Source: Streptomyces mobaraensis NBRC 13819 = DSM 40847
GTDB taxonomy: Bacteria > Actinomycetota > Actinomycetes > Streptomycetales > Streptomycetaceae
DNA length: 64,000 bases
NCBI RefSeq assembly: GCF_017916255.1
Contig: NZ_CP072827.1
Coordinates: 4,489,501 to 4,553,500, forward strand
Direction of reading: 5' to 3'
The notes below the pieces were generated by a model. It made no database searches. It saw nothing but the letters and a program-made list of their open reading frames with translations, and was not told the DNA's origin. Shown piece after piece: positions 1 to 64,000 of the stretch (position 1 is the stretch's first letter; every line of letters starts with the position of its first letter). The translations under genes were made by a program, and so were the position numbers.

Positions 1-1
1 G

Positions 2-355
2 CGCAAGCTGGCCCTGGCACTGACCGCGGTGGGTGCCGTCGGCCTGCCGATGACCACGGCGACGACGGCACACGCGGACATTCCGTCCGTGCAGGTCGCG
101 ATCTCGACGTACTACTCGGACTGGGTCCGCGTCTGTGGCTGGAACCAGTACGACAACAAGGTCTGCTACAACCACCTCGACACACCCGGGTCGGGCTACA
201 CCAAGCTGAGCGGTTGGTGGTGGCAGAAGGACAGCACCGTCACCATCACCGGCACCAACAGCAACACCGGCGCGGTCCGCAACATGTCCTGCTACATCCC
301 CAAGAACACCGGCAACCCGTACTACTGCGACGGCCGGAGCCGCAAGGAACTGTAA
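2..355 (+). CDS. small secreted protein, 5' end outside window
   Basis: The frame is open from the first bases, so the start codon lies to the left of the window. The visible N-terminus is the end of a signal peptide: a basic RK pair, a hydrophobic Leu/Ala stretch and an Ala-His-Ala cleavage site before DIPSVQ. The mature part is about 90 residues, rich in Trp, Tyr, Asn and Thr, with four cysteines (in CGWNQYDNKVC, MSCYIP and PYYCDG) that could form two disulfides. I do not recognise the family; it looks like an exported small structural or inhibitor-like protein. It ends in RSRKEL and its stop codon sits inside a short direct repeat (see 331-375). Confidence 0.7.
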   Translation, partial: RKLALALTAVGAVGLPMTTATTAHADIPSVQVAISTYYSDWVRVCGWNQYDNKVCYNHLDTPGSGYTKLSGWWWQKDSTVTITGTNSNTGAVRNMSCYIPKNTGNPYYCDGRSRKEL

Positions 356-375
356 CGGCCGGAGTCGCAAGGAAC
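331..375. repeat. direct repeat across a stop codon
   Basis: The 20-mer CGGCCGGAGCCGCAAGGAAC at 331-350 recurs at 356-375 with one change. The first copy encodes the last residues of the secreted protein; the second starts just after the TAA, so the gene end has been partly duplicated downstream. Confidence 0.8.
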
Positions 376-802
376 GGCAGCTCCGGGGTCCGCCTGACGG
401 ACGGCTCGGCGGCGAGCCCGGGAGGGCGACGGCACGAGCCGCGCGGGGATCGTCGTCGTTACGGGCTGCCCGGACGCGGGGCCTTCGTGCTCTCCTGGGA
501 TGCGGGCCCGCTAGGGGCCTGGCGTCCGGACACCGTGCCAGGGATGTCGTGTTGGCGGGTGGCCGCATCCCACAGCTGTACGCCGTCCGGGACCGGTCGA
601 GTTCGACGGCCACATCCAGACACCGGCCTCACGACCGGCCCGGCGGCGCCGACGATCTGTGTCGAACCGACTCGCGTCGGCAGAGTGACCCTGGGCGGTG
701 GCGTCGAGGTGGGCGGGCGCGCAACGCGTCGGCATCGCGGCCGTCAGCAGGATCCTTGTTGTGTACGACCAATCAGGATGCGCGCACTCGCCGATACGGC
801 GC
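376..802. other. non-coding stretch, no gene seen
   Basis: Several frames are open here simply because the DNA is GC rich, but none has a ribosome binding site, a recognisable domain or consistent codon bias. I see no RNA gene or clear hairpin. Together with the transposase remnant that follows, it is best read as decayed accessory DNA. Confidence 0.5.
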
Positions 803-890
803 TCAGTCCTGCCGCGAGTTCGCCCGCTTGATCCCGTTGTCGGCGACGTACCGCACAGCGTCCGGCATCACGCGGTGGCGGTAGCCTCCC
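803..890 (-). pseudogene. remnant of an IS5-like transposase
   Basis: The minus strand encodes MPDAVRYVADNGIKR preceded by YRHR, which closely resembles the N-terminal helix of IS5-family transposases (typically ...DAIRYLVDNGIKWRA...). The frame then loses similarity and stops after RANSRQD at 803. No further transposase domain or inverted repeat could be found, so this is only a short fossil of an insertion sequence. The call rests on one motif. Confidence 0.45.
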
Positions 891-1131
891 GGCCGCCCGC
901 GTTCGATCCGCGCCCGGGCTTCGAGACGCCGAGTCGGTAGACGACTAACTCTCGGCGTACGCGCGGGAGTTGCACTCCTCCGTCGCGCATCCGCGGCACG
1001 ACGGCGTCTCCGTGGCCGGGCTGACGGCCGCAAGCCTGCCGCCCGGCGCCAGAGGGGTGGCGCGACGCGGTGCGGGGAATGACGGTCTGCCCGTGAACGC
1101 GTGGGTGTCCCTTGGTGGCGGTACGTGACGT

Positions 1132-1548
1132 CTAATGTCCGTCCGGTGCTCTCAAGGCCGTCGCCGCGCCGGTGATGAGGAGGTGTTCGTGCGGGCTGAC
1201 GGTCTCGGCGATGCCGGGGTAGTCGACGAACGCGTAGGCGGTGATGTCTGCTGTGCCGCTCGGGAGTTGGATGCGGGCGATGTCGTCCTCTTGGAGGTTG
1301 TCACACGCGAACAGGTAGGCGGTGGAGCCGGTGCCCACGATGGGCTCCATGCCGAGGACGAACCGGGGTTCGACCCTGATGTGCAGGTCCCGGCGTACGT
1401 GGTAGGCCATCGCGTTCCGCGCCGATTCGTCGGGGAGCGCCGGGCCGCCCGGCAGCCGCCAACTGCCGTCCGCCGTCTTGAGCATGAGGAGACGCCCTGC
1501 GGCGTCGGTGAGGTGCGCGAGGCCGGCGATGTGGGGTGTGGGCGGCAT
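1132..1548 (-). CDS. Nudix-fold protein with a degenerate Nudix box
   Basis: 138 residues. The start at 1548 is chosen because AAGGAGAC lies 3-9 bases upstream; longer frames lack a ribosome site. The protein has the Nudix beginning (HIAGLAHLTDAAGRLLML, then WRLPGG) and the box start G-x5-E (GPALPDE), but where the family needs REUxEExGU it reads YHVRRDLHI, so the catalytic metal-binding glutamates are absent. Normal Nudix proteins hydrolyse nucleoside diphosphates linked to another group; this one is probably non-catalytic and may bind a ligand. It lies downstream of, and on the same strand as, a DUF397/XRE pair, separated by a hairpin at 1821-1850. Confidence 0.7.
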   Translation of the reverse strand: MPPTPHIAGLAHLTDAAGRLLMLKTADGSWRLPGGPALPDESARNAMAYHVRRDLHIRVEPRFVLGMEPIVGTGSTAYLFACDNLQEDDIARIQLPSGTADITAYAFVDYPGIAETVSPHEHLLITGAATALRAPDGH

Positions 1549-1820
1549 GGGTCTCCTTACGCTTAAGTGGTGCGCTGAGTGGAGCGGGGTGCGCATGGGT
1601 TTCGCCCCGGACGGCGAAAGTCGGCGCCTCGCGGAGTGCTTGGCGCGAGTGTCGACGGAGTGCGAGGCGAGGCGATTCGTGCGCACGGGACGTCCTTGTG
1701 GCCCGCGTCTGGTCGCCGGGAGTGGCGGTGCAGAGCGAAGATAGCGCCGCGTACGAGCCTGTATCAATCGTGAGACGTCTAACGAGTGAGACTGGCATAT
1801 TCGTTCCCCTGGAACGGCGC
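1549..1820 (-). promoter_or_regulatory. upstream region of the Nudix-like gene
   Basis: A 270-base gap, less GC rich than its surroundings near 1750-1800, which is where a promoter for the minus-strand gene would be expected. It contains the palindrome AGACGTCT and repeats of GTGAGAC. I could not assign convincing -35 and -10 boxes. Confidence 0.3.
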
Positions 1821-1850
1821 GACCCCCTCGCTCGACCGAGTGAGGGGGTC
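1821..1850 (-). terminator. hairpin after the DUF397 gene
   Basis: A 13-bp stem (1821-1833 with 1838-1850, one mismatch, four-base loop) lies 15 bases past the DUF397 stop. There is no T tract, as is usual in actinobacteria. It may terminate transcription in either direction. Confidence 0.6.
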
Positions 1851-1864
1851 ATGTTCGTTGACGC

Positions 1865-2077
1865 TCAAGAGGGGGTGTCGAACGTGTTCTCGACCGCGTC
1901 CGTGATGAACGCGCGTAGCTTGTCTGGGCTCGTTCTGATGACGACACTAGGGTCGTCGCTTTCCCGTATGAGTATGTCCTCCCCAAGTCGGGACACCTCC
2001 AGACAATTTCCTTCACTGTCCGTCGACTTGGAGGACTTCTGCCATGTGATGGTCTTTTCCATGCCCCACGCCTTCAC
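1865..2077 (-). CDS. DUF397 family protein
   Basis: 70 residues. It shows the DUF397 pattern: W-x-KSS near residues 12-16, the GNCLEV core at about 23-28, a beta pair (ILIRESDDP) and the ending SPDKLRAFI. DUF397 proteins are small actinobacterial partners, almost always encoded beside an XRE regulator with a DUF5753 domain, and in studied cases (for example the BldB group) influence development and antibiotic production; the biochemical role is not established. Its ATG overlaps the stop of the upstream regulator by 4 bp, so the two are translationally coupled. A hairpin follows. Confidence 0.88.
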   Translation of the reverse strand: MKAWGMEKTITWQKSSKSTDSEGNCLEVSRLGEDILIRESDDPSVVIRTSPDKLRAFITDAVENTFDTPS

Positions 2078-2925
2078 AGTTGCCGTGCCGTCTCCAGAAT
2101 GAAGTCACGCGATTGATCGGGGGCGAGTGACCTCTCTTCGACCCGGTCCAGGACGGCCCTGTAATTCGCGAGACGTGTCTCCGCGTCCAGGAAAGCGCTG
2201 CCGTTCGGGGTGTCCGTCTGCACCGTGTCTAGCTGCGGCACCGGCCCTCCCACGTAGAGTGTCGAACTTCCCGCGTTCGGGAAACCGCCCGCGCTGAACG
2301 GGATGATCCTGACGGTCACGTTGTCCCGTTCGGACTGTTCAAGAAGGTGGAACAGCTGGGTGGTGGCCACCTTCCGGCTGCCGAACCGCAGGCGGAGTGC
2401 GGCCTCGTGAATCAGGAATGTGCAGACAGGCGGGTCGTGTCTGTCGAGGACATCGCGGCGTCGCAGCCGGTGGGAGAGGCGCCGTCGGAGAACCGCCGGG
2501 CTGACCGGGGGAACCGCCTCTTCGAAAACCGCGCGAGCGTAATCCTCGGTCTGGAGCAGCCCCGGCATATGCATGATCTGAACCGCGCGAAGCGTGCGAG
2601 CGTGATGTTCCAGTTCCGCAAGGTCCAGAACTCCGGCGGACAGGTCGTTTCGGTAGTCCTCCCACCATCCCCTCCCGCGTTCCTCGGCCATGCCGGCGAG
2701 AGCATCGATATACGCGGGGTCGGGACAGCCGTAATGGCTCGCCCAGGTGCGGACGCGCTGCCCGCTGACACCGAACCGTCCACTCTCGGTGTTGCTGATA
2801 CCGGTGCGGTCCGTGCTGAGCAGCGTTGCGGCTTCGCCGAGTGTCAATCCTGCGTGCTCACGCATTTTCCGCAGCTCTGAGCCCAGTCGCCGCTGGCGAG
2901 CCGTAGGAACCTTCCTCGGTGGCAT
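2074..2925 (-). CDS. XRE-family regulator with DUF5753 domain
   Basis: 283 residues. The start at 2925 follows GGAGGGGAGG at good spacing; an upstream in-frame start has no such site. Residues about 10-70 form a Cro/C1-type helix-turn-helix (LGSELRKMREHAGLTLGEAA). Residues about 100-275 are the DUF5753 domain, recognisable from MHMPGLLQTEDYARAVF, a basic RRRLSHRLRRRDVL helix and VTVRIIPF. Members pair with DUF397 proteins and regulate differentiation or secondary metabolism in Streptomyces. It is first in a two-gene operon. An inverted repeat AGTTG/CAACT overlaps its promoter and could be its own binding site. Confidence 0.88.
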   Translation of the reverse strand: MPPRKVPTARQRRLGSELRKMREHAGLTLGEAATLLSTDRTGISNTESGRFGVSGQRVRTWASHYGCPDPAYIDALAGMAEERGRGWWEDYRNDLSAGVLDLAELEHHARTLRAVQIMHMPGLLQTEDYARAVFEEAVPPVSPAVLRRRLSHRLRRRDVLDRHDPPVCTFLIHEAALRLRFGSRKVATTQLFHLLEQSERDNVTVRIIPFSAGGFPNAGSSTLYVGGPVPQLDTVQTDTPNGSAFLDAETRLANYRAVLDRVEERSLAPDQSRDFILETARQL

Positions 2926-2985
2926 CGGCCTCCCCTCCTGTTGCGCCACAGTGTGGCCGGTGTCCCTACCGGGTTCCACTTGGTA

Positions 2986-3013
2986 ACACTATCGAGTTGA
3001 ATCCGTACAACTG
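2986..3013 (-). promoter_or_regulatory. probable promoter of the XRE/DUF397 operon
   Basis: On the minus strand CAGTTG (3008-3013), a 16-base spacer and TAGTGT (2986-2991) resemble a sigma-70 type promoter about 60 bases before the start codon. The arms AGTTG and CAACT around the spacer form an inverted repeat, possibly an operator. Confidence 0.4.
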
Positions 3014-3400
3014 GTGATACGCACCCGCTACTGTCTGCCCGACACCGCACCGCATGGCGGCGACACCCGAAGTGCGGCTGCGTGCATGCCCATTGGGCTC
3101 CCCAGAAGAGGGCCGAGCCACGGACGGCGTCAGATGGCGGTGGCGGCATCGAGTAGAAGGCGTCCGGTTGAAGGCGACCCGGTCGAGACCTTGTTCCGGA
3201 GGCGGCTTGGCCGTGCTTTGCGGGTCCGTAGGGAGTCGGCCAGGCCCAACGACCGCTTGCGCAGAAGTGATTCGCGCAGGCGACGTCGGTGTTCGGCTCG
3301 GTCCCCGGTCGGCCGAGTGCACCCGGGGCTGTCCGGGGGGTGCCCCTATCTGTTTCGTCAACCCTGGCGGGGCTGGTTCGTAGGGGTTCGTGCTGGTTTT
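3014..3400. other. gene-poor stretch before the insertion sequence
   Basis: No frame here has a ribosome site, domain or stable codon bias. It separates the XRE operon from the IS110 element and may contain one end of that element, which I cannot place because IS110 elements lack terminal inverted repeats. Confidence 0.4.
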
Positions 3401-3431
3401 CGGGAACGTCCCGCGAAGCGGGATGTTCCCG
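3401..3431. repeat. 14-bp hairpin downstream of the transposase
   Basis: CGGGAACGTCCCGC (3401-3414) pairs with 3418-3431 with one mismatch and a GAA loop. It sits about 105 bases beyond the transposase stop and could terminate that transcript or belong to the end of the insertion sequence. Confidence 0.6.
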
Positions 3432-3535
3432 GCGGCTCGGGTGCGGTGCGGGCAGGGCGGTGGCCGGCGTGGCGGGGGTGGCCGTGCCGGTGACGGGATG
3501 GAGCGGGCTGGAAGAGGCAGGGGGTGGGGTGGGTG

Positions 3536-4750
3536 TCAGGCAGCGAGGTCGAGGGCGCGGGGTTCGTAGAGGGTGCCGTTGCGGATCATCGCGTGGATGA
3601 CGTTCACGCGTTGCCGGGCCAGGCGGAGGATCGCCTGGGTGTGAGTCTTGCCGCGGGTTCGCTGGCGGTCGTAGTAGATCCGCGAGGACGGGTCGCTCTT
3701 GCAGCCGGTCGCGGCGAACGCGGCCTGGAACAGGGCGCGTTTGAGGAGCCGGTTGCCGCGGTGGGGAGCGTGCTCGCCGCGGATGGAGGTGCCCGAGGAC
3801 TTCGTTGCGGGGGCGAGTCCGGCGTAGGAGGCGAGGTGTCCGGCGGTGGGGAAGCCGGTGCCGTCACCGATCGCGACGATCACCGCGGCGGTGGTCCTGA
3901 CGCCCATGCCGGGCAGGGACGTCAGGAGGTGGAAAAGAGGGAGGGCCTCCAGCAGGGCGGCGATCTCCTGCTCGGTGGCCTGTCGCTGGGTGTGGGCGGC
4001 GGCGAGCTGAGCGGCCAGGCCCGGAACGATCAGCGCGGACGCCTCGGTGCCGGGAACGACGAGAGTCTGCTCGGCCAGCGCGTCGGAGATCTCCCCGGCC
4101 AGCTGCTTCGCCTTGCGCGAGCCGTGCGCTTTGAGCAGGGCCTCGCAGCGGGCCCGGCCGAGTCTCTTCAGCTTCGCCGGGGAGCCGTGCCGGGCCAGGA
4201 GGGCTTGGACGTAGGGGTAGGCCAGGCGCGGGCCGAGCACGCGTTCCAGGGAGGGGTGGATCTGGGAGAGCAGGCCGCGCAGCCGGTTGGTGGTGCGGTT
4301 CACCTCGCCGGCCAGGTCGTTGTCGTAGCCGGTGAGCATGGTCAGCTCGGCCAGTACCTCGTCGTCACGGTCCACCGCGCGCAAGGTGTGCGGCATGGTC
4401 CGGGCGGTCTCGGCGATCACGAACGCGTCGCGGGCGTCTGTCTTGGCCTCACCGGGATGCAGGTCGGCGGCCCGCCGCATCGACAGTCCCGGCAGGTAGG
4501 CCACCCGGCACCCGCTCGCGCGGGCCACCGTCAGCGGCAGCGCGCCGATGTTGGCGACCTGGTCCACGATCACCAGGACGGTACCGAACTTCGCCACCAG
4601 CTTGGTGAACAGCTCCAGCAGTTTCGGCTCGGTGTTGGGCAGCCGCTTGTCGTGCACGGTCCTGCCGTCCCCGGTCCGGCCGTGGGCGTGGTGGAACTCC
4701 TTGCCCAGGTCCAGGCCGAGGAAGAGATCTGTCGCGGTCGTGTCGACCAT
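3536..4750 (-). CDS. IS110-family transposase (DEDD recombinase)
   Basis: 404 residues, a full-length member. The N-terminal RuvC-like DEDD domain shows D14 in FLGLDLGKEF, D63 in VIVDQVANIGALPL (aspartate where many members have glutamate), and D105/D108 in AKTDARDA. The C-terminal Transposase_20 domain contains LPGMGVRTTAAVIVAIGD (about 279-296) and the Ser-rich stretch SSGTSIRGE (about 318-326), where the catalytic serine is expected. IS110 enzymes recombine DNA guided by a structured RNA encoded in the element's own non-coding end. No frameshift is seen, so it may be active. An unrelated longer start upstream (4807) is less likely. Confidence 0.93.
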   Translation of the reverse strand: MVDTTATDLFLGLDLGKEFHHAHGRTGDGRTVHDKRLPNTEPKLLELFTKLVAKFGTVLVIVDQVANIGALPLTVARASGCRVAYLPGLSMRRAADLHPGEAKTDARDAFVIAETARTMPHTLRAVDRDDEVLAELTMLTGYDNDLAGEVNRTTNRLRGLLSQIHPSLERVLGPRLAYPYVQALLARHGSPAKLKRLGRARCEALLKAHGSRKAKQLAGEISDALAEQTLVVPGTEASALIVPGLAAQLAAAHTQRQATEQEIAALLEALPLFHLLTSLPGMGVRTTAAVIVAIGDGTGFPTAGHLASYAGLAPATKSSGTSIRGEHAPHRGNRLLKRALFQAAFAATGCKSDPSSRIYYDRQRTRGKTHTQAILRLARQRVNVIHAMIRNGTLYEPRALDLAA

Positions 4751-5060
4751 GTGCGCGTGCCCCTCGCCACTCGTCTCCCCAACTCCCGGCCGTCCCTGCG
4801 GCACCACACGCCGGCAACCACGTTACGCAGACATGCCACCCGTGAAGCGGTCCGGCATTGCGCCGAACCAGAGTGGTCGTCAGGCCCCTCATCAGCGGTC
4901 AAGCGGTGCCCCGAAGCCCGGCGGCAACACCCCCCAGGTCATGTACTTCGACAGGGGGCACACAGCCATACCGAGCCCGGGGGCCAGGCGCCCCGTTGCG
5001 GGGCCACGGAAAAGGTAACGGGGCGACGTTGGTCGGCCGCCGGACATCGCGCAGCGACGG
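4751..5060 (-). ncRNA. candidate bridge/seek RNA region of the IS110 element
   Basis: IS110-group elements encode their guide RNA in the non-coding end upstream of the transposase. Here about 300 bases without a gene lie there. On the minus strand I see a stem of five G-C pairs closing an 18-base loop (4931-4958) and a compact hairpin GCCCCG/CGGGGC (about 4990-5004). These fit a stem with an internal guide loop, but no boundaries or guide pairings could be established. Confidence 0.3.
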
Positions 5061-5310
5061 CGACGGACTCCTCGCACAGGGGAGCGTTCCTCGGCCTCCG
5101 CGCCCGGGGGCGCCTCGCAACTGGCTGGTCCGGGAAGGGCGCTCGTGATCAACACATCGCCCCTTTGACGCGTATCTGAGCCACACCCCAGTAGGCGGTG
5201 CGCTTTCCGGAAGACGTCACATTCCTCTGCCCGCGCGGGTGTTCAAGTCCCCGCCCCTGCTCAGGGCGCACGCTGGACTCATCACCTCCATCAGCGAAGG
5301 AACCACACGC
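5061..5310 (+). promoter_or_regulatory. upstream region of the MerB-like gene
   Basis: A 250-base gap between the insertion-sequence flank and the next start codon. It may hold the right IS boundary and the promoter of the MerB-like gene. A possible -35 (TTGACG at about 5165) is visible but no good -10 box was found. Confidence 0.25.
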
Positions 5311-6018
5311 ATGACCGAAAACGCCTCAACAGCGCCGGTGGGCCCCGACGAGACCGAGCGCGTGCGCCTGGCCGTCTACCGCGGATTCGCCCGCACCGGA
5401 CACGCACCGAGCGTGCCGGAGCTCTCCGCGCTCACCGCACTCGCCCCCGACCGCGTACGCCAGGAGATGCGCACCCTCCACGAACGCCACGACCTGGTCC
5501 TGGATCCGCAGGACGAAGACCAGGTCGTGATGGCCCACCCCTTCGCCTCCCTACCGCTCGGCTTCTCCGTCATGGGAGCGCGCACCCTGTGGTGGGGCGG
5601 TTGCGCCTGGGATTCCTTCGCCCTGCCCCACCTGCTCAAGAACGAGCCCGACGTCCTGGTCGCCACCCGTTGCCCGGCCTGCGACACCCCGCACGCCTGG
5701 GTCGTCGGCCGCCAGGCGCCCCCGAAGGGCGACCAGGTGGCCCACTTCCTCACCCCCATGAGCCGGGCCTGGGACGACGTCATGCACACCTGCGGCAACC
5801 AGCGCCTTTTCTGCTCCACCGACTGCGTCGACACCTGGCTGCACAAGACGGGGCACGAACGCGGCTACGTCATGGACCTGCCCACCCTGTGGCGCTTCGC
5901 CGGCGGCTGGTACACCGGACGCTTGGATGCGGGCTATGTTCGCCGGGACCCCGCCGCCGCGGCCTCCTACTTCGCCGAAGTCGGCCTGCACGGCCCCTTC
6001 TGGGGCCTGCCCGAATGA
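5311..6018 (+). CDS. alkylmercury lyase (MerB) family protein
   Basis: 235 residues. The ATG at 5311 follows GAAGGA by ten bases; an upstream in-frame ATG lacks support. An N-terminal winged-helix-like part (about 15-65) precedes the MerB domain. MerB splits carbon-mercury bonds with two cysteines and an aspartate (C96, D99, C159 in the plasmid R831b enzyme). Here C98-A-W-D101 and C161 in HTCGNQ keep the same spacing, so the chemistry could be intact. No merA, merR or mercury transporter is nearby, so mercury detoxification is not supported by context. It lies next to an IS110 element and an IS30 relic, which suggests acquisition by transfer. Confidence 0.82.
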   Translation: MTENASTAPVGPDETERVRLAVYRGFARTGHAPSVPELSALTALAPDRVRQEMRTLHERHDLVLDPQDEDQVVMAHPFASLPLGFSVMGARTLWWGGCAWDSFALPHLLKNEPDVLVATRCPACDTPHAWVVGRQAPPKGDQVAHFLTPMSRAWDDVMHTCGNQRLFCSTDCVDTWLHKTGHERGYVMDLPTLWRFAGGWYTGRLDAGYVRRDPAAAASYFAEVGLHGPFWGLPE

Positions 6019-6116
6019 GATCCGAGCGCCGCTCGGCGCGAAGCAGGGCCGGCACTCGACTGCCTGTCTGTCGTCAAACGATGGCGGCCTCGAACGGTCA
6101 GTGCATCACCGCTGGT

Positions 6117-6194
6117 CAGGAGCTCTGAGTAGACCTCTGCGGGGGTCCGGTGGCCGTGCGACTCGCGGGGCCGGTTGTTCAGCTCGGCGGCGGC
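6117..6194 (-). pseudogene. C-terminal fragment of an IS30-type transposase
   Basis: The minus strand reads AAAELNNRPRESHGHRTPAE followed by VYSELL, which matches the end of IS30-family transposases (consensus ...ELNxRPRKxLGWxTPAExF...). The rest of the transposase is absent. A short fossil beside the MerB-like gene. Confidence 0.6.
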
Positions 6195-6424
6195 GCGGTC
6201 ACCGAGCGGCGGTGGCGACCGCGCTCGTCCGCCCGCGCCGACCGCACCGCCGGGGCGCCTGGGCGGTTCCCTCGCGTGTCTCGCCCGCGTGAGAACGGCA
6301 CGGGGGCGGGGCGGCCGGTGGCCCACCTGAACACAGCTCCGCCCACCACTTCATCCCGCCCATCAGAGGGCGGCTCTGCAAGCCGAACACCCCGACGTGC
6401 GGCGGCGGGGATGGCGACGATTGC

Positions 6425-6473
6425 GGGCGGCCGGGGCGGCCGGGGCGGCCGGGGCGGCCGGGGCGGCCGGGGC
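6425..6473. repeat. GGGGCGGCC tandem repeat
   Basis: Four exact copies of the 9-mer GGGGCGGCC (6433-6468) flanked by partial copies. Located in the non-coding region 340 bases before the catabolic operon. Probably a simple replication-slippage repeat. Confidence 0.9.
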
Positions 6474-6761
6474 AGGCGCCCGGCGCGTGCCCCGGCGCAT
6501 GGCGGCCGGAGCGCGCCCCCACGGCCGTGCCCGGTCGATCACGTCCGCTCATCGACCGGCCCCCCCGGTTCCGGACGCCGACAGGATGAGCACGGACGAC
6601 GCCTCCTGCGGCGCTCCTGCCGAAGGAGTGGCGGGCGCCGTCCGGCCCCCGCTGAGCATCGACGCCCGGAATCGGCCACGTTGCCAGAGCAGTTGCCATC
6701 CCGGGAGCGTCCTCCTGGACGCCCCCACCGGCGCATCCGCGCGCCAAGGCCGGAGGCCGGA

Positions 6762-6787
6762 AACCGAGCAAGCATGCTTGCTTGTTT
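6762..6787. promoter_or_regulatory. probable TetR operator of the catabolic operon
   Basis: A perfect 16-bp palindrome AGCAAGCATGCTTGCT (6767-6782) extends to 26 bp with two mismatched pairs. It ends 27 bases before the first start codon of the operon, whose last gene encodes a TetR regulator. Palindromes of this GCAAGC/GCTTGC type are typical for TetR regulators of acyl-CoA catabolism in actinobacteria. Binding would block transcription initiation or early elongation. Confidence 0.7.
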
Positions 6788-6813
6788 CGCGGGTCGCTGC
6801 GACGCTCCCCCAC

Positions 6814-8505
6814 GTGCTGAGGATCGGGAACGCCTCCGGCTTCTACGGTGACCGTTTCGACGCGATGGAGGAGATGCTCACCGGCGGCCCCCTGGACGTG
6901 CTCACCGGGGACTACCTCGCCGAACTGACCATGCTCGTCCTCGGCCGGGACCGGCTGAAGGACCCGGAGCGGGGGTACGCCCGCACGTTTCTGCGCCAGT
7001 TGGAGTCGTGCCTCGGGCTCGCCGCCGAGCGCCAGGTGCGGATCGTCGCCAACGCGGGCGGGCTCAACCCGGCCGGACTCGCCGACCGGATAGGTGAGTT
7101 GGCCGGTCGGCTCGGTACCGGCACCCGCGTCGCGTACGTCACCGGTGACGACCTGCTCCCCACCCGCGACTGGGGGCCCGGCGTGCTCACCGCCAACGCC
7201 TATCTCGGCGGGGCCGGGATCGCCGCCTGTCTGCGGGCCGGTGCGGATGTCGTCGTCACCGGCAGGGTCACGGACGCGGCGCTGGTCAGCGGGGTGGCGG
7301 CGGCCCACTACGGGTGGGAGCCGGGGGCGTACGACGCCCTCGCGGGCGCGGTCGTCGCCGGGCATGTGCTGGAGTGCGGGGCGCAGGCGACCGGCGGGAA
7401 CTACGCGTTCTTCCGGGAACACGACGTCCGTCACCCCGGCTTTCCGATCGCAGAACTGCACCCTGACGGCAGCTCGTCGATCACCAAACACCCCGGCACC
7501 GGCGGCGCCGTCACCGTCGGGACCGTCACCGCCCAACTGCTGTACGAGACGCAGGGCGCCCGCTACCCGGGCCCGGACGTGACGGCACGCCTCGACACCG
7601 TCCGGCTGACGCAGGACGGACCGGACCGCGTGCGGATCGACGGCGTCCGGGGCGAGCCGCCGCCGGCGACGCTCAAAGCGGGGCTGACGCGCCTGGGCGG
7701 GCTGCGCAACGAGGTGGTGTTCGTCCTCACCGGCCTGGACATCGAGGCCAAGGCGCGGCTCGTCCGTGCCCAGATGGAGGCCGCGCTGGCCCGCCGCCGG
7801 CCCGCGTCCGTCCGCTGGACCCTGGCCCGTACGGACCATCCGGACGCGGACGTCCAGGAGGAGGCGAGCGCGCTCCTGAGGCTGGTGGTGCACGATCCCG
7901 ATCCCGAGACCGTCGGGAGGGCGATCGGCGCGGCGGCCGTCGAGCTGGCCCTGGCGAGCGTTCCGGGGCTGCATCTCACCGCGCCGCCGGGTCCGGGTTC
8001 CCCCTACGGGACGTTCGAGTCCGTGCCGGTGGACCCCGAGTCCGTACGGCACGTCGCCGTCCTGCCGGACGGGACCCGCGTTCCCGTCCTCCCGCCGCCC
8101 GCACGGACGGAGGGCCCACCGCCACCCCTGCCCGATCCCGACCCCGCGCTCCCGGAACCGCTGCCCGCCGGGCCCGTGCGCCGCGCGCCCCTCGGGCGCG
8201 TCGCGGGCGCCCGCAGCGGCGACAAGGGCGCCGGCGTCAACGTCGGCGTCTGGGCGCGGGACGAGGACGGCTGGCGGTGGCTCGCGCACGCGCTCACCGT
8301 CGACCGCTTCCGACAACTCCTGCCCGAAACCGCCGGGATGGAGGTCACACGGCACGTCCTGCCCAACCTCCGCGCCCTCGACTTCGTCGTCGACGGCCTC
8401 CTCGGGCGCGGCGTCGCCGAGAACGTCCGCTTCGACCCGCAGGGCAAGGGCGTGGGCGAGTGGCTGCGCGCCCGGTGCATGGAGATACCGGAGGTGCTGC
8501 TGTGA
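6814..8505 (+). CDS. AtuA-like (DUF1446) acyl-CoA catabolism protein
   Basis: 563 residues from the GTG at 6814, chosen because conserved sequence (LRIGNASGFYGDRFDAMEEM) begins there; no good ribosome site is visible, so a leaderless or upstream TTG start is possible. The protein matches the DUF1446/AtuA family in two parts: the main domain (about 1-430) and a C-terminal part with GARSGDKGAGVNVGVWARDE. AtuA is required for degradation of acyclic terpenes such as citronellol and geraniol in Pseudomonas, but its reaction is not settled. It is the first gene of a six-gene operon and overlaps the next gene by 4 bp. Confidence 0.85.
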   Translation: MLRIGNASGFYGDRFDAMEEMLTGGPLDVLTGDYLAELTMLVLGRDRLKDPERGYARTFLRQLESCLGLAAERQVRIVANAGGLNPAGLADRIGELAGRLGTGTRVAYVTGDDLLPTRDWGPGVLTANAYLGGAGIAACLRAGADVVVTGRVTDAALVSGVAAAHYGWEPGAYDALAGAVVAGHVLECGAQATGGNYAFFREHDVRHPGFPIAELHPDGSSSITKHPGTGGAVTVGTVTAQLLYETQGARYPGPDVTARLDTVRLTQDGPDRVRIDGVRGEPPPATLKAGLTRLGGLRNEVVFVLTGLDIEAKARLVRAQMEAALARRRPASVRWTLARTDHPDADVQEEASALLRLVVHDPDPETVGRAIGAAAVELALASVPGLHLTAPPGPGSPYGTFESVPVDPESVRHVAVLPDGTRVPVLPPPARTEGPPPPLPDPDPALPEPLPAGPVRRAPLGRVAGARSGDKGAGVNVGVWARDEDGWRWLAHALTVDRFRQLLPETAGMEVTRHVLPNLRALDFVVDGLLGRGVAENVRFDPQGKGVGEWLRARCMEIPEVLL

Positions 8506-10100
8506 CCGTCTTGGCCTCCCGGCTCGACATCGCCGGGCCCGACTACGCGGCCAACCGGGCCGCCATGCTCGACCGCCTCGCCGAGGTCGAGGCCGCGCAC
8601 GGGCAGGCCGTCGCGGGCGGCGGCGAGAAGTACGCGGCCCGGCACCGCGCCCGGGGGAAGCTCCTGCCGCGCGAACGCGTCGAGTTGCTGCTCGACCCGG
8701 ACACACCGTTCCTGGAACTCTCGCCGCTGGCCGCCTGGGGCACCGAGTACCCGGTGGGCGCGTCGCTCGTCACCGGCATCGGCACGGTCTCCGGCGTCAC
8801 CTGCCTGATCAGCGCCAACGACCCGACCGTGCGCGGCGGCGCGAGCAACCCGTGGACGCTGCGGAAGGCGCTCCGCGCGCACGAGATCGCCCGCGCCGAC
8901 CGGCTGCCGGTGATCAGCCTGGTGGAGTCCGGCGGCGCGGACCTCACCGGGCAGAAGGAGATCTTCGTCCCGGGCGGCGCGCTCTTCCGCGACCTCACCC
9001 GCCTCTCCGCCGCGGGCATCCCCACCATCGCCGTCGTCTTCGGCAACTCCACGGCCGGCGGCGCGTACGTCCCGGGCATGTCCGACCACGTCGTCATGGT
9101 CAAGGAGCGCGCCAAGGTGTTCCTCGGCGGCCCGCCGCTCGTGCGGATGGCCACCGGCGAGGAGGCCGACGACGAGTCGCTCGGCGGCGCGGACATGCAC
9201 GCGCGCGTCTCCGGCCTCGCCGACCACTTCGCCGTCGACGAGTACGACGCCCTCCGGCAGGCCCGCCGCATCGTCGCCCGCCTCCATCACGCGCCCGCAC
9301 CGGCCGCCCCCTGGCCGTCCGAACCGCCCCGGTACGACCAGGACGAGCTGCTGGGCATCGTCCCCGGTGACCTCCGGGTTCCGTTCGACCCGCTCGAAGT
9401 CGTCGCCCGCGTCGTCGACGGCTCGGACTTCGACGCGTTCAAACCGCTGTACGGCGCCGGGCTGACCGTCGGCTGGGCGCGGCTGCACGGCCGGCCGGTC
9501 GGGATCCTCGCCAACGCGCAGGGGGTCCTGTTCAGCGCCGAGTCGCAGAAGGCCGCCCAGTTCGTCCAGCTCGCCAACCAGCGGGACATCCCGCTCGTCT
9601 TCCTGCACAACACCACCGGCTACATGGTCGGGCGTGCCTACGAACGCGGCGGCATCATCAAGCACGGCGCCATGATGATCAACGCGGTGGCGAACTCCCG
9701 GGTGCCGCACCTCTCCGTCCTCCTCGGCGCCTCCTACGGCGCCGGCCACTACGGGATGTGCGGGCGCGCGTACGACCCCCGGTTCCTCTTCACCTGGCCC
9801 AGCGCCCGCGCCGCCGTCATGGGGCCGAAGCAGCTCGCCGGCGTCCTGTCGATCGTCGCCCGCGCGTCGGCGGCCGAGAAGGGGCTGCCGTACGACGAGG
9901 AGGCCGACGCCGGACTGCGCGAGGCGGTGGAACGGCAGGTGGAGGCGGAGTCGCTGCCACTGTTCCTCTCCGGGCGGCTGTACGACGACGGGGTCATCGA
10001 CCCGCGCGACACCCGGACCGTGCTCGGGCTGTGCCTGGACGCGGTGTACGGCGCGCCGGTGGAGGGGGTCCGGGGCGGCTTCGGCGTCTTCCGCATGTGA
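8502..10100 (+). CDS. acyl-CoA carboxylase, carboxyltransferase (beta) subunit
   Basis: 532 residues; GTG start overlaps the stop of the AtuA-like gene (GTGA). It contains both carboxyltransferase halves of the crotonase superfamily. GNSTAGGAYVPGMSD (about 183-197) and YGAGHYGMCGRAYDPRF (about 409-425) resemble methylcrotonyl-/geranyl-CoA carboxylase beta subunits rather than propionyl-CoA enzymes. With the biotin-bearing alpha subunit encoded next, it would transfer CO2 from carboxybiotin to a branched enoyl-CoA, as in leucine or isoprenoid breakdown. Geranyl-CoA or 3-methylcrotonyl-CoA as substrate cannot be distinguished from sequence alone. Confidence 0.92.
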   Translation: MTVLASRLDIAGPDYAANRAAMLDRLAEVEAAHGQAVAGGGEKYAARHRARGKLLPRERVELLLDPDTPFLELSPLAAWGTEYPVGASLVTGIGTVSGVTCLISANDPTVRGGASNPWTLRKALRAHEIARADRLPVISLVESGGADLTGQKEIFVPGGALFRDLTRLSAAGIPTIAVVFGNSTAGGAYVPGMSDHVVMVKERAKVFLGGPPLVRMATGEEADDESLGGADMHARVSGLADHFAVDEYDALRQARRIVARLHHAPAPAAPWPSEPPRYDQDELLGIVPGDLRVPFDPLEVVARVVDGSDFDAFKPLYGAGLTVGWARLHGRPVGILANAQGVLFSAESQKAAQFVQLANQRDIPLVFLHNTTGYMVGRAYERGGIIKHGAMMINAVANSRVPHLSVLLGASYGAGHYGMCGRAYDPRFLFTWPSARAAVMGPKQLAGVLSIVARASAAEKGLPYDEEADAGLREAVERQVEAESLPLFLSGRLYDDGVIDPRDTRTVLGLCLDAVYGAPVEGVRGGFGVFRM

Positions 10101-10131
10101 TCCATCCGAGGGGACCCGATGGGGGGGGACC

Positions 10132-12759
10132 GTGATCGAGACCGTGCTCGTCGCCAACCGGGGCGAGATCGCCTGCCGCGTCGTCCGTACCTGCCGCGCG
10201 CTCGGCGTCGCGACGGTCGCCGTCCACTCGGACGCGGACGCCGGGGCGCTGCACGTCCGCGCGGCGGACACGGCCGTCCGCCTGCCGGGTACCGCCTCCG
10301 CCGACACGTATCTGCGGGCGGACTCGCTCGTCCGGGCCGCCGTCGCGGCGGGGGCGGACGCGGTGCATCCGGGGTACGGGTTCCTGTCGGAGAGCGCCGC
10401 GTTCGCGCGGGCCGTGCGGGCGGCGGGACTGGTGTGGATCGGGCCGCCGCCCGAGGCGATGGAGGCCATGGCGTCGAAGACCCGCGCCAAGGAGATCGCG
10501 GCCGACGCCGGCGTCCCGGTGCTCGCGCCCCTCGAACCGGCCGCCGTCCGCCCCGCCGACCTGCCCGTCCTCGTCAAGGCGGCGGCGGGCGGAGGCGGCC
10601 GGGGCATGCGGGTGGTGCGCGAACACGGCGCTCTGAATGCGGCGTTGACGTCGGCCCGGGCGGAGGCTGCCGCCGCGTTCGGTGACGGAACCGTGTTCGT
10701 CGAGCCGTATGTGGCGGGCGGACGCCACGTCGAGGTGCAGGTCCTGGCGGACGCGCACGGCACGGTATGGACCCTCGGCACCCGCGACTGCTCCCTCCAG
10801 CGCCGCCACCAGAAGATCGTCGAGGAGGCGCCCGCGCCGGGGCTGCCCGCCGCCCTGGAGGACGCGCTGTGCGCGCACGCGGCCGACCTCGCGCGGGCGG
10901 TCGGCTACGAGGGGGCCGGGACGGTGGAGTTCCTGGTCGGGGACGACGGACGGCCGTGGTTCCTGGAGATGAACACCCGGCTCCAGGTGGAACATCCGGT
11001 CACGGAGTGCGTGTACGGGGTGGACCTGGTGGCCCTGCAACTGCGTGTCGCGGAGGGGGGACGCCTGGAGGGCGAGCCTCCAGTGCCGCGCGGGCACGCG
11101 GTCGAGGCGCGGCTGTACGCGGAGGATCCGGCGCGGGAGTGGCGGCCGTGGGCGGGTGTGGTGCGTGAGGTGAGGTTCGAGGGGGTGGCGGCGGGGAGTG
11201 CCGGGGGCGGGACGGGAGGTGCGGGTGCGGGCCCTGGGCCCGGGGGTGAGGGCGGCCCGCGCGCGGGCTCCGGCGCCGGCCCCCGGGGCGTGGGCGGCCC
11301 GTGCGCGCACGGCAGCTTGCCGTCCGGCGGCTTCGGCGGTGGGGGGCTTCGCGTCGACCTCGGCGTCGAGGCCGGTGACGACGTCAGCCCTTACTACGAC
11401 GGGCTGCTCGCCAAGGTCGTCGCCCACGCGGTCGACCGCCCGGCGGCCCTCCGGCTCCTCGCCCGTTCTCTCGAACGCGCCCGGATCCACGGCCCGGTCA
11501 CCAACCGCGACCTCCTCGTCCGCTCGCTCCGCCACCCGGAGTTCGCCGCCGGGGGCGCGGGGACGGACTTCTACGATCGCCGACTTCCCGAACTCACGCA
11601 TATGGACGCCGTTTTGCGCGAGCGTGACGCCCGATGCGCGGCCCTCGCCGCCGCTCTGGCCGACGCGTCGGGGCGGTCGCCGTTCGGCGGGTGGCGGAAC
11701 GTGCCGTCCGGGCCGCAGGTGAAACGGTTCCGCTCCGAGCCGGACGGGACGGAGTACGAGATCCGGTACCGCGTCGGCCGCGATGGCGGACTGGTCGAAC
11801 CGTCCGGGCCGGAGGCGCCGCGGCTGTGCGCGGTGGAGGGCCTTCCGGCGGATCTGCCGGGGGACGTCGACGGCCGCGGGGCCCGAGTGGTCCTGGAGAC
11901 GCCCGATGGCGTCCGACGGCCGTACGCCGTCGCGTTCCACGACGGCTCGGCGTACGTGGACGGGCCCGCGGGCGCCTGGTCGTTCACCGTCCTGCCCCGC
12001 TTCCCCGAACCGACCCCGGCCGTGGAACCCGGCTCGCTGCACGCGCCCATGCCGGGCACGGTCGCGCGCGTCGCCGACGGCGTCGCCCCAGGCCGGGAGG
12101 TGGCGGCCGGACAACCGCTGCTCTGGCTGGAGGCCATGAAGATGGAACACCGCATCACGGCCCCCACTGACGGCATCCTCACCGCTCTGCACGCGACCCC
12201 CGGCCGCCAGGTCTCCACCGGCGACCTGCTCGCCGTCGTCACACCGACGCCGGGACTGCCGACGCCTCCGGATAGCGGCACGTCTGCGCCGGACAGCGGT
12301 ACGTCCGCGCCGGATATCGACACGTCCATGCCGGACAAGCGCACGTCCACACCGGACAAGTCGGCGTTCGTGCCAGACAAGTCGGCGTCCACACCGGACA
12401 AGTCGGCGTCCGCGCCGGACCGGATCGCGCCCGTACCGGACAAGCGCGTGGCGCCACCGGGCAAGTCGCCACTCGTACCGGACAAGTCCACGCCGCCACC
12501 GGGCAAGCCAACGCCCGTACCGGACAAGTCCGCGCCGCTACCGGGCAAGCCAACGCCCGTACCGGACAAGTCCACGCCGCCACCGGGCAAGCCAACGCCC
12601 GTACCGGACAAGTCCGCGCCGCTACCGGGCAAGCCGACGCCCCTACCGGACAAGGCCAAAGCCGCACCGGTCAACCCCGTACCCGAACCGGACAAGTCCC
12701 CGTCCAGTTCCCCGACACCCCCACCCCCGCACGCCCCCCACGAGGAGGCAAAGCCATGA
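10132..12759 (+). CDS. acyl-CoA carboxylase alpha subunit with repeat tail
   Basis: 875 residues, about 200 more than the family norm. Start GTG 10132 behind a G-rich ribosome site. Domains: biotin carboxylase N-domain (1-110), ATP-grasp with VKAAAGGGGRGMRVV (about 157-171) and EMNTRLQVEHPVTE (about 281-294), BC C-domain, a linker, and a biotinyl domain with EAMKMEH where K670 is the biotinylation site. Two oddities: a 54-residue Gly-rich insertion at 352-405 inside the BC C-domain, and, after the normal end near residue 705, 21 consecutive heptads of PDKSxxx/PGKPTPV type (713-859). The tail is hydrophilic and surely disordered. It works with the upstream carboxyltransferase; ATGA overlap couples it to the dehydrogenase gene. 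Confidence 0.92.
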   Translation: MIETVLVANRGEIACRVVRTCRALGVATVAVHSDADAGALHVRAADTAVRLPGTASADTYLRADSLVRAAVAAGADAVHPGYGFLSESAAFARAVRAAGLVWIGPPPEAMEAMASKTRAKEIAADAGVPVLAPLEPAAVRPADLPVLVKAAAGGGGRGMRVVREHGALNAALTSARAEAAAAFGDGTVFVEPYVAGGRHVEVQVLADAHGTVWTLGTRDCSLQRRHQKIVEEAPAPGLPAALEDALCAHAADLARAVGYEGAGTVEFLVGDDGRPWFLEMNTRLQVEHPVTECVYGVDLVALQLRVAEGGRLEGEPPVPRGHAVEARLYAEDPAREWRPWAGVVREVRFEGVAAGSAGGGTGGAGAGPGPGGEGGPRAGSGAGPRGVGGPCAHGSLPSGGFGGGGLRVDLGVEAGDDVSPYYDGLLAKVVAHAVDRPAALRLLARSLERARIHGPVTNRDLLVRSLRHPEFAAGGAGTDFYDRRLPELTHMDAVLRERDARCAALAAALADASGRSPFGGWRNVPSGPQVKRFRSEPDGTEYEIRYRVGRDGGLVEPSGPEAPRLCAVEGLPADLPGDVDGRGARVVLETPDGVRRPYAVAFHDGSAYVDGPAGAWSFTVLPRFPEPTPAVEPGSLHAPMPGTVARVADGVAPGREVAAGQPLLWLEAMKMEHRITAPTDGILTALHATPGRQVSTGDLLAVVTPTPGLPTPPDSGTSAPDSGTSAPDIDTSMPDKRTSTPDKSAFVPDKSASTPDKSASAPDRIAPVPDKRVAPPGKSPLVPDKSTPPPGKPTPVPDKSAPLPGKPTPVPDKSTPPPGKPTPVPDKSAPLPGKPTPLPDKAKAAPVNPVPEPDKSPSSSPTPPPPHAPHEEAKP
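11185..11346 (+). repeat. Gly-rich insertion in the biotin carboxylase domain
   Basis: 54 codons (residues 352-405), nearly all Gly, Ala, Pro, Ser or Arg, sit between VREVRFEG and LRVDLGVEAGDDVSPYYD. Family members join these strands with about five residues. The length is a multiple of three, so the frame is kept. Confidence 0.8.
12268..12708 (+). repeat. 21 tandem 21-bp repeats (heptapeptide tail)
   Basis: 441 bp that encode 21 seven-residue units without interruption, residues 713-859 of the carboxylase alpha subunit. Early units are PDSGTSA and PDKSAST; later ones alternate PDKSTPP or PDKSAPL with PGKPTPV. The late part also repeats as 42-bp blocks, suggesting recent expansion by unequal exchange. 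Confidence 0.95.
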
Positions 12760-13967
12760 CCACCGCCCCGCACGGCGCCACCGCCCCTCAAACCCCCCGA
12801 CCCCCTAAAACCCCTCGAAACCCTCACGCCCCGCACGGCACCGTCGAGCAGCAAGCGCTGCGCGCCGCCGTCGCCGCCCTCGGGGCGCGGAGGCTCTCCC
12901 CGGACCAGCTCTGGGCGGAGGCCGGCAAGCTCGGTTACCTCGGGGTGAACCTGCCCGAGGAGTACGGGGGCGGCGGCGCCGGCATCGTCGAACTCGCCAT
13001 CGTGCTGGAGGAACTGGCGGCCGCCGGCAACCCGCCCCTCCTCATGGTGGTGTCGCCCGCCATCTGCGGCACGGTCATCGCCCGCTTCGGCACCGACGGG
13101 CAGAAGCGGCGCTGGCTCCCGGGCCTCGCGTCCGGCACCACGCGCATGGCCTTCGGGATCACCGAGCCCGACGCCGGGTCCAACTCCCACCGCATCACCA
13201 CCACCGCCCGCCGCGAGAAGGCCGACAAGGGCGACAAGGGCGGCGACTGGGTGCTCACCGGCCGCAAGGTCTTCGTCTCCGGCGTGGACGTCGCCGACGC
13301 GACCCTGATCGTGGGGCGCACCGAGGACGCCAGGACCGGCCGGCTCAAGCCCTGCCTCTTCGTCGTCGACCGCGAGGCGCCCGGCTTCCACCGCAATCCG
13401 ATCCCCATGGAACTCTCGGGTGACATCCGCCAGTTCGAGCTCGTCCTCGACGACGTACGGCTGCCGGCCGACGCGCTGGTCGGCGACGAGGACGCGGGGC
13501 TGCTCCAGCTCTTCGCCGGGCTGAACCCGGAGCGCGTCATGACCGCCGCGTTCGCCCTCGGCCTGGCGCGGTACGCGCTCCGCGAGGCCGTCGAGTACGC
13601 CCGCGTCCGGCAGGTGTGGGACCGGCCCATCGGCGCCCACCAGGCCGTCGCCCACCCGCTCGCGGACGCCCACATCGGCATCGAACTGGCCCGGCTGATG
13701 ACGTACCGGGCCGCCGGGCTCTACGACGCGGGCGAGGACGAAGCGGCGGGCGAGGCCGCGAACATGGCGAAGTACGCGGCGGCCGAGGTCGCCGTCCGCA
13801 CGGTGGACCGGGCCGTGCACACGCTCGGCGGCAACGGCCTCACCAAGGAGTACGGCCTCGCCGCGCTCCTCACGGCGGTGCGCGTGGCGCGCGTGGCCCC
13901 GGTGAGCCGGGAGATGATCCTCAACTACGTTTCCCACCGATCCCTCGGTCTGCCCAAGTCGTACTGA
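12756..13967 (+). CDS. acyl-CoA dehydrogenase
   Basis: 403 residues; ATG overlaps the stop of the carboxylase gene by 4 bp. The FAD-dependent acyl-CoA dehydrogenase fold is clear: LGYLGVNLPEEYGGGGAG (about 61-78), MAFGITEPDAGSNSHR (about 131-146), the beta domain FELVLDDVRLP, and C-terminal helices with AVHTLGGNGLTKEYGL. It would introduce the double bond into a branched acyl-CoA before carboxylation. The first 34 residues are Pro/Thr-rich and the usual N-terminal helices are shortened. The final segment reads APVSREMILNYV. In the operon it supplies the enoyl-CoA for the carboxylase. Confidence 0.92.
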   Translation: MTTAPHGATAPQTPRPPKTPRNPHAPHGTVEQQALRAAVAALGARRLSPDQLWAEAGKLGYLGVNLPEEYGGGGAGIVELAIVLEELAAAGNPPLLMVVSPAICGTVIARFGTDGQKRRWLPGLASGTTRMAFGITEPDAGSNSHRITTTARREKADKGDKGGDWVLTGRKVFVSGVDVADATLIVGRTEDARTGRLKPCLFVVDREAPGFHRNPIPMELSGDIRQFELVLDDVRLPADALVGDEDAGLLQLFAGLNPERVMTAAFALGLARYALREAVEYARVRQVWDRPIGAHQAVAHPLADAHIGIELARLMTYRAAGLYDAGEDEAAGEAANMAKYAAAEVAVRTVDRAVHTLGGNGLTKEYGLAALLTAVRVARVAPVSREMILNYVSHRSLGLPKSY

Positions 13968-14033
13968 AACCCGTACCGTTCGTCCGGACTACCCGGGGCA
14001 GTACCGGGAGACTGCCGGGAGACTGGAGAGGCC

Positions 14034-14765
14034 ATGCCCGTACACCTCGGAACCGCCACCGGCGTCACCACCCTCACCCTCGACCGTCCCGAGCGCCGCA
14101 ATGCCCTCTCCGCCACCCTGATCGACCGGCTGCGTGCCGGCCTCGCCCGCGCGGCGGCGGACGCGGACACCCGGGCGGTCGTCCTCACGCACACCGGCGG
14201 CACCTTCTGCGCGGGCGCCGACCTGGAGGAACCCCCAGGCGCGGCCGAACTCGCGGCGCTGTTACGGGAGATCGTCGAGCTGCCGAAACCGGTGGTCGCA
14301 CGCGTCGACGGGCACGTACGGGCCGGCGGTCTCGGCCTCATCGGCGCCTGCGACATCGCCGTCGCGGGGGAGGGCGCCACGTTCGCCTTCACCGAGGCGC
14401 GGCTCGGCCTCGCCCCGGCGGTGATCTCGCTCCCGCTGCTGCCCCGGCTCGACCCGCGCGCCGCCGGCCGCTACTACCTCACCGGCGAGACGTTCGACGC
14501 CCGCGAAGCCGTACGCGTCGGCCTGGTGACGTCGGCGGCGCCGGATGTCGACGTGGCCCTGGACGCCGTCCTCGACGGGCTGCGCGCGGCGTCCCCCCAG
14601 GGCGTCGCGGAGTCGAAAAGCCTGGTCACCGCGGACGTCCGGGCCGCTTTCGAGCGCGATACGGAACGGCTGGTGGCGCTGTCGGAGCGACTGTTCACGA
14701 CGGACGAGGCGCGCGAGGGCATCGCCGCCTTCCTGGAGCGGAGGCGGCCCGCGTGGCGACAGTGA
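14034..14765 (+). CDS. enoyl-CoA hydratase/isomerase family protein
   Basis: 243 residues; ATG 14034 follows GGAGAGG. Crotonase fold: TLTLDRPERRNALSATLI (about 14-30), the oxyanion-hole segment FCAGADLEE (about 58-66), and HVRAGGLGLIGACDIAVA (about 94-111). In hydratases the last segment normally reads GGGCELA with a catalytic Glu; here that position is Leu. The second acidic residue, E121 in FAFTEARLGL, is kept. One-Glu members act as isomerases, lyases or hydratases, for instance on methylglutaconyl-CoA-type substrates. Context supports hydration of the carboxylated enoyl-CoA, but this is inference. The next gene starts within its 3' end. Confidence 0.88.
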   Translation: MPVHLGTATGVTTLTLDRPERRNALSATLIDRLRAGLARAAADADTRAVVLTHTGGTFCAGADLEEPPGAAELAALLREIVELPKPVVARVDGHVRAGGLGLIGACDIAVAGEGATFAFTEARLGLAPAVISLPLLPRLDPRAAGRYYLTGETFDAREAVRVGLVTSAAPDVDVALDAVLDGLRAASPQGVAESKSLVTADVRAAFERDTERLVALSERLFTTDEAREGIAAFLERRRPAWRQ

Positions 14766-15364
14766 CCACCGATGCCGGAGACACCGGACAGCGCCGCGGC
14801 CGGGCCACCCGCCGCCGCGTGATGGACGCCGCCGTGGACTGCCTGGCCGAGTACGGCTGGGCGGGCTCGACGGTCACCGTGGTGGCCGAACGGGCGGGCG
14901 TCTCGCGCGGTGCTCTCCAGCACCACTTCCCCACCCGCGAGGACCTGTTCACCTCGGCCGTCGAGTACGTCGCCGAGCAGCAGTCGGCGGCCCTCCGCGC
15001 GCTCGTCGAGAGCGCTGCGCCGATCGTCGGCCCGGCCCGCCGGTACCTCGCCGTCACCGAACTGGTGGACCTCTACACCGGCCCCCTCTTCCGCGCCGCC
15101 CTCCACCTCTGGGTGGCCGCGGCGACCGAGGAGCCGCTGCGCCCGCGCGTCGTCGAACTGGAGGCGCGCATCGGCCGCGAGGCGCACCGCATGGCCGTCG
15201 ACCTGCTCGGCGCGAACGAGAAGGAGCCGGGCGTCCGGGAGACCGTCCAGGGCCTGCTCGACATGGCCCGCGGCCTGGGCCTCGCCTCCCTCCTCACGGA
15301 CGACGGGGCGCGGCGGCGCCGGGTCGTGGAGCAGTGGATGGCGATCCTGGACGACGTCCTGTAG
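14753..15364 (+). CDS. TetR-family transcriptional regulator
   Basis: 203 residues. GTG 14753 is chosen because GGAGG lies eight bases upstream; GTG 14762 is an alternative. Residues about 13-60 are the TetR helix-turn-helix (ATRRRVMDAAVDCLAEYGWA, then VAERAGVSRGALQHHFPTRE). The rest is a helical ligand-binding domain (about 75-200). It is the last gene of the catabolic operon and overlaps the hydratase gene, so it is co-transcribed with the enzymes. I infer that it represses the operon through the palindrome at 6762-6787 and is released by an acyl-CoA intermediate. Confidence 0.92.
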   Translation: MATVTTDAGDTGQRRGRATRRRVMDAAVDCLAEYGWAGSTVTVVAERAGVSRGALQHHFPTREDLFTSAVEYVAEQQSAALRALVESAAPIVGPARRYLAVTELVDLYTGPLFRAALHLWVAAATEEPLRPRVVELEARIGREAHRMAVDLLGANEKEPGVRETVQGLLDMARGLGLASLLTDDGARRRRVVEQWMAILDDVL

Positions 15365-15384
15365 GGGCCGGGGTCCCCGGCCCC
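15364..15384. terminator. bidirectional terminator hairpin
   Basis: GGGGCCGGGG and CCCCGGCCCC separated by one base form a compact hairpin between the convergent TetR and citrate synthase genes. Confidence 0.65.
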
Positions 15385-15395
15385 CCACGGATGGC

Positions 15396-16490
15396 TCAGC
15401 GCTCCTGGTAGCCGGGGATCTCCCGCGGGTCGCGCGGGCCGGGGCCGACGTACTTGGCCGACGGCCGGACCAGGCGGCCGGTGCGCTTCTGCTCCAGGAT
15501 GTGCGCGCTCCACCCGGCCGTCCGGGCGCAGGTGAACATCGACGTGAACATGTGCGCCGGAACCTCGGCGAAGTCGAGGACGATCGCCGCCCAGAACTCG
15601 ACGTTGGTGGCGAGCACCCGGTCGGGACGGCGGTTGTGCAGCTCCTCCAGGGCCGCCTTCTCCAGCGCCTCGGCGACCTCGAAGCGGGGCGCGCCCAGCT
15701 CCTTGGCCGTGCGCCGCAGCACCCGGGCGCGCGGGTCCTCGGCGCGGTAGACGCGGTGGCCGAAGCCCATCAGGCGCTCGCCCTTGTCCAGCGCCTGCTT
15801 GACGTAGGCGGTGGCGTCGCCGGTGCGCTCGATTTCCTCGATCATGCCGAGGACGCGGGACGGCGCGCCGCCGTGCAGCGGCCCGGACATGGCGCCGACC
15901 GCGCCGGACAGCGCCGCGGCGACGTCCGCGCCGGTGGACGCGATGACGCGGGCGGTGAACGTGGAGGCGTTCATGCCGTGTTCGGCGGCCGACGTCCAGT
16001 AGGCGTCGACGGCGGCGACGTGCTTGGGGTCGGGCTCGCCGCGCCAGCGCTTCATGAACCGCTCGACGACGGTCTCCGCCTTGTCGATCTCCCGCTGCGG
16101 CACCATCGGCAGGCCCTGGCCGCGCGCCGACTGGGCGACGTAGGAGAGGGCCATGACGGCGGCGCGGGCGAGGTTGTCGCGCGCGGTCGCCTCGTCGATG
16201 TCGAGCAGCGGCTTCAGGCCCCACACGGGGGCGAGCATGGCGAGCGCGGACTGGACGTCGACGCGGATGTCACCGGAGTGGACGGGGATGGGGAACGGCT
16301 CGGCGGGCGGCAGCCCGGGGTTGAACGAGCCGTCGACCAGCAGGCCCCAGACGTTCCCGAAGGAGACGTGGCCGACCAAGTCCTCGATGTCGACGCCTCG
16401 GTAGCGGAGTGCGCCGCCCTCCTTGTCGGGTTCGGCGATCTCCGTCTCGAACGCGACGACTCCTTCGAGTCCGGGTACGAAGTCGGACAT
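15396..16490 (-). CDS. citrate synthase
   Basis: 364 residues, the length of the short type I actinobacterial citrate synthases. ATG at 16490. The family is clear from LRYRGVDIEDLV (about 28-39), the catalytic histidines in SGPLHGGAPSRV and LMGFGHRVYRAEDPRA, and the aspartate region NVEFWAAIVLDFAEVP. The enzyme condenses acetyl-CoA and oxaloacetate; some short forms also act as 2-methylcitrate synthases. No prp genes are nearby, so citrate synthesis is favoured. The gene stands alone and divergent from pdxH, an arrangement I recall from Streptomyces coelicolor. Confidence 0.93.
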   Translation of the reverse strand: MSDFVPGLEGVVAFETEIAEPDKEGGALRYRGVDIEDLVGHVSFGNVWGLLVDGSFNPGLPPAEPFPIPVHSGDIRVDVQSALAMLAPVWGLKPLLDIDEATARDNLARAAVMALSYVAQSARGQGLPMVPQREIDKAETVVERFMKRWRGEPDPKHVAAVDAYWTSAAEHGMNASTFTARVIASTGADVAAALSGAVGAMSGPLHGGAPSRVLGMIEEIERTGDATAYVKQALDKGERLMGFGHRVYRAEDPRARVLRRTAKELGAPRFEVAEALEKAALEELHNRRPDRVLATNVEFWAAIVLDFAEVPAHMFTSMFTCARTAGWSAHILEQKRTGRLVRPSAKYVGPGPRDPREIPGYQER

Positions 16491-17207
16491 CAGGCGGCTC
16501 CTCGTGATGTGTTCGACAAGCGGCTGCCGACCGTGGCGGTGTCCCCGGCCGGTGGTCAGCGGAAGTCTGGTGCGTGTGCGGTGTCTGCTGGTGCTGCTGC
16601 GGCTGTCCCTGCCCCCGGGCCCGTCCCGGACGCCGACGGGGCGGTGCGGGGCGGGTGCCGGCCGGATGCGCGGCCGTGGCTCGCGCTCCGTGGTGTGTTC
16701 CTCGGGTCGTGCTCGGGTGGTGCTCGGGTGGTGCTCGGGGTTCCTGCTCAGGGGTCGTGCTCGGCTCGGTCTCGGCTCGTTTCCACCGGTCGTGCTGTCC
16801 GCCGGTCGTGTTCTCCACCGGTCATGCCCCGTGCGGGAGCACTTCACCCGGCACTTCACCCGTCTCCTCGGGAAGCCGGGCCAGGGCGGAAACGATAGCC
16901 GGTGCTGTGGGGGGTCCACAGCCTTCCACCTGGCGATTTTGGTGGGTTCGCCACATGCGGGGAAGGGTGATGTCCGGCACACCGTGCATTTCACCACGGG
17001 AAGGGTTGAGGGGAGCGGTGACGGGGCAGGATGAGTGGTTCCTTCGTGCGAAGACCGTTCTTTCTGTCGGCCGGTCGGCCGTTCTGTCTGTCGGCCGGTT
17101 GCCGCGTAGGGGCGGGGGGCGGTGGTCGGCGCCGGCGTCCGGGGCGGACCCGGTCCGCGGTCGCGCGGGTGCTGCGGACGCCCCCGCGTGTGCTGCAAGA
17201 TGAGCGG
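16491..17207. other. long divergent intergenic region, repeat rich
   Basis: 717 bases between citrate synthase (minus) and pdxH (plus) hold both promoters. It contains runs of GGTGCTCGGG-like repeats (about 16690-16790) and two copies of TCTGTCGGCCGGT (about 17065-17105). No frame shows a domain or a ribosome site. I could not pick out convincing promoters. Confidence 0.4.
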
Positions 17208-17909
17208 ATGTCTCACGTCTCCCCCGTCCCGCCGGCCGAGGACCCCGACAGCCCGCTGGACCCCGCCGTCATGCGCGCCCAGTACCGCACCTCCGGCCTG
17301 CGGGAACAGGACCTGGCCGAGGACCCGTACCGGCAGTTCGCCCGGTGGTTCGCCGAGGTGACGGCGAGCGGGCTGGAGGAGCCCAACGCCATGGTCGTCT
17401 CCACGGCGGACGCGGACGGGCGGCCGAGTTCGCGGACGGTGCTGCTGAAGGCGTACGACGAGCGCGGGTTCGTGTTCTTCACCAACTACGGCTCGCGCAA
17501 GGGCCTGGAGATCGCGGCCAATCCGTATGTGTCGCTGCTGTTCCCGTGGCATCCGCTGGCCCGCCAGGTCATCGTCGCGGGCCGCGCGGAACGCGTGGCT
17601 CCGGAGGAGACGGCGGCGTACTTCCACTCCCGTCCGCACGGTTCGCAGGTCGGCGCCCTGGCGAGCGCCCAGTCCACGGTGGTCGGCTCCCGGGAGGAGA
17701 TCGACGCGGCGTACGCGCGGCTGGCGGCGCGCTACCCGGAGGGCACGGAGGTACCGGTGCCGACGGAGTGGGGCGGCCTGCGGGTGGTGCCGGAGAGCGT
17801 GGAGTTCTGGCAGGGGCGGGAGAACCGGCTGCACGACCGGCTGCGGTTCGTCCGGGCGGCGGGCCCCGGGCAGGGGGAGGAGTGGCGGGTGGAGCGGCTG
17901 TGTCCGTAG
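17208..17909 (+). CDS. pdxH: pyridoxamine 5'-phosphate oxidase
   Basis: 233 residues from ATG 17208. It oxidises pyridoxine or pyridoxamine 5'-phosphate to pyridoxal 5'-phosphate with FMN. Family marks: [15 protein letters not shown] (about 18-32), the FMN-binding strands [20 protein letters not shown] (about 73-92) and [14 protein letters not shown], and the C-terminal signature [17 protein letters not shown] (about 201-217). The protein is full length. It is transcribed alone, divergent from citrate synthase. No leader structure for regulation by vitamin B6 was seen. Confidence 0.95.
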
Positions 17910-18136
17910 AGGCGGGTGGGGGCGGGTACGCCGCGTCCGCTCGGCTCGTCTGTCTGTCGCGTCCGCTCGGCGCGCCTGTCCGCCTGGGGCGTTGGGCTCG
18001 ATCGTTCGGCGTGCTCGTCCGGTGCGGTCGTTCGATGCGATCGCTCGGCCGCTCGGCCCGGTCGTCCGGACGGTAGTTCGGCGCGGTTGTTCATGTCGGC
18101 CGTTCGTACCGGCCGTGAAACGCCCTGAAACGCAGG
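17910..18136. other. low-complexity intergenic DNA
   Basis: Region after pdxH dominated by short repeats of the type TCGGTCGTCCG/CGTCCGCTCGG. No gene could be supported. It continues into the inverted repeat at 18137-18211. Confidence 0.4.
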
Positions 18137-18211
18137 CGATCCGTGGGCCGCTGACCGTCGCGCCTCGTGGCGCGGCGGTGCCGAGCGGACGACTCGGCGG
18201 CCCACGGATCG
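18137..18211. repeat. perfect 14-bp inverted repeat with 47-base loop
   Basis: CGATCCGTGGGCCG (18137-18150) is exactly inverted at 18198-18211. The loop contains a smaller GC-rich hairpin. Possible terminator between pdxH and the PAS gene. Confidence 0.7.
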
Positions 18212-18507
18212 GGTGACTGCTGGGAATTGGGCCGGCTTCCCCGGGGCCCGTCAGGACCCGGAAGACCCGGCGCTGCGCTCTGCGCGACGACGGGCGCTAG
18301 CCCGCAGTCACCTCACGCGTCCGGACTGAAACCATCTGTCCGATCACCTCCCTTCTCGTGTGCCCCACACAGTAGGCAGCCCCCGGGAGGGTCACAACCC
18401 AATTTCCGCGAGCACCGATTTCGCCGAAGACGGTGTGGTGTCCGGCGGGGTCGAGTTGAATGGCCCGTCGTGCAGGACATGCGGACGCGTCCAGCAGGGG
18501 GTATCTC

Positions 18508-19977
18508 GTGACCGCTCCACACCACTCCGGTCCCGCTCGCCACGAGGCCCGGCCGGCGGCGGGGGAGACCGACGCCGCCGACCCCGGACCCGTCCCCGGC
18601 GCCGGCCGTGACGCCGACGGCCGCGGGTCCCCCTCCGACGGCGAGGACCACGACCTCCTCGCCGCCCTCCTCGACGGCATGGACGCCGCGCTCTGCGCGT
18701 TCGACGCCGAGGGCACCGTGACCCACTGGAACCGCGAGGCCGAACGCATCCTCGGCTGGACGGCGCGGGAGGCGGTGGGCCGGCAGGGCCTCGCCGGCTG
18801 GGCGGTGCGCGAGGCGGACGCGGCGGCGCTCGACGCCCGGCTGGCGGAGGCGATGGGCGGCAACGGGCGGCAGGTGGACGAGTTCGCGCTGCTCACCAAG
18901 GACGGCGGCCGGGTCCTGGTCCGTACCCAGACATCGGCCGTGCCCGGTCCCGACGGCGAGCCGGCCGGCGTGTACTGCGCGTTCAGCGAGGTCCACACCC
19001 AGATCGACCTGGAGCGCTCGGTGGCGCTCAGCGAGGCCCTGTTCGGGGACGCGTCCTGGGGCGTCCTGCTGATCGACGCCGACCTGCGGCCCGCCCTGGC
19101 CAACGCGCACGCGGCGCGTGCCCTGCGGTGCAGCCGCTCCGGACTGCTCGGCCGCCCGCTCGGCGACCTGCTCGACCAGGGGCTGGAGGACGTCGAGAGC
19201 GCGCTCCAGCACGTCCTGGCGACCGGCGCGCCGCCCGCCCCCACCGAGCTGTGGGTCACCGTCCGGGGCGGCGCCGACGCCGCGTCGGACGGCCGCGCGG
19301 CGGGCGCACCCGAGCGGCGCTGCTGGCGGAGCGGGTTCCTCCGGCTGGCCACACCGCTGGCCGAGGAACCGGTGCCGCTGGGCGTGGCCTGGCTCTTCCT
19401 CGACGTCACCAAGGCCCGGCTGGCCGAGCAGGAGAGCGCCCGGCTGCGGTTCCGCGGCAGCCAGCTGCACCGCGCGGGCCGGGCGGTCGCCGAGTGCGAG
19501 GACCCCATGGAGGCCGCCGCCCTCTACATGGACTTCGCCCTCGCCGGCTTCGCCGACCACGCCCTGATCGACCTGCTCCCCGAGCCCGAGCCGGAGCCCG
19601 AGCACCCGATCCGGCTGCTCCGCGCGGCGGCCACCCCGGCGGGAGCGACGGGCGGGAGCGGCACGGCCTCCGTCCGCGGCTGCCTCCCGGTGCCGTACGG
19701 GGAGGGGCACCCGGCCCTCCAGGCGGTCGAGCGCTGCGGTTCCGTCCGGGCCGTCTCCGACCGCACCCGCGACTGGGCCGCCGCCCGCAAATGGCCCGCC
19801 GGCACCCAGCACGCCCTCTCCACCGCGCTGCGCAGCCGCGGGCGCACGGTGGGAGTGGTCACGTTCCTGCGCGGGCCGTCCCGCCGGCCGTTCGACCGCG
19901 CGGACGCGACGTACGCGGAGGACATCGCGACGCGAGTGGCGGCGGCGGTGGACCTGGCGGCGGCGACGGCGGGGTAG
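18508..19977 (+). CDS. PAS-PAS-GAF sensor protein without output domain
   Basis: 489 residues. GTG 18508 follows AGGGGG. After a charged, disordered N-terminus (1-45) comes a PAS domain (about 50-165) with LLDGMDAALCAFDAEGTVTH and the typical WNREAERILGW core. A second PAS (about 175-310) starts SWGVLLIDADLRPALAN. A C-terminal GAF-like domain (about 325-485) ends in EDIATRVAAAVDLAAA. Streptomyces proteins of this layout usually carry a PP2C/SpoIIE phosphatase or kinase; here none is present. It may sense a small molecule or redox state and signal by protein contact. It converges on the SIS-domain gene. Confidence 0.82.
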   Translation: MTAPHHSGPARHEARPAAGETDAADPGPVPGAGRDADGRGSPSDGEDHDLLAALLDGMDAALCAFDAEGTVTHWNREAERILGWTAREAVGRQGLAGWAVREADAAALDARLAEAMGGNGRQVDEFALLTKDGGRVLVRTQTSAVPGPDGEPAGVYCAFSEVHTQIDLERSVALSEALFGDASWGVLLIDADLRPALANAHAARALRCSRSGLLGRPLGDLLDQGLEDVESALQHVLATGAPPAPTELWVTVRGGADAASDGRAAGAPERRCWRSGFLRLATPLAEEPVPLGVAWLFLDVTKARLAEQESARLRFRGSQLHRAGRAVAECEDPMEAAALYMDFALAGFADHALIDLLPEPEPEPEHPIRLLRAAATPAGATGGSGTASVRGCLPVPYGEGHPALQAVERCGSVRAVSDRTRDWAAARKWPAGTQHALSTALRSRGRTVGVVTFLRGPSRRPFDRADATYAEDIATRVAAAVDLAAATAG

Positions 19978-20036
19978 GGGCTGCCGGGCTCGGGGCCGGC
20001 GGGTCGGGGCCGGCGGCCTGTGCCGGACCCGTACTG

Positions 20037-20093
20037 GTGCCGGCAGAAGATCCGGCCCGGTGCTCTAGTGCCGGAAGAAGATCCGGTCCCGGT
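20037..20093. repeat. direct repeat at the 3' end of the SIS-domain gene
   Basis: The 25-base segment at 20037-20061 (core AGAAGATCCGG) repeats at 20068-20093 with few changes. The second copy contains the stop codon and last codons of the SIS-domain gene, so the gene end is partly duplicated. Confidence 0.75.
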
Positions 20094-20826
20094 ATTCGGC
20101 AAGCACCCGGCCGTTCCACTCGTGCCCGCCGTCCACGTTCCCGGACCGCAGCATCGGCGGCTCGATCCCGCGCGCGGCCAGCTCCCCGGCGGCCGAGGCG
20201 ATCACGGCCTGCATCAGGGCGCTGGTGACGACGGTGGAGGCGGGCGCGAAGGGCGCGGCGATGCCGTCGGCCGTCAACTCCGCGTCGCCGATGCCGATCT
20301 TGCTGTCGACGACGACGTCGCAGTGGTCCTTCAGGAACGTGCCGGACACGTGCCGGGACTTGGTGTGCTCGGCGTAGGCGAGCGACGTGACGCCGACGAC
20401 CTTGAGGCCGAGCGCGCGGGCGTTCATCGCCATCTCGACGGGCAGCGAGTTGCGGCCGGAGAGGGAGATCACCACGAGGACGTCGCCCGCCTGCACGGGA
20501 CTGGTGTCGAGCACCGCGCCCGCGAGCCCGTCCACCCGCTCCAGGGCGCTGCCGAGGGTCGCGGGAGTGACGTCGACGCCGACCGTGCCGGGCACGGCCA
20601 GCAGGTTGACCAGGGCCAGGCCGCCGGCGCGGTAGACGACGTCCTGGGCGGCGATGGACGAGTGGCCGGCGCCGAAGACGAAGATCCGTCCGCCGTCCGC
20701 GACCGTGTCGGCGATCAGGGCCGCCGCGTCGGCGATGTGCTCCGCCTCCTCGTCGCGGGCGCGCCGGAGCAGCTCGATCGCGGCGTCGAAGAACTGGCCG
20801 GCCAGCTTGTTCCCGCTCATCGCCAT
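20065..20826 (-). CDS. SIS-domain sugar-phosphate-binding protein
   Basis: 253 residues. The SIS fold of sugar isomerases and their regulators is shown by GGRIFVFGAGHSSIAAQDV (about 45-63), DVLVVISLSGRNSLPVEMAM (about 114-133) and LKVVGVTSLAYAEH (about 140-153). Closest architecture is the stand-alone SIS protein of the YckF/GmhA/phosphosugar-binding type; ligands are phosphosugars, possibly GlcNAc-6-P or MurNAc-6-P. It is divergent from dmdR1, a neighbourhood I recall as conserved in Streptomyces. The Glu and His that would make it an isomerase cannot be assigned reliably. Confidence 0.85.
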   Translation of the reverse strand: MAMSGNKLAGQFFDAAIELLRRARDEEAEHIADAAALIADTVADGGRIFVFGAGHSSIAAQDVVYRAGGLALVNLLAVPGTVGVDVTPATLGSALERVDGLAGAVLDTSPVQAGDVLVVISLSGRNSLPVEMAMNARALGLKVVGVTSLAYAEHTKSRHVSGTFLKDHCDVVVDSKIGIGDAELTADGIAAPFAPASTVVTSALMQAVIASAAGELAARGIEPPMLRSGNVDGGHEWNGRVLAEYRDRIFFRH

Positions 20827-21069
20827 GGGCTCCTCGGCATCTCTGTCGGCGTCGTCGGCGTCAGGTCAGGTCGCCCGCGCGGCGGCCACCGGCGGCGCCG
20901 GCGTGCTGCCGGCGGCGCGGGGCCGTCGTGGTGGCGCGGCTCACGTTGCGCGTTTGACCTGCGCCCTGTCAATACGGCGGTCCCTGGGCGGGCGGTACAC
21001 GCCCGGCTTGTCAGTGGTATGCGTCAGAATTGGTGCCAGGGCCAGCGCACGACTTATCGAGGGGCACGC
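20827..21069. promoter_or_regulatory. divergent promoter region, SIS gene and dmdR1
   Basis: 243 bases. TTGACC (about 20954) and TTGTCA (about 21008) are possible -35 boxes for dmdR1, without good -10 partners. I looked for the 19-bp iron box TTAGGTTAGGCTCACCTAA and found no match, so autoregulation by DmdR1 is not evident. Confidence 0.35.
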
Positions 21070-22017
21070 ATGTCCGGACTGATCGACACCACGGAGATGT
21101 ATCTCCGCACCATCCTGGAGCTGGAAGAGGAAGGTGTGGTCCCGATGCGTGCGCGCATTGCGGAGCGGCTGGACCAGAGCGGTCCGACGGTGAGCCAGAC
21201 GGTCGCGCGCATGGAGCGCGACGGCCTGGTCACGGTCGCCGGCGACCGCCACCTGGAGCTCACCGAGGAGGGCCGCCGGCTGGCGACGCGCGTCATGCGC
21301 AAGCACCGGCTCGCCGAGTGCCTGCTGGTCGACGTGATCGGCCTGGAGTGGGAGCAGGTCCACGAGGAGGCGTGCCGCTGGGAGCACGTGATGAGCGAGG
21401 CCGTCGAGCGGCGCGTGCTGGAGCTGCTGCGCCACCCCACCGAGTCGCCGTACGGCAACCCCATCCCCGGGCTGGAGGAGCTCGGCGAGAAGGCCGAGGC
21501 CGACCCCTACCTGAACGAGGACATGGTCAGCCTGCTCGACCTGACGCCCGGGACGGACGGCAAGACCGTCGTCGTGCGGCGCATCGGCGAGCCGATCCAG
21601 AGCGACGCGCAGCTGATGCACACCCTGCGTCGCGTGGGGGTGCAGCCGGGTGCCGTGGTCAGCGTGACGGAGTCGCCCGGTGGGGTGATGGTCGGCAGCA
21701 GCGGCGAGTCCGCCGAGCTGGCTTCGGAGATCGCCTCGCACGTCTTCGTCGCCAAGCGCTGACCCAGGGGTTCTCCCCGGGGGCTTCCTCCGGGCCTCTC
21801 CCCGCGGTGACCGGCACTGACCGGTGCTGACCGGTGGGTTTACCCTCCGCACGCCGGTTCGCCGTCGGCTCGCCGCCGGTTTCGCCGTCGGTCGTACAGC
21901 GGTCGTGCGACGCCCGTCCGCGCGGCCCGCACGGCCCACGCGCGCCGGCCCCGCGCCGCCGCGCGGGCCCACGCGCCTCTCCCGGCGGGGTGCCGGCGGG
22001 GCCCGCGGTGTGGTCAA
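20941..22017 (-). other. antisense reading frame spanning dmdR1
   Basis: An open frame of 358 codons covers dmdR1 completely on the opposite strand. In S. coelicolor an antiparallel gene named adm has been reported opposite dmdR1 and linked to antibiotic and siderophore production. This frame could be its counterpart, but long antisense frames arise automatically in GC-rich genes and I see no ribosome site or domain. Confidence 0.25.
21070..21762 (+). CDS. dmdR1: iron-dependent repressor, DtxR family (DmdR1)
   Basis: 230 residues, the same length as DmdR1 of S. coelicolor as I recall it. ATG 21070 follows GAGGGG. N-terminal winged helix (about 5-65, MYLRTILELEEEGVVPMRAR), dimerisation and metal-binding domain (about 66-140) and an SH3-like domain (about 150-230). 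All DtxR metal ligands are in place with the same numbering: M10, H79, E83, H98, C102, E105 and H106. With Fe2+ it represses siderophore and iron-uptake genes and activates iron storage. A long reading frame lies antisense to the whole gene. Confidence 0.95.
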   Translation: MSGLIDTTEMYLRTILELEEEGVVPMRARIAERLDQSGPTVSQTVARMERDGLVTVAGDRHLELTEEGRRLATRVMRKHRLAECLLVDVIGLEWEQVHEEACRWEHVMSEAVERRVLELLRHPTESPYGNPIPGLEELGEKAEADPYLNEDMVSLLDLTPGTDGKTVVVRRIGEPIQSDAQLMHTLRRVGVQPGAVVSVTESPGGVMVGSSGESAELASEIASHVFVAKR

Positions 22018-22136
22018 CTACCCATTCCCCGGCCGGAGTCGGCGGAAGTCGACGGATCGCGTACAGACGCCCCCGGGGCGTGTCACGCTGGCGTAGTGGC
22101 ATATGCGCTCGCGCCGCCGACCAGGGAGGGGAGCCG

Positions 22137-23072
22137 ATGAGGCACGGGGTGCTCCACACGCGGCCCGCGTCTCCTGAGGCGCGTGCGCCGCTTGCGGTTT
22201 CCGCCGGGATGGCAGGCACGGCGCCCGCCCTGGCAGCGGCCCGCGTAGCCGGCGGGACCGTCTCCGTCCGGTTCCTCGCGGCACGCAGGCCCTCGTCCCC
22301 GCGCCCGGCCAAGGGGCGGTCACGGCGTACGCAGGCCCCGACCGGGGCGCCGGCCACGAGTACGGGTGGGCGGGACTGCTCGGCGGGAGCGTGGCACGTG
22401 ATCGTGCCCGCCTGCGCGGTACGGGCGCCGCACGGGGTGGTGGCGTCCGTCGGGGCGCTGATCGAGGGTGTGTCCGCCCGTCCGATGGCTGCGCGGACCG
22501 CCATCCTGCCCGTCTGCTCGGTACGGGCGTCGTACGGAGTGGTGGTGTCGGTCGGCCCGCTGGTCGAGGGCGGGTCCGCCCGTCCGGTGGGGGTGCCGCG
22601 CGCGACTGCCCCCGCGCGCTCGGCGCGCACGCCGCATGGGACACGGGTATTGGCGGGTGCGCTGCGGGCAGGCCGGCCTGCCCGCCACGCGCAAGCGCTG
22701 CGCGCGACCGCTCCCGGGTGGCCGGCGGGGGGCCCGCGCGGGGTGCGAGAGGCGGGCGGTGCGTTATGCGGCGGCGCGTCGACGCGGCCCGCAGGGGCGC
22801 CGCTCACCGGACCACCGCGCCCCGCGGGGCCGCCAAGCATGACAAGGGCCCCGGCGCCCTCGCGGGCGGCCGGGGCCCCGCCTCCCCGTATTCCCCCTCT
22901 GGCGACCCGGGGCCCCGAGCTCCCAGGGTGCGCCTCGCGGACCTGTTTCCCCGAGCGGTCCGCGCCCGAGTCGATTTCTCCCCTTGGCGACGACGGTCAA
23001 CCCTCGGCCCCGGTCACTCGAACGAGGGGTGTTGAGCGCGAGAACCGTCCCACTCGAAAGGGGGTTCCATAA
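22137..23072 (+). CDS. doubtful ORF with four 34-residue repeats
   Basis: 311 codons. In favour: an ATG preceded by GGGAGGGG at ideal spacing. Residues 89-224 are four tandem units of 34 residues with the pattern (I/T)xPxxxxRxPHGVxxxxGAL, and the 102-bp period keeps the frame. Against: the composition is low-complexity (Ala, Pro, Arg, Gly, Ser), the repeat copies differ as often at codon positions 1 and 2 as at position 3, and no domain is recognisable. It ends two bases before a possible GTG start of the next gene. I treat it as a hypothesis. Confidence 0.33.
   Translation: MRHGVLHTRPASPEARAPLAVSAGMAGTAPALAAARVAGGTVSVRFLAARRPSSPRPAKGRSRRTQAPTGAPATSTGGRDCSAGAWHVIVPACAVRAPHGVVASVGALIEGVSARPMAARTAILPVCSVRASYGVVVSVGPLVEGGSARPVGVPRATAPARSARTPHGTRVLAGALRAGRPARHAQALRATAPGWPAGGPRGVREAGGALCGGASTRPAGAPLTGPPRPAGPPSMTRAPAPSRAAGAPPPRIPPLATRGPELPGCASRTCFPERSAPESISPLGDDGQPSAPVTRTRGVERENRPTRKGVP
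22401..22808. repeat. four imperfect 102-bp tandem repeats
   Basis: Units at 22401-22502, 22503-22604, 22605-22706 and 22707-22808. The first two are most alike (shared segments such as CGGTACGGGCG and GTCCGCCCGTCCG); the last two have diverged strongly. Confidence 0.7.
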
Positions 23073-23100
23073 AGTGCAGCTGTCCGGGGGTGAAGTGGGG

Positions 23101-24024
23101 ATGCCAGGAGTGATGGCGCGGCGTATCGATGTCAGTGGGAGCGGTGGAGTGCGGCTCGCCGCCTGGGAGTTCGCCGACCGGACGCGGACGGTCGACGCGC
23201 TGGGCGGCGCGCCGGTGCACACGGTGCCGGCCGTGGCCCGGGGACGGGAGCCCGGCGCGGGCGGGGTCCTGCTGCTGCACGGGCTGATGGGCCGCGCGGC
23301 GCACTGGGCCGAGACGGCCCGTTGGCTCTCCGCCCGGTACCGCGTGGTGGCCCTCGATCAGCGAGGGCACGGGCGCAGCGAGAAGCCCGTCGGGGGCCCG
23401 TACGTGCTGGACGCGTACGTCTCCGACGCCGAGGCGGTCGTCGAGCGGCTGGGGCTCGCCCCGGTCACCCTCATCGGCCACGCGATGGGCGCCCTCACGG
23501 CCTGGCGGCTGGCGGCGCGCAGGCCCGACCTCGTCCGGGCCCTCGTCATCTGCGACATGCGCGCCTCCGCGCTGGGCGCCGCCACCCAGCGCCGCTGGGG
23601 CGAGTGGTTCAAGTCCTGGCCGGTGCCCTTCGCCACGCTGGCGGACGTCCGCCACTGGTTCGGCCAGGAAGATCCGACCCTGGACCGTCCGGCTCCCGCC
23701 CGCGGCGACTTCTACGCCGAGGTGATGGCCGAACGCGCGGACGGCTGGCGCCCGCTCTTCTTCCGCCGCCAGATGCTCATGGCCCGCGAGGCGTACGCCC
23801 ACGACGCCCACTGGGAGGAGCTGGCCCTCGTCGAGTGCCCCGCCCTCGTCGTCCGCGGCCTGGACGGCGAACTCGGGCGTGCCGAGGCCCAGGAGATGGT
23901 CCGCGTCCTCCCTCAGGGCCGCTACGCCGAGGTGGCCGACGCCGGCCACTTCCTCCACTACGACCAGCCGGCCGCCTGGCGCCGCGCGGCCGAGCCCTTC
24001 CTCCGCGCGGCGGTACCGGTGTAA
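23101..24024 (+). CDS. alpha/beta-hydrolase-fold protein lacking nucleophile
   Basis: 307 residues from ATG 23101 (GTG 23074, behind AAAGGGGG, is the alternative). The fold is clear: VLLLHGLMGRAAHW with the HG oxyanion motif (about 56-69), YRVVALDQRGHGRS (about 80-93), VVRGLDGELG (about 257-266) and the terminal histidine in DAGHFLHYDQP. The nucleophile elbow, usually G-x-S-x-G, reads GHAMG with A128, so the catalytic serine is missing while Asp and His remain. It therefore cannot be an ordinary serine esterase. It may be a binding protein or use a different mechanism. It stands alone. Confidence 0.82.
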   Translation: MPGVMARRIDVSGSGGVRLAAWEFADRTRTVDALGGAPVHTVPAVARGREPGAGGVLLLHGLMGRAAHWAETARWLSARYRVVALDQRGHGRSEKPVGGPYVLDAYVSDAEAVVERLGLAPVTLIGHAMGALTAWRLAARRPDLVRALVICDMRASALGAATQRRWGEWFKSWPVPFATLADVRHWFGQEDPTLDRPAPARGDFYAEVMAERADGWRPLFFRRQMLMAREAYAHDAHWEELALVECPALVVRGLDGELGRAEAQEMVRVLPQGRYAEVADAGHFLHYDQPAAWRRAAEPFLRAAVPV

Positions 24025-24133
24025 CGGCGGCGCGAGGCTCCGGCCTCGCCCCGCCCCCCACGCCCGTGACCTGCCGAAACGTCTGCCGAAGGAGACGCCT
24101 CGAAAGGGCCGCGTCCGCACGCCCCGAAATAAT

Positions 24134-24149
24134 TCAACGGGCGTTGACA
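24134..24149 (+). promoter_or_regulatory. palindrome overlapping a -35 box
   Basis: TCAACG-GG-CGTTGA (24134-24147) is a perfect inverted repeat and overlaps TTGACA (24144-24149), the likely -35 box of the monooxygenase gene. A repressor of MarR or TetR type binding here would exclude RNA polymerase. The -10 box is weak. Confidence 0.45.
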
Positions 24150-24215
24150 TTCCTCCGCCCGAGGTGTGCACTGGAAGGGAACAGGTCGTAGGAACACCGG
24201 CCATAGGAGGCCGTC

Positions 24216-25799
24216 ATGTCCGCTCGTGCCAACCCCTCCGCCCCCTCCACTCGGTCCGCCCGCACCGAGCCCTCCGCGGACGTCCTCGTCGTCGGGGCCG
24301 GCCCCACCGGCCTGCTGCTGGCCGGTGATCTCGCCGCCTCGGGCGTGAACGTCGTGCTGCTGGAGCGGCGGAGTACGGAGTCCAACCTCACCCGGGCCTT
24401 CGCCGTACACGCCAGGACCCTTGAGGTGTTCGACGCGCGGGGCCTCGCCGAAGCGCTGATCGCCACGGGACACCTGATCGACGGCGTCCGCCTCTTCGGG
24501 CGGATGGCCATCGACCTCACCCGGCTGGAAACCCGCTTCCCGGGCGTGCTGATGACCCCGCAGTACCACGTCGAACGCCTCCTCGAGGAGCGCGCCGTGG
24601 CGGCGGGCGCCGACATCCGGCGCGGCGTGCGCTGCACCGGACTGCGGCAGGACGCCGACGGGGTCGAGCTGGACGTCGAGGAGGCGGACGGCACCGCGCG
24701 CACCCTGCGGGCGCGGTACGCGGTCGGCACCGACGGCGTGCACAGCACCGTCCGGCGGGCGCTCGGCATGCCGTTCCCGGGGCGGGCGGTGCTCGACTCC
24801 GTGATGCTCGCCGACGTACGGCTGGCCGCCGCGCCGCGCGAACTGCCCGCGTTCCGGGGCGGCGCCGAGGGGTTCGCGTTCGTCGTCCCGTTCGGCGACG
24901 GCTGGTTCCGGATCATCGCCTGGCGGCGCGGCACCCGGCTGCCCACCGACGCCCCCGTCGACCTGGAAGACCTCAAGGGCGTCACGCGCGCCCTCTTCGG
25001 CACCGACTTCGGCGTCCACGACGCCCGTTGGACCTCCCGCTTCCACAGCGACGAGCGCCAGGTGCCCCGCTACCGCGACGGCCGGGTGTTCCTGGCCGGC
25101 GACGCCGCCCACGTCCACTCGCCCGCCGGCGGCCTGGGCATGAACGCCGGCATCCAGGACGCCGCCAACCTGGGCTGGAAACTCGCGGCCGTCCTCCAGG
25201 GCCGGGCCGGGGAAGCCCTGTTGGACAGCTACCACGACGAGCGCCACCCCGTCGGCACCCAGGTGCTGCGCGTCAGCGGCGCCATCGTCCGCGCGGTGCT
25301 GTTCGACTCCCCGCTGATCCGGGGCGTGCGCGACGTCGCCACCCGTGTCCTCCCCTTCGCTCCCGCGGTGGGACGCCGCATGGCCCGTACGGTGTCCGGA
25401 CTCGCGGTCGCCTATCCCGCACCCCCCGGATCCCACCCGCTCACCGGCCGGCGCGTGCCCGACCTGCCGCTCGTCGAGGCCGGTGACGGACCCACCCGCC
25501 TCTACGAGGCACTGCGCGCCGGCACCCACCTCCGCGTCCTGCCGCGCGACACCGGCCCCGACGTCCCGCCGGCCCCGCCCGGCGCCCTCACCGTCACCCG
25601 CGCCGACGCCGAGCGGACGGCCCTGCTCGTCCGCCCCGACGGCTATGTGGAGTCGGCGGAGGAACTGCCGCCGAGCTGGTCCCTGCCGGAGGCGGGGACA
25701 GGCGCGGAGGCAGGTGCGGGGGGAACGGTGGAAGCGGGAGAGGAGCCGACGGCGTCCGCCGGACCGGAGGCGGCGGAACGGAACGCCGTCGTGGCGTGA
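24216..25799 (+). CDS. FAD-dependent aromatic monooxygenase (class A)
   Basis: 527 residues; ATG 24216 behind AGGAGG. It belongs to the p-hydroxybenzoate hydroxylase group: Rossmann motif VLVVGAGPTGLLLAGDLA (about 23-40), the mid motif AVGTDGVHSTVRRALG (about 168-183) and FAD/ribityl motif FLAGDAAHVHSPAGG (about 291-305), followed by LGMNAGIQDAANLGWKL. These enzymes hydroxylate aromatic or polyketide substrates with NAD(P)H and O2. The C-terminal thioredoxin-like extension is present (about 415-495), then a Glu/Ala-rich tail. No pathway genes are adjacent, so the substrate is unknown. Confidence 0.9.
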   Translation: MSARANPSAPSTRSARTEPSADVLVVGAGPTGLLLAGDLAASGVNVVLLERRSTESNLTRAFAVHARTLEVFDARGLAEALIATGHLIDGVRLFGRMAIDLTRLETRFPGVLMTPQYHVERLLEERAVAAGADIRRGVRCTGLRQDADGVELDVEEADGTARTLRARYAVGTDGVHSTVRRALGMPFPGRAVLDSVMLADVRLAAAPRELPAFRGGAEGFAFVVPFGDGWFRIIAWRRGTRLPTDAPVDLEDLKGVTRALFGTDFGVHDARWTSRFHSDERQVPRYRDGRVFLAGDAAHVHSPAGGLGMNAGIQDAANLGWKLAAVLQGRAGEALLDSYHDERHPVGTQVLRVSGAIVRAVLFDSPLIRGVRDVATRVLPFAPAVGRRMARTVSGLAVAYPAPPGSHPLTGRRVPDLPLVEAGDGPTRLYEALRAGTHLRVLPRDTGPDVPPAPPGALTVTRADAERTALLVRPDGYVESAEELPPSWSLPEAGTGAEAGAGGTVEAGEEPTASAGPEAAERNAVVA

Positions 25800-25889
25800 C
25801 CGCTCTGCGGCGCGCGGCCGGAGTGAGCGGCCGTATCCGGTGCCGCCGGCCGCGGGCCGGGCACCGCACCGGTACGCCGCCTCACGGCC

Positions 25890-26486
25890 TCACGAAAGGA
25901 AGCCGACCACTCCGAACCCCGGCATCCGGCCCGCCGCCCGCATCCAGCCGACGCACTCCTCGATCACCTCCATCGTCATGGGGTCCACGGCCCGCCGCTG
26001 CTCCTCCGTGGTGGCCTCCCACTGCGCCAGGCCCTTGGCGCACTCCTCCGCCGTCCACTCGCCGTAGCCGGGCAGGTCGGTGAACGGCAGCGGGTCGGGG
26101 AGGGAGTAGGTGAGCTCGGACACGGAGACGGCGGTGATGCCCAGGCCCGCCATCGCCTCGTCGAGAACGGGCAGCCACGAGGCGCGTATGGGACAGAAGT
26201 TGTTGTTGGGCAGGCGGTAACCGGTGAGTTCGCAGAGCCGCTTGTACGCGTAGCCGTACTGGGAGGCGAATCCCTCGTCGAACGGACCGCCATTGACCAC
26301 CGCCTCCAGGGCCTGGTACGCGGTGGGGGCGCCCCGGCGTATCTCACTGCTGAAGTAGGAGTCGTCGGCGGCCAGATCGGCGCCGAAGTTGTCACGGACG
26401 GCGTGCAGCAGCCCCTCGTCGCGGCAGCCGATGAAGGCGCGCGCGGCGGCGAGGTCGAGCAGCGTGAAGGACATCGCGGAACTCAT
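25890..26486 (-). CDS. conserved hypothetical protein
   Basis: 198 residues. It looks like a genuine gene from its uniform composition and ordered sequence (LLDLAAARAFIGCRDEGLLHAV, then YAYKRLCELTGYRLPNNNFC), but I do not recognise the family. It is acidic, cytosolic, with no signal peptide or membrane segment, and ends in FGVVGFLS. The start at 26486 is uncertain, since no good ribosome site precedes it; ATG 26474 is an alternative. It converges on the monooxygenase gene and lies downstream of the ABC transporter operon on the same strand. Confidence 0.7.
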   Translation of the reverse strand: MSSAMSFTLLDLAAARAFIGCRDEGLLHAVRDNFGADLAADDSYFSSEIRRGAPTAYQALEAVVNGGPFDEGFASQYGYAYKRLCELTGYRLPNNNFCPIRASWLPVLDEAMAGLGITAVSVSELTYSLPDPLPFTDLPGYGEWTAEECAKGLAQWEATTEEQRRAVDPMTMEVIEECVGWMRAAGRMPGFGVVGFLS

Positions 26487-26594
26487 GGAACCACCGTAGA
26501 CCCGGGCACTGACAACGCCCCGGGCCCACGGTGGCACCCCTGCCGAGCATCCCTGCGAGCAGCCCTGCCGAGCCGCCCCGCCGCTCCTGCACTT

Positions 26595-26622
26595 CGCTCA
26601 CTACGCCTCGCTCACTACGCCT
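26595..26622. repeat. 14-bp tandem repeat at a stop codon
   Basis: CGCTCACTACGCCT occurs twice in tandem (26595-26608, 26609-26622), followed by a partial third copy. The stop codon of the ABC permease lies in the second copy. Confidence 0.85.
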
Positions 26623-28231
26623 TGCTCACCGCCTCCAGGATCTCCGGCAGCCGCCGCGTCATCCGCGTCGCGGCGAACCGCAGCCCGGCCCAGGCGACCA
26701 GCGGCCCGTACACGATGCCCAGCGGCAGCACGGTCCACAGCAGCCCGTGCCCGTCCGCCAGATGCAGACCGATCGTCAGCCCGATCAGGGGCGCGCACAC
26801 CGCCATGCCGACCAGCGACCAGAGCGTGCCGAGCCAGGCGATGCCGGACTGGCCGGGGGCGATGTTCTTGAAGGCGTGGTCCTGCGGCACGGAGTACGGG
26901 AACCGCACCGAGGCGATGGCGCCCGTCCCCAGGAACGCCCCCAGTGCCGCCAGGCTCAGACCCAGCACCTCCGGGCACTGGTCCCATCTGCCGGTGATCA
27001 CGGCCATCACCAGGACGAGCGCGACGAGATAGGGCACCGAGACCAGCGTCAGCGCCAGCGCGCGCCCCCGCAGCTCGGCGAGCGCGTCACGCGGCGAGCC
27101 GATCGTCTGCAGGACCATCCAGAAGGCCGGGCCGTCCAGACCGAGCTGGTTGTACATCAGACCGGTCAGCATAAGGACCGGAACCGTAATGAAGTACAGA
27201 TTGTGCGAGCCCTGCACGATGTTGATCAGCGGGATCGCGACGCCGATGCCCAGCGTCGACCCCCAGGTCGTCTTGATCTTCGGATCGCGCCAGGCGTAGC
27301 GCAGCTGCCGCTGCGCGGCCGTGCCCACGCGGCCGGCGGGCAGCAGGCGGGCGAGGCCCGCGCCGGCCCCGCGCGCCTTCTCCGGCTTCGCCGCGGAGAC
27401 GAGGGTGGAGGAGTCCGGCGAGGTCATGACCTTGGTGAGGGTGCGCTGCCACCAGAGCAGCAGGACGGCGAGCAGAGCGGCGGTCAGGGCCAGCTCCGCG
27501 GCGACGAGACCGTACTCGCCCTCGCCCGCGGCCCGTACGGCGTCCAGCGCCGAGCCCGGCGGGATCCAGCGCGTCACATCGGCCACCGGCTCCAGCCTGG
27601 CCAGTCCGGCCTCGCTCAGCTTCTGCACCGCCAGGTTGACGAGCTGTGCCCCGACGCCGACGATCACGCCGCTGAGCAGCGCGAGATCCTTGCCCTTGCG
27701 GCTGGACAGCAGCTGGACGTTGGCGGTGGCGACGGCCCGGGTCAGGGCCACGCACACCAGCAGTGTCAGCAGCACCGCGGGCACCGCGACCGCGAACGCC
27801 GCGGCCCCGTGCGCCGTCGCGATCACCGAGCCGATCAGGATCAGCAGGGTGAACGCCGGGCCGATGCCGATCAGCGAACTGACCAGCAGGGCGGCGATCA
27901 GCGGCGCGGGCCGCAGCGGCAGCATCACCAGCCGTGTCGGGTCCAGGGTCTCGTCGCCGCCGGGGAAGAACAGCGGCATCACCGCCCAGCCGAGCGCGAC
28001 CAGCACCGCCAGCGGCACGGTGAACGCCGCCGCGTGCTCGGTGCCGCGCAGGGCCGCCAGGCCGAGCAGCTGGAGCGCGCCGAACAGGCCGACGAGGACG
28101 ATGGACGCGATGAAGACGGCCTTGCGCTTGTTCGACTGCCGCAGGCCGTTGCGCAGCAGCGTCAGCTTCAGGCGGGCGAAGAGCGGGGTCAGTGAGAGCA
28201 GAGGGGCGGGGGAGGCGGCCGCGGTGGTCAT
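26615..28231 (-). CDS. ABC transporter permease
   Basis: 538 residues. About twelve hydrophobic segments are visible, arranged as two sets of about six, typical for ABC-2-type exporters that form the channel as one large subunit. Examples are AVFIASIVLVGLFGALQLLG (about 37-56), LVSVPYLVALVLVMAVITG and LWTVLPLGIVYGPLVAWAGL near the end. A cytoplasmic loop around 290-330 is basic. ATG 28231 overlaps the stop of the ATPase gene by 4 bp, so the two subunits are co-translated. The substrate is unknown; neighbours give no hint. Confidence 0.87.
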   Translation of the reverse strand: MTTAAASPAPLLSLTPLFARLKLTLLRNGLRQSNKRKAVFIASIVLVGLFGALQLLGLAALRGTEHAAAFTVPLAVLVALGWAVMPLFFPGGDETLDPTRLVMLPLRPAPLIAALLVSSLIGIGPAFTLLILIGSVIATAHGAAAFAVAVPAVLLTLLVCVALTRAVATANVQLLSSRKGKDLALLSGVIVGVGAQLVNLAVQKLSEAGLARLEPVADVTRWIPPGSALDAVRAAGEGEYGLVAAELALTAALLAVLLLWWQRTLTKVMTSPDSSTLVSAAKPEKARGAGAGLARLLPAGRVGTAAQRQLRYAWRDPKIKTTWGSTLGIGVAIPLINIVQGSHNLYFITVPVLMLTGLMYNQLGLDGPAFWMVLQTIGSPRDALAELRGRALALTLVSVPYLVALVLVMAVITGRWDQCPEVLGLSLAALGAFLGTGAIASVRFPYSVPQDHAFKNIAPGQSGIAWLGTLWSLVGMAVCAPLIGLTIGLHLADGHGLLWTVLPLGIVYGPLVAWAGLRFAATRMTRRLPEILEAVSKA

Positions 28232-29016
28232 CGGACGCCGCCCAGCCAGTCGAGCTCCTGGCCGTCGCTCGTCCCGCGGGCGCCCACGAGGTCGAGGAAC
28301 GCGGCCTGGAGCGTCGGCGCCTCCCCCCGAACCTCCTCCAGGGTGCCGTGCGCGCGGATGCGGCCCGCGGCGAGGACGGCGACCCAGGAGCAGAGGGACT
28401 CCACCAGCTCCATCACATGGCTGGAGAAGACGACCGTGGCGCCGGAGGCGGTGTAACGTTCCAGCACCCGGCGGATGGACTGCGCCGAGACCGGGTCGAC
28501 ACCCTCGAACGGCTCGTCGAGGAACAGGACTTCGGGGTTGTGCAGCAGTGCCGCGGCCAGCCCGATCTTCTTGCGCATGCCGGTCGAGTAGTCGACGACG
28601 AGCTTGTGCTGCGCGCCCGCGAGGTCGAGCACGTCGAGGAGCTGGGTGGCCCGCTGGTCCACCTCGTCGCCGGGCAGGCCCCGCAGCCGCCCGGTGTAGG
28701 CCAGGAGTTCGCGTCCCGACAGCCGCTCGAACATCCGCAGCCCCTCGGGCAGCACGCCGATCACGGACTTGGCGGCGGCGGGGTCCTCCCAGACGTCGCG
28801 TCCGGCGATCTCCACGCGCCCGGAGTCGGGCCGCAGCAGACCGGTGACCATCGACAGCGTGGTGGTCTTGCCCGCCCCGTTCGGCCCGACGAGCCCGATG
28901 AACCGGCCGGCGGGTATCTCCAGGTCGATGCCGGCCACCGCCACCTGTTCGCCGAACCGCTTCCAGAGTCCCTCGACGCGTACGGCCGCGGATGTCGCTT
29001 CCCGTGCCACTGCCAT
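28228..29016 (-). CDS. ABC transporter ATP-binding protein
   Basis: 262 residues. Walker A GPNGAGKTT (K50), Q-loop region VIGVLPEGLRMF with Glu where Gln is usual, signature YSTGMRKKIGL (about 143-153, variant of LSGGQ), Walker B VLFLDEP (about 162-168) and the H-loop in VVFSSHVMEL. This is the CcmA/DrrA-like class of exporter ATPases. It forms one operon with the permease encoded directly downstream and would power export from the cytoplasmic side of the membrane. Confidence 0.93.
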   Translation of the reverse strand: MAVAREATSAAVRVEGLWKRFGEQVAVAGIDLEIPAGRFIGLVGPNGAGKTTTLSMVTGLLRPDSGRVEIAGRDVWEDPAAAKSVIGVLPEGLRMFERLSGRELLAYTGRLRGLPGDEVDQRATQLLDVLDLAGAQHKLVVDYSTGMRKKIGLAAALLHNPEVLFLDEPFEGVDPVSAQSIRRVLERYTASGATVVFSSHVMELVESLCSWVAVLAAGRIRAHGTLEEVRGEAPTLQAAFLDLVGARGTSDGQELDWLGGVR

Positions 29017-29037
29017 CCCTCGTTCCTGGTGGTGCCC

Positions 29038-29059
29038 GGGGGCGGCAGGCCCCGCCCCC
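29038..29059 (-). terminator. terminator hairpin after the prim-pol gene
   Basis: GGGGGCGG (29038-29045) pairs with CCGCCCCC (29052-29059) around a six-base loop, between the prim-pol gene and the ABC operon, both on the minus strand. Confidence 0.6.
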
Positions 29060-29161
29060 GTCCTCAGCGTAGGGGCGGCCGGGGACGGAAGCAGGTGACA
29101 AACGTCAGGGACTTCCGGACGCGGCGGGTCCCGGTCCGGAAGCGCTCCGGGGCACCGGCCG

Positions 29162-29836
29162 CTACCGGCCCCGCGCCTCCGCGGACTGTCCGCCGCACGC
29201 GTAGGCGAGCGCGCTGACCAGCTCCTCCGCGTCCGGCAGCCAGCGGTTGGCGGCGGTGGGCTGGCGCGCCCACTGCACGGCGCCGCGGTTGCCCACCCGG
29301 CTCGGCGGTGCCACCACGTAGTCGCCCTCGCCCCGTGCCACCAGGTCCAGCGAGGAGGGGCGCCAGCCCAGCTTGCGCGCCGCGTCCGCGACCTTGAGCG
29401 CCCCGCCCGGGAGGACGAAGAAGAGCATCCGGCGGAACGGGGTGCTGGTGATCGGCCCCAGCTCGATGCCCATCCGCTCCATGCGGGCCAGCGCCAGGCA
29501 GCCCGCGGACTCGGAGACGTCCAGGGCGTCGAACGTCCGCCCCGTCGGCAGCAGGACCGCGGCGCCCGGGTGTTTCGCCCACATCCGGCGCGCGCCGACC
29601 GCGCTCCCGGTGGCCTGCGTGGCCCAGTCCGGCCGGGCCGGGTGGACGCCGGGGGCGGGGCAGTCGAGATCGCCGCAGGAGCAGCGTTCCCGGCCGTCCA
29701 CGGCCTCCAGCCAGGTCCCGGCGAAAACGTCCCAGTGCCGCTCCTCCGCGTACCGCACCGCGGCGTCGAGGACGCGCTCGCCGCGTTGTTGGGGAATGCG
29801 CGGGGTCCCTACTCCGATCGTCTCTTCCACGTTCAT
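29162..29836 (-). CDS. stand-alone prim-pol (primase/polymerase) domain protein
   Basis: 224 residues. ATG 29836 follows AAGGGGAG at five bases. The sequence matches the N-terminal bifunctional primase-polymerase domain seen in actinophage and plasmid replication proteins: LDAAVRYAEERHWDVFAGTW (about 23-42), a Cys/His cluster CSCGDLDCPAPGVHP (about 52-66) and AVLLPTGRTFDALDVSESAG (about 92-111). No helicase domain follows, and the acidic residues that would chelate metal are only partly apparent, so polymerase activity is uncertain. Similar short proteins are common on Streptomyces chromosomes; the role is unknown. Confidence 0.75.
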   Translation of the reverse strand: MNVEETIGVGTPRIPQQRGERVLDAAVRYAEERHWDVFAGTWLEAVDGRERCSCGDLDCPAPGVHPARPDWATQATGSAVGARRMWAKHPGAAVLLPTGRTFDALDVSESAGCLALARMERMGIELGPITSTPFRRMLFFVLPGGALKVADAARKLGWRPSSLDLVARGEGDYVVAPPSRVGNRGAVQWARQPTAANRWLPDAEELVSALAYACGGQSAEARGR

Positions 29837-30117
29837 CACAACTCCCCTTGTCACCAGGGGTTACGGGCCGTGTCGGGGGTGCATGGGGGCAGCGGGGATC
29901 AGCACACGGGGCGCACGGATGCATGTGCGGGGGCGCAGAGGCGGCTTCGCCCCGGGAGGGGGGTAGCCACCTGCGAGGCGGAAGCCGGCACAGCCGACGC
30001 ATTCATCAACGCTCTGGCATCAATACGGGAAAGTCCGGCATTCTCAGGACATTGGGGGGAAAGATCGCAGAGGAAGGCGCTCTCAGCTGTCCCAGCTTCT
30101 CCGTATCTCGCGGGGCC
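29837..30117. promoter_or_regulatory. divergent region between prim-pol and regulator genes
   Basis: About 280 bases contain the promoters of the prim-pol gene and of the helix-turn-helix/TPR regulator. No clear -35/-10 pairs could be assigned. No additional gene is supported. Confidence 0.35.
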
Positions 30118-30184
30118 CTTCGCGAGTTCCTTCGTGAAGGACTCCGTACCCGGCCCCGCGAAGAGCTCCGCGAAGTCCTTCGCG
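30118..30184 (+). promoter_or_regulatory. hairpin cluster in the leader of the regulator gene
   Basis: Repeats of CTTCGCG and CGCGAAG alternate here. CGCGAAG-TC-CTTCGCG (30169-30184) is a perfect inverted repeat, and GAGTTCCTTC/GAAGGACTC (about 30124-30143) a second with one bulge. They end about 17 bases before the ribosome site of the next gene, and could be regulator binding sites or an mRNA structure. Confidence 0.45.
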
Positions 30185-30211
30185 AACGCATAGCAGTCTC
30201 AGGGGGTACAG

Positions 30212-31600
30212 ATGGCCGCACGGCCACTCGTCACGCGGCAGCCGAACGAACGGCTGCAGGCGCTCATCCAGGAGGCCGGCTGCTCCAACGCCGGCCTGGC
30301 GCGCCGCGTCAACATGTGCGGCGCCGAACACGGCCTTGATCTCCGTTACGACAAGACGTCCGTCGCCCGCTGGCTGCGCGGTCAGCAGCCCCGCGGCCGC
30401 GCCCCGGCCGTCATCGCCGAGGCGCTCGGCCGCAAGCTGGGCCGGACGGTCACCATCGACGAGATCGGCATGGCCAACGGCAAGAACCTCGCCTCGGGCG
30501 TGGGCCTGCAGTTCTCCCCGACCGTCATGGGGGCGATCGAGCAGGTCTGCGAACTGTGGCGGAGCGACGTCGGCCGGCGCGACTTCCTCAGTGGCACCTC
30601 GGTGGCCTCGTCCGCGCTGGTGGAGCCCAGCCGCGACTGGCTGATCACCGGCGCCGACCCGCAGGTCGCGCGGAGCGCGGGCGCCCGGGTCGGGGTGTCG
30701 GACGTGGAGGCGGTCCGCGCCACCACGGAGGCGCTGGTCGAGCTCGACCACCGGTACGGGAGCGGGCACGTCCGCCCGGTCGTCGTCCACTACCTCAACA
30801 GCGTCGTCTCCGGGCTGCTCGCCGGCTCGTACCGGGAGGCGGTCGGGCGCGAACTCTTCGCCGCCGTCGCACGGCTGACCGAACTCGCGGGCTACATGGC
30901 CGTCGACACCGGACAGCCGGGACTCGCCCAGCGCTACTACATCCAGGCCCTGCGGCTCGCGCAGGCCGCGGGCGACCGCGGGTACGGCGGCTACGTGCTC
31001 GCCGCCAGCATGAGCCACCTCGCCGCGTCGCTCGGCAACCCGCGGGAGATCGCCCAGCTCGCGAAGGCGGCGCAGGAGGGCGCCCGGGGGCAGGTCACGC
31101 CACGGGTCGAGGCGATGTTCTACGCGGCGGAGGCCCGCGGGCACGCGCTCCTCGGCGACGCCCGGTCCTGCCAGACGGTCGCGGCCAAGGCCGTCACCAA
31201 GCTCGAACAGGCCGACGGAGGCATCGACTCCGGCGACGACCCGTCGTGGATCCGGCACTTCGACCGCGCGTACCTCTCGGACGAACTGGCCCACTGCCAC
31301 CGCGACCTGGGCCAGTCCGAACCGGCCCGCCGGCACGCGGAGGACGCCCTGGCCAACCACTCCGAGGGCCGCGTCCGCCGCCGCGCCATCGGCCTCCTGC
31401 TGCTCGCCACCGCACATGTGCAGCAGCGTGAGGTCGAGGAGGCGTGCGCGACGGGCACCCGGGCCCTGGAGCTCCTCGGCACCCTGCGGTCCAACCGCGG
31501 CGCGGAGTACCTGGAGGACTTCCAGCAACGCCTCCAGCCGTTCCGGGACGAGCCCGCGGTACGGGACTTCGGGGCGCGGATGGAGATGCAGGCGGCCTAG
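30212..31600 (+). CDS. NsdA-like helix-turn-helix/TPR regulator
   Basis: 462 residues; ATG 30212 behind AGGGGG. The N-terminus (about 12-90) is a helix-turn-helix with NERLQALIQEAGCSNAGLAR and LDLRYDKTSVARWLRGQQPR, the hallmark of the NsdA-related regulators of Streptomyces. Residues about 170-460 are tetratricopeptide-like helical repeats (GLAQRYYIQALRLAQAAGDR, EVEEACATGTRALELLGTLR). NsdA itself represses sporulation and antibiotic production; this is a paralogous member, not necessarily the same gene. An autoregulatory role is suggested by the inverted repeats in its leader. A strong terminator follows. Confidence 0.85.
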   Translation: MAARPLVTRQPNERLQALIQEAGCSNAGLARRVNMCGAEHGLDLRYDKTSVARWLRGQQPRGRAPAVIAEALGRKLGRTVTIDEIGMANGKNLASGVGLQFSPTVMGAIEQVCELWRSDVGRRDFLSGTSVASSALVEPSRDWLITGADPQVARSAGARVGVSDVEAVRATTEALVELDHRYGSGHVRPVVVHYLNSVVSGLLAGSYREAVGRELFAAVARLTELAGYMAVDTGQPGLAQRYYIQALRLAQAAGDRGYGGYVLAASMSHLAASLGNPREIAQLAKAAQEGARGQVTPRVEAMFYAAEARGHALLGDARSCQTVAAKAVTKLEQADGGIDSGDDPSWIRHFDRAYLSDELAHCHRDLGQSEPARRHAEDALANHSEGRVRRRAIGLLLLATAHVQQREVEEACATGTRALELLGTLRSNRGAEYLEDFQQRLQPFRDEPAVRDFGARMEMQAA

Positions 31601-31642
31601 CGGCTCAGTGGCTCAGCGGCTTGGCGGAAGGGGGGGCCGAAC

Positions 31643-31674
31643 CGCCGGGCGGGCCGAACGCGGCCCGCCCGGCG
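31643..31674 (+). terminator. 14-bp terminator hairpin
   Basis: CGCCGGGCGGGCCG (31643-31656), loop AACG, exact complement 31661-31674. Lies 40 bases after the regulator gene. Confidence 0.8.
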
Positions 31675-31845
31675 TTCGAGGACGACCGCGCGCAGCGCGG
31701 TTCCGGGGGCCGGGGCAGCGCCCCGGGAATCGGCGGAGGGGTGGGACCGGGGCCTCACCCCCCTCAGGCCCGCCACGTGGCCTGCCGTCAAGTCACCGGG
31801 TAGCGTGAGCCGCCGTTCCGTACCCGTACAGCATGAGGAGTCCCG

Positions 31846-33555
31846 GTGACGCAGAGCGGACAGGGAAACGAGCCGCAATTCCCTGCGACCCCGCCGGGCG
31901 GGCAACGGACGCCGCTGCCACCCGAGATGCCTCCGCCCGGCGCCGGCGCGGCGTCCCGAATACCCGGCGCGCCGGTTCCCCCGCAGGGTCTGGGACCGGC
32001 GGCGCGCGCCTTCGACCCCGTACCGCCGCCGCTGCCGGGACGCGCCCCGGCGCCCGAGTACCTGCCGCCCGTGGCGGGCGCGGGCGTCGGCGGTGCCGAG
32101 GGGGAGCCGGCCACGCAGTACTTCCCGCCCCTCCAGGAGCCGTCGGCCTCCGGGCCGGCAGGCGACGGGGAGGCGACGCGCTACCTGCCTCCGGTCACTC
32201 CTTCCAGCGGAGTCGCTTCGGACTCCGCCGCCACGCAGTACCTCCCCCCGATCCCCGGCGGGCCCCCGGCCGGCCCGCCGTCGGACGCGGCGTCGGCCGC
32301 CACGCAGTTCCTGCCGCCGGTTCCCGGCGCGCCGAACGCCGGTCCGTCCGCCGGTGAGGCGGCCACGCAGTACCTCCCGCCGGTCCCCGGCCCGTCCGCC
32401 GCCGGTTCGCCCGCCGGGGAAGCGGCGACCCAGTACCTGCCGCCGGTGCCGGGCGGTCCCGTCGGCGCCGGGCCCGACGCGGCGTCGGCCGCCACGCAGT
32501 TCCTGCCGCCCGTCCAGGGGGGCGCGGGGAACGCCGCCGCTTCCGGAGACTCGTCCGCCGCCACGCAGTACCTCCCGCCGGTCGCTCCCGGAGCGGCGGG
32601 CGCGGCGGGCACGGGCGCCCCCACCCCCGCCCAGGCCGCCGGCGACCGCAGCTCTCCGCCCGCCGAGTTCGACACCCTCTTCCGTCAGTCGGCCGCCGCC
32701 TTCCGCGAGACGCCCGCACAGCCCGGCCCAGCGGCAGCCGCCGCGGCGACGCCGTCCGGCCCCGCGGGCCCCCGCGTGCCCGCCGCCGCCCAAGCCGGCC
32801 GGCCGGGCCCCGGCGGCCCGCGCGTCCCCGGCCCGCCGCCCGGAGCCGCCGCCGGCTACGCGCCCCCGCCCGCCCCGGCGAAGCCGGCCCGCTCGGGCCG
32901 GGGCCGGAGCGTGGCCGTGATCGGCGGCGTCGTGGCCGGCTGCGCCGTCGCGGGCCTCGCCACCGGCGCGTTCTTCTGGGGCGGGGGCGACGACAAGGAC
33001 AAGGGGCAGGAGCCCCAGAAGGCCGCCTCGGTCACGACGGAACCGAGCGCCCCGGCCACCCCCGACGGCACCAAGAGCAAGAAGCCCAAGCCCGCGGACC
33101 CGGCGGAGGGCCAGGCCAAGGCGCTGGACGCGCTGCTCCAGGACAGCGGCAGCAGCCGGGGCGCCGTCGTCCAGGCCGTCGACGCCACCCGGAACTGCAA
33201 GGACCTCGGCAAGTCGGCCGGTGACCTCCGCGACGCCGCGAAGGACCGGAACGGCCTGGTCGACCGGCTGCGCAAGACGCCCGTGGACAAGCTGCCCGGC
33301 CACGGCGACCTCACCGCGCAGCTGACCAAGGCGTGGCAGTCGTCCGCGTCCGCCGACACCCACTACGCGGCCTGGGCCGATCAGGTCGGCGGCAAACACG
33401 GCTGCCACAAGGGCCATGCCCGTCCCAGCAAGGAGGCCATCGCCGGCGACCGGGCCAGCGGTGAGGCGACGGCCGCCAAGAAGCGGGCGGCCGACCTGTG
33501 GAATCCGATCGCGAAGAAGTACGGGCTGCCGCAGCGTCAGTGGACGCAGCTCTGA
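31846..33555 (+). CDS. membrane protein with ATQYLPP repeats
   Basis: 569 residues; GTG 31846 behind AGGAG. The cytoplasmic N-terminal 350 residues are Pro/Ala/Gly-rich and hold eight copies of AT(Q/R)(Y/F)(L/F)PP, spaced 14-35 residues, plus one EYLPPV. One membrane segment (SVAVIGGVVAGCAVAGLATGAFF, about 361-383) follows a basic patch. The extracellular part (about 390-569) has a linker and a helical domain with two cysteines (RNCKDL, KHGCHKG). The repeated Thr in an ATQY context could be targets of Ser/Thr kinases and bound by FHA domains, but that is inference. I do not recognise the domain outside. Confidence 0.8.
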   Translation: MTQSGQGNEPQFPATPPGGQRTPLPPEMPPPGAGAASRIPGAPVPPQGLGPAARAFDPVPPPLPGRAPAPEYLPPVAGAGVGGAEGEPATQYFPPLQEPSASGPAGDGEATRYLPPVTPSSGVASDSAATQYLPPIPGGPPAGPPSDAASAATQFLPPVPGAPNAGPSAGEAATQYLPPVPGPSAAGSPAGEAATQYLPPVPGGPVGAGPDAASAATQFLPPVQGGAGNAAASGDSSAATQYLPPVAPGAAGAAGTGAPTPAQAAGDRSSPPAEFDTLFRQSAAAFRETPAQPGPAAAAAATPSGPAGPRVPAAAQAGRPGPGGPRVPGPPPGAAAGYAPPPAPAKPARSGRGRSVAVIGGVVAGCAVAGLATGAFFWGGGDDKDKGQEPQKAASVTTEPSAPATPDGTKSKKPKPADPAEGQAKALDALLQDSGSSRGAVVQAVDATRNCKDLGKSAGDLRDAAKDRNGLVDRLRKTPVDKLPGHGDLTAQLTKAWQSSASADTHYAAWADQVGGKHGCHKGHARPSKEAIAGDRASGEATAAKKRAADLWNPIAKKYGLPQRQWTQL

Positions 33556-33610
33556 CGCCGTCCGGCACCCGGGGACACGATGCCGGAGCGGGAACGTACG
33601 ATCGATCGCT

Positions 33611-34102
33611 GTGCAAGGTTCGGAGAAGTCTTCCCGTCGCGGCCGTCGCTCGACCACCATGGACGGCATGCCGCTCAATGACATGCCATGGTGGCGCTGG
33701 CGGGCGAACGTCCGCTCGGCGCTGCACATGCTCTCGGACCCGGCCTTCCAGCAGGAGTGCTGGCTGACCGGGCGTGAAGGGTACGGAGACGTGACGGACG
33801 CCGTCTACCGCCTGGTCGAGGACACCTGGCTGGACAACTGGTCGGCTGAGAAATACGTCGGAACGGTGTTCCGCGACTCGGGCGAGGCCGCCCTGGTGGA
33901 CGTGGCGGTGCTGCGCGTCCTGCGGATCATGCACCAGGTCGGCGCCGACGCGCCGGTCTCGGCCTACCTGGAGCACCACGGCTGGCCCGAGGCCGTCCGG
34001 GCGGCCCGCGAGGCGCACGTCCGGCTGGCGGCGGGGGACGGGGACGACCCGGACGTGCCGCCGCGGTCCCTGCCCGTCCTGGCCGTCCTGACGAAGGTCT
34101 GA
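33611..34102 (+). CDS. conserved actinobacterial hypothetical protein
   Basis: 163 residues from GTG 33611; ATG 33659 and 33668 are alternatives and no start has a convincing ribosome site. After a basic start comes an ordered, conserved-looking domain: PLNDMPWWRWRANVRSALHM (about 21-40), DVTDAVYRLVEDTWLDNWSA and ALVDVAVLRVLRIMHQVG. It is cytosolic and acidic toward the end. I recall close relatives next to purU in other Streptomyces, without a known function. It is followed by a GC-rich hairpin region and purU. Confidence 0.75.
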   Translation: MQGSEKSSRRGRRSTTMDGMPLNDMPWWRWRANVRSALHMLSDPAFQQECWLTGREGYGDVTDAVYRLVEDTWLDNWSAEKYVGTVFRDSGEAALVDVAVLRVLRIMHQVGADAPVSAYLEHHGWPEAVRAAREAHVRLAAGDGDDPDVPPRSLPVLAVLTKV

Positions 34103-34202
34103 CCCGGGCGGCGCGCCCGGCGGGGGCCGGACGCGCCGCGTCGGCCCCCCGCGGAACCGGGTGGTCCGGGGGAGCCCCGCGGGTGTGCGACGCTATTGGG
34201 CT

Positions 34203-35093
34203 ATGAACGCCTCGCAGCCGGCGCCGCCCGCGCGGACCGCACAGCCCGACCAGTACGTCCTCACCCTCTCCTGCCCGGACAAGCAGGGCATCGTCCACGC
34301 GGTGTCCAGCTACCTCTTCATGACCGGTTGCAACATCGAGGACAGCCAGCAGTTCGGCGACCACGACACCGGGCTGTTCTTCATGCGGGTGCACTTCGGC
34401 GCGGAGGCCCCGGTGACGCTGGAGAAGCTGCGGGCCAGCTTCGCGGCCATCGGCGACGCGTTCCACATGGACTGGCAGATCCACCGCGCCGACGAGAAGA
34501 TGCGCATCGTCCTGATGGTGTCCAAGTTCGGGCACTGCCTCAACGACCTGCTCTTCCGCTCCCGGATCGGCGCCCTGCCGGTGGAGATCGCGGCGGTCGT
34601 CTCCAACCACACCGACTTCGCCGAGCTCGTCGGCTCCTACGGCATCCCCTTCCACCACATTCCGGTGACGAAGGACACCAAGCAGGAGGCCGAGGCGCGG
34701 CTGCTGGAGATCGTCCGGGACGAGAAGGTCGAACTGGTCGTCCTGGCCCGCTATATGCAGGTGCTCTCCGACGACCTGTGCAAGGAGCTGTCGGGCCGGA
34801 TCATCAACATCCACCACTCCTTCCTGCCGAGTTTCAAGGGCGCGAAGCCGTACCACCAAGCGCACGCCCGCGGTGTGAAGCTGATCGGTGCCACCGCGCA
34901 CTACGTCACCGCCGACCTCGACGAGGGCCCGATCATCGAGCAGGAGGTCGAGCGGGTCGGTCACGAGGTGACCCCCGAGCAGCTCGTCGCCATCGGCCGG
35001 GACGTGGAGTGCCAGGCCCTGGCCCGCGCGGTGAAGTGGCACAGCGAGCACCGGGTGCTGCTGAACGGCCGCCGCACGGTCGTCTTCGCGTAA
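34203..35093 (+). CDS. purU: formyltetrahydrofolate deformylase
   Basis: 296 residues from ATG 34203. PurU hydrolyses 10-formyl-tetrahydrofolate to formate and tetrahydrofolate, balancing one-carbon pools. An N-terminal ACT domain (about 18-95, LTLSCPDKQGIVHAVSSYLF) is followed by the formyltransferase-like catalytic domain with RIVLMVSKFGHCLNDLL (about 100-116), the catalytic Asn-His segment INIHHSFLPSF (about 200-210) and the Asp in YVTADLDEGPIIEQEV (about 234-249). Full length, nothing missing. A 14-bp terminator hairpin follows at 35108. Confidence 0.95.
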   Translation: MNASQPAPPARTAQPDQYVLTLSCPDKQGIVHAVSSYLFMTGCNIEDSQQFGDHDTGLFFMRVHFGAEAPVTLEKLRASFAAIGDAFHMDWQIHRADEKMRIVLMVSKFGHCLNDLLFRSRIGALPVEIAAVVSNHTDFAELVGSYGIPFHHIPVTKDTKQEAEARLLEIVRDEKVELVVLARYMQVLSDDLCKELSGRIINIHHSFLPSFKGAKPYHQAHARGVKLIGATAHYVTADLDEGPIIEQEVERVGHEVTPEQLVAIGRDVECQALARAVKWHSEHRVLLNGRRTVVFA

Positions 35094-35107
35094 GGCCGAC
35101 TCACGGC

Positions 35108-35143
35108 GGCCCCGGGCCCGCCCGCGTTCGCGGGCCCGGGGCC
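35108..35143 (+). terminator. terminator hairpin after purU
   Basis: GGCCCCGGGCCCGC (35108-35121) and its exact complement at 35130-35143 enclose eight bases; CCCTCTTTCCC follows. Serves purU and possibly the convergent gene. Confidence 0.8.
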
Positions 35144-35183
35144 GTCCCTCTTTCCCGCCGCTACGGGCGTCTGCCTCCCGCCG

Positions 35184-36212
35184 CTACAGCCGTGACAGCG
35201 AGGCCGTGGCGAAGAGGACGTCCCGGATGGCCTCCGGATCCCCGTCCTGCCCGGCAGCGGCCTCCCGCGGCTCTATCCGCCCGGCGGCGAGCCGGCAGAA
35301 CTCCAGCCCTTCCAGCACCACATGGGCCACTTCCGTCCTCGGTGAGGCGTGGGCGGTGGGGGAGTCCAGGGCGATGTACCAGTGGCCGCCGCCACTGCCC
35401 TCCACCTCCAGGTGCAGCGCGCGCCCCGGGGCTCCGGCGGAGGCCAGCACGTGCGGGGGCGGGGCCAGTCCGGCCCGGCGGCGGCCGGCGATCGCGCCCG
35501 GCAGCATCCGGGCCGCCAGGTCGATCATGCGGTGCAGATGGGACGGCGCCGGCGGCTCGTACGGGTACGCGACCGCGTCGGCGACGTCCTCCGCGTGCAC
35601 CCAGCACTCGAAGGCGCGGTCGAGGAAGGCGTCGCGCAGCGGGAGGCTGAACGGGCCGTACTCGACGCTCGTGGCGGCTGTGGGCGCTGTGACCTCGGCG
35701 TTCCCACCGCTCTCGGCGCTCCCACCATTCTCGGCGTTCCCACCGCTCCCACTGCTTCCCGCGGCGAAGGACGCGCTCCTTATCAGGGCGCGGCTCTGGT
35801 CGCGCCAGGCCGCGTGGGCGCTGCCGGAGGGCCGGCCCTCCTCGGCCGTCCAGAGGGCCTCGGTGCGTCCGTCCGGTGTCACCGGGACGCGGCCGGCGGG
35901 CGCCTCCGCCGCTCCGCCGCCGGACAGGACGGCCACCGCGGCGGCCGGCGCCGGCACCGGGTCGGGCAGACCGAGCGAGCCCGCGACGAGGCCGTCCACC
36001 GCCGTGAGGTGACTGATCACGGCGGCCACGCTGACCTCCCGTTCGGCGGACCGGCGCCCGTCGAACCAGGCGAGCCGCACCGGCGCCCGCCAGTCCTGCT
36101 CGCCGATGTCCCGCAGCAGGGCGTCGAGGCGGGCCGTCTCCGCCTCGTACGGCGCGGCCCAGCCGGGCACCGGGATCCGGGCCGGGCGGCGGCCGAGGCA
36201 GTGCGCGAGCAC
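35184..36212 (-). CDS. maleylpyruvate isomerase family protein, probable frameshift
   Basis: The in-frame part from GTG 36212 codes for 342 residues. It resembles the mycothiol-dependent maleylpyruvate isomerase N-domain family (DinB-like bundle; YEAETARLDALLRDIGEQDW, VAAVISHLTAVDGLVAGSLG) and ends with a SCP2-like part (HLEVEGSGGGHWYIAL). Related sequence continues upstream in the same frame (EEAVRLRDAVALLHPEDSLD) without any start codon, while the expected start, ATG 36358, overlaps the sigma factor stop but is in another frame. A one-base loss between 36213 and 36358 would explain this. The neighbour suggests it acts as a regulator of the sigma factor, though no redox zinc motif is evident. 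Confidence 0.7.
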   Translation of the reverse strand: MLAHCLGRRPARIPVPGWAAPYEAETARLDALLRDIGEQDWRAPVRLAWFDGRRSAEREVSVAAVISHLTAVDGLVAGSLGLPDPVPAPAAAVAVLSGGGAAEAPAGRVPVTPDGRTEALWTAEEGRPSGSAHAAWRDQSRALIRSASFAAGSSGSGGNAENGGSAESGGNAEVTAPTAATSVEYGPFSLPLRDAFLDRAFECWVHAEDVADAVAYPYEPPAPSHLHRMIDLAARMLPGAIAGRRRAGLAPPPHVLASAGAPGRALHLEVEGSGGGHWYIALDSPTAHASPRTEVAHVVLEGLEFCRLAAGRIEPREAAAGQDGDPEAIRDVLFATASLSRL

Positions 36213-36354
36213 CCGGGAGCGCAGGGACGGGTCGAGGTCCAGACTGTCCTCGGGGTGGAGTAAAGCGACCGCGTCCCGCAGCCGGACGGCCTCCTCGGCG
36301 CGGGATGCGGCCGGGTGGGCCGGGACGGACCGGACGGCCGGAGCGGGTGCCCGG

Positions 36355-36945
36355 TCATCGCGGGCCTCCGCCGGAGGAGGGCGGCGGGCCGGCCGCGCGA
36401 TGGCCCGGTCGGCGGGGTCCGTGGGCGGTGGAGAGCAGCTGGAGCCCCAGGCGCAGCCGGCGGCGCGCCTCGTCCTCGGTGACGCCCAGGCCGGCGGCGG
36501 CCCGGCGGTAGTCGAGGCGGCGGGTGTAGGCGAGGTCGAGGGCCTCGCGCAGGGGTGCGGGCATGGAGCCGACGATGTAGTCGGCGCGGGCGGCGGCGGA
36601 GGCCGCGCGGACGCGTTCGTCGATCTCCTCGGGGGTGGCCGGCCCGCCGGGGCCGTCGCTCTCGGCGCGGCGCAGCCGGGCGACGGCCTGCCGGTGGGTG
36701 AGGTCGGCGAGCCAGGAGCGCAGCGGGCCCTGCCGGGGGTCCCACTCGCCGGGATGCTCCCAGACGTGGCCGAAGACGTCGCGCGTGACCCGGTCGGCGC
36801 CGGCCTCGTCGCCGAGGACGCGGTGGGCGAGGCCGTGCACGAGGGAGGCGAAGCGGTCGTACAGCTCGCCGAGCGCTGCCGCCTCGCCGTGCGCGAGCCG
36901 CTGCTGCATCCTCCGGTCCCACCGTGGTGGTGCGTCCGTCGTCAT
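36355..36945 (-). CDS. sigma-70 family (ECF-like) sigma factor
   Basis: 196 residues; ATG 36945 behind GGAGGAGGGG. Region 2 is seen in ALGELYDRFASLVHGLAHRV and DVFGHVWEHPGEWDPRQGPLRSWL (about 24-84), region 4 in MPAPLREALDLAYTRRLDYR followed by AAAGLGVTEDEARRRLRLGL (about 130-170). A Pro/Gly/Arg tail ends the protein. Such factors redirect RNA polymerase, and are usually controlled by a partner encoded next to them; the overlapping downstream gene is the maleylpyruvate-isomerase-like protein. The core helix of region 4 is less conserved than usual. Confidence 0.87.
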   Translation of the reverse strand: MTTDAPPRWDRRMQQRLAHGEAAALGELYDRFASLVHGLAHRVLGDEAGADRVTRDVFGHVWEHPGEWDPRQGPLRSWLADLTHRQAVARLRRAESDGPGGPATPEEIDERVRAASAAARADYIVGSMPAPLREALDLAYTRRLDYRRAAAGLGVTEDEARRRLRLGLQLLSTAHGPRRPGHRAAGPPPSSGGGPR

Positions 36946-37474
36946 CCGCCCCTCCTCCCGTGCGTCGTCTCGACGCCTGCACTTCGCAATGTAACGGGAG
37001 GGTCCGACAACGGGCGCTCGTTCGGACGGAAATCCGGGCAACTCCGGGGAAGATCGGGGAAGCGCGGGCGCGGGGCCGCCGTGGGTGGTAGGGCTTGACG
37101 AGCCGGGGGCACGGCCGGCCGCCGGCCCGGGGTCCCGGGTGGCCCGGCCCGTCTCCGCAGGTGGTGCGGGGGACGGCGATGGTCCGTCGGCCGTCCACCG
37201 GGCGTTCGGTGTTTGACCGGACATGCTCGAATGTGCCGATGTGTTATGCGGGTGTGACCGGATCCGGGGGGAGGAAGGGTTCGGGCTGGGCATAGGGTCA
37301 GGGCGGTGGTTTATGCCAGGCGGCAATTCGCGGCGGATCCGGCTACCGGATGCCCGAGGGTCGTACGACCGTCGCGGAGCGCACGGGACGGCGGCCACAC
37401 CGCGGAAGGGCTCAGTCCGGAATTGCGCCGGAAAGCGCGAACAGCCGGCGGACCGAGTGGAAGGGCTCGAACGC
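36946..37474. promoter_or_regulatory. divergent region, sigma factor and STAS gene
   Basis: About 530 bases. Near 37210-37255 the DNA is less GC rich (TTTGACCGGACATG and GTGTTATGCGG), a reasonable place for a promoter, but no clean pair of boxes was found. An open frame continues upstream of the STAS gene from 37223 without domain content. Confidence 0.35.
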
Positions 37475-37846
37475 GTGACGTTGAAGGTGTGGGAGCGCGA
37501 CCAGGGGAACTGGGCCGTGCTCCAGGTCAGCGGCGAGATGGATCTGGTGACCTCCCCGGCGGTCCGGCAGCGCGTGCACGACGCGGTGGCGGAGGGCCGG
37601 CGGAGTCTGGTGCTCGACCTCGGCGAGGTGCGGTTCTGCGACTCCAGCGGGGTCGGCGTGCTGATCGCCGCCCGGCGTCTGATGCGCTCCTGCCAAGGAC
37701 GGCTGCGGTTGATCCTGCCCGCCCAGGGGGCGGTCGAGGGATCACACGTCAACAGGGTGCTCGCCGCGCTCGGCGTGCGGCGCCTCTTCGAGGTCTACCC
37801 GGACCTGGCGAGCGCCACCGCCGAGACCGACCCCCTCTCGGCCTGA
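37475..37846 (+). CDS. STAS-domain anti-sigma factor antagonist
   Basis: 123 residues from GTG 37475 (GGAAGG about ten bases upstream); the frame is open further upstream, so the start is approximate. Nearly the whole protein is one STAS domain: WAVLQVSGEMDLVTSPAVRQ (about 12-31), then LVLDLGEVRFCDSSGVGVLI (about 45-64) with the phosphorylatable serine at 57 or 58, and ALGVRRLFEVYPDLASA. Such proteins bind RsbW/SpoIIAB-type anti-sigma kinases when unphosphorylated and so release a sigma factor of the SigB/SigF type. No cognate kinase gene lies in the window. Confidence 0.9.
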   Translation: MTLKVWERDQGNWAVLQVSGEMDLVTSPAVRQRVHDAVAEGRRSLVLDLGEVRFCDSSGVGVLIAARRLMRSCQGRLRLILPAQGAVEGSHVNRVLAALGVRRLFEVYPDLASATAETDPLSA

Positions 37847-37992
37847 AACGGCCCGCCGCGTCACGGCCGAACAGCCACCCCACGCCGCCCGGCGCCGGGG
37901 CGGACGGGCACGCCCGGAAACGGCGAACGCGACGCACGCGACCGGCCATAGGCCACGGTCCGTACGACATACGACCGCTCCGCCGGGCCGTA
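37847..37992. other. short non-coding stretch after the STAS gene
   Basis: GC-rich DNA without a gene; leads into the tandem repeats at 37993. Confidence 0.4.
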
Positions 37993-38133
37993 CGGTGACC
38001 AGCGCCCGGCGCCCAACGGTGATCAGCGCCCGGCGCCGAACGGTCACCGGCTCCGGGGCTGTACGGTCACCGGCTCCCGGGCCGTACGGTGACCAGTGCC
38101 CGGGCCGTACGGTGATCAGCGCCCGGCGCCGAA
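37993..38133. repeat. six 23/24-bp tandem repeats
   Basis: Units start at 37993, 38017, 38041, 38064, 38087 and 38110, each opening with CGGTGA or CGGTCA. Units 2 and 6 are identical (CGGTGATCAGCGCCCGGCGC plus CGAA). Units 3 and 4 carry the inverted variant CGGTCACCGGCTCC. They lie between a STAS gene and a convergent sensor kinase. Confidence 0.9.
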
Positions 38134-38354
38134 CGGCCGCCGGCGCGCGGTAGCGGACCGTCGCCACCGCGCGGCAGCACACGGCCACCCGGTGGGGCAG
38201 TCACCCGCTCGACCTCCCGCGGCAGCCGCACCTCATCCCCCGGTGGCAGCCACCGCACGCCCCCAGCGGCACCCACCGCACGTCCCCCCAGCCCGGACGT
38301 CGCACGTCACCCCCCTTCTCGGCAGCGCCCCTCACCCCCTCGCGGCAGCGCCCC
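38134..38354. other. repeat-rich intergenic DNA
   Basis: Contains degenerate GGCAGCxxCC motifs and two copies of GGCAGCGCCCCTCACCCC (about 38322 and 38343) just before the kinase stop codon. No gene supported. Confidence 0.5.
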
Positions 38355-39476
38355 TCACCCCCCGCGCGGAAAGCGCGCCCGCACCACGAATCCGTCGTCC
38401 TCCGTCCGTGACGCCTCCAGCGTGCCGCCGAGGCTCTGTGCGCGCTCCCGTAGTCCCACCAGGCCGTGGCCCCCGCCGGGCAGCCCGGGGGCCGGGGCGG
38501 TGGCGTCGGCGGGGCCGTTGCGTACCTCGACGCGGAGTCCGCCGTCGGGATCGTCCACCCGTACCCGCACCTTCGCCCCGGGCGCGTGCTTGCGCACGTT
38601 CGTCAGCGCCTCCTGCACGGTGCGGAAGGCGGCCCGTTCGACCGCGTCCGAGCGTTCGGCGGCCGGGTCGTACGCGGCCTCGTACGTGACGTCGAGCGCG
38701 CTCAGTTCGATCAGCCGCGGCAGGTCGGCGAGCTTCGGCTGGGGCGTCAGCTCCTCGGTGTCCGCGCCCGCCGCCCGCAGGATGCCGACCATGTGGCGCA
38801 GTTCGTCCAGCGTGCGCACGGACAGCTCGCGGATGGTCCGCGCCCCGGCACGGGCCTGGGTGTCGGCCGTGCTGACCTGCACGGCCCCCGCCTGAAGGCT
38901 GATCAGGCTCACCTGATGGGCGACGACGTCGTGCATCTCGCGGGCGAGCCGGGCGCGCTCGGTGGCGAGGACCCGGTCGGCGAGCAGCCGGTCCTCGCGG
39001 GCCCGGCTGCGGGTCAGTTCTTCCAGCCGGGCGGCCAGTTCGCGGCGGGTCCGGGAGAGGAGCCCCATCGCGATCGGCGCCGCCGCGATGACGACCGCGT
39101 TGATCGCGTCCAGTGCCAGCCCGCGCGGATCCCCGACGGGGAGGTCGGAGACGGGGTAGGGGAGGAAGTGGACGACGGCGAAGAGCAGCCCGGTGACGCC
39201 CAGCAGGCGCCGGTCGGGCCGGCGCGCGGCCGCCACCGTGTAGAGCGCGATCAGCGGCGCGAACCAGATGTAGCCGACGTAGAAGCCCGGCAGAACGACC
39301 AGGAAGACGGCCACGGGGAAGCGCCGCCGCCACAGCAGGGCCACGGCGGCCACCAGGGAGAGCGACAGGGCGAGCCCCGGTGTCACCCCGTTGACCAGGA
39401 GGGCGTCGGCGACGGCCAGCGCCACGGGCGCGACGAGCGGCACCCAGGCGGGCCGGCTCCGCGCCCGGGGGCTCAC
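38355..39476 (-). CDS. sensor histidine kinase (NarL/DesK type)
   Basis: 373 residues; GTG 39476 overlaps the stop of the response regulator gene (GTGA). Four to five membrane segments occupy residues about 8-145 with only short loops, so it probably senses within the membrane. HisKA_3 follows: ATERARLAREMHDVVAHQVS with the phosphorylated His at 182. The HATPase part has AFRTVQEALTNVRKHAPGA (N-box) and GLPGGGHGLVGLRERAQSLGG (G-box). It phosphorylates the upstream-encoded regulator. Signal unknown. Confidence 0.93.
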   Translation of the reverse strand: MSPRARSRPAWVPLVAPVALAVADALLVNGVTPGLALSLSLVAAVALLWRRRFPVAVFLVVLPGFYVGYIWFAPLIALYTVAAARRPDRRLLGVTGLLFAVVHFLPYPVSDLPVGDPRGLALDAINAVVIAAAPIAMGLLSRTRRELAARLEELTRSRAREDRLLADRVLATERARLAREMHDVVAHQVSLISLQAGAVQVSTADTQARAGARTIRELSVRTLDELRHMVGILRAAGADTEELTPQPKLADLPRLIELSALDVTYEAAYDPAAERSDAVERAAFRTVQEALTNVRKHAPGAKVRVRVDDPDGGLRVEVRNGPADATAPAPGLPGGGHGLVGLRERAQSLGGTLEASRTEDDGFVVRARFPRGG

Positions 39477-40141
39477 CGGATGCCGTCCCCGGGCCGTGGC
39501 ACGGGCACCAGCCCCGCGCGGTCGGCCACGACGGCCGCCTGCACCCGGTTGATCCCGCCGAGCTTGCCGAGGACCGCGCGGACGTGGTCCTTCACCGTGC
39601 TGGGCGCCAGGCCCATGCGCTCGGCGATCTGCGGGTTCGCCAGTCCGGCGCCGACGTGGGCCAGGACCTCGCGCTCGCGCGGGGTCAGGCTGCGTACCGC
39701 CTCGGCGGCCGACGCCCCGGCGCCCGCCGCGAGGTAGCCGCCGATCACGGTCCTGGTCACCCCGGGGTCGAGCACGCTGCCCCCGGCGGCGAGCGTCCGC
39801 ACGGCCCGGACGAGCTGGTCGGGGTCGGTGTCCTTGAGCAGGAACCCGGCCGCGCCGCCGCGCAGCGCGGCGGCCAGGTACTCGTCGGCGTCGAAGGTGG
39901 TGAGCATGGCGACGGCGGGCGGCTCCGGCGCGGCCCGCAGGGCGCGCAGCACGGTCAGCCCGGAGACGTCCGGCATCCGCACGTCGAGGAGGACGACGTC
40001 GGGCGTGCGGGCGAGCACGGTGGCCACGGCGTCGCCGCCCCCGCAGTCCGCGACGACGTCGATGTCCGGGGCCGTGCCCAGGATCATCCGCAGTCCGGAC
40101 CGGACCAGCTGCTCGTCGTCCACCACAGCGACACGGATCAA
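39473..40141 (-). CDS. LuxR/NarL-type response regulator
   Basis: 222 residues. The start is a TTG at 40141, behind GAGGGAG, because the conserved receiver begins immediately (IRVAVVDDEQLVRSGLRMIL). Phosphoacceptor D53 in DVVLLDVRMPD, T/S in AMLTTFD and K in FLLKDTDPD are intact. The C-terminal LuxR helix-turn-helix (about 150-210) reads LTPREREVLAHVGAGLANPQIAERM-type sequence. It is translated with the kinase gene downstream. The divergent neighbour encodes an HExxH lipoprotein, a likely target or partner by position. Confidence 0.93.
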   Translation of the reverse strand: MIRVAVVDDEQLVRSGLRMILGTAPDIDVVADCGGGDAVATVLARTPDVVLLDVRMPDVSGLTVLRALRAAPEPPAVAMLTTFDADEYLAAALRGGAAGFLLKDTDPDQLVRAVRTLAAGGSVLDPGVTRTVIGGYLAAGAGASAAEAVRSLTPREREVLAHVGAGLANPQIAERMGLAPSTVKDHVRAVLGKLGGINRVQAAVVADRAGLVPVPRPGDGIR

Positions 40142-40309
40142 CGCCCGCTCCCTCGTCCCTTTCACACCAGGAGCCCCGGAGGACTCCCGGCACCTTCCAG
40201 CCTGCCGTACCGGCGCGGGGAAAGCGGAATTCAATACTCCACCGGCCGACCGCGACCGGCGGACCGGGTGGATTTCCCTCCCGGTCTGCCGTCCGGCAGA
40301 GTGCTGCCC

Positions 40310-41149
40310 ATGCTGCACCATGCCGGGTCCGGCCCTCGTCCGCCGTCCCGCGCACGGTACGTCCGTATTCTGCCCGCGGCGCTGGCCTGCGCCTTCCTGG
40401 CCACGGCCTGCGGTGGCGGAGGCGGCGGCGGGCGGCCGGACGACGGCCCGGCCCCCCGCCCGGGCGGCGGGGTGACCGTCTCCTACCGGGCGGCCGACAG
40501 CGGAGACGCGGAGCACCTGGCCTTCCTGCGCCGCCGCCGGCTCGCCGAGCGGGTCGCGGACGACCTGAACGCCACGCTCCGGCTGCCCCGGCGGATCGCC
40601 GTCGTCGGCCGCTCCTGCGCGGAGGACGACGTCCCCGAGTACGACCCGGAGACCGGGCGGGTCGGCCTCTGCTACGGCTACGTCGGCGAGGTCCGCGCGA
40701 TGTTCCGCGCGGCCCACGACCCGGACGTGCCCGGCCGCACCGCCGGAGTGATCACCGAGACCCTGTACCACGAGGTCGCCCACGCCCTCATCGACCGGCT
40801 GGACCTGCGGTTCACCGGCCGCGAGGAGGACGTCGCCGACCAGTTCGCCGCCTACCGCCTGCTCGCCCAGGGCGCCGAGGGCCGGGCCGCGCTGCGGGCC
40901 GCCGCCGACAACTACGCCCAGTACGCCGCCGACGACCCCCCGGACGGCGACCCCAGCGACGAGCACGCCCCCGACGCCGTCCGCAGCGCCAACTACCTCT
41001 GCTACCTCCACGGTTCCGCGGGCGGCCGCGAGCCCGTCGACGGCAGACGGCTCACCCGCGAACGGGCCGAGCAGTGCGCGGACGAGTACAGCGCCCTGCG
41101 CCGCGGCTGGGACGCGCTGTTGAAGCCGTACGCCGTACGCGGCGAGTGA
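40310..41149 (+). CDS. lipoprotein with HExxH metallopeptidase motif
   Basis: 279 residues from ATG 40310 (GTG 40301 also possible). A signal peptide with lipobox LATAC is followed by a glycine run, so it is a membrane-anchored lipoprotein. The DUF4344-type domain contains ITETLYHEVAHALIDRLDLR, a zinc-metalloprotease HExxH, and EEDVADQFAAYRLL, whose acidic residues may supply the third ligand. Two cysteines (RSCAED, GLCYGY) and further ones near the end may form disulfides. It is divergent from the two-component genes. Protease activity is plausible but not shown for the family. Confidence 0.85.
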   Translation: MLHHAGSGPRPPSRARYVRILPAALACAFLATACGGGGGGGRPDDGPAPRPGGGVTVSYRAADSGDAEHLAFLRRRRLAERVADDLNATLRLPRRIAVVGRSCAEDDVPEYDPETGRVGLCYGYVGEVRAMFRAAHDPDVPGRTAGVITETLYHEVAHALIDRLDLRFTGREEDVADQFAAYRLLAQGAEGRAALRAAADNYAQYAADDPPDGDPSDEHAPDAVRSANYLCYLHGSAGGREPVDGRRLTRERAEQCADEYSALRRGWDALLKPYAVRGE

Positions 41150-41202
41150 TCAGCTCGTCCGGCGTTCGCGACCCCTCCGGGCCCCGACCCGGTCACTCCC
41201 GG

Positions 41203-42387
41203 TCACCCGCACGGCCGCCGCAGCGGTACCGGCGGTGCCGGGCCCAGCGTCGTCGTACCGGGCGCGGCCCGGTGGCCGAGCCCCGTCCGGTAGGCGTTCA
41301 GCGCCGCCTCCGTGCGTCCCGTCCGCCGCAGCAGGTCCCCGAGCAGCCGGCACAGGTCCGCCAGGTCGCCGGCCGCGCCGGTGCGTTCCAGCAGCGACAG
41401 GGCCGCGCAATAGTGCTCCTCCGCCGATTCGGTGTCGCCCCGGTCCTCCGCCATCAGGCCGAGCAGCCGGTGCGCCCCGCCCGCGTGCACGGCGCCCCGT
41501 TCGTCGCCCAGCGCGGCCGGGGTCAGCAGCGGGGCCAGCAGAGCGGCCGCCTCGTCGGCCTTGCCGCGCCGCCGCAGCACGTCCGCGAGTTCCACCTCCA
41601 CCTGCACGGTGAACAGGGGTGCCCGCTTGGCGGCCAGCATCGCGCGGGCCGTGCGCAGTTCGCGCTCCGCGGCGCCCAGCCGCCCGTCCTGGGCGTGGAC
41701 GTAGCCGTGCGCCCGGTGGCAGTGTGCCAGTTCGGTGCGGATCCGCCGGCTCCGGCACAGCTCCCGGGCCCTGGCCAACGCGGTGCCGGCCTCGGCGAAC
41801 CGCCCCTCGACGACGAGCGTCCTGGCGGCGCCCCGCAGGGCGCCCGCCACCAGTACCGGATCGTCCACCTCCGCCGTGAGCGCCAGCGCGAGCTCCGCGG
41901 CGCGCGCGGCCCGCACGTACGCCCCGAGGTCGACGTACGGCGCGATGGCCGTGGTGTGCAGGGCGAGCAGTGCCCGTGGGTCCCCCGCGCCCGCGGTGCC
42001 CGGCTCGTTCAGCTCGTCCAGCGCGGTCTCCAGCAGATGGCAGCAGTACCGCAGTTCGCCCGCCAGCAGGTGCGCGGTGGCGCGCCCCCGGCGCGCGGGC
42101 GCCCGGCACGCCGGGGGCGCGTCCGCGAGCAGCAGCTCCGCCTCCGCGAAGTGGTCGCGCGCCTCGCTCAGTTCCCCGGCCTCCAGGGCGCAGTCCCCGA
42201 GCCCGACGAGCGCCGCCGCCCGCTCGGTGACGAGACCGAGCCGGGCGGCCTCCTCCTGTAGTACGCGAAAGATCTCGGCGGCCTCCGCCGCCGCTCCCCA
42301 GTGCAGGACGTCCCGGGCCTCGGCGAGGCGCGGGACGATGTCGTCCGGCTCGTGGGCCGGTATCCCCTTCGTGCTGTTCTCGGCCAC
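41203..42387 (-). CDS. tetratricopeptide-repeat protein
   Basis: 394 residues. GTG 42387 is preferred since GGGGG lies six bases upstream; ATG 42405 is alternative. The protein is built of TPR-like helix pairs: AAALVGLGDCALEAGELSEA (about 58-77), ALALTAEVDDPVLVAGALRGAAR, AGTALARARELCRSRRIRTE and SLLERTGAAGDLADLCRLLG. TPR proteins hold partners together; no DNA-binding or enzyme domain is attached, so this may be a truncated cousin of the TPR parts of SARP or LuxR regulators. It converges on the lipoprotein gene and lies downstream of the AlkZ-like gene on the same strand. Confidence 0.8.
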   Translation of the reverse strand: MAENSTKGIPAHEPDDIVPRLAEARDVLHWGAAAEAAEIFRVLQEEAARLGLVTERAAALVGLGDCALEAGELSEARDHFAEAELLLADAPPACRAPARRGRATAHLLAGELRYCCHLLETALDELNEPGTAGAGDPRALLALHTTAIAPYVDLGAYVRAARAAELALALTAEVDDPVLVAGALRGAARTLVVEGRFAEAGTALARARELCRSRRIRTELAHCHRAHGYVHAQDGRLGAAERELRTARAMLAAKRAPLFTVQVEVELADVLRRRGKADEAAALLAPLLTPAALGDERGAVHAGGAHRLLGLMAEDRGDTESAEEHYCAALSLLERTGAAGDLADLCRLLGDLLRRTGRTEAALNAYRTGLGHRAAPGTTTLGPAPPVPLRRPCG

Positions 42388-42485
42388 TTCAACCCCCCGG
42401 TACATGACGCCGTCGTCCAGGTGGCGGGTTGCGTCCGCACAGGGTCATCCATGCCCGGAACGGGACCGCCGCACGGCGATCCGCC

Positions 42486-43670
42486 CTATTTCGCCAACTC
42501 CCGTTCCAGGGGCGCGCGGAACCGGGGGGTGACGCGTACGTCGCCGATCCACGCGGTCAGCCGTTCCGCCTCGGCCCCGACGGCGGCGACCGCCTCCCGG
42601 CCCACGTCGGCGAGCAGCCGCCACACCACCTCGCCGTCCGCGCGCTGCGCCCACGCGCCCACCACGCGGCCGTTCCACCAGACGGTGGGGCCCGCGTTGC
42701 CGGCGCGGTCGAAGAGGGCGGGGACGTGCTCGGGCGACAGGTACCAGTCGCGTTGGCGCCAGCCCATGGTCGTCGGGTCCAGGCCGGGCAGCAGGGCGGC
42801 CCACGGCTCGGCCGGGGGCGCCTCCTCCTCCAGCTGGCCGGGCAGCGCGCGGCCGGGCCCGCAGTCCAGCTCCACGTCCACCGCGCCCGCGTCGGCGAGG
42901 GCCTTCCGGGTGTCGCCGAGCGACCAGCCGGTCCACCACTTGAGGTCCGTCTCGGTCCCCGGCCCGAACGAGTCGAGCCAGCGGCGCGCCACTTCGGCCT
43001 TGGACTCCCGCACGGGCGGCTCGGGGAGCGGTGCCACGGCGGCCCAGGGGAACATGCTGCTCGTCCAGGAGCCGCGCGGCCGGGCGCGGCGGATGTGGCC
43101 GTCGGCGGCCAGCAACCGCAGGACGCGGCTGCCGACGCTCTGCCGCGCGGCGTAGGGCTTGTCCGGGGACGTCAGGAGCGTCTCCCGCAGCGCGGGCACG
43201 TCCTTGTTGAGCTCGGCCGTCGTCGCCTCGCCGCGGACCGCGAGCGCTTCGAGGGCGGCGCGTTCGGCTGCCGCGAGCCGGTCCTCGTCCCAAGGCGCTC
43301 CCTCCTCGATGTTTTCGCGGAGGTGTTTCACCAATTGCGCGCGCTCGCGGGCGGCGATGACCCGTGCGGTCGACGAACCGACGTACGGGGCGAGTTCGGT
43401 GGTGACGGCGAAGAGGGTGCGCCGCATGGAGAGCAGCTTCACCAGCGTGACGTCCTCGTACAGCGCCCGGTCCACCTCGTCCGCCGTGGGCTTCGCCAGC
43501 CGGGCGCAGACGGACAGGTACACGGTCGCCGGGTCCGTCGCGTGCAGGGCCACGACGGCGTCGGCGACCTCCTCGGCCGAACCGGCCCGGCAGGTGGGTG
43601 CCAGGAGGTGGCGGCGTCCGATGCGGGCACGGCGCCGGTCGTCGCCGAAGCGGGGGCGGGGGCTGCTCAT
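42486..43670 (-). CDS. winged-helix protein of the AlkZ/YcaQ family (HTH_42)
   Basis: 394 residues from ATG 43670. Three winged-helix units and a beta-barrel typical of PF06224 are indicated by RRHLLAPTCRAGSAEEVADA, MRRTLFAVTTELAPYV (about 82-97), ARPRGSWTSSMFPWAAV and PTVWWNGRVVGAWAQRADGE near the end. Characterised relatives (AlkZ of S. sahachiroi, E. coli YcaQ) are DNA glycosylases that unhook interstrand crosslinks, with a catalytic Q/H-x-Q or Q-x-D motif. Here the equivalent place reads ALHATDPATVYL, i.e. H-A-T-D. Glycosylase activity is therefore possible but not certain. It is divergent from a kinase gene. Confidence 0.85.
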   Translation of the reverse strand: MSSPRPRFGDDRRRARIGRRHLLAPTCRAGSAEEVADAVVALHATDPATVYLSVCARLAKPTADEVDRALYEDVTLVKLLSMRRTLFAVTTELAPYVGSSTARVIAARERAQLVKHLRENIEEGAPWDEDRLAAAERAALEALAVRGEATTAELNKDVPALRETLLTSPDKPYAARQSVGSRVLRLLAADGHIRRARPRGSWTSSMFPWAAVAPLPEPPVRESKAEVARRWLDSFGPGTETDLKWWTGWSLGDTRKALADAGAVDVELDCGPGRALPGQLEEEAPPAEPWAALLPGLDPTTMGWRQRDWYLSPEHVPALFDRAGNAGPTVWWNGRVVGAWAQRADGEVVWRLLADVGREAVAAVGAEAERLTAWIGDVRVTPRFRAPLERELAK

Positions 43671-43819
43671 GGCCGCAGGGTAGAGGGCATGTAGGTCGAA
43701 TGCCGACCTACTTCGGCGGGCGTCCGGCCGGTGGGGCCGGACGGGAGCGGACGCACCGGGCGGCCTCGGCACCGCGTCGGACGGTCCGGCGACCCCACGG
43801 GACCACGCCGTGGGGCAAG

Positions 43820-45703
43820 ATGTCGCCCATGGGGAGTTTCGCTGCACACGACGGCGTGATCGCGGGGCGCTATCGGCTGGAGCGGCGGATCGGGCGCGGT
43901 GGCATGGGCACGGTCTGGCGTGCCACCGACGAACTGCTGGGCCGCGAGGTGGCCGTCAAGGAACTGCACACGGACGACGCCGCGTCCGTCGGGGCCGCCC
44001 TGTCGTCCCAGGAGCGCACCCTGCGCGAGGCCCGGGCGGTGGCCCTCATCAAGCACCCGAACGTCATCGTGCTGCACGACATCGTGGAGCAGGACGGCCG
44101 GCCCTGGATCGTCATGGAGCTGGTGGACGGCCGGTCGCTGGCCGACCGGCTGGCGGCGGACGGCCCGGTGGACGCGCGCGAGGCGGCCCGGATCGGGCTC
44201 GCGATGCTGGGCGCGCTGCGCGCCGCCCACGAACGGGGAGTCCTGCACCGGGACATCAAGCCCCCGAACGTCCTCCTGGAGGCGGGCAGCGGGCGCGTGG
44301 TGCTCACCGACTTCGGCATCGCCCGGGTGTCGGGCGCCACGACGATCACCGAGACCGGGGCGTTCGTCGGATCGCCCGAGTACACCGCGCCCGAGCGGAT
44401 GGCCGGCGGCCAGGCGGGCCCGGAGTCGGACCTGTGGTCGCTGGGGGTGCTGCTCTGCACGGTGCTCAGCGGCGAATCGCCGTTCCACCGCGACTCGCTG
44501 GGCGGCATCCTGCACGCGGTGGTCTACGACGAGATCCGGCCGCCGACGTCCGCGGGACCGCTGCTGCCGGTCGTCCGCGGCCTGCTGGAGCGCGACCCGG
44601 CCCGGCGCATGGGCGCGGACGAGGCCGAACGGCTGCTGCGCGGCTACCTGGACACCGGACGCACCCCTGCCGCCTCCCTGCACTACACGCCCACCCAGCG
44701 CGGCGTCCCCACGCCGACGCCCGCCGCACCGGCCGACCCGCGCGTCCCGGCGCCGGCCCCGGGGGCCTCGAACGCCGCACCCGCCGCACCCTCGCCCTCC
44801 GGTCCGCCGACTCCGCCCACCCCGGCGGCAACCGCCGAGGCACGGCCGGAACCGCCCGCCGCGCACCCCGCGACGCCCCCGGGCACGCCGCCCGCGACGC
44901 CCCCCGCGGCGTTCGTCCCGCCCCCCGGGCCGTCCGCGCCCCGCCGTACCGTGCGGATCCGTACCGCGGTGCTGGCCGGCGTCGCCGTGGTCACCCTGGC
45001 CGGGCTGGGGGCCGGGGTGGCGGCCTGGCTGATGCTGCGCGGCGACGGGGAGCGGGACGACGCCCGCGGGCCCGCCGTGGTCCGCCCGGCCCGTCCGTCC
45101 GCCGCGGGGTCCGCCGCCGCGTCCGCGCGCCCAGGGCCGCACGGGCCCGCCGCGGGCGCCTCCGCCGGGACGCCCGCCACGGGACCGGCCGCGAGCGCCG
45201 GGTCCGAGACCCCGCCGCCCGGCTCGCCGACCCCGCCCGCGTCCCCGGCGGCGGGCAAGGCCCCGGAGGGCTACCACGTCGTCCGGGACCCGATGGGCTT
45301 CACCCTCGCCGTCCCCGACGGCTACACCCGCTCGCTCGAACCGCCGCGCGTCTTCTACTACTCGCCGGACAAGGAGTTCCGCATCGGGGTGCTGATCTCC
45401 GACCCCAAGGACGGCGGTCCGATCGGCTTCATGCGCGACTCCGCCTCCCAGGCGCCGGACCACTACCCCGGCTACCGCGACGGCCGTGTCACCCGCACCA
45501 CGCACAACGGGAACCAGGCCGCCTCCTGGGAGTTCACCTGGGACGGCTTCGAGGACACGGCCGGTCCGCGGCACACCGAGGACGTCTGCTGGAACGAGGG
45601 CGGCAAGATGTACGACGTGTGGGTGTCCGCCCCGGCCGCCCGGTCCGCCGAGGGGCGCCGGCAGTTCGACACCGTCCTCAGGAGCTTCGGCCGGTCCGGG
45701 TGA
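43820..45703 (+). CDS. membrane Ser/Thr protein kinase
   Basis: 627 residues; ATG 43820 is spaced well from GGGG, ATG 43829 is possible. Hanks-type kinase (about 16-280): glycine loop IGRGGMGTV, K47 in VAVKEL, catalytic HRDIKPPN, DFG in VVLTDFGIARVSG and the SPEYTAPERM activation segment. A Pro/Ala-rich linker, one membrane segment (TAVLAGVAVVTLAGLGAGVAAWLML, about 379-403) and an extracellular domain (about 480-627, VVRDPMGFTLAVPDGYTRSL to FDTVLRSFGRSG) follow. There are no PASTA repeats. The outer domain resembles that of the second kinase at 54.6 kb. Substrates unknown. Confidence 0.93.
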   Translation: MSPMGSFAAHDGVIAGRYRLERRIGRGGMGTVWRATDELLGREVAVKELHTDDAASVGAALSSQERTLREARAVALIKHPNVIVLHDIVEQDGRPWIVMELVDGRSLADRLAADGPVDAREAARIGLAMLGALRAAHERGVLHRDIKPPNVLLEAGSGRVVLTDFGIARVSGATTITETGAFVGSPEYTAPERMAGGQAGPESDLWSLGVLLCTVLSGESPFHRDSLGGILHAVVYDEIRPPTSAGPLLPVVRGLLERDPARRMGADEAERLLRGYLDTGRTPAASLHYTPTQRGVPTPTPAAPADPRVPAPAPGASNAAPAAPSPSGPPTPPTPAATAEARPEPPAAHPATPPGTPPATPPAAFVPPPGPSAPRRTVRIRTAVLAGVAVVTLAGLGAGVAAWLMLRGDGERDDARGPAVVRPARPSAAGSAAASARPGPHGPAAGASAGTPATGPAASAGSETPPPGSPTPPASPAAGKAPEGYHVVRDPMGFTLAVPDGYTRSLEPPRVFYYSPDKEFRIGVLISDPKDGGPIGFMRDSASQAPDHYPGYRDGRVTRTTHNGNQAASWEFTWDGFEDTAGPRHTEDVCWNEGGKMYDVWVSAPAARSAEGRRQFDTVLRSFGRSG

Positions 45704-45832
45704 CCCCCGCCCGGCCCTCCGGAGCCACTCCGCAAACTGCGCCATCAACCACTGGCGGGATTGTGGATGACCGGTGAAAACAAGCTACTTGCGGGTATCC
45801 AAAAGGCCGCGCCCCCGCCTACGCTCGCCCTC

Positions 45833-47467
45833 ATGACGGACTCGCGGCACAGCACAGCAGTGGCGGCGCAGGCCCCGGCGGCCCCCGGGGGCAACCCCGT
45901 CGCCCCGGCCAAGGACACCCGGACGGCGGCCGACGTGGTCACCCCGGAGCTCGTCGCCCGCCTCACCCGCGGGGTGACCGGTTCCGGCACCACCGCCAAC
46001 CACACCCCGTTCACCGAGGAGGAGCTGGCCCGGCTGCCGGAGGCGACGCCCGAGGACGTCGCGACGGCCTTCGCGCGGGCGCGCGAGGCGCAGCGCCGGT
46101 GGGCGGACGTACCGGTGCGCCGGCGCGCGGACGTCCTCCTGCGCTTCCACGACCTCCTGTTGAGCCGGCAGTCGGAGGTCCTGGACCTCATCCAGCTGGA
46201 GACCGGCAAGGCCCGTCTGCACGCGCACGAGGAGGTGCAGGCCGTCGCCGTCGCCGCCCGGCACTACGGCCGCGGCGCCCCCGCCTACCTGCGGCCGAAG
46301 GCGCACACGGGAGTGCTGCCGCTGCTCACCAAGGTCACCGAACTGCGCCGTCCCCGGGGCGTGGTGGGCCAGATAGCCCCCTGGAACTACCCGCTGGAGC
46401 TGTCGGTCGGCGACGCCCTCCCGGCGTTCGCCGCCGGCAACGCGGTGGTCATGAAGCCGGACACCGAGACGGCCCTCACCGCGCTGTGGGCCCGTGACCT
46501 GCTGATCGAGGCGGGGCTCCCGGAGGAGCTCTGGCAGGTGGTCCTGGGCGAGGGCCCGGTCGTCGGCCCCGAGGTCGTGGCCCACGCCGACTACGTGACG
46601 TTCACCGGTTCCACCCGCACCGGCCGCGACGTCGCCCAGCGCGCCGCGGCCCGGCTGGTCGGCGCCTCGCTGGAGCTCGGCGGCAAGAACGCCATGCTGG
46701 TCCTGCGCGACGCGGACGTGGAGAAGGCCGCCGCCGGCGCGGTCCGCGGCTGCTTCTCCACCGCCGGCCAACTGTGCATCTCCATCGAGCGGTTGTACGT
46801 CCACCGCGCGGTCGCCGACGCCTTCCTGGAGCGCTTCACCGCCCGCACCCGCGCCCTGCGGCTCGGCACCTCCCTGGCGTACGGCGCCGACATGGGCTCG
46901 CTGACCTCCCGGCGGCAGCTGGAGACGGTGGTCCGGCACGTCGAGGAGGCCGTCGCCAAGGGGGCCACGGTCCTCGCCGGCGGACGCCCCCGCCCGGACA
47001 TCGGCCCCCTCTTCCACGAGCCCACCGTCCTGGAGGGCGTCGAACCCCCGATGGCCGTCTGCGCCGAGGAGACGTTCGGCCCGGTCGTCTCCGTCTACCG
47101 CTTCGACGACGAGGACGAGGCCGTGCGCCTCGCCAACGCCACGCCGTACGGCCTCAACGCCAGCGTCTGGACCCGGGACGGCCGGCGCGGCCGGGAGATG
47201 GCCGGCCGGCTCCGGGCGGGCACGGTCAACGTCAACGAGGCGTACGCCGCCGCCTACGGCAGCGCCGCCGCGCCCATGGGCGGCATGGGGGAGTCCGGCA
47301 TCGGCCGCCGGCACGGCGCCGAGGGCATCCTCAAGTTCACCGAGGCGCAGACCGTCGCCCACCAGCGGCTGGTGCCGCTCGCGCCGTCCTTCGGGCTGGA
47401 CGACGCGGCGTACGCGCGGCTGATGACCGGCGGCCTGCGCGCGCTGAAGGCCCTCCGCCTGCGCTGA
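45833..47467 (+). CDS. succinate-semialdehyde dehydrogenase-type aldehyde dehydrogenase
   Basis: 544 residues from ATG 45833. NAD(P)-dependent aldehyde dehydrogenase fold: APWNYPLELSVGDALPAFAA (about 182-201), TFTGSTRTGRDVAQRA, catalytic Glu in ASLELGGKNAML (about 280-291) and catalytic Cys in FSTAGQLCISIERLYV (about 309-324), then EETFGPVVSVYRFDDEDEAV. The QLCISIERLYV form matches the GabD2-like succinic semialdehyde dehydrogenase group of actinobacteria. It would oxidise succinic semialdehyde to succinate in GABA breakdown or a TCA bypass. A GMC oxidoreductase gene follows after 50 bases, probably in the same operon. Confidence 0.9.
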   Translation: MTDSRHSTAVAAQAPAAPGGNPVAPAKDTRTAADVVTPELVARLTRGVTGSGTTANHTPFTEEELARLPEATPEDVATAFARAREAQRRWADVPVRRRADVLLRFHDLLLSRQSEVLDLIQLETGKARLHAHEEVQAVAVAARHYGRGAPAYLRPKAHTGVLPLLTKVTELRRPRGVVGQIAPWNYPLELSVGDALPAFAAGNAVVMKPDTETALTALWARDLLIEAGLPEELWQVVLGEGPVVGPEVVAHADYVTFTGSTRTGRDVAQRAAARLVGASLELGGKNAMLVLRDADVEKAAAGAVRGCFSTAGQLCISIERLYVHRAVADAFLERFTARTRALRLGTSLAYGADMGSLTSRRQLETVVRHVEEAVAKGATVLAGGRPRPDIGPLFHEPTVLEGVEPPMAVCAEETFGPVVSVYRFDDEDEAVRLANATPYGLNASVWTRDGRRGREMAGRLRAGTVNVNEAYAAAYGSAAAPMGGMGESGIGRRHGAEGILKFTEAQTVAHQRLVPLAPSFGLDDAAYARLMTGGLRALKALRLR

Positions 47468-47517
47468 CGCACCGGCCGCGCCGCCCCGCACACCCCGACC
47501 CCTACACGGAGGTACTG

Positions 47518-49296
47518 GTGGCACAGTTCGACTACGACGTCATCGTCGTGGGATCCGGTTTCGGCGGCGCGGTGGCGGCCCTCCGGCTGTCGGAGAAGGG
47601 CTACCGCGTCGGGGTGCTGGAGGCCGGCCGGCGCTTCACCCGCGACTCCCTGCCGAAGACGTCCTGGGACCTGCGGAACTTCCTGTGGGCACCGGCCCTC
47701 GGCCTCTACGGCATCCAGCGCATCCATCTGCTGGGCCACGTCATGGTCCTCGCGGGCGCCGGCGTCGGCGGCGGCTCGCTCAACTACGGCAACACCCTCT
47801 ACGTTCCGCCGCCGTCGTTCTTCACCGACCCGCAGTGGGCGGACATCACCGACTGGCGCAAGGAGTTGGAGCCATACTACGAGCAGGCGCGACGAATGCT
47901 CGGCGTCCGGCTCAACCCGACGACGACGCCGTCCGACGTCCACCTCAAGGCCGCCGCGGACCGGATGGGCTACGGCCACACCTTCCAGGCCGCCCCGGTC
48001 GGCGTCTTCTTCGGCGACGGGCGGGACGGGGAGGGCAACGCCCCGGTCGCGCCCGGGACCGAGGTGCCCGACCCCTACTTCGGCGGCGCCGGGCCGGCGC
48101 GCACCGCCTGCACCGAGTGCGGCGAGTGCATGACCGGCTGCCGGCGCGGCGCGAAGAACACCCTCAACGAGAACTACCTCCACCTCGCCGAACGGGCCGG
48201 CGCCGTGATCCACCCGCTGACCAAGGTGGTGGCGCTGAGCGAACTCCGCGACGGCGGCTGCCGCGTGGTCACCGTCCCCACCGACCGGCGGCGCGCCGCC
48301 CCGCCCCGGGTGCTGCGCGCGGAACACGTGGTGGTCGCCGCCGGCACGTACGGCACCCAAACCCTGCTGCACACCATGCGCGACCGCGGCCTGCTGCCCC
48401 GGCTCTCGCCCCGCCTCGGCCACTTGACCAGGACGAACTCCGAGGCGCTGTTCGGCGCGCAGACCACCGACCGCCGCTACCGCGCGGTGCACGGCACCGG
48501 CGTCGACTTCACCCGCGGCGTGGCCATCACCTCGTCGGCGTACCCCAACGACAACACGCACATCGAGCCCGTCCGCTACGGCAAGGGGTCGAACGCGATG
48601 GGCTTCCTGTCGATCCCGCTGGTCCCGCTCGCCGGCCGGGCGGTACCGCGCGTCCTGGGCTTCGCCGCGACCTGCGCGCGGCACCCGACGGTCCTGCTGC
48701 GGTCGTTCTCCAAGCGGCGCTGGTCCGAGCGGACCATCATCGGCCTGGTGATGCAGTCCGTGGACAACTCCCTCACCACGTACCGCCGCAGGAGGGGGCC
48801 GGGGAAGGGGCTGCTGACCGCGCGGCAGGGGCACGGCGCGCCCAACCCGGTGCAGATCCCGGAGGCGGTGGAGGCGGCGACCAGGATCGCCGAGGAGATC
48901 GGCGGGTTCGCCGGCAGCAACGTGGGCGAGCTCATGGGCACCCCGCTGACGGCCCACTTCCTGGGCGGCTGCACGATCGGTTCCGGTCCCGACCGGGGCG
49001 TGATCGATCCGTACCACCGCGTCTACGGTCATCCGTCGATCTCGGTGGTCGACGGCTCCGCGGTCACCGCGAACCTCGGCGTCAACCCGTCGCTGACCAT
49101 CACGGCCCAGGCCGAGCGGGCCATGTCCTTCTGGCCCAACAAGGGCGAGGCCGACCCGCGGCCCGAGCAGGGCGGCGCGTACGAGCGGGTGGCCGCCGTG
49201 GAACCGCGCGAACCGGCGGTGCCGAAGGACGCGTTCGGGGCGCTGCGGCTGCCGTTCCTGCCCGTCCCGCCGGTACCGCGCGCGCCCCGGGAGTGA
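47518..49296 (+). CDS. GMC oxidoreductase with a ferredoxin-like Cys cluster
   Basis: 592 residues; GTG 47518 behind GGAGG. FAD Rossmann motif VIVVGSGFGGAVAALRLSEK (about 8-27), VLAGAGVGGGSLNYGNTLYV (about 78-97) and the C-terminal FLGGCTIG and SVVDGSAVTANLGVNPSLTI, as in cholesterol-oxidase-like GMC enzymes. Unusually for textbook GMC oxidases it has CTECGECMTGC (about 199-209), a spacing (Cx2Cx2Cx3C) that in ferredoxins binds a 4Fe-4S cluster. This suggests a dehydrogenase passing electrons to a carrier rather than an O2-using oxidase. Substrate (sterol or other alcohol) unknown. No signal peptide. Confidence 0.87.
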   Translation: MAQFDYDVIVVGSGFGGAVAALRLSEKGYRVGVLEAGRRFTRDSLPKTSWDLRNFLWAPALGLYGIQRIHLLGHVMVLAGAGVGGGSLNYGNTLYVPPPSFFTDPQWADITDWRKELEPYYEQARRMLGVRLNPTTTPSDVHLKAAADRMGYGHTFQAAPVGVFFGDGRDGEGNAPVAPGTEVPDPYFGGAGPARTACTECGECMTGCRRGAKNTLNENYLHLAERAGAVIHPLTKVVALSELRDGGCRVVTVPTDRRRAAPPRVLRAEHVVVAAGTYGTQTLLHTMRDRGLLPRLSPRLGHLTRTNSEALFGAQTTDRRYRAVHGTGVDFTRGVAITSSAYPNDNTHIEPVRYGKGSNAMGFLSIPLVPLAGRAVPRVLGFAATCARHPTVLLRSFSKRRWSERTIIGLVMQSVDNSLTTYRRRRGPGKGLLTARQGHGAPNPVQIPEAVEAATRIAEEIGGFAGSNVGELMGTPLTAHFLGGCTIGSGPDRGVIDPYHRVYGHPSISVVDGSAVTANLGVNPSLTITAQAERAMSFWPNKGEADPRPEQGGAYERVAAVEPREPAVPKDAFGALRLPFLPVPPVPRAPRE

Positions 49297-49528
49297 GCGC
49301 GGGGCGTCCGCACGGGCGGCGTGCGCCGCGCGGCCGGTCGCGCACGGCGCACGGCAGGCGAAGGGCCCCGGACCGTCTACGCGGGGGCGTGCGGACGGCC
49401 ACGGGGCCCTTGAAGCCGGCACCGGTGGAACAGGGCGGCCCGGTGCCGCGGTACGGCGCCGGGGGGAGCGCCGTGGTCTTCGGGTGGTGCGGGGCGCGCT
49501 TCCGGTGGTCCGACCAATGGCGGTGCGC
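49297..49528. other. intergenic DNA after the GMC gene
   Basis: Part of a 638-base gap between convergent genes. Frames open here carry no domain, ribosome site or codon bias. Confidence 0.4.
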
Positions 49529-49734
49529 TCCAAGGGAATTCGCGCCCTCTTGGCATCGTGGGGTATGAACCGCGTCGAACGCAACCGTTCGGGGTGGATA
49601 CGGTCGGTTCCAGGCGTCCCCGGAACCGACCGTTCCTTGGTGGCGGCCGGGCTGCTGTCCCCTGCCGACCGGCCGCCGTACCACCGGAGTGAGGTCCCAC
49701 GACGCGCGTCGGCGCGCGTCTCACACTCCGGTGG
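49529..49734. ncRNA. cluster of hairpins between convergent genes
   Basis: Consecutive inverted repeats: CCAAGGG/CCCTCTTGG (about 49529-49552, bulged), CGAACG/CGTTCG (49576-49591), CGGTCGGTTCC with its exact complement (49601-49632), GGCGGCCGG/CCGGCCGCC (49642-49677), and CCACCGGAGTG/CACTCCGGTGG (49681-49734) whose loop carries another 8-bp hairpin. Such density suggests a structured RNA, a bidirectional terminator array or a small mobile element. Transcription is not known. Confidence 0.4.
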
Positions 49735-49934
49735 AATCCGCCCTGTCGTTGCCGGGCGCCCAGGTGAACAGGGGCGGAGACCACGCGTGGATTCAGGTGG
49801 GCCGCTCCTGGCTGGCGCGGACACCGACTCCAACGAAGGCGGCTCGCGCCCGGTCACGCGCCGTACGGGTGACGGGGCGGGCGGCGGGTTTCCGCCGCGC
49901 CGGCGGCGCCGTCCGGCCGCCGGCCCGAGGGGGT
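49735..49934. other. intergenic DNA before the chorismate mutase stop
   Basis: No gene or further clear hairpin seen. Confidence 0.35.
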
Positions 49935-50240
49935 TCAGACGCGGCCCCGGCAGAGGTCCAGCAGGGTCATCGCGAGGACGGTGCCGTTCTTCCCCAGCCG
50001 GTCGCTGTAGTGGGTGAGGATCTCCATCTCGCGGGAGAGGTTGACACGGCGCCCGCCGGAGGCGATGCGCTCGCGCTGGATCTCCTCCGAGACGGCCATC
50101 CGCTCCTGGACGAGGCCGATGATCCTGCCGTCGAGTTCGTCGATGCGCTCCCGGGCGCCGGTGATCAGGCGGGCGGCCTCGTCGGTGCGGGCGCCGGTGT
50201 CGGTGGTGGCGGGGGTGACGGGTGCGGTGGTCGTGGTCAT
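49935..50240 (-). CDS. chorismate mutase (AroQ type)
   Basis: 101 residues; ATG 50240 follows GAGGAG. The all-helical AroQ fold is evident: ARERIDELDGRIIGLVQERM (about 29-48), AVSEEIQRERIASGG and REMEILTHYSDRLGKNG (about 70-86). It converts chorismate to prephenate, the first step toward Phe and Tyr. Neither prephenate dehydratase nor dehydrogenase is fused. The N-terminal 20 residues are Thr-rich and disordered. About 60-185 bases upstream lie a strong terminator hairpin and a leader ORF with Phe and Tyr codons, so expression is likely controlled by attenuation. Confidence 0.92.
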   Translation of the reverse strand: MTTTTAPVTPATTDTGARTDEAARLITGARERIDELDGRIIGLVQERMAVSEEIQRERIASGGRRVNLSREMEILTHYSDRLGKNGTVLAMTLLDLCRGRV

Positions 50241-50298
50241 GTCCGGTGTTCTCCTCGGGTGGGGGCCCGGCGCCGGCGCGGCCCTGAGGGGAAACGCG

Positions 50299-50334
50299 CG
50301 AGCGCCCCGGGCCTTGGCCGGCCCGGGGCGCTCG
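50299..50334 (-). terminator. attenuator terminator of the chorismate mutase gene
   Basis: A perfect 15-bp GC stem (50299-50313 with 50320-50334, six-base loop) lies between the leader ORF and the chorismate mutase start, followed on the minus strand by GCGCGTTTCCCC. Position and strength fit a premature terminator. Confidence 0.7.
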
Positions 50335-50348
50335 TGGAAGTCGCTGTT

Positions 50349-50426
50349 CTATCGCTGAGCAGCACGACCATGGCAGCCGGACGGGCCGGTGCCATAGGTA
50401 AAGACGAAGGTCGAGTGCTCGCGCAT
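50349..50426 (-). CDS. leader peptide with Phe/Tyr codons
   Basis: 25 codons plus TAG. Residues 5-11 read STFVFTY, i.e. two Phe and one Tyr codon within five positions, the end products of the chorismate mutase branch. The ORF ends 15 bases before the terminator hairpin. A sigma-70-like promoter ends seven bases before its ATG, so the transcript would start at or next to the A of ATG (leaderless), which is common for actinobacterial leader peptides. In the usual attenuation scheme ribosomes stalled at Phe/Tyr codons would favour read-through into chorismate mutase. I did not find a fully convincing antiterminator; GGCCCG within the leader can pair with the left arm of the terminator. Confidence 0.65.
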   Translation of the reverse strand: MREHSTFVFTYGTGPSGCHGRAAQR

Positions 50427-50433
50427 GGCGGAC

Positions 50434-50463
50434 AGTATGGCCCTCGGGGGGCCCCGGAGCCAA
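50434..50463 (-). promoter_or_regulatory. promoter of the chorismate mutase leader
   Basis: On the minus strand TTGGCT (50458-50463), an 18-base spacer and CATACT (50434-50439). Start of transcription is predicted at 50426-50427, the first base of the leader ORF. Confidence 0.6.
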
Positions 50464-50506
50464 CCGCATTCGGATGGTGAGACAAAAGCGGCCACCCCCG
50501 TCCCGG

Positions 50507-50512
50507 TAGAAT
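50507..50512 (+). promoter_or_regulatory. -10 box upstream of guaA
   Basis: TAGAAT lies 46 bases before the GTG of guaA in a stretch of lower GC content. A matching -35 box is not clear. It is divergent from the chorismate mutase leader promoter. Confidence 0.4.
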
Positions 50513-50558
50513 CGACAAATAGAGACCCCCACCCTCGACCGCCGGAAGGGCCGCTCCC

Positions 50559-52154
50559 GTGTCAGCAGCACCACCCCCCGCCGCCCACGACAACACCGCG
50601 GAGCCGGTCCTCGTCGTCGACTTCGGCGCGCAGTACGCCCAGCTCATCGCCCGCCGCGTCCGTGAGGCGCGGGTCTACAGCGAGGTCGTCCCGTCCACCA
50701 CTCCGGTGTCCGAGATCCTGGCCCGCAAGCCGAAGGCGATCATCCTCTCCGGCGGCCCCTCGTCCGTCTACGAAGAGGGCGCCCCGACGCTCGACCGCGA
50801 GATCTTCGAGGCCGGCGTCCCCGTCTTCGGCATGTGCTACGGCTTCCAGCTGATGGCCACGACCCTCGGCGGCACGGTCGACAACACCGGCGCCCGCGAG
50901 TACGGCCGCACCCCGCTGACCGTCTCCCGGCCGTCCTCCACCCTCTTCGAGGGCACCCCGGCCGAGCAGCCGGTGTGGATGTCGCACGGCGACGCCTGCT
51001 CCGCCGCGCCCGAGGGCTTCACCGTCACCGCGTCCACGGACCTGGTGCCGGTCGCCGCCTTCGAGAACGACGAGAAGAAGCTGTACGGCGTGCAGTACCA
51101 CCCCGAGGTGATGCACTCCACGCACGGCCAGCAGGTCCTGGAGCACTTCCTCTACCGGGGCGCGGGCATCGAGCCCACCTGGACCACGGGCAATGTGATC
51201 GAGGAGCAGGTCGCGGCCATCCGCGAGCAGGTCGGCACCAAGCGCGCCATCTGCGGCCTGTCCGGCGGTGTGGACTCCGCGGTCGCCGCGGCCCTCGTCC
51301 AGAAGGCCATCGGCTCCCAGCTGACCTGCGTCTACGTCGACCACGGGCTGATGCGCAAGGGCGAGACCGAGCAGGTCGAGAAGGACTTCGTCGCCGCGAC
51401 CGGCGTCAAGCTGAAGGTCGTGGACGCGCAGGAGCGCTTCCTGGCCGCCCTCGCCGGCGTCTCCGACCCGGAGGAGAAGCGGAAGATCATCGGCCGGGAG
51501 TTCATCCGGGTCTTCGAGCAGGCCCAGGCCGAGATCGTCGCCGAGGCCCCGGACGACCAGCCCGTCGAGTTCCTGGTCCAGGGCACGCTCTACCCCGACG
51601 TCGTCGAGTCCGGCGGCGGCACGGGCACCGCGAACATCAAGTCCCACCACAACGTGGGCGGCCTCCCCGAGGACCTGGAGTTCAAGCTCGTCGAGCCGCT
51701 GCGCCAGCTGTTCAAGGACGAGGTCCGCATGGTCGGCAAGGAGCTCGGCCTCCCGGACGAGATCGTCCAGCGCCAGCCGTTCCCGGGCCCCGGCCTCGGC
51801 ATCCGCATCGTCGGCGAGGTCACCAAGGAGCGCCTCGACCTGCTGCGCGAGGCCGACGCCATCGCCCGCGAGGAGCTGACGGCCGCCGGTCTCGACCGTG
51901 AGATCTGGCAGTGCCCCGTGGTCCTGCTGGCCGACGTCCGCTCGGTGGGCGTCCAGGGCGACGGCCGCACCTACGGCCACCCGATCGTGCTCCGCCCGGT
52001 CTCCTCCGAGGACGCGATGACCGCCGACTGGTCGCGCCTGCCCTACGAGACCCTGGCGAAGATCTCCACCCGCATCACCAACGAGGTGCGCGACGTCAAC
52101 CGCGTCGTCCTCGACGTGACCAGCAAGCCGCCGGGGACGATCGAGTGGGAGTGA
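50559..52154 (+). CDS. guaA: GMP synthase (glutamine-hydrolysing)
   Basis: 531 residues; GTG 50559 behind GGAAGGG. GuaA aminates XMP to GMP using glutamine and ATP. Glutaminase domain (about 17-205) with the catalytic Cys in GMCYGFQLM (about 91-99) and the His-Glu pair in [13 protein letters not shown]-pyrophosphatase domain with the P-loop [16 protein letters not shown] (about 230-245). The C-terminal dimerisation domain has [16 protein letters not shown] (about 406-421) and ends in KPPGTIEWE, the conserved terminus. Full length. A perfect 24-bp terminator hairpin with TTTT follows. Confidence 0.97.
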
Positions 52155-52170
52155 CCGCTCCCTGAGCCCC

Positions 52171-52222
52171 GGCCGTGCCGCCCTTCGTCCACAGCTGTGG
52201 ACGAAGGGCGGCACGGCCTTTT
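52171..52222 (+). terminator. intrinsic terminator of guaA
   Basis: A perfect 48-base palindrome (24-bp arms, 52171-52194 and 52195-52218, centre CACAGCTGTG) followed directly by TTTT. The strongest terminator in the window. Confidence 0.95.
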
Positions 52223-52367
52223 CCCGGCCGCCCGCGCCCGGGGGGCCGTCCGCTTCGCCGCGGTGGTGCGTAGGGTCGGGGGACGTACGACGCATGACCG
52301 GGGCGCGGGCGGCCGGGAAGAGAAGCCGTGCCGTCCGGGCCGGGAAGCGAGAGGAGCGGTGGACGGC

Positions 52368-52892
52368 ATGACACTCCTGGGACGAGGGGAAACGTTGAGC
52401 GGCGGTACGGGACGACGTCCTTCGGCCTCGCTGTACGCGCTGCTGCCGCTGCGGCTGTTCCTCGGCGTCACCTTCCTCTACGCGGGGCTCGACAAGCTCA
52501 CCGACGGGGCGTTCCTCGCGAGCGACGGCCCTGGCTCGCTCGGGGAGCTGATGCGCTCCTGCCGGGACAGCGCCGGCGCTCCCTGGCTCGTCGACCTGGG
52601 GCTGCACAGCCCGGTCGGCTTCGGCTGGGCGATCGGGCTCGGAGAGGTGGCCGTGGGCGCGGCCACGCTGCTCGGACTCTTCGCCCGCGTGGCGGCGGCC
52701 GGCGGCGCACTGATCTCGCTCTGCCTCTGGCTGACGGTCAGTTGGTCCTCGACCCCCTACTACTACGGCAACGACCTCGTCTATCTGATGGCCTGGCTCC
52801 CGCTGGCCATCGCGGGGGCTCCCCTGCTGTCCCTGGACGCCGTGCGCCCCCGCCGCCGGGCCCGCGCCCGGCGGGGCGCCTTGTTCACTTGA
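52368..52892 (+). CDS. DoxX family membrane protein
   Basis: 174 residues from ATG 52368; a TTG at 52395 with GAGGGG five bases upstream is an equally good start and would remove nine residues. Four membrane segments are visible: LLPLRLFLGVTFLYAGLDKL (about 25-44), GFGWAIGLGEVAVGAATLLG (about 84-103), VAAAGGALISLCLWLTV and DLVYLMAWLPLAIAGAPLLS. The FLYAGLDKLTDG motif is typical of DoxX/TQO-small-subunit-like proteins. Some act in thiosulfate or oxidative-stress responses, but the function here is unknown. The 3' end merges into short direct repeats. Confidence 0.85.
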   Translation: MTLLGRGETLSGGTGRRPSASLYALLPLRLFLGVTFLYAGLDKLTDGAFLASDGPGSLGELMRSCRDSAGAPWLVDLGLHSPVGFGWAIGLGEVAVGAATLLGLFARVAAAGGALISLCLWLTVSWSSTPYYYGNDLVYLMAWLPLAIAGAPLLSLDAVRPRRRARARRGALFT

Positions 52893-52945
52893 GCGTTCAC
52901 CTGAGCCCGGCGTTCACCTGAGCCCGGCGTTCACCTGAGCCCGGC
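52883..52945. repeat. 17-bp tandem repeats across a stop codon
   Basis: GTTCACCTGAGCCCGGC three times (52895-52911, 52912-52928, 52929-52945), preceded by a related partial copy GTTCACTTGAGC (52883-52894) that contains the stop codon of the DoxX gene. Confidence 0.95.
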
Positions 52946-52969
52946 GGGCGCCCGGGACCGGCGGGCGGC

Positions 52970-53197
52970 TCACTCCCGCTCTGCCCGGCCGAGCGCACGG
53001 GCCGCCCGGTGCCGGCGCACGAGGAACCCGATGGACGAGGCGGCCCCCGCCAGACAGAGCCCCCCGACCAGGGCGGGCAGCAGCGCGAAGGCGGGGAAGC
53101 GCCAGCGGCCGACCGCCGCCGCGAGGTAGGCCAGCCCACCGCCCACCAGCACCAGGCCGATGACGAGCTTGCCGGGCTCGAACTCATGGCGTCGCAC
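52970..53197 (-). CDS. small two-helix membrane protein
   Basis: 75 residues; GTG 53197 behind GGAGG. Two membrane segments, LVIGLVLVGGGLAYLAAAVG (about 11-30) and ALLPALVGGLCLAGAASSIGFL (about 39-60), then a basic tail RRHRAARALGRAERE. It overlaps the 3' end of the PspC gene by 14 bases, so the two are co-expressed. I do not recognise the family; by context it is a membrane partner in an envelope-stress module. Confidence 0.75.
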   Translation of the reverse strand: MRRHEFEPGKLVIGLVLVGGGLAYLAAAVGRWRFPAFALLPALVGGLCLAGAASSIGFLVRRHRAARALGRAERE

Positions 53198-54512
53198 GGG
53201 TCACCTCCACCTCACCGATACCTGCCTTCAGCCGCAGCTCCAGCGTGCCGCGCGAGGCGTGCCCCGGCAGCGGGTCCACGGTCACCCGCTTGTTCTGGCG
53301 GGGTTTGACGTCCACGTCGTCACGGCCGCTGCCGGGCAGCTTGATGTATCCGATCCCCACCTCCATCGTCAGCTTCGCCGTGACGTCGTCGGGGATGACG
53401 ACCGTCAGCCGTCCGGCACCCGCCTCGGCGCGGGTGGCCAGGGGCTTCGCGCCCTGCCCGCCCGCCGGCCAGGAGAGGTGGGACAGGTCGAGGGTGCCCA
53501 CGCCCGTGCCGACCTCGTACGCGGGCCGGAGCTCCGCCGCGCTCGCCGGCCGCCAGGTCACCCGGCGCCACTCCGTGGTGACCGACTTCGGCAGGGCGGC
53601 CGCCCCCATCAGCAGCAGCCCGGTCAGCACGGCCGCGGTGACCGTCCCGCCGCCGGTGCGGCCGTAGCGGGAGCTGACGGCTATGCCCAGCCCGTAGACG
53701 GCCAGCGCGCATGCCAGACCCGTCTCCAAGGAGGTGCCCAGGGGCCGCCCGTGCCAGGTGAGGGCCGTGCCGGCCGAGAACGCCACGAGGGCCAGCAGGG
53801 CCGTCCAGCCGCCGAGCTGCCGCCCGTCCCGCGCCGGGCGCTCCGGCCGCGCCTCCCGCCGGGCCGTGGCGTCGGCCGGGCCGCCGTCGTCGTCCGGCCC
53901 CCACAGATAACCGGTGCCGTGGTACGGCAGGCCGGCCACCTCCACGTGGAGGACCGGATCCCGCCACCACGACGGTACGGCCGGCGGCGGGGGCGCCTGG
54001 GTCTCGGGCGGCGCGTCCACCTGCGCCTTCGCCGGCCTCCCGGCGCCCGGCACCGAGGCCGCCTCCTCGCCGGCGTCGGGCGTCCGGCGCCGCTGCGACC
54101 AGTACGCCGTCCCCACCAGGGCCACGGTCAGCAGCAGGGAGAACGACATGGCACCGCTGTTGTTGAGCATGGACAGGAACAGTCCGCAGCCCACCAGCGC
54201 GCACAGCACTGCCGTCAGCGCCGGGCCGTCCACCCGGCCCGACAGCATCCGGCGCCCCTCGTTCTCCTCCTCGCCCTCCAGGGGGATCAGCAGCCACGCG
54301 AAGCCGTACACGATCAGCCCGAAGCCGCCGGTGACCGCCAGGACCCCGAGGACCACCCGGAAGATCACCGGGTCCAGGTCGAAGAAGCGGCCCAGCCCCC
54401 CGCACACGCCGGAGAGCACCTTGTGGTCGCGGCTGCGCCGCAGCGGGGGCCCGGACGCGGCGGGTGGCGCGTCCCGGTGCTGCGGGTTCTCGGCGGGCGG
54501 TGCGTCGGTCAT
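53184..54512 (-). CDS. PspC-domain membrane protein
   Basis: 442 residues from ATG 54512. N-terminal PspC domain (about 27-82: LRRSRDHKVLSGVCGGLGRF, then VYGFAWLLIPL) with a membrane helix, followed by further hydrophobic segments (about 95-145 and 235-310) and a C-terminal extracytoplasmic beta domain of the LiaF/toast-rack type (about 330-442; VGTGVGTLDLSHLSWPAGG, MEVGIGYIKLPGSG). Such proteins monitor the cell envelope together with PspC/LiaS-type kinases, which here is encoded at 56.6 kb. Divergent from a Ser/Thr kinase. Confidence 0.88.
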   Translation of the reverse strand: MTDAPPAENPQHRDAPPAASGPPLRRSRDHKVLSGVCGGLGRFFDLDPVIFRVVLGVLAVTGGFGLIVYGFAWLLIPLEGEEENEGRRMLSGRVDGPALTAVLCALVGCGLFLSMLNNSGAMSFSLLLTVALVGTAYWSQRRRTPDAGEEAASVPGAGRPAKAQVDAPPETQAPPPPAVPSWWRDPVLHVEVAGLPYHGTGYLWGPDDDGGPADATARREARPERPARDGRQLGGWTALLALVAFSAGTALTWHGRPLGTSLETGLACALAVYGLGIAVSSRYGRTGGGTVTAAVLTGLLLMGAAALPKSVTTEWRRVTWRPASAAELRPAYEVGTGVGTLDLSHLSWPAGGQGAKPLATRAEAGAGRLTVVIPDDVTAKLTMEVGIGYIKLPGSGRDDVDVKPRQNKRVTVDPLPGHASRGTLELRLKAGIGEVEVTRATP

Positions 54513-54644
54513 GAGCACATGGTGTCAACCGCGGCCGCCGAGCGGCATCCGTGATGACCCTGGCCCTTCCCTGAGATCGACCCTGAGATCAAGACGGTTA
54601 GGGTGGCGCATCGAACAGGCAATCGTCATTCGGAGGGGCGTGCG

Positions 54645-56450
54645 GTGTCCGAGTCAGTGTCCGGTGCGCCGGGCGGGGTGCCCGGCCCGGCCTCCGGCCG
54701 CCTGCTCGCCGGCCGGTACCGGCTGCTCCGGCGCATCGGCCGCGGCGGCATGGGCACCGTGTGGCTCGCCGAGGACGAACTGCTGGGCCGCCGCGTCGCG
54801 GTCAAACAGCTCCACGTGCCCCACGGGCTGGACGAGGAGGACCTCGCCACCCTCTACGAGCGGACCCGCCGGGAGGCGCGCAGCGCGGCGCGGATCAGCC
54901 ACCCGAACGTGGTCGTCGTCCACGACGTGGTCGAGGACGACGAGGGGCTGCCGTGCATCGTGATGGAGCACGTGCCGTCGAAGACCCTCGGCGAGGTGCT
55001 GAAACAGGGGCCTCTGGCGCCGGAGGAGGCGGCCCGGATCGGACGCGGGATGATCGCCGCGCTGCGCGCCGCCCACGCGGCCGACGTCCTGCACCGCGAC
55101 GTCAAGCCGGGGAACGTGCTGCTCGGCGACGACGGCCGGGTCGTGCTCACCGACTTCGGCATCGCGCACCTGGCCGGGAACTCCACCCTCACCAAGACCG
55201 GCGAGATGGTCGGTTCGATCGACTACATCGCCCCCGAGCGCGTCCGGGGCGCCCGGCCGGGCCCGGCCTCGGACCTGTGGGCGCTGGGCGCCACGCTGTA
55301 CGAGGCGGTCGAGGGCCGGACGCCGTACCAGCGGCCCACGCCCGTCGAGACGGCGTACGCCATCGCCGTGGACCCGTTGGAACCCCCGTTGCGCGCCGGG
55401 TCGCTGACCCGGTTGATCGAGACCCTGCTGTCCCGGGACCCGGACCTGAGGCCCCCCGCCGACCTGGTCGAGCAGATCCTGCGCGAGCCGGCCGCCGAGC
55501 CGGGGACGGCCCGTCACCCCGCGCCGGGAGCGGACGGGTTCGAGCGGTCCGAGGCCACCACCGCCGTGACGCCGCCCCACGCCGCACCCGCCGCGGAGCC
55601 GTCCGCTCCGGTGCCGGGTACGGTTCCGGCGCCGGATGCCACGCCGGCATCGGCCCCTGTCCCGGCACCGGATCCCGTTCCCGTAGCGGATCTCGCGCCG
55701 GCTCCCGGTCGGCGGCCGACCGCGCCCACCGCCGTCGCGCCCGCTCAGCCCGCACCACCCGCGCCCGCTTTCGTTTCCGCCCCCACTTCCGCTTCCGCCG
55801 GGCGGCCGGTGACCGAGCGCCCGTCCGGCGGGCGGCGGCGGATCGTCAAGTGGGTGGCGGTGGCGGTCGTTCCGGGGATCGTGGCCGCGGTCGCCGCCTT
55901 CTTCCTCCTTCCGGGGGAGAAGAAGGACGACGCCGCGCCGCCGGCGCCGGAACACTCGTCGTCCTCGCCGGCACCCACGCCCACCCCCTCCTCGCCGCCG
56001 CCCGTACCGCCCGGCTACCGCTTGGTGACCGAGAAGGACCTCGGGGTCGCCTTCCCCGTGCCGAAGGGCTGGAGCCGGAAGGAGAAGTCGGCCGTCGAGG
56101 TGGACTACATCGACCCCACCGGCCTCGTCGACCTCAAGGTCAACGTCCTGGACCTGGCGAACCCCGATCCGCTGAACCACTGGCAGGACGTCGAACAGCA
56201 GGTGAGGACGAAGGTCGACGCCTACCGGCGGCTGCGCATGCAGGCCACCGCCTACCGGGGCGACCCGGCCGCCGTCTGGGAGTTCGTCTTCAAGGGCCGC
56301 GTCCGCGAGTTCCGCGCCATCGACCTGGGCTTCGGCCGCGCCGGCGGCGACGAGTACGCCGTGTACCTCTCCGCGCCCTCGGCCGACTGGGACCGCCATC
56401 GACCGGTCTTCGACGCGGTCCGGGACGGGTTCCGGGTGCTCCCGCGCTGA
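54645..56450 (+). CDS. membrane Ser/Thr protein kinase
   Basis: 601 residues; GTG 54645 behind GGAGGGG. Kinase domain (about 24-285): IGRGGMGTV, K54 in VAVKQLH, catalytic HRDVKPGN, DFG in VVLTDFGIAHLAG and SIDYIAPERV. A Pro/Ala linker (about 290-395) leads to a membrane segment (WVAVAVVPGIVAAVAAFFLL, about 403-422) and an outer domain (about 450-601; GVAFPVPKGWSRKEKSAVEV to FDAVRDGFRVL), like that of the kinase at 43.8 kb. Neighbours (PspC genes, two-component pair) suggest envelope signalling. Confidence 0.93.
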   Translation: MSESVSGAPGGVPGPASGRLLAGRYRLLRRIGRGGMGTVWLAEDELLGRRVAVKQLHVPHGLDEEDLATLYERTRREARSAARISHPNVVVVHDVVEDDEGLPCIVMEHVPSKTLGEVLKQGPLAPEEAARIGRGMIAALRAAHAADVLHRDVKPGNVLLGDDGRVVLTDFGIAHLAGNSTLTKTGEMVGSIDYIAPERVRGARPGPASDLWALGATLYEAVEGRTPYQRPTPVETAYAIAVDPLEPPLRAGSLTRLIETLLSRDPDLRPPADLVEQILREPAAEPGTARHPAPGADGFERSEATTAVTPPHAAPAAEPSAPVPGTVPAPDATPASAPVPAPDPVPVADLAPAPGRRPTAPTAVAPAQPAPPAPAFVSAPTSASAGRPVTERPSGGRRRIVKWVAVAVVPGIVAAVAAFFLLPGEKKDDAAPPAPEHSSSSPAPTPTPSSPPPVPPGYRLVTEKDLGVAFPVPKGWSRKEKSAVEVDYIDPTGLVDLKVNVLDLANPDPLNHWQDVEQQVRTKVDAYRRLRMQATAYRGDPAAVWEFVFKGRVREFRAIDLGFGRAGGDEYAVYLSAPSADWDRHRPVFDAVRDGFRVLPR

Positions 56451-56599
56451 CCGGTGCCGTGCCGGCCGGGGCAGCTTGACGGGCCGTGGCGGGAACCGGT
56501 GTAAGGGGCGGCGACGGGGTTCCCTCGGGGGAACAGATCGGGGTCCGATCAGGGACGACCCCGATACCGCGGGGCGCCACGGCGTGTGACGATCGTGCC

Positions 56600-57907
56600 A
56601 TGACCGGCGCATCGACGACGCAGCCCCGAGCCGGCGGTGCCTACGCGCCCGCCGCCCCCGACCCCGTGCCCCTGCGCAAGCTCTACCGCAGCGCCGAGGG
56701 CCGGATGCTCGGCGGCGTGGCGCGCGGCCTCGCCGGTCACCTGGGGGTGCCGGTCTCCTGGGTGCGGCTGGTCTTCCTCGCCCTGCTCATGGCCCAGGGC
56801 ATGGGCGCGCTGCTCTACGCGGTCTTCTGGTTCGTCGTGCCGCTGGGTGTGGGCGGTGTCGAGGCACGCCGGCCGGACGAGGAGGTGGCGCCGGACGGCC
56901 GGAGGCACCTGTTCGCCCGCAAGCCGGACCGGGGGCAGGTCTTCGCGTTCATCGCGCTCATCGTGGGCGCCGCGATCTTCTTGGACCGGCTGCACCTCGG
57001 CCGCGCCAATGTCTACGTCTGGCCGCTGGTCCTGATCGGAGCCGGTGTCGCCCTGGTGTGGCGGCAGGCGGACAACGCCCGGCGGGCCCACTGGGTGGAG
57101 GTGAGCCGGCGCAAGCGGGTCCTGCCGCTCGCCCGGGGCGCGGCCGGCGTCCTGCTGGTCGGCGCCGGGGTGACCGGCATCGTCGTGCTCCAGGGCTCCG
57201 CCGAGCATCTGGGCACCGTGCTGCAGGCGTCGCTCGCGGTCCTGGTCGGCATAGCCCTGCTGGCGGGTCCGTCCGTCGTGCGTATGACGCAGGATCTCTC
57301 CGCCGAGCGCACCATGCGCATCCGCGCCCAGGAACGGGCCGAAGTCGCCGCGCACGTCCATGACTCGGTCCTGCATACGCTCACTCTGATCCAGCGCAAC
57401 GCGGAGGACTCCAGGGAGGTGGCCCGCCTCGCCCGGGCCCAGGAGCGCGAGTTGCGGGCCTGGCTCTACAACCCCGAGGGCCACGGCAAGGACGAGTCCG
57501 ACGAGCCCGAGACCCTGGCGGAGGCCGTACGCGCCAACGCCGCCGAGGTCGAGGACCACCACGGCGTCCCCCTGGAGGTGGTCGTGGTCGGCGACTGCCC
57601 GCTCGACGAACGCCTGCGGGCACAGATGCAGGCCGCGCGCGAGGCCATGGTCAACGCCGCGAAATACGGTGGTGAGGGCGGGGCGGTTCAGGTCTACGCC
57701 GAGGTCGAAGGGCGTACGGTCTTCGTCTCGGTGCGCGACAGGGGACCGGGCTTCGACCCGGACGCCGTGCCCGACGACCGGATGGGGGTCCGGGAGTCGA
57801 TCATCGGCAGAATGCAGCGCAACGGTGGCACCGCGCGCCTGCGCTCCGTTCCCGACGGGGGGACGGAAGTGGAGCTGGAGATGGAGAGGGCGGAAGAGAC
57901 ATCATGA
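56600..57907 (+). CDS. sensor kinase with N-terminal PspC domain
   Basis: 435 residues from ATG 56600. PspC domain (about 25-90: LYRSAEGRMLGGVARGLAGH, MGALLYAVFWFVVPLG) and four further membrane segments (about 110-240) precede a HisKA_3-like dimerisation helix with H254 in AAHVHDSVLHTLTLI. The ATPase domain has AAREAMVNAAKYGGEGG (N-box) and RDRGPGFDPDAV, but the G2 box is short. This is the architecture of actinobacterial PspC kinases of the LiaS/DesK class. The gene overlaps the response regulator gene (ATGA). Confidence 0.92.
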   Translation: MTGASTTQPRAGGAYAPAAPDPVPLRKLYRSAEGRMLGGVARGLAGHLGVPVSWVRLVFLALLMAQGMGALLYAVFWFVVPLGVGGVEARRPDEEVAPDGRRHLFARKPDRGQVFAFIALIVGAAIFLDRLHLGRANVYVWPLVLIGAGVALVWRQADNARRAHWVEVSRRKRVLPLARGAAGVLLVGAGVTGIVVLQGSAEHLGTVLQASLAVLVGIALLAGPSVVRMTQDLSAERTMRIRAQERAEVAAHVHDSVLHTLTLIQRNAEDSREVARLARAQERELRAWLYNPEGHGKDESDEPETLAEAVRANAAEVEDHHGVPLEVVVVGDCPLDERLRAQMQAAREAMVNAAKYGGEGGAVQVYAEVEGRTVFVSVRDRGPGFDPDAVPDDRMGVRESIIGRMQRNGGTARLRSVPDGGTEVELEMERAEETS

Positions 57908-58596
57908 CGAACGGGACGACGACCGAGCCGGTGGACCGGCGGGTCCGGGTGGTGCTGGTGGACGACCACCGGATGTTCCGCACCGGGGTGCAGGCCGAGA
58001 TCGGGGTCACCGACCGTACGGGTGTCGAGGTCGTCGGCGAGGCCGCCGACGTCGATCAGGCCGTCACCGTCATCACCGCCTCCCGCCCCGAGGTCGTCCT
58101 GCTGGACGTGCACCTGCCCGGTGGCGGCGGGGCGGAGGTGCTGCGCCGCTGCGCCGGGATGCTCGCCTCGACCGAGGCGCCGATCCGGTTCCTCGCGCTG
58201 TCCGTGTCCGACGCCGCGGAGGACGTCATAGGAGTCATCCGTGGTGGCGCGCGGGGCTATGTGACCAAGACGATCACGGGCTCGGACCTGATCGACGCGA
58301 TCTTCCGGGTGCGGGATGGGGACGCCGTGTTCTCCCCGCGGCTGGCCGGGTTCGTCCTCGACGCCTTCTCCTCCACCGCGGCCCCGCCCGTCGACGAGGA
58401 CCTCGACCGGCTCACCCAGCGTGAGCGCGAGGTACTGCGGCTGATCGCGCGGGGCTACGCCTACAAGGAGATCGCCAAGCAGCTGTTCATCTCCGTGAAG
58501 ACCGTCGAGTCCCATGTCTCGGCCGTGCTGCGCAAGCTCCAGCTGTCCAACCGGCACGAGCTGACGCGGTGGGCGACGGCCCGGCGCCTGGTGTGA
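57904..58596 (+). CDS. LuxR-type response regulator
   Basis: 230 residues, starting in a 4-bp overlap with the kinase gene. Receiver domain: VRVVLVDDHRMFRTGVQAEI (about 14-33), phosphoacceptor D68 in EVVLLDVHLP, and K in YVTKTITGSD. LuxR helix-turn-helix: LTQREREVLRLIARGYAYKE, then VKTVESHVSAVLRKLQL (about 165-215). It forms a pair with the PspC kinase and probably controls envelope-maintenance genes, perhaps including the divergent PspC gene. Confidence 0.95.
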   Translation: MTNGTTTEPVDRRVRVVLVDDHRMFRTGVQAEIGVTDRTGVEVVGEAADVDQAVTVITASRPEVVLLDVHLPGGGGAEVLRRCAGMLASTEAPIRFLALSVSDAAEDVIGVIRGGARGYVTKTITGSDLIDAIFRVRDGDAVFSPRLAGFVLDAFSSTAAPPVDEDLDRLTQREREVLRLIARGYAYKEIAKQLFISVKTVESHVSAVLRKLQLSNRHELTRWATARRLV

Positions 58597-58724
58597 GAGA
58601 CGGCACCTTCCGTCACCGCGCGGAACCGTAGTCACCCGCCGCCCCTCTGCAGAGGGTGAGTGGCTCTCGAGAAGCAGGGCCCGGGCCCGCCGGGCCTGAC
58701 ACCGGAACGAGAGCCGCTGACTCG

Positions 58725-59843
58725 ATGAGCCTGATGGGAACGCCCTTCTTCGTGACCACGATCGCCCTGGTCGTGGTGGCGCTCGTCCTGCCGTTGCTGG
58801 TGTGGAGCAGGATCCCGGGCCCGAAGTTCGTCCGGTTCGCGACGCGGCTGCTGATGCTGCTCTTCGCCCAGGCGGCCGCGATCACCGCGGTCTTCGTGGT
58901 CGTCAACGACGACAACGACCTGTACGACAACTGGGACGACCTGCTCGGCACGGGCAACCACGTCACCTCGGCCGCCTACTTGGGAGCGGACGGCACCGGT
59001 GGCAAGAAGCTGAAGGACCTGCCGAAGGTCGTCCAGAAGTTCACGGCCGTCACCGACTCGCTCATGGGGGAGGGCGTCCGGCGGACGCAGCTCAAGGGCG
59101 CCGTCTCGGGCGTGAGCGGGGAGGTCTACGTCTGGACCCCGCCCCAGTACGACGATCCCCGGTTCAAGGACAAGAAGTTCCCCGTGGTGGAGGTGCTGCC
59201 CGGCTTCCCCGGTTCGGCGAAGGCGTGGTTCGGCTCCCTGAAGGTCAACGAGCAGCTCAAGCCCATGATGGAGCGGGGCGAGATCCAGCCCTTCGTCATC
59301 GTCGCGCCCCGCACCACCCTCCTCGGCGGCAACGTGGACACCGGCTGCGCCAACACTCCCGGCAAGATCAACGCCGACACCTGGCTCAGCTTCGACGTCC
59401 GCAAGATGGTCGTCGACAACTTCCGCGTCAGCGACAAGCCCAAGGCATGGGGTGTCGCCGGCTACTCGGCGGGCGCGCACTGCGCCGCCAAGCTCACCAT
59501 CGCCCACCCCGACCGCTTCCACGCCGGAGTGAGCCTCTCCGGCTACAACGACCCCGCCGGTGTGCCCTCCTCGCTCACGGCCCGGACCCCCGACCTCCGC
59601 CGCGCCAACAACCCGCAGCGGATGCTCGAGGGGGCCAGGACGCCGCCGCACGTGGCGCTGTTCTTCTCGGGCGGCGAGCTGGACGGCTACCGGGCCGGTA
59701 TGGACGTCAAGAAGGTGGCGAAGCCGCCGACCACCGTGGTGGTCAAGAAGATCCCGGCCGCCGCCGGCGGCCACAACACGGCCGTCTGGAAGGAGCAGGT
59801 CCCCGAGGTCTTCCGGTGGCTCACCAAGCAGCTCGCCCCGTGA
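58725..59843 (+). CDS. membrane-anchored esterase, alpha/beta hydrolase
   Basis: 372 residues from ATG 58725. Two membrane segments (about 5-22 and 35-54) place the catalytic domain outside the cell. The domain is of the esterase D/antigen 85-like type: FPVVEVLPGFPGSAKAWFGS, nucleophile S248 in AGYSAGAHCAAKL, and a C-terminal His in AGGHNTAVWKEQVPEV. Cell-wall or polyester substrates are possible. It follows the two-component genes after a 128-base gap and may be one of their targets, though no binding site was identified. Confidence 0.88.
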   Translation: MSLMGTPFFVTTIALVVVALVLPLLVWSRIPGPKFVRFATRLLMLLFAQAAAITAVFVVVNDDNDLYDNWDDLLGTGNHVTSAAYLGADGTGGKKLKDLPKVVQKFTAVTDSLMGEGVRRTQLKGAVSGVSGEVYVWTPPQYDDPRFKDKKFPVVEVLPGFPGSAKAWFGSLKVNEQLKPMMERGEIQPFVIVAPRTTLLGGNVDTGCANTPGKINADTWLSFDVRKMVVDNFRVSDKPKAWGVAGYSAGAHCAAKLTIAHPDRFHAGVSLSGYNDPAGVPSSLTARTPDLRRANNPQRMLEGARTPPHVALFFSGGELDGYRAGMDVKKVAKPPTTVVVKKIPAAAGGHNTAVWKEQVPEVFRWLTKQLAP

Positions 59844-59870
59844 CACCTCCGGCCCTGACCCCGCGGCCCG

Positions 59871-60953
59871 CTACGCGGGTCTGACCGCGCCGGCGAAGGG
59901 CATCGAGTCCACCGGCGCGATGCTGACGGGCGCCCCCGGATGCGGGGCGTGGATCATCTTCCCGTCGCCGATGTAGAGACCCACGTGGCTCACGCCGGAG
60001 TAGAAGAACACCAGGTCACCCGGGGCCAGTCGGGACCTGGTGACCCGGTGGCCGGAGTTGATCTGGGTGTAGGTGGTGCGCGGCAGCGAGACGCCGGCCG
60101 CCCGCCAGGCCGCCTGTGTCAGCCCCGAGCAGTCGTAGCCGGACGGCCCGGTGGCCCCCCAGACGTAGGGCTTGCCCAGCGCCCCGTAGGCGAAGGCCAC
60201 GGCCTGCGCTGCGCGGCCCGTCGCCGGAACGTGTGCCGCCGCCGCGGGCTGCGGCGCAGCCTCGGTGGGCGCCGAGCGTCCGGCCGCGTGACCGGCCCCG
60301 GTGACGTCCTGTCCGTCGTCGGCGGGCCGGGCGGCGGGCGGCAGGGTACGGAGCAGGTCGCGCGCGGCGGCGAGCTTGGCCTCGATGGTCCGGCGGTGCC
60401 TCGCGAGCGTGTTCCGCTCGGCCTCCAGCTCCCGCAGCTTGCCCTCGGCCGTGGTCCTGACCTGCCGTACCTGCCGGAGTTCCTCCCGTACCCGGGCCAC
60501 CTCGGTGGCCTCGCGGGCCCCGGTGCGCTCGGCCATCGACGCCCGGTCCAGGAAGTGCCGGGGCGAGGACGAGAGCAGCAGCCGCACCGAGGAGGGGATG
60601 CCCCCGGCGCGGTACTGGGCAGTGGCGTACGACCCGAGGGCGTCGCGGGCGGTGTTGAGCCGCTCCGTCCGGCGGGCGGCCTCGTCCTGGAGGCCGTCGA
60701 GCACGGCCCGGGCCCGGTCGGTGCGCTCCTTCGCCCCGTTGTACCGCTCCGTCGCCACCTCGGCCTGCCGGTAGTAGCGCGCGACCTGTGCCTTCACCTC
60801 GTCCGGGGTCCGCTGGGGCGCCGCGTGGCCGGTACCGGCCGGCACGGTGGCGGTGGCGGCGCCCGCCAGGGCGAGGCCGGCCGCCGTCCGGGCGGTGCCA
60901 CTGAGGAGCGGGTGGTGCTTGGGCTTGCGGTGCGACGCCACGGTGGCCGTCAC
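59871..60953 (-). CDS. secreted NlpC/P60 peptidoglycan hydrolase
   Basis: 360 residues from GTG 60953 (GTG 60941 also possible). A signal peptide (about 1-45, ending GHAAP) is followed by a coiled coil (about 50-205), as in RipA/CwlO-type enzymes, a linker, and a C-terminal NlpC/P60 domain with the catalytic Cys 275 in YDCSGLTQ, His 323 in SHVGLYIGDG and the third residue H335. It cleaves the D-Glu/diaminopimelate bond in muropeptides. The coiled coil suggests control by a partner such as FtsEX-like proteins. I looked for a c-di-AMP riboswitch upstream and saw none. Confidence 0.94.
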   Translation of the reverse strand: MTATVASHRKPKHHPLLSGTARTAAGLALAGAATATVPAGTGHAAPQRTPDEVKAQVARYYRQAEVATERYNGAKERTDRARAVLDGLQDEAARRTERLNTARDALGSYATAQYRAGGIPSSVRLLLSSSPRHFLDRASMAERTGAREATEVARVREELRQVRQVRTTAEGKLRELEAERNTLARHRRTIEAKLAAARDLLRTLPPAARPADDGQDVTGAGHAAGRSAPTEAAPQPAAAAHVPATGRAAQAVAFAYGALGKPYVWGATGPSGYDCSGLTQAAWRAAGVSLPRTTYTQINSGHRVTRSRLAPGDLVFFYSGVSHVGLYIGDGKMIHAPHPGAPVSIAPVDSMPFAGAVRPA

Positions 60954-61253
60954 TTCCTTCCTGTCCGGCGGCAGGCTGGGGGCTCAGGCGGCGGCCCGTC
61001 CGAGGGGGGAGGAGGGCGGGCCACCGCCGTCTGGGGCAGGACGCTAAACCGCGAGATCCGCCGGTAACGCGCATGACTGTTAATGGCCGGAACCGGTGGT
61101 GAAACGACCGGTGCGGGCCGGTAACTCCTCGGCCCCACGGAAGGTTTCAATCCAGGACTGACCGAATCGATGATCTTTGCCCGGTTACGGGGGAGTTGGT
61201 GCTACGGAACCCGATTTATTCGGAGCTCGACCCTCCGGCTAAGGTCGGCCCCC
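60954..61253. promoter_or_regulatory. divergent region, NlpC/P60 and small membrane gene
   Basis: 300 bases. TAAGGT at about 61240-61245 lies nine bases before the ATG at 61254 and could be a -10 box giving a leaderless transcript. For the NlpC/P60 gene no clear boxes were found. Confidence 0.4.
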
Positions 61254-61616
61254 ATGGACCCTCTGATTCACGCCATGATCGGCCTGCACGTCATCGGCAT
61301 CGCCGCCCTGCTCGGCGGCTTTCTGACCCAGATGAAGGCCATGGGCAAGGGGGAAGCCCGGATGGTCCCCTCGATGCTGCACGGCGCCCTCACCATGCTG
61401 GTCACCGGCATGGCGCTGGTCGGTCTGCACCGTGCGCAGGGCGACGCGGTGAACACCTTCAAGATCGGCCTGAAACTGTCCCTGCTGGTCGTGGTCCTCG
61501 CCCTCGTGTACCTGAACCGGGACCAAGAGGAGGGGGAACGGGTCGGAACCGCCGCCTTCGGCACGGTCGGGGCGCTGACCACGGCCGACGTCTTCATCGC
61601 CGTCCTCTGGACGTGA
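61254..61616 (+). CDS. small four-helix membrane protein
   Basis: 120 residues from ATG 61254. Four hydrophobic segments: MIGLHVIGIAALLGGFLTQM (about 7-26), MLHGALTMLVTGMALVGL (about 40-57), IGLKLSLLVVVLALVYL (about 69-85) and VGALTTADVFIAVLW. The basic loop after helix 1 (KAMGKGEARM) marks the cytoplasmic side. The family is conserved in actinobacteria next to pcrA as far as I recall, but no function is known. A terminator hairpin follows. Confidence 0.8.
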   Translation: MDPLIHAMIGLHVIGIAALLGGFLTQMKAMGKGEARMVPSMLHGALTMLVTGMALVGLHRAQGDAVNTFKIGLKLSLLVVVLALVYLNRDQEEGERVGTAAFGTVGALTTADVFIAVLWT

Positions 61617-61632
61617 CCCGTGCCACAGCCCG

Positions 61633-61660
61633 CCTCCCCGGCCCCCGGGGAACGGGGAGG
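61633..61660 (+). terminator. terminator hairpin before pcrA
   Basis: CCTCCCCG (61633-61640) pairs with CGGGGAGG (61653-61660), 12-base loop with further G-C pairing potential. Confidence 0.6.
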
Positions 61661-61683
61661 GACGGGTTGTCAGTGGGGCCGCC

Positions 61684-61689
61684 TAGACT
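61684..61689 (+). promoter_or_regulatory. -10 box of pcrA, transcript possibly leaderless
   Basis: TAGACT ends nine bases before ATG 61699, so transcription should start at or very near the start codon. No ribosome site precedes the gene. TTGTCA at 61667-61672 is too close to be its -35 box. Confidence 0.5.
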
Positions 61690-61698
61690 CGGATGACG

Positions 61699-64000
61699 AT
61701 GAGCAGCCTCTTTGACGACAGCTTCCTGGCGGATCTCGTCCCTTCCGACGAGGAGCCGCCTCCTCCTCCGGAGGACTCGGCCCCCGAGCCGCTGCCGGAC
61801 GACCTCTTCGGCGGCGCCTTCGACGCGCCCGTCCCCCGGGAGGCGTACTACCGCGACGGCGCCCCGCGGCCCGTCGTGGACCCCGCCGCGCTGCTGGAGG
61901 GCATGAACGACCAGCAGCGCGCCGCCGTGGTGCACTCCGGCTCGCCGCTGCTCATCGTCGCCGGCGCCGGTTCGGGCAAGACCCGCGTCCTCACCCACCG
62001 CATCGCCCACCTCCTCGGCGCCCGGGGCGTCCACCCCGGGCAGATCCTCGCGATCACCTTCACCAACAAGGCCGCGGGCGAGATGAAGGAACGCGTCGAG
62101 CAGCTCGTCGGCCCCCGGGCCAACGCGATGTGGGTGATGACGTTCCACAGCGCGTGCGTCCGGATCCTGCGCCGGGAGAGCAAGAAGCTCGGCTTCACGT
62201 CGTCCTTCTCGATCTACGACGCCGCCGACTCCAAGCGGCTCATGGCCCTGGTCTGCCGCGACCTGGACCTCGACCCGAAGAAGTTCCCGCCGAAGTCCTT
62301 CAGCGCGAAGATCTCCAACCTCAAGAACGAGCTCGTCGACGAGGAGGCGTTCGCCGCGCAGGCTGCCGACGGCTTTGAGAAGACCCTCGCCGAGGCCTAC
62401 GCGATGTACCAGTCGAGGCTGCGCGAGGCCAACGCGCTCGACTTCGACGACATCATCATGACCACGGTCCACCTGCTCCAGGCGTTCCCGGACGTCGCCG
62501 AGCACTACCGGCGGCGCTTCCGGCACGTTCTGGTCGACGAGTACCAGGACACCAACCACGCCCAGTACACGCTCATCCGCGAGCTGGTGGGCACCCCCGC
62601 GACGGCGGGCGAGGAGGGCCCCGGCGAGCTCTGCGTCGTGGGCGACGCCGACCAGTCCATCTACGCCTTCCGCGGCGCCACCATCCGCAACATCCTCCAG
62701 TTCGAGGAGGATTACCCGGACGCCACGACGATCCTGCTGGAGCAGAACTACCGCTCCACGCAGACGATCCTGAGCGCCGCCAACGCGGTCATCGAGCGCA
62801 ACGAGAACCGCCGCCCGAAGAACCTGTGGACCGAGGCCGGCGCCGGCTCCGCGATCACCGGTTACGTGGCCGACACCGAGCACGACGAGGCCCAGTTCGT
62901 CGCCGACGAGATCGACCGGCTGACCGACGCCGGCGACGCCAAGGCCGGTGACGTCGCGGTCTTCTACCGGACCAACGCCCAGTCCCGCGTCTTCGAAGAG
63001 ATCTTCATCCGCGTCGGCCTGCCCTACAAGGTCGTCGGCGGCGTGCGCTTCTACGAGCGCAAGGAGGTCCGGGACGTCCTGGCCTACCTGCGCGTCCTGG
63101 CCAACCCCGAGGACACCGTGCCGCTGCGCCGGATCCTCAACGTGCCCAAGCGCGGCATCGGCGAGCGCGCCGAAGCCATGATCGACGCGCTGTCGCTGCG
63201 CGAGAAGATCAGCTTCGCGCAGGCGCTGCGTCGCGTGGACGACGCCTACGGCATGGCCGCGCGCTCGGCCAACGCCGTCAAGCGCTTCAACGTCCTGATG
63301 GACGAGCTCCGCACGATCGTCGAGTCCGGCGCCGGACCGGCCACCGTCCTGGAGGCGGTCCTGGAACGCACCGGCTACCTGGCCGAACTCCAGGCGTCCA
63401 CCGACCCGCAGGACGAGACCCGCATCGAGAACCTCCAGGAACTCGCGGCCGTGGCGCTGGAGTTCGAACAGGAGCGGACCGAGGACGAGCCCGGCACCCT
63501 CGCGGAGTTCCTGGAGAAGGTCGCCCTGGTCGCCGACTCCGACCAGATCCCCGACGAGGACACCGAGGGCACCGGCGTCATCACGCTGATGACCCTGCAC
63601 ACCGCCAAGGGCCTGGAGTTCCCGGTCGTCTTCCTCACCGGCATGGAGGACGGCGTCTTCCCGCACATGCGCGCCCTCGGCCAGACCAAGGAGCTGGAGG
63701 AGGAGCGGCGGCTCGCCTACGTGGGCATCACCCGGGCCCGCGAGCGGCTCTACCTGACCCGGTCGAGCATGCGCAGCGCCTGGGGCCAGCCCGCCTACAA
63801 CCCGCCGTCCCGCTTCCTGGAGGAGATCCCGGACCGGTACGTCGAGTGGCGCCGCACCGGGCCCGCCACGCCGTCGGCGTCGGTGTCCGGGATGGCCTCG
63901 GGCCGGTCGTCGTCCTCGGCGTTCTCGTCGTCTTCGCATATCGGCGGCCGGGGCGCGGCGGGGCCGAGCGGTTTCGCCACGCGGCGGGCCAAGGACCGTC
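61699..64000 (+). CDS. pcrA: ATP-dependent DNA helicase PcrA/UvrD, 3' end outside window
   Basis: 767 codons are visible and the frame is open at the right edge. ATG 61699 is preferred; ATG 61693 is also in frame. After an acidic N-terminal tail (1-60) come superfamily 1 helicase motifs: Q-motif MNDQQRAAV, Walker A AGAGSGKTRVLTHR (about 87-100), Ia ITFTNKAAGEM, II LVDEYQDTNHAQ (about 278-289), III GDADQSIYAFRGA, IV QNYRSTQTIL, V MTLHTAKGLEFPVVFLTGME and VI YVGITRARERLYL. PcrA unwinds DNA 3' to 5' in repair and rolling-circle replication. The Ser/Gly-rich C-terminus continues beyond the window. Confidence 0.97.
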   Translation, partial: MSSLFDDSFLADLVPSDEEPPPPPEDSAPEPLPDDLFGGAFDAPVPREAYYRDGAPRPVVDPAALLEGMNDQQRAAVVHSGSPLLIVAGAGSGKTRVLTHRIAHLLGARGVHPGQILAITFTNKAAGEMKERVEQLVGPRANAMWVMTFHSACVRILRRESKKLGFTSSFSIYDAADSKRLMALVCRDLDLDPKKFPPKSFSAKISNLKNELVDEEAFAAQAADGFEKTLAEAYAMYQSRLREANALDFDDIIMTTVHLLQAFPDVAEHYRRRFRHVLVDEYQDTNHAQYTLIRELVGTPATAGEEGPGELCVVGDADQSIYAFRGATIRNILQFEEDYPDATTILLEQNYRSTQTILSAANAVIERNENRRPKNLWTEAGAGSAITGYVADTEHDEAQFVADEIDRLTDAGDAKAGDVAVFYRTNAQSRVFEEIFIRVGLPYKVVGGVRFYERKEVRDVLAYLRVLANPEDTVPLRRILNVPKRGIGERAEAMIDALSLREKISFAQALRRVDDAYGMAARSANAVKRFNVLMDELRTIVESGAGPATVLEAVLERTGYLAELQASTDPQDETRIENLQELAAVALEFEQERTEDEPGTLAEFLEKVALVADSDQIPDEDTEGTGVITLMTLHTAKGLEFPVVFLTGMEDGVFPHMRALGQTKELEEERRLAYVGITRARERLYLTRSSMRSAWGQPAYNPPSRFLEEIPDRYVEWRRTGPATPSASVSGMASGRSSSSAFSSSSHIGGRGAAGPSGFATRRAKDR

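What the first reader, a model, noticed from the sequence alone, without database searches (positions are those of the whole stretch)
50299..50463. Leaderless Phe/Tyr leader peptide and attenuator upstream of chorismate mutase
Seen: on the minus strand a promoter (TTGGCT, 18 bases, CATACT) ends seven bases before the ATG of a 25-codon ORF with STFVFTY, followed 15 bases later by a perfect 15-bp terminator stem and then the chorismate mutase gene. Known: ribosome-mediated attenuation uses leader peptides rich in the codons of the end product; Phe and Tyr are the products of this branch. Inferred: chorismate mutase is controlled by Phe/Tyr-tRNA charging. I did not find a complete antiterminator.
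Basis: partly seen in the sequence, partly recalled or inferred. Interest (0 to 1): 0.78.

Follow-up and report, generated by a model that had tools for sequence, protein, structure and literature searches.

The report
Phe/Tyr leader attenuator of chorismate mutase
A tiny gene rich in phenylalanine and tyrosine codons sits in front of the chorismate mutase gene in nearly every Streptomyces examined and probably acts as a switch that opens this step of amino acid synthesis only when the cell runs short; similar switches, some also carrying tryptophan codons, guard the same pathway in other actinobacteria.

Summary
On the minus strand CATACT ends 7 nt before the ATG of a 25-codon ORF (MREHSTFVFTYGTGPSGCHGRAAQR); a perfect 15-bp hairpin follows its stop by 14 nt, then a Rv0948c-like chorismate mutase (CM). 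All three features together: 0 of 20,000 shuffles.

The reading is largely supported. The leader precedes CM in 108 of 108 loci with enough upstream DNA. Adding nine divergent Streptomyces loci, the rare codons TTT and TAT are invariant in 117 of 117.

Similar leaders precede CM in a Mycobacterium-like genus and other families; leaders with Trp, Phe and Tyr codons precede DAHP synthase elsewhere. Trp lies in the cluster of 43 of 46 DAHPS but 8 of 163 CM leaders.

Against: weak U-tract; equilibrium folding of the window's own sequence hardly separates a stalled from a finished ribosome; antiterminator no better than shuffles in several families. Geometry favours Phe, not Tyr, as signal. No expression data. 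New member of a known kind.

The parts
50458..50463 (-). -35-like hexamer TTGGCT
   Evidence: Read; TTG[AGC][CA] at 15-20 nt spacing in 82 of 117 Streptomyces leaders. The consensus promoter scan did not flag it.
50434..50439 (-). -10 hexamer CATACT, 7 nt before the leader ATG, so the transcript probably starts at or next to the A of ATG (leaderless)
   Evidence: CATACT in 106 of 117 Streptomyces leaders; a -10-like hexamer 6 or 7 nt before the start codon in 116 of 117. Start site not mapped.
50349..50426 (-). Leader ORF, 25 codons, MREHSTFVFTYGTGPSGCHGRAAQR*
   Evidence: leader conserved in 108 of 108 loci with upstream DNA. In-frame stop before the terminator stem in 117 of 117; in the other two frames 20 and 88 of 117.
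50394..50408 (-). Regulatory codons TTC GTC TTT ACC TAT (F7 V F9 T Y11)
   Evidence: Last Phe codon TTT and Tyr codon TAT in 117 of 117, although TTT is 2.9% of Phe and TAT 6.3% of Tyr codons in 30 window ORFs.
50372..50389 (-). Antiterminator strand (segment 2), CCGGCCCG..GGCUGCC, inside the leader ORF just 3' of the Tyr codon
   Evidence: Pairs with the terminator 5' arm; duplex median -26.8 vs -20.9 kcal/mol in shuffles over 96 unique Streptomyces sequences, 65 of 96 at p<=0.05.
50299..50334 (-). Terminator hairpin, 15 bp, loop GGCCAA (segments 3 and 4), tail CGCGTTTC
   Evidence: fold of the whole leader z = -3.17. The U-tract is short and the U-rich terminator scan does not flag it.
49935..50240 (-). 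Chorismate mutase, 101 aa, like M. tuberculosis Rv0948c
   Evidence: NF005894 115.5 bits; PDB 2qbv (Rv0948c) E 2.5e-13.
50559..52154 (+). guaA (GMP synthase), divergent neighbour, not part of the element
   Evidence: NF000848 782.5 bits.

Best explanation
A ribosome-mediated transcription attenuator. Transcription starts at the leader AUG (inferred). A leaderless ribosome translates MREHSTFVFTYG... behind RNA polymerase. When Phe-tRNA (and perhaps Tyr-tRNA) is charged, it runs to the stop codon just before the hairpin; segment 2 refolds locally, the 15-bp terminator forms and transcription ends before chorismate mutase. When Phe-tRNA is scarce, the ribosome stalls at the Phe codons, its leading edge ending about where segment 2 begins; segment 2 (CCGGCCCG..GGCUGCC) pairs with the terminator's 5' arm as an antiterminator and the CM gene is read. 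Shown here: the ORF, codons, hairpin, competing pairing and their conservation. Inferred: start site, stalling, termination and physiological response.
For: Leader in 108 of 108 loci, and leader and CM ortholog present or absent together in 40 of 40 same-genus genomes of the class sample. TTT/TAT invariant in 117 of 117; the translated frame always stops before the hairpin, even in the 12 sequences whose frame is shifted by one base after TYG, so start-to-stop translation matters while the C-terminal peptide does not. In Streptomyces the antiterminator is better than shuffles in 65 of 96, with three-way co-variation of segment 2 and both terminator arms in L071 (CGGUCCG/CGGACCG) and in L070 and L094 (GGGUGUC/GACGCCC). 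Stall at the last Phe raises median antiterminator pairing to 0.89, against 0.66 with the ribosome at the stop, over 96 sequences (78 of 96 differ by more than 0.1). Codon choice tracks the product across families: Trp in the cluster of 43 of 46 DAHP synthase leaders and 8 of 163 CM leaders. Short aromatic ORFs with a leaderless -10 are far above shuffles upstream of non-Streptomyces CM (31 of 67 vs 0.75%) and DAHPS (46 of 68 vs 0.42%).
Against: For the window's own sequence the equilibrium model hardly discriminates (0.79 Phe9 stall, 0.63 Tyr11 stall, 0.75 ribosome at stop, 0.79 no ribosome); 18 of 96 Streptomyces sequences, the window's among them, show no clear stall effect, and the 28 f17 DAHPS leaders show none (median 0.65 vs 0.67). 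Once the 3' arm is made the terminator is the minimum-energy fold of the window sequence even with the ribosome stalled, so the switch would have to be kinetic. U-tract weak. Outside Streptomyces the antiterminator rarely beats shuffles: f4 1 of 22, f18 0 of 11, f17 6 of 28. L086 and L105 break or weaken a pair of the consensus antiterminator. Four Streptomyces CM leaders carry Trp (L097, L147, L148, L154), not expected for the Phe/Tyr branch. The S. lividans RNA-seq reannotation lists eight leader peptides, none for Phe/Tyr or CM (PMC8079986 passages).
Confidence: 0.8

Rival explanations
1. Translational rather than transcriptional control: stalling in the leader changes accessibility of the CM ribosome-binding site or allows re-initiation, and the hairpin is not an efficient terminator.
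For: Weak U-tract. Cysteine genes of mycobacteria are said to be under translation attenuation (PMC13236596 passages). In f4 the leaders are conserved while the perfect-stem finder scored a median of only 6 bp, though by eye a longer, interrupted hairpin is there.
Against: The hairpin ends 58 nt before the CM start codon, and in the folds shown the competing pairing is segment 2 against the hairpin 5' arm, as in transcription attenuators.
Confidence: 0.11
2. The conserved element is a constitutive leader: the prematurely terminated RNA acts as a trans-acting small RNA, or the strong nucleotide conservation serves binding of an unknown factor, and the aromatic codons are incidental.
For: Conservation extends to stretches outside the named pairings, such as GACAAGCGACUUCC.
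Against: Aromatic codons recur upstream of CM and DAHPS in many families whose other sequence differs, with codon content matching the product. The ORF stays open and ends in the same spot despite a frame shift.
Confidence: 0.05
3. The leader encodes a regulatory arrest peptide or a functional small protein, the amino acid sequence FVFTYG acting inside the ribosome tunnel rather than as codons for scarce tRNAs.
For: The core TFVFTYG is very similar throughout Streptomyces.
Against: After TYG the peptide changes frame in 12 of 117 while the DNA is kept. Other families use different aromatic orders (FFYG, FFYALTG, WFFY, FWRFYGY) with little other shared sequence. The rare codons TTT and TAT are fixed.
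Confidence: 0.04

Closest known systems
C. glutamicum AroR leader upstream of the aroF (DAHP synthase) operon (Neshat et al. 2014, not held; known here through PMC11802643 section 7 and PMC4046766 passages)
   Same: Actinobacterial leader peptide with Phe-Tyr-Phe; transcription attenuation in an aromatic pathway; reported to respond to Phe, not Tyr.
   Different: Controls DAHP synthase, not chorismate mutase. Sequence relation to the Streptomyces element not tested.
E. coli pheL-pheA attenuator
   Same: Leader peptide upstream of a chorismate mutase gene (CM-prephenate dehydratase), controlled by Phe-tRNA charging (PMC11802643 section 7).
   Different: Different enzyme and leader; Phe-only leader with a Shine-Dalgarno start (recalled). 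Here leaderless with three spaced aromatic codons.
Streptomyces trpE, trpS, leuS and ilvB leaders (PMC1262725 and PMC8079986, passages)
   Same: Short leader ORF with codons of the end product followed by a hairpin, in the same genus, several of them leaderless.
   Different: Other amino acids. PMC1262725 states that no conserved RNA structures were seen upstream of Phe and Tyr operons; PMC8079986 lists no Phe/Tyr leader.
Mycobacterial polycysteine leaderless attenuators (Canestrari et al. 2020, paper not held; title seen in the reference list of PMC13236596)
   Same: Leaderless short ORFs acting as amino acid sensors in Actinobacteria.
   Different: Cysteine; said to be translation attenuation (PMC13236596 passage).

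Membership tests
Ribosome-mediated transcription attenuator (trp/phe type) | Short leader ORF with clustered codons for the pathway end product | tested here: met
   F.F.Y-type core in 108 of 108 loci; 0 of 20,000 shuffles with all three features.
Ribosome-mediated transcription attenuator (trp/phe type) | Intrinsic terminator between leader ORF and structural gene | tested here: inconclusive
   Perfect 15-bp GC hairpin, but a short U-tract not flagged by the terminator scan.
Ribosome-mediated transcription attenuator (trp/phe type) | Mutually exclusive antiterminator using the terminator 5' arm | tested here: met
   65 of 96 unique Streptomyces sequences beat 95% of shuffles; three-way co-variation in L071 and in L070/L094. 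In silico only, and rarely better than shuffles in f4, f18 and f17.
Ribosome-mediated transcription attenuator (trp/phe type) | Stalled ribosome favours the antiterminator, finished ribosome the terminator | tested here: inconclusive
   Median 0.89 vs 0.66 over 96 sequences, but 0.79 vs 0.75 for the window and no difference for 28 f17 DAHPS leaders.
Ribosome-mediated transcription attenuator (trp/phe type) | Structural gene belongs to the pathway of the sensed amino acid | tested here: met
   CM, NF005894 over cut-off; in the relatives DAHPS, NF006421 447.9 bits, cut-off 335.
Ribosome-mediated transcription attenuator (trp/phe type) | Expression responds to amino acid limitation | not testable with these tools
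   No expression data.
Leaderless leader peptides of Actinobacteria | Start codon at the transcription start site | tested here: inconclusive
   -10-like hexamer 6 or 7 nt before the start codon in 116 of 117; start site not mapped.
AroR-aroF attenuator of Corynebacterium | Phe/Tyr leader located upstream of DAHP synthase | tested here: not met
   The downstream gene is chorismate mutase; no qualifying ORF in 500 nt before the host's class II DAHP synthase match.
Any Rfam family (T-box, riboswitch, known leaders) | Match to a curated covariance model | tested here: not met
   In 49500-51500 only a sub-threshold mir-1913 match, on the other strand and outside the leader.

The most novel reading that the evidence does not exclude
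Actinomycetes use a clade-wide, two-tier family of leaderless aromatic attenuators whose codon mix encodes the branch point: Phe/Tyr codons in front of chorismate mutase (Streptomyces, a Mycobacterium-like genus and other families) and Trp+Phe+Tyr codons in front of DAHP synthase (family f17 and others), so that the first common step senses all three aromatic amino acids and the branch step senses two; by geometry Phe is the main signal and the last Tyr codon mainly sets the edge of the switch.
Probability: 0.55. Interest if true: 0.75.

Novelty: new member of a known kind. Interest (0 to 1): 0.6.

Why it matters
It supplies a candidate for transcriptional control of chorismate mutase in Streptomyces, where a 2005 survey reported no conserved RNA structures for Phe and Tyr operons (PMC1262725), and in relatives of Mycobacterium, whose Rv0948c-type enzyme needs complex formation with DAHP synthase for high activity (PMC7762937, start of abstract in a search listing). 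The CM/DAHPS comparison gives a natural experiment on how leader codon composition evolves with the position of an enzyme in a branched pathway, and a concrete question: why is a Tyr codon kept if Tyr is not sensed?

Tried and rejected
Rfam: no family. The alignment-based consensus found the terminator but not the antiterminator, since the two exclude each other and the alignment staggers the CGGCCCG segment; I used per-sequence duplex prediction instead. In one search the unusual pairs of L086, L148, L149, L150, L151 and L152 look like shifts of register or anchor, and I do not count them as co-variation. The same leader elsewhere in the host genome: only the known copy is strong (E 3e-30); the next, E 0.024 and above, are not credible. 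No qualifying aromatic ORF in 500 nt before the host's class II DAHP synthase or prephenate dehydratase matches. Many weak model hits outside Streptomyces cover only the hairpin; of the 40 regions I fetched I kept those with a leader and a pathway gene. CM leaders of f18, f12 and f21 were found with an F-Y-specific pattern, so those 13 are biased in the Trp comparison; without them CM is 8 of 150. The f17 DAHPS leader L163 (MRNLVYFFRY..., no Trp) was not in the count and makes it 43 of 47. Sequences are not independent: by family, Trp occurs in at least one leader of 10 of 11 DAHPS families and 2 of 11 CM families. In one search regions under 200 nt or with N runs, and L253, were dropped before counting. 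Leaders for one search were listed by hand. A relaxed scan of 22 non-f17 DAHPS regions without a leader found two plausible Phe/Tyr leaders (L297, L308), one doubtful ORF (L319) and 19 with nothing. Literature: searches (the label SCO4784 is recalled) showed me no Phe/Tyr attenuator of chorismate mutase in Streptomyces or Mycobacterium, going by listings and the passages read; Neshat 2014, Lopatovskaya 2010, D'Halluin 2023 and Canestrari 2020 were not read and could hold such a prediction.

Full report
What is there. The minus strand between guaA (divergent, 50559-52154) and chorismate mutase (50240-49935) holds, in order, TTGGCT, 18 bases, CATACT, 7 bases, a 25-codon ORF (50426-50349), 14 bases, a perfect 15-bp hairpin (50334-50299) and the CM gene with GAGGAG before its ATG. 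CM is NF005894 and resembles M. tuberculosis Rv0948c (2qbv, E 2.5e-13). Of 20,000 dinucleotide shuffles of the upstream 320 nt none gives aromatic cluster, leaderless -10 and hairpin together, and among 270 regions upstream of long open frames in the window only this one does.

Conservation in Streptomyces. I fetched 80 named loci (one is named [Kitasatospora] papulosa and one Actinobacteria bacterium) and 30 from the own and unnamed same-genus genomes; some genomes occur in both. Two loci end too close upstream; all other 108 carry the leader, whose usual form is M..[H/Q].TF.FTYG; 93 of the 108 leader-to-terminator stretches are distinct. In one search, 289 of 295 same-genus genomes match the CM at E <= 0.001. 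A covariance model (R1) searched in 394 class genomes hits 39 of 40 same-genus genomes at E <= 1.4e-15, and all 39 have a CM over the family cut-off; the 40th, G563, has neither. Of the 6 same-genus genomes without a CM match, two (G113, G138) do have the leader, on contigs that end 51 and 204 nt beyond it, so that CM is missing or cut short; the other four, like G563, give only weak model matches (E >= 3e-5).

Evidence that translation matters. With nine divergent Streptomyces leaders there are 117. The last Phe codon is TTT and the Tyr codon TAT in 117 of 117, though these are 9 of 313 Phe and 15 of 237 Tyr codons in 30 long window ORFs. The frame in use stops before the hairpin in 117 of 117, against 20 and 88 of 117 for the other two frames; in the 12 leaders with one extra base after TYG the frame in use also stops there. 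In the window's lineage the usual TGA is lost and a TAG two codons on replaces it. So the reading frame from start to stop is kept, while the residues after TYG are free to change.

The antiterminator. Segment 2, right after the Tyr codon, reads CCGGCCCG(U)CCGGCUGCC; the terminator 5' arm and loop read GGCGCCCCGGGCCG (GAGCGCCCCGGGCCGG in the window). They pair over CGGCCCG/CGGGCCG and GGC-U-GCC/GGCGCC. Duplex energies: median -26.8 against -20.9 kcal/mol for shuffles; 65 of 96 unique sequences beat 95% of shuffles. Changes that keep all three strands paired: L071 (leader U, 5' arm A, 3' arm U) and L070 with L094 (the same change at another place). L086 and L105 instead break or weaken a consensus pair. 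In some other families segment 2 is a near copy of the terminator 3' arm with a different sequence: L320 GCCCGGGGCTC (p 0.005), L303 GGGGCCTC (p 0.12), L321 CCGGGGCTC (p 0.155). But against shuffles of such GC-rich sequence few reach p <= 0.05: f4 1 of 22, f18 0 of 11, f17 6 of 28.

Switching. I masked an assumed ribosome footprint and asked how often the 5' arm pairs with segment 2 before the 3' arm is made. Over 96 Streptomyces sequences the medians are 0.89 (stall at last Phe), 0.68 (Tyr), 0.66 (ribosome at stop) and 0.68 (no ribosome); 78 of 96 exceed the stop state by more than 0.1 with the Phe stall, 32 with the Tyr stall. The window's own sequence gives 0.79, 0.63, 0.75 and 0.79, a weak difference, and the 28 f17 DAHPS leaders give none. 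The assumed 3' edge lies 12 nt after the first base of the A-site codon: at Phe9 it falls at leader nt 37, one base before segment 2 begins at nt 38; at Tyr11 it covers most of its first half. Hence my expectation that Phe is the main signal, which agrees with the report that AroR-aroF of C. glutamicum responds to Phe but not Tyr (PMC11802643, section 7).

Beyond Streptomyces. I searched CM orthologs in the class and read the upstream DNA of 70 loci (30 returned, 40 fetched; in L252 I found no CM, and L253 is a second Streptomyces CM). In f4, 22 of 23 loci of genus g4 have leaders such as VLSKQRFFYGYRSAVPVV; g4's CM matches Rv0948c at 149.8 bits (L186), so I take g4 for Mycobacterium or a close relative. 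The 10 loci of other f4 genera (L187, L200-L202, L209, L210, L212, L249-L251) show none that I accept. In f18, 11 of 22 loci have FYG[GD]R[AV]RSPL leaders with a plausible start, and 5 more show FYG without a clear one. There are leaders in f12, f14, f21, f31, f35, f37, f46 and f48.

DAHP synthase (NF006421) was the gene behind the model's weak hits in f17. A DAHPS search returned 30 loci, all f17 and the best matches to the query; 30 of 30 have a leader such as MQRNFWRFYGYRP... or MRTA[WF][SW]FWYGDGP.... A further f17 leader, L163, has Phe and Tyr but no Trp. Of 40 further DAHPS loci 38 have enough upstream DNA and 17 a qualifying ORF; the 16 leaders I list lie in f2, f8, f14, f20, f24, f26, f27, f28, f31 and f38. 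So the DAHPS leader is common but far from universal.

Controls. ORFs with an aromatic cluster and a -10 box occur in 31 of 67 non-Streptomyces CM and 46 of 68 DAHPS upstream regions, against 0.75% and 0.42% of shuffles. Trp lies in the cluster of 43 of 46 DAHPS leaders (43 of 47 with L163) and 8 of 163 CM leaders (4 Streptomyces, 4 f4); 13 of the 163 were found with an F-Y pattern, so 8 of 150 is the fairer figure. By family that is 10 of 11 for DAHPS and 2 of 11 for CM, which matters more because the sequences within a family are related.

What is known, as far as I could see. PMC1262725 (passages) found no conserved RNA structures for Phe and Tyr operons in Actinobacteria. PMC8079986 (passages) lists eight leaders in S. 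lividans without Phe/Tyr. PMC13236596 (passages) deals with ilvB1 in M. tuberculosis; its main text does not contain the word chorismate. PMC5784534 (passages) names trp, ilvB and leu leaders, and PMC3890552 (passages) those of trpE, leuA, ilvB and aroF. PMC8269248 (passages) reports 96 novel premature transcripts in S. clavuligerus; its main text does not contain the word chorismate, and its data sets were not seen. Several relevant papers were not held.

Verdict. A real and very well conserved element that most probably attenuates chorismate mutase: of a known kind but, in the papers I could search, undescribed for this gene. The sister leaders on DAHP synthase with all three aromatic codons raise its interest. 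The regulation itself is inferred.

Noticed in passing
L256-L285 (family f17), about 150-230 nt upstream of DAHP synthase: Leaderless leaders with Trp, Phe and Tyr codons (e.g. MQRNFWRFYGYRPVPRTVACKALR) before DAHP synthase, many with a GAGCCCCGGGC-type hairpin, in 30 of 30 returned loci: a possible three-amino-acid attenuator of the first shikimate step.
   Followed up: partly
L097, L147, L148, L154: Four Streptomyces CM leaders carry a Trp codon inside the aromatic cluster (FWFSYG, FWFTYG, VWFSYG, QWFSYG), unexpected for the Phe/Tyr branch.
   Followed up: no
L008 and L015: Segment 2 is rearranged by an insertion; in L008 the new GGGGUGUC pairs along its length with GGCGCCCC of the terminator.
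   Followed up: partly
L200, L202, L209, L210, L212 (f4 genera other than g4): CM orthologs without an aromatic leader; L200 and L212 seem to keep a leaderless-looking short ORF with few aromatic codons, so the control may have been lost or replaced.
   Followed up: no
Window 50348-50335 and A1 columns 101-122: The stretch between stop and terminator (GACAAGCGACUUCC in most Streptomyces) is strongly conserved though not part of the named pairings; it may form a small GCUUG/CAAGC hairpin or a polymerase pause site.
   Followed up: no
L001 (G000:C1:1919105-1919341): A second, stronger CM_2 match (77.5 bits, open frame 145 aa) elsewhere in the host genome.
   Followed up: no
G087:C1:6142449-6142739: The CM match downstream of the divergent leader of L154 contains one in-frame TGA in the tool's count.
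   Followed up: no
L329, last bases: The contig of G113 ends 51 nt after the leader in CTGTCTCTTATACACCTCT, which looks like a sequencing-adapter remnant (recalled), so the missing CM there is probably an assembly artefact.
   Followed up: no
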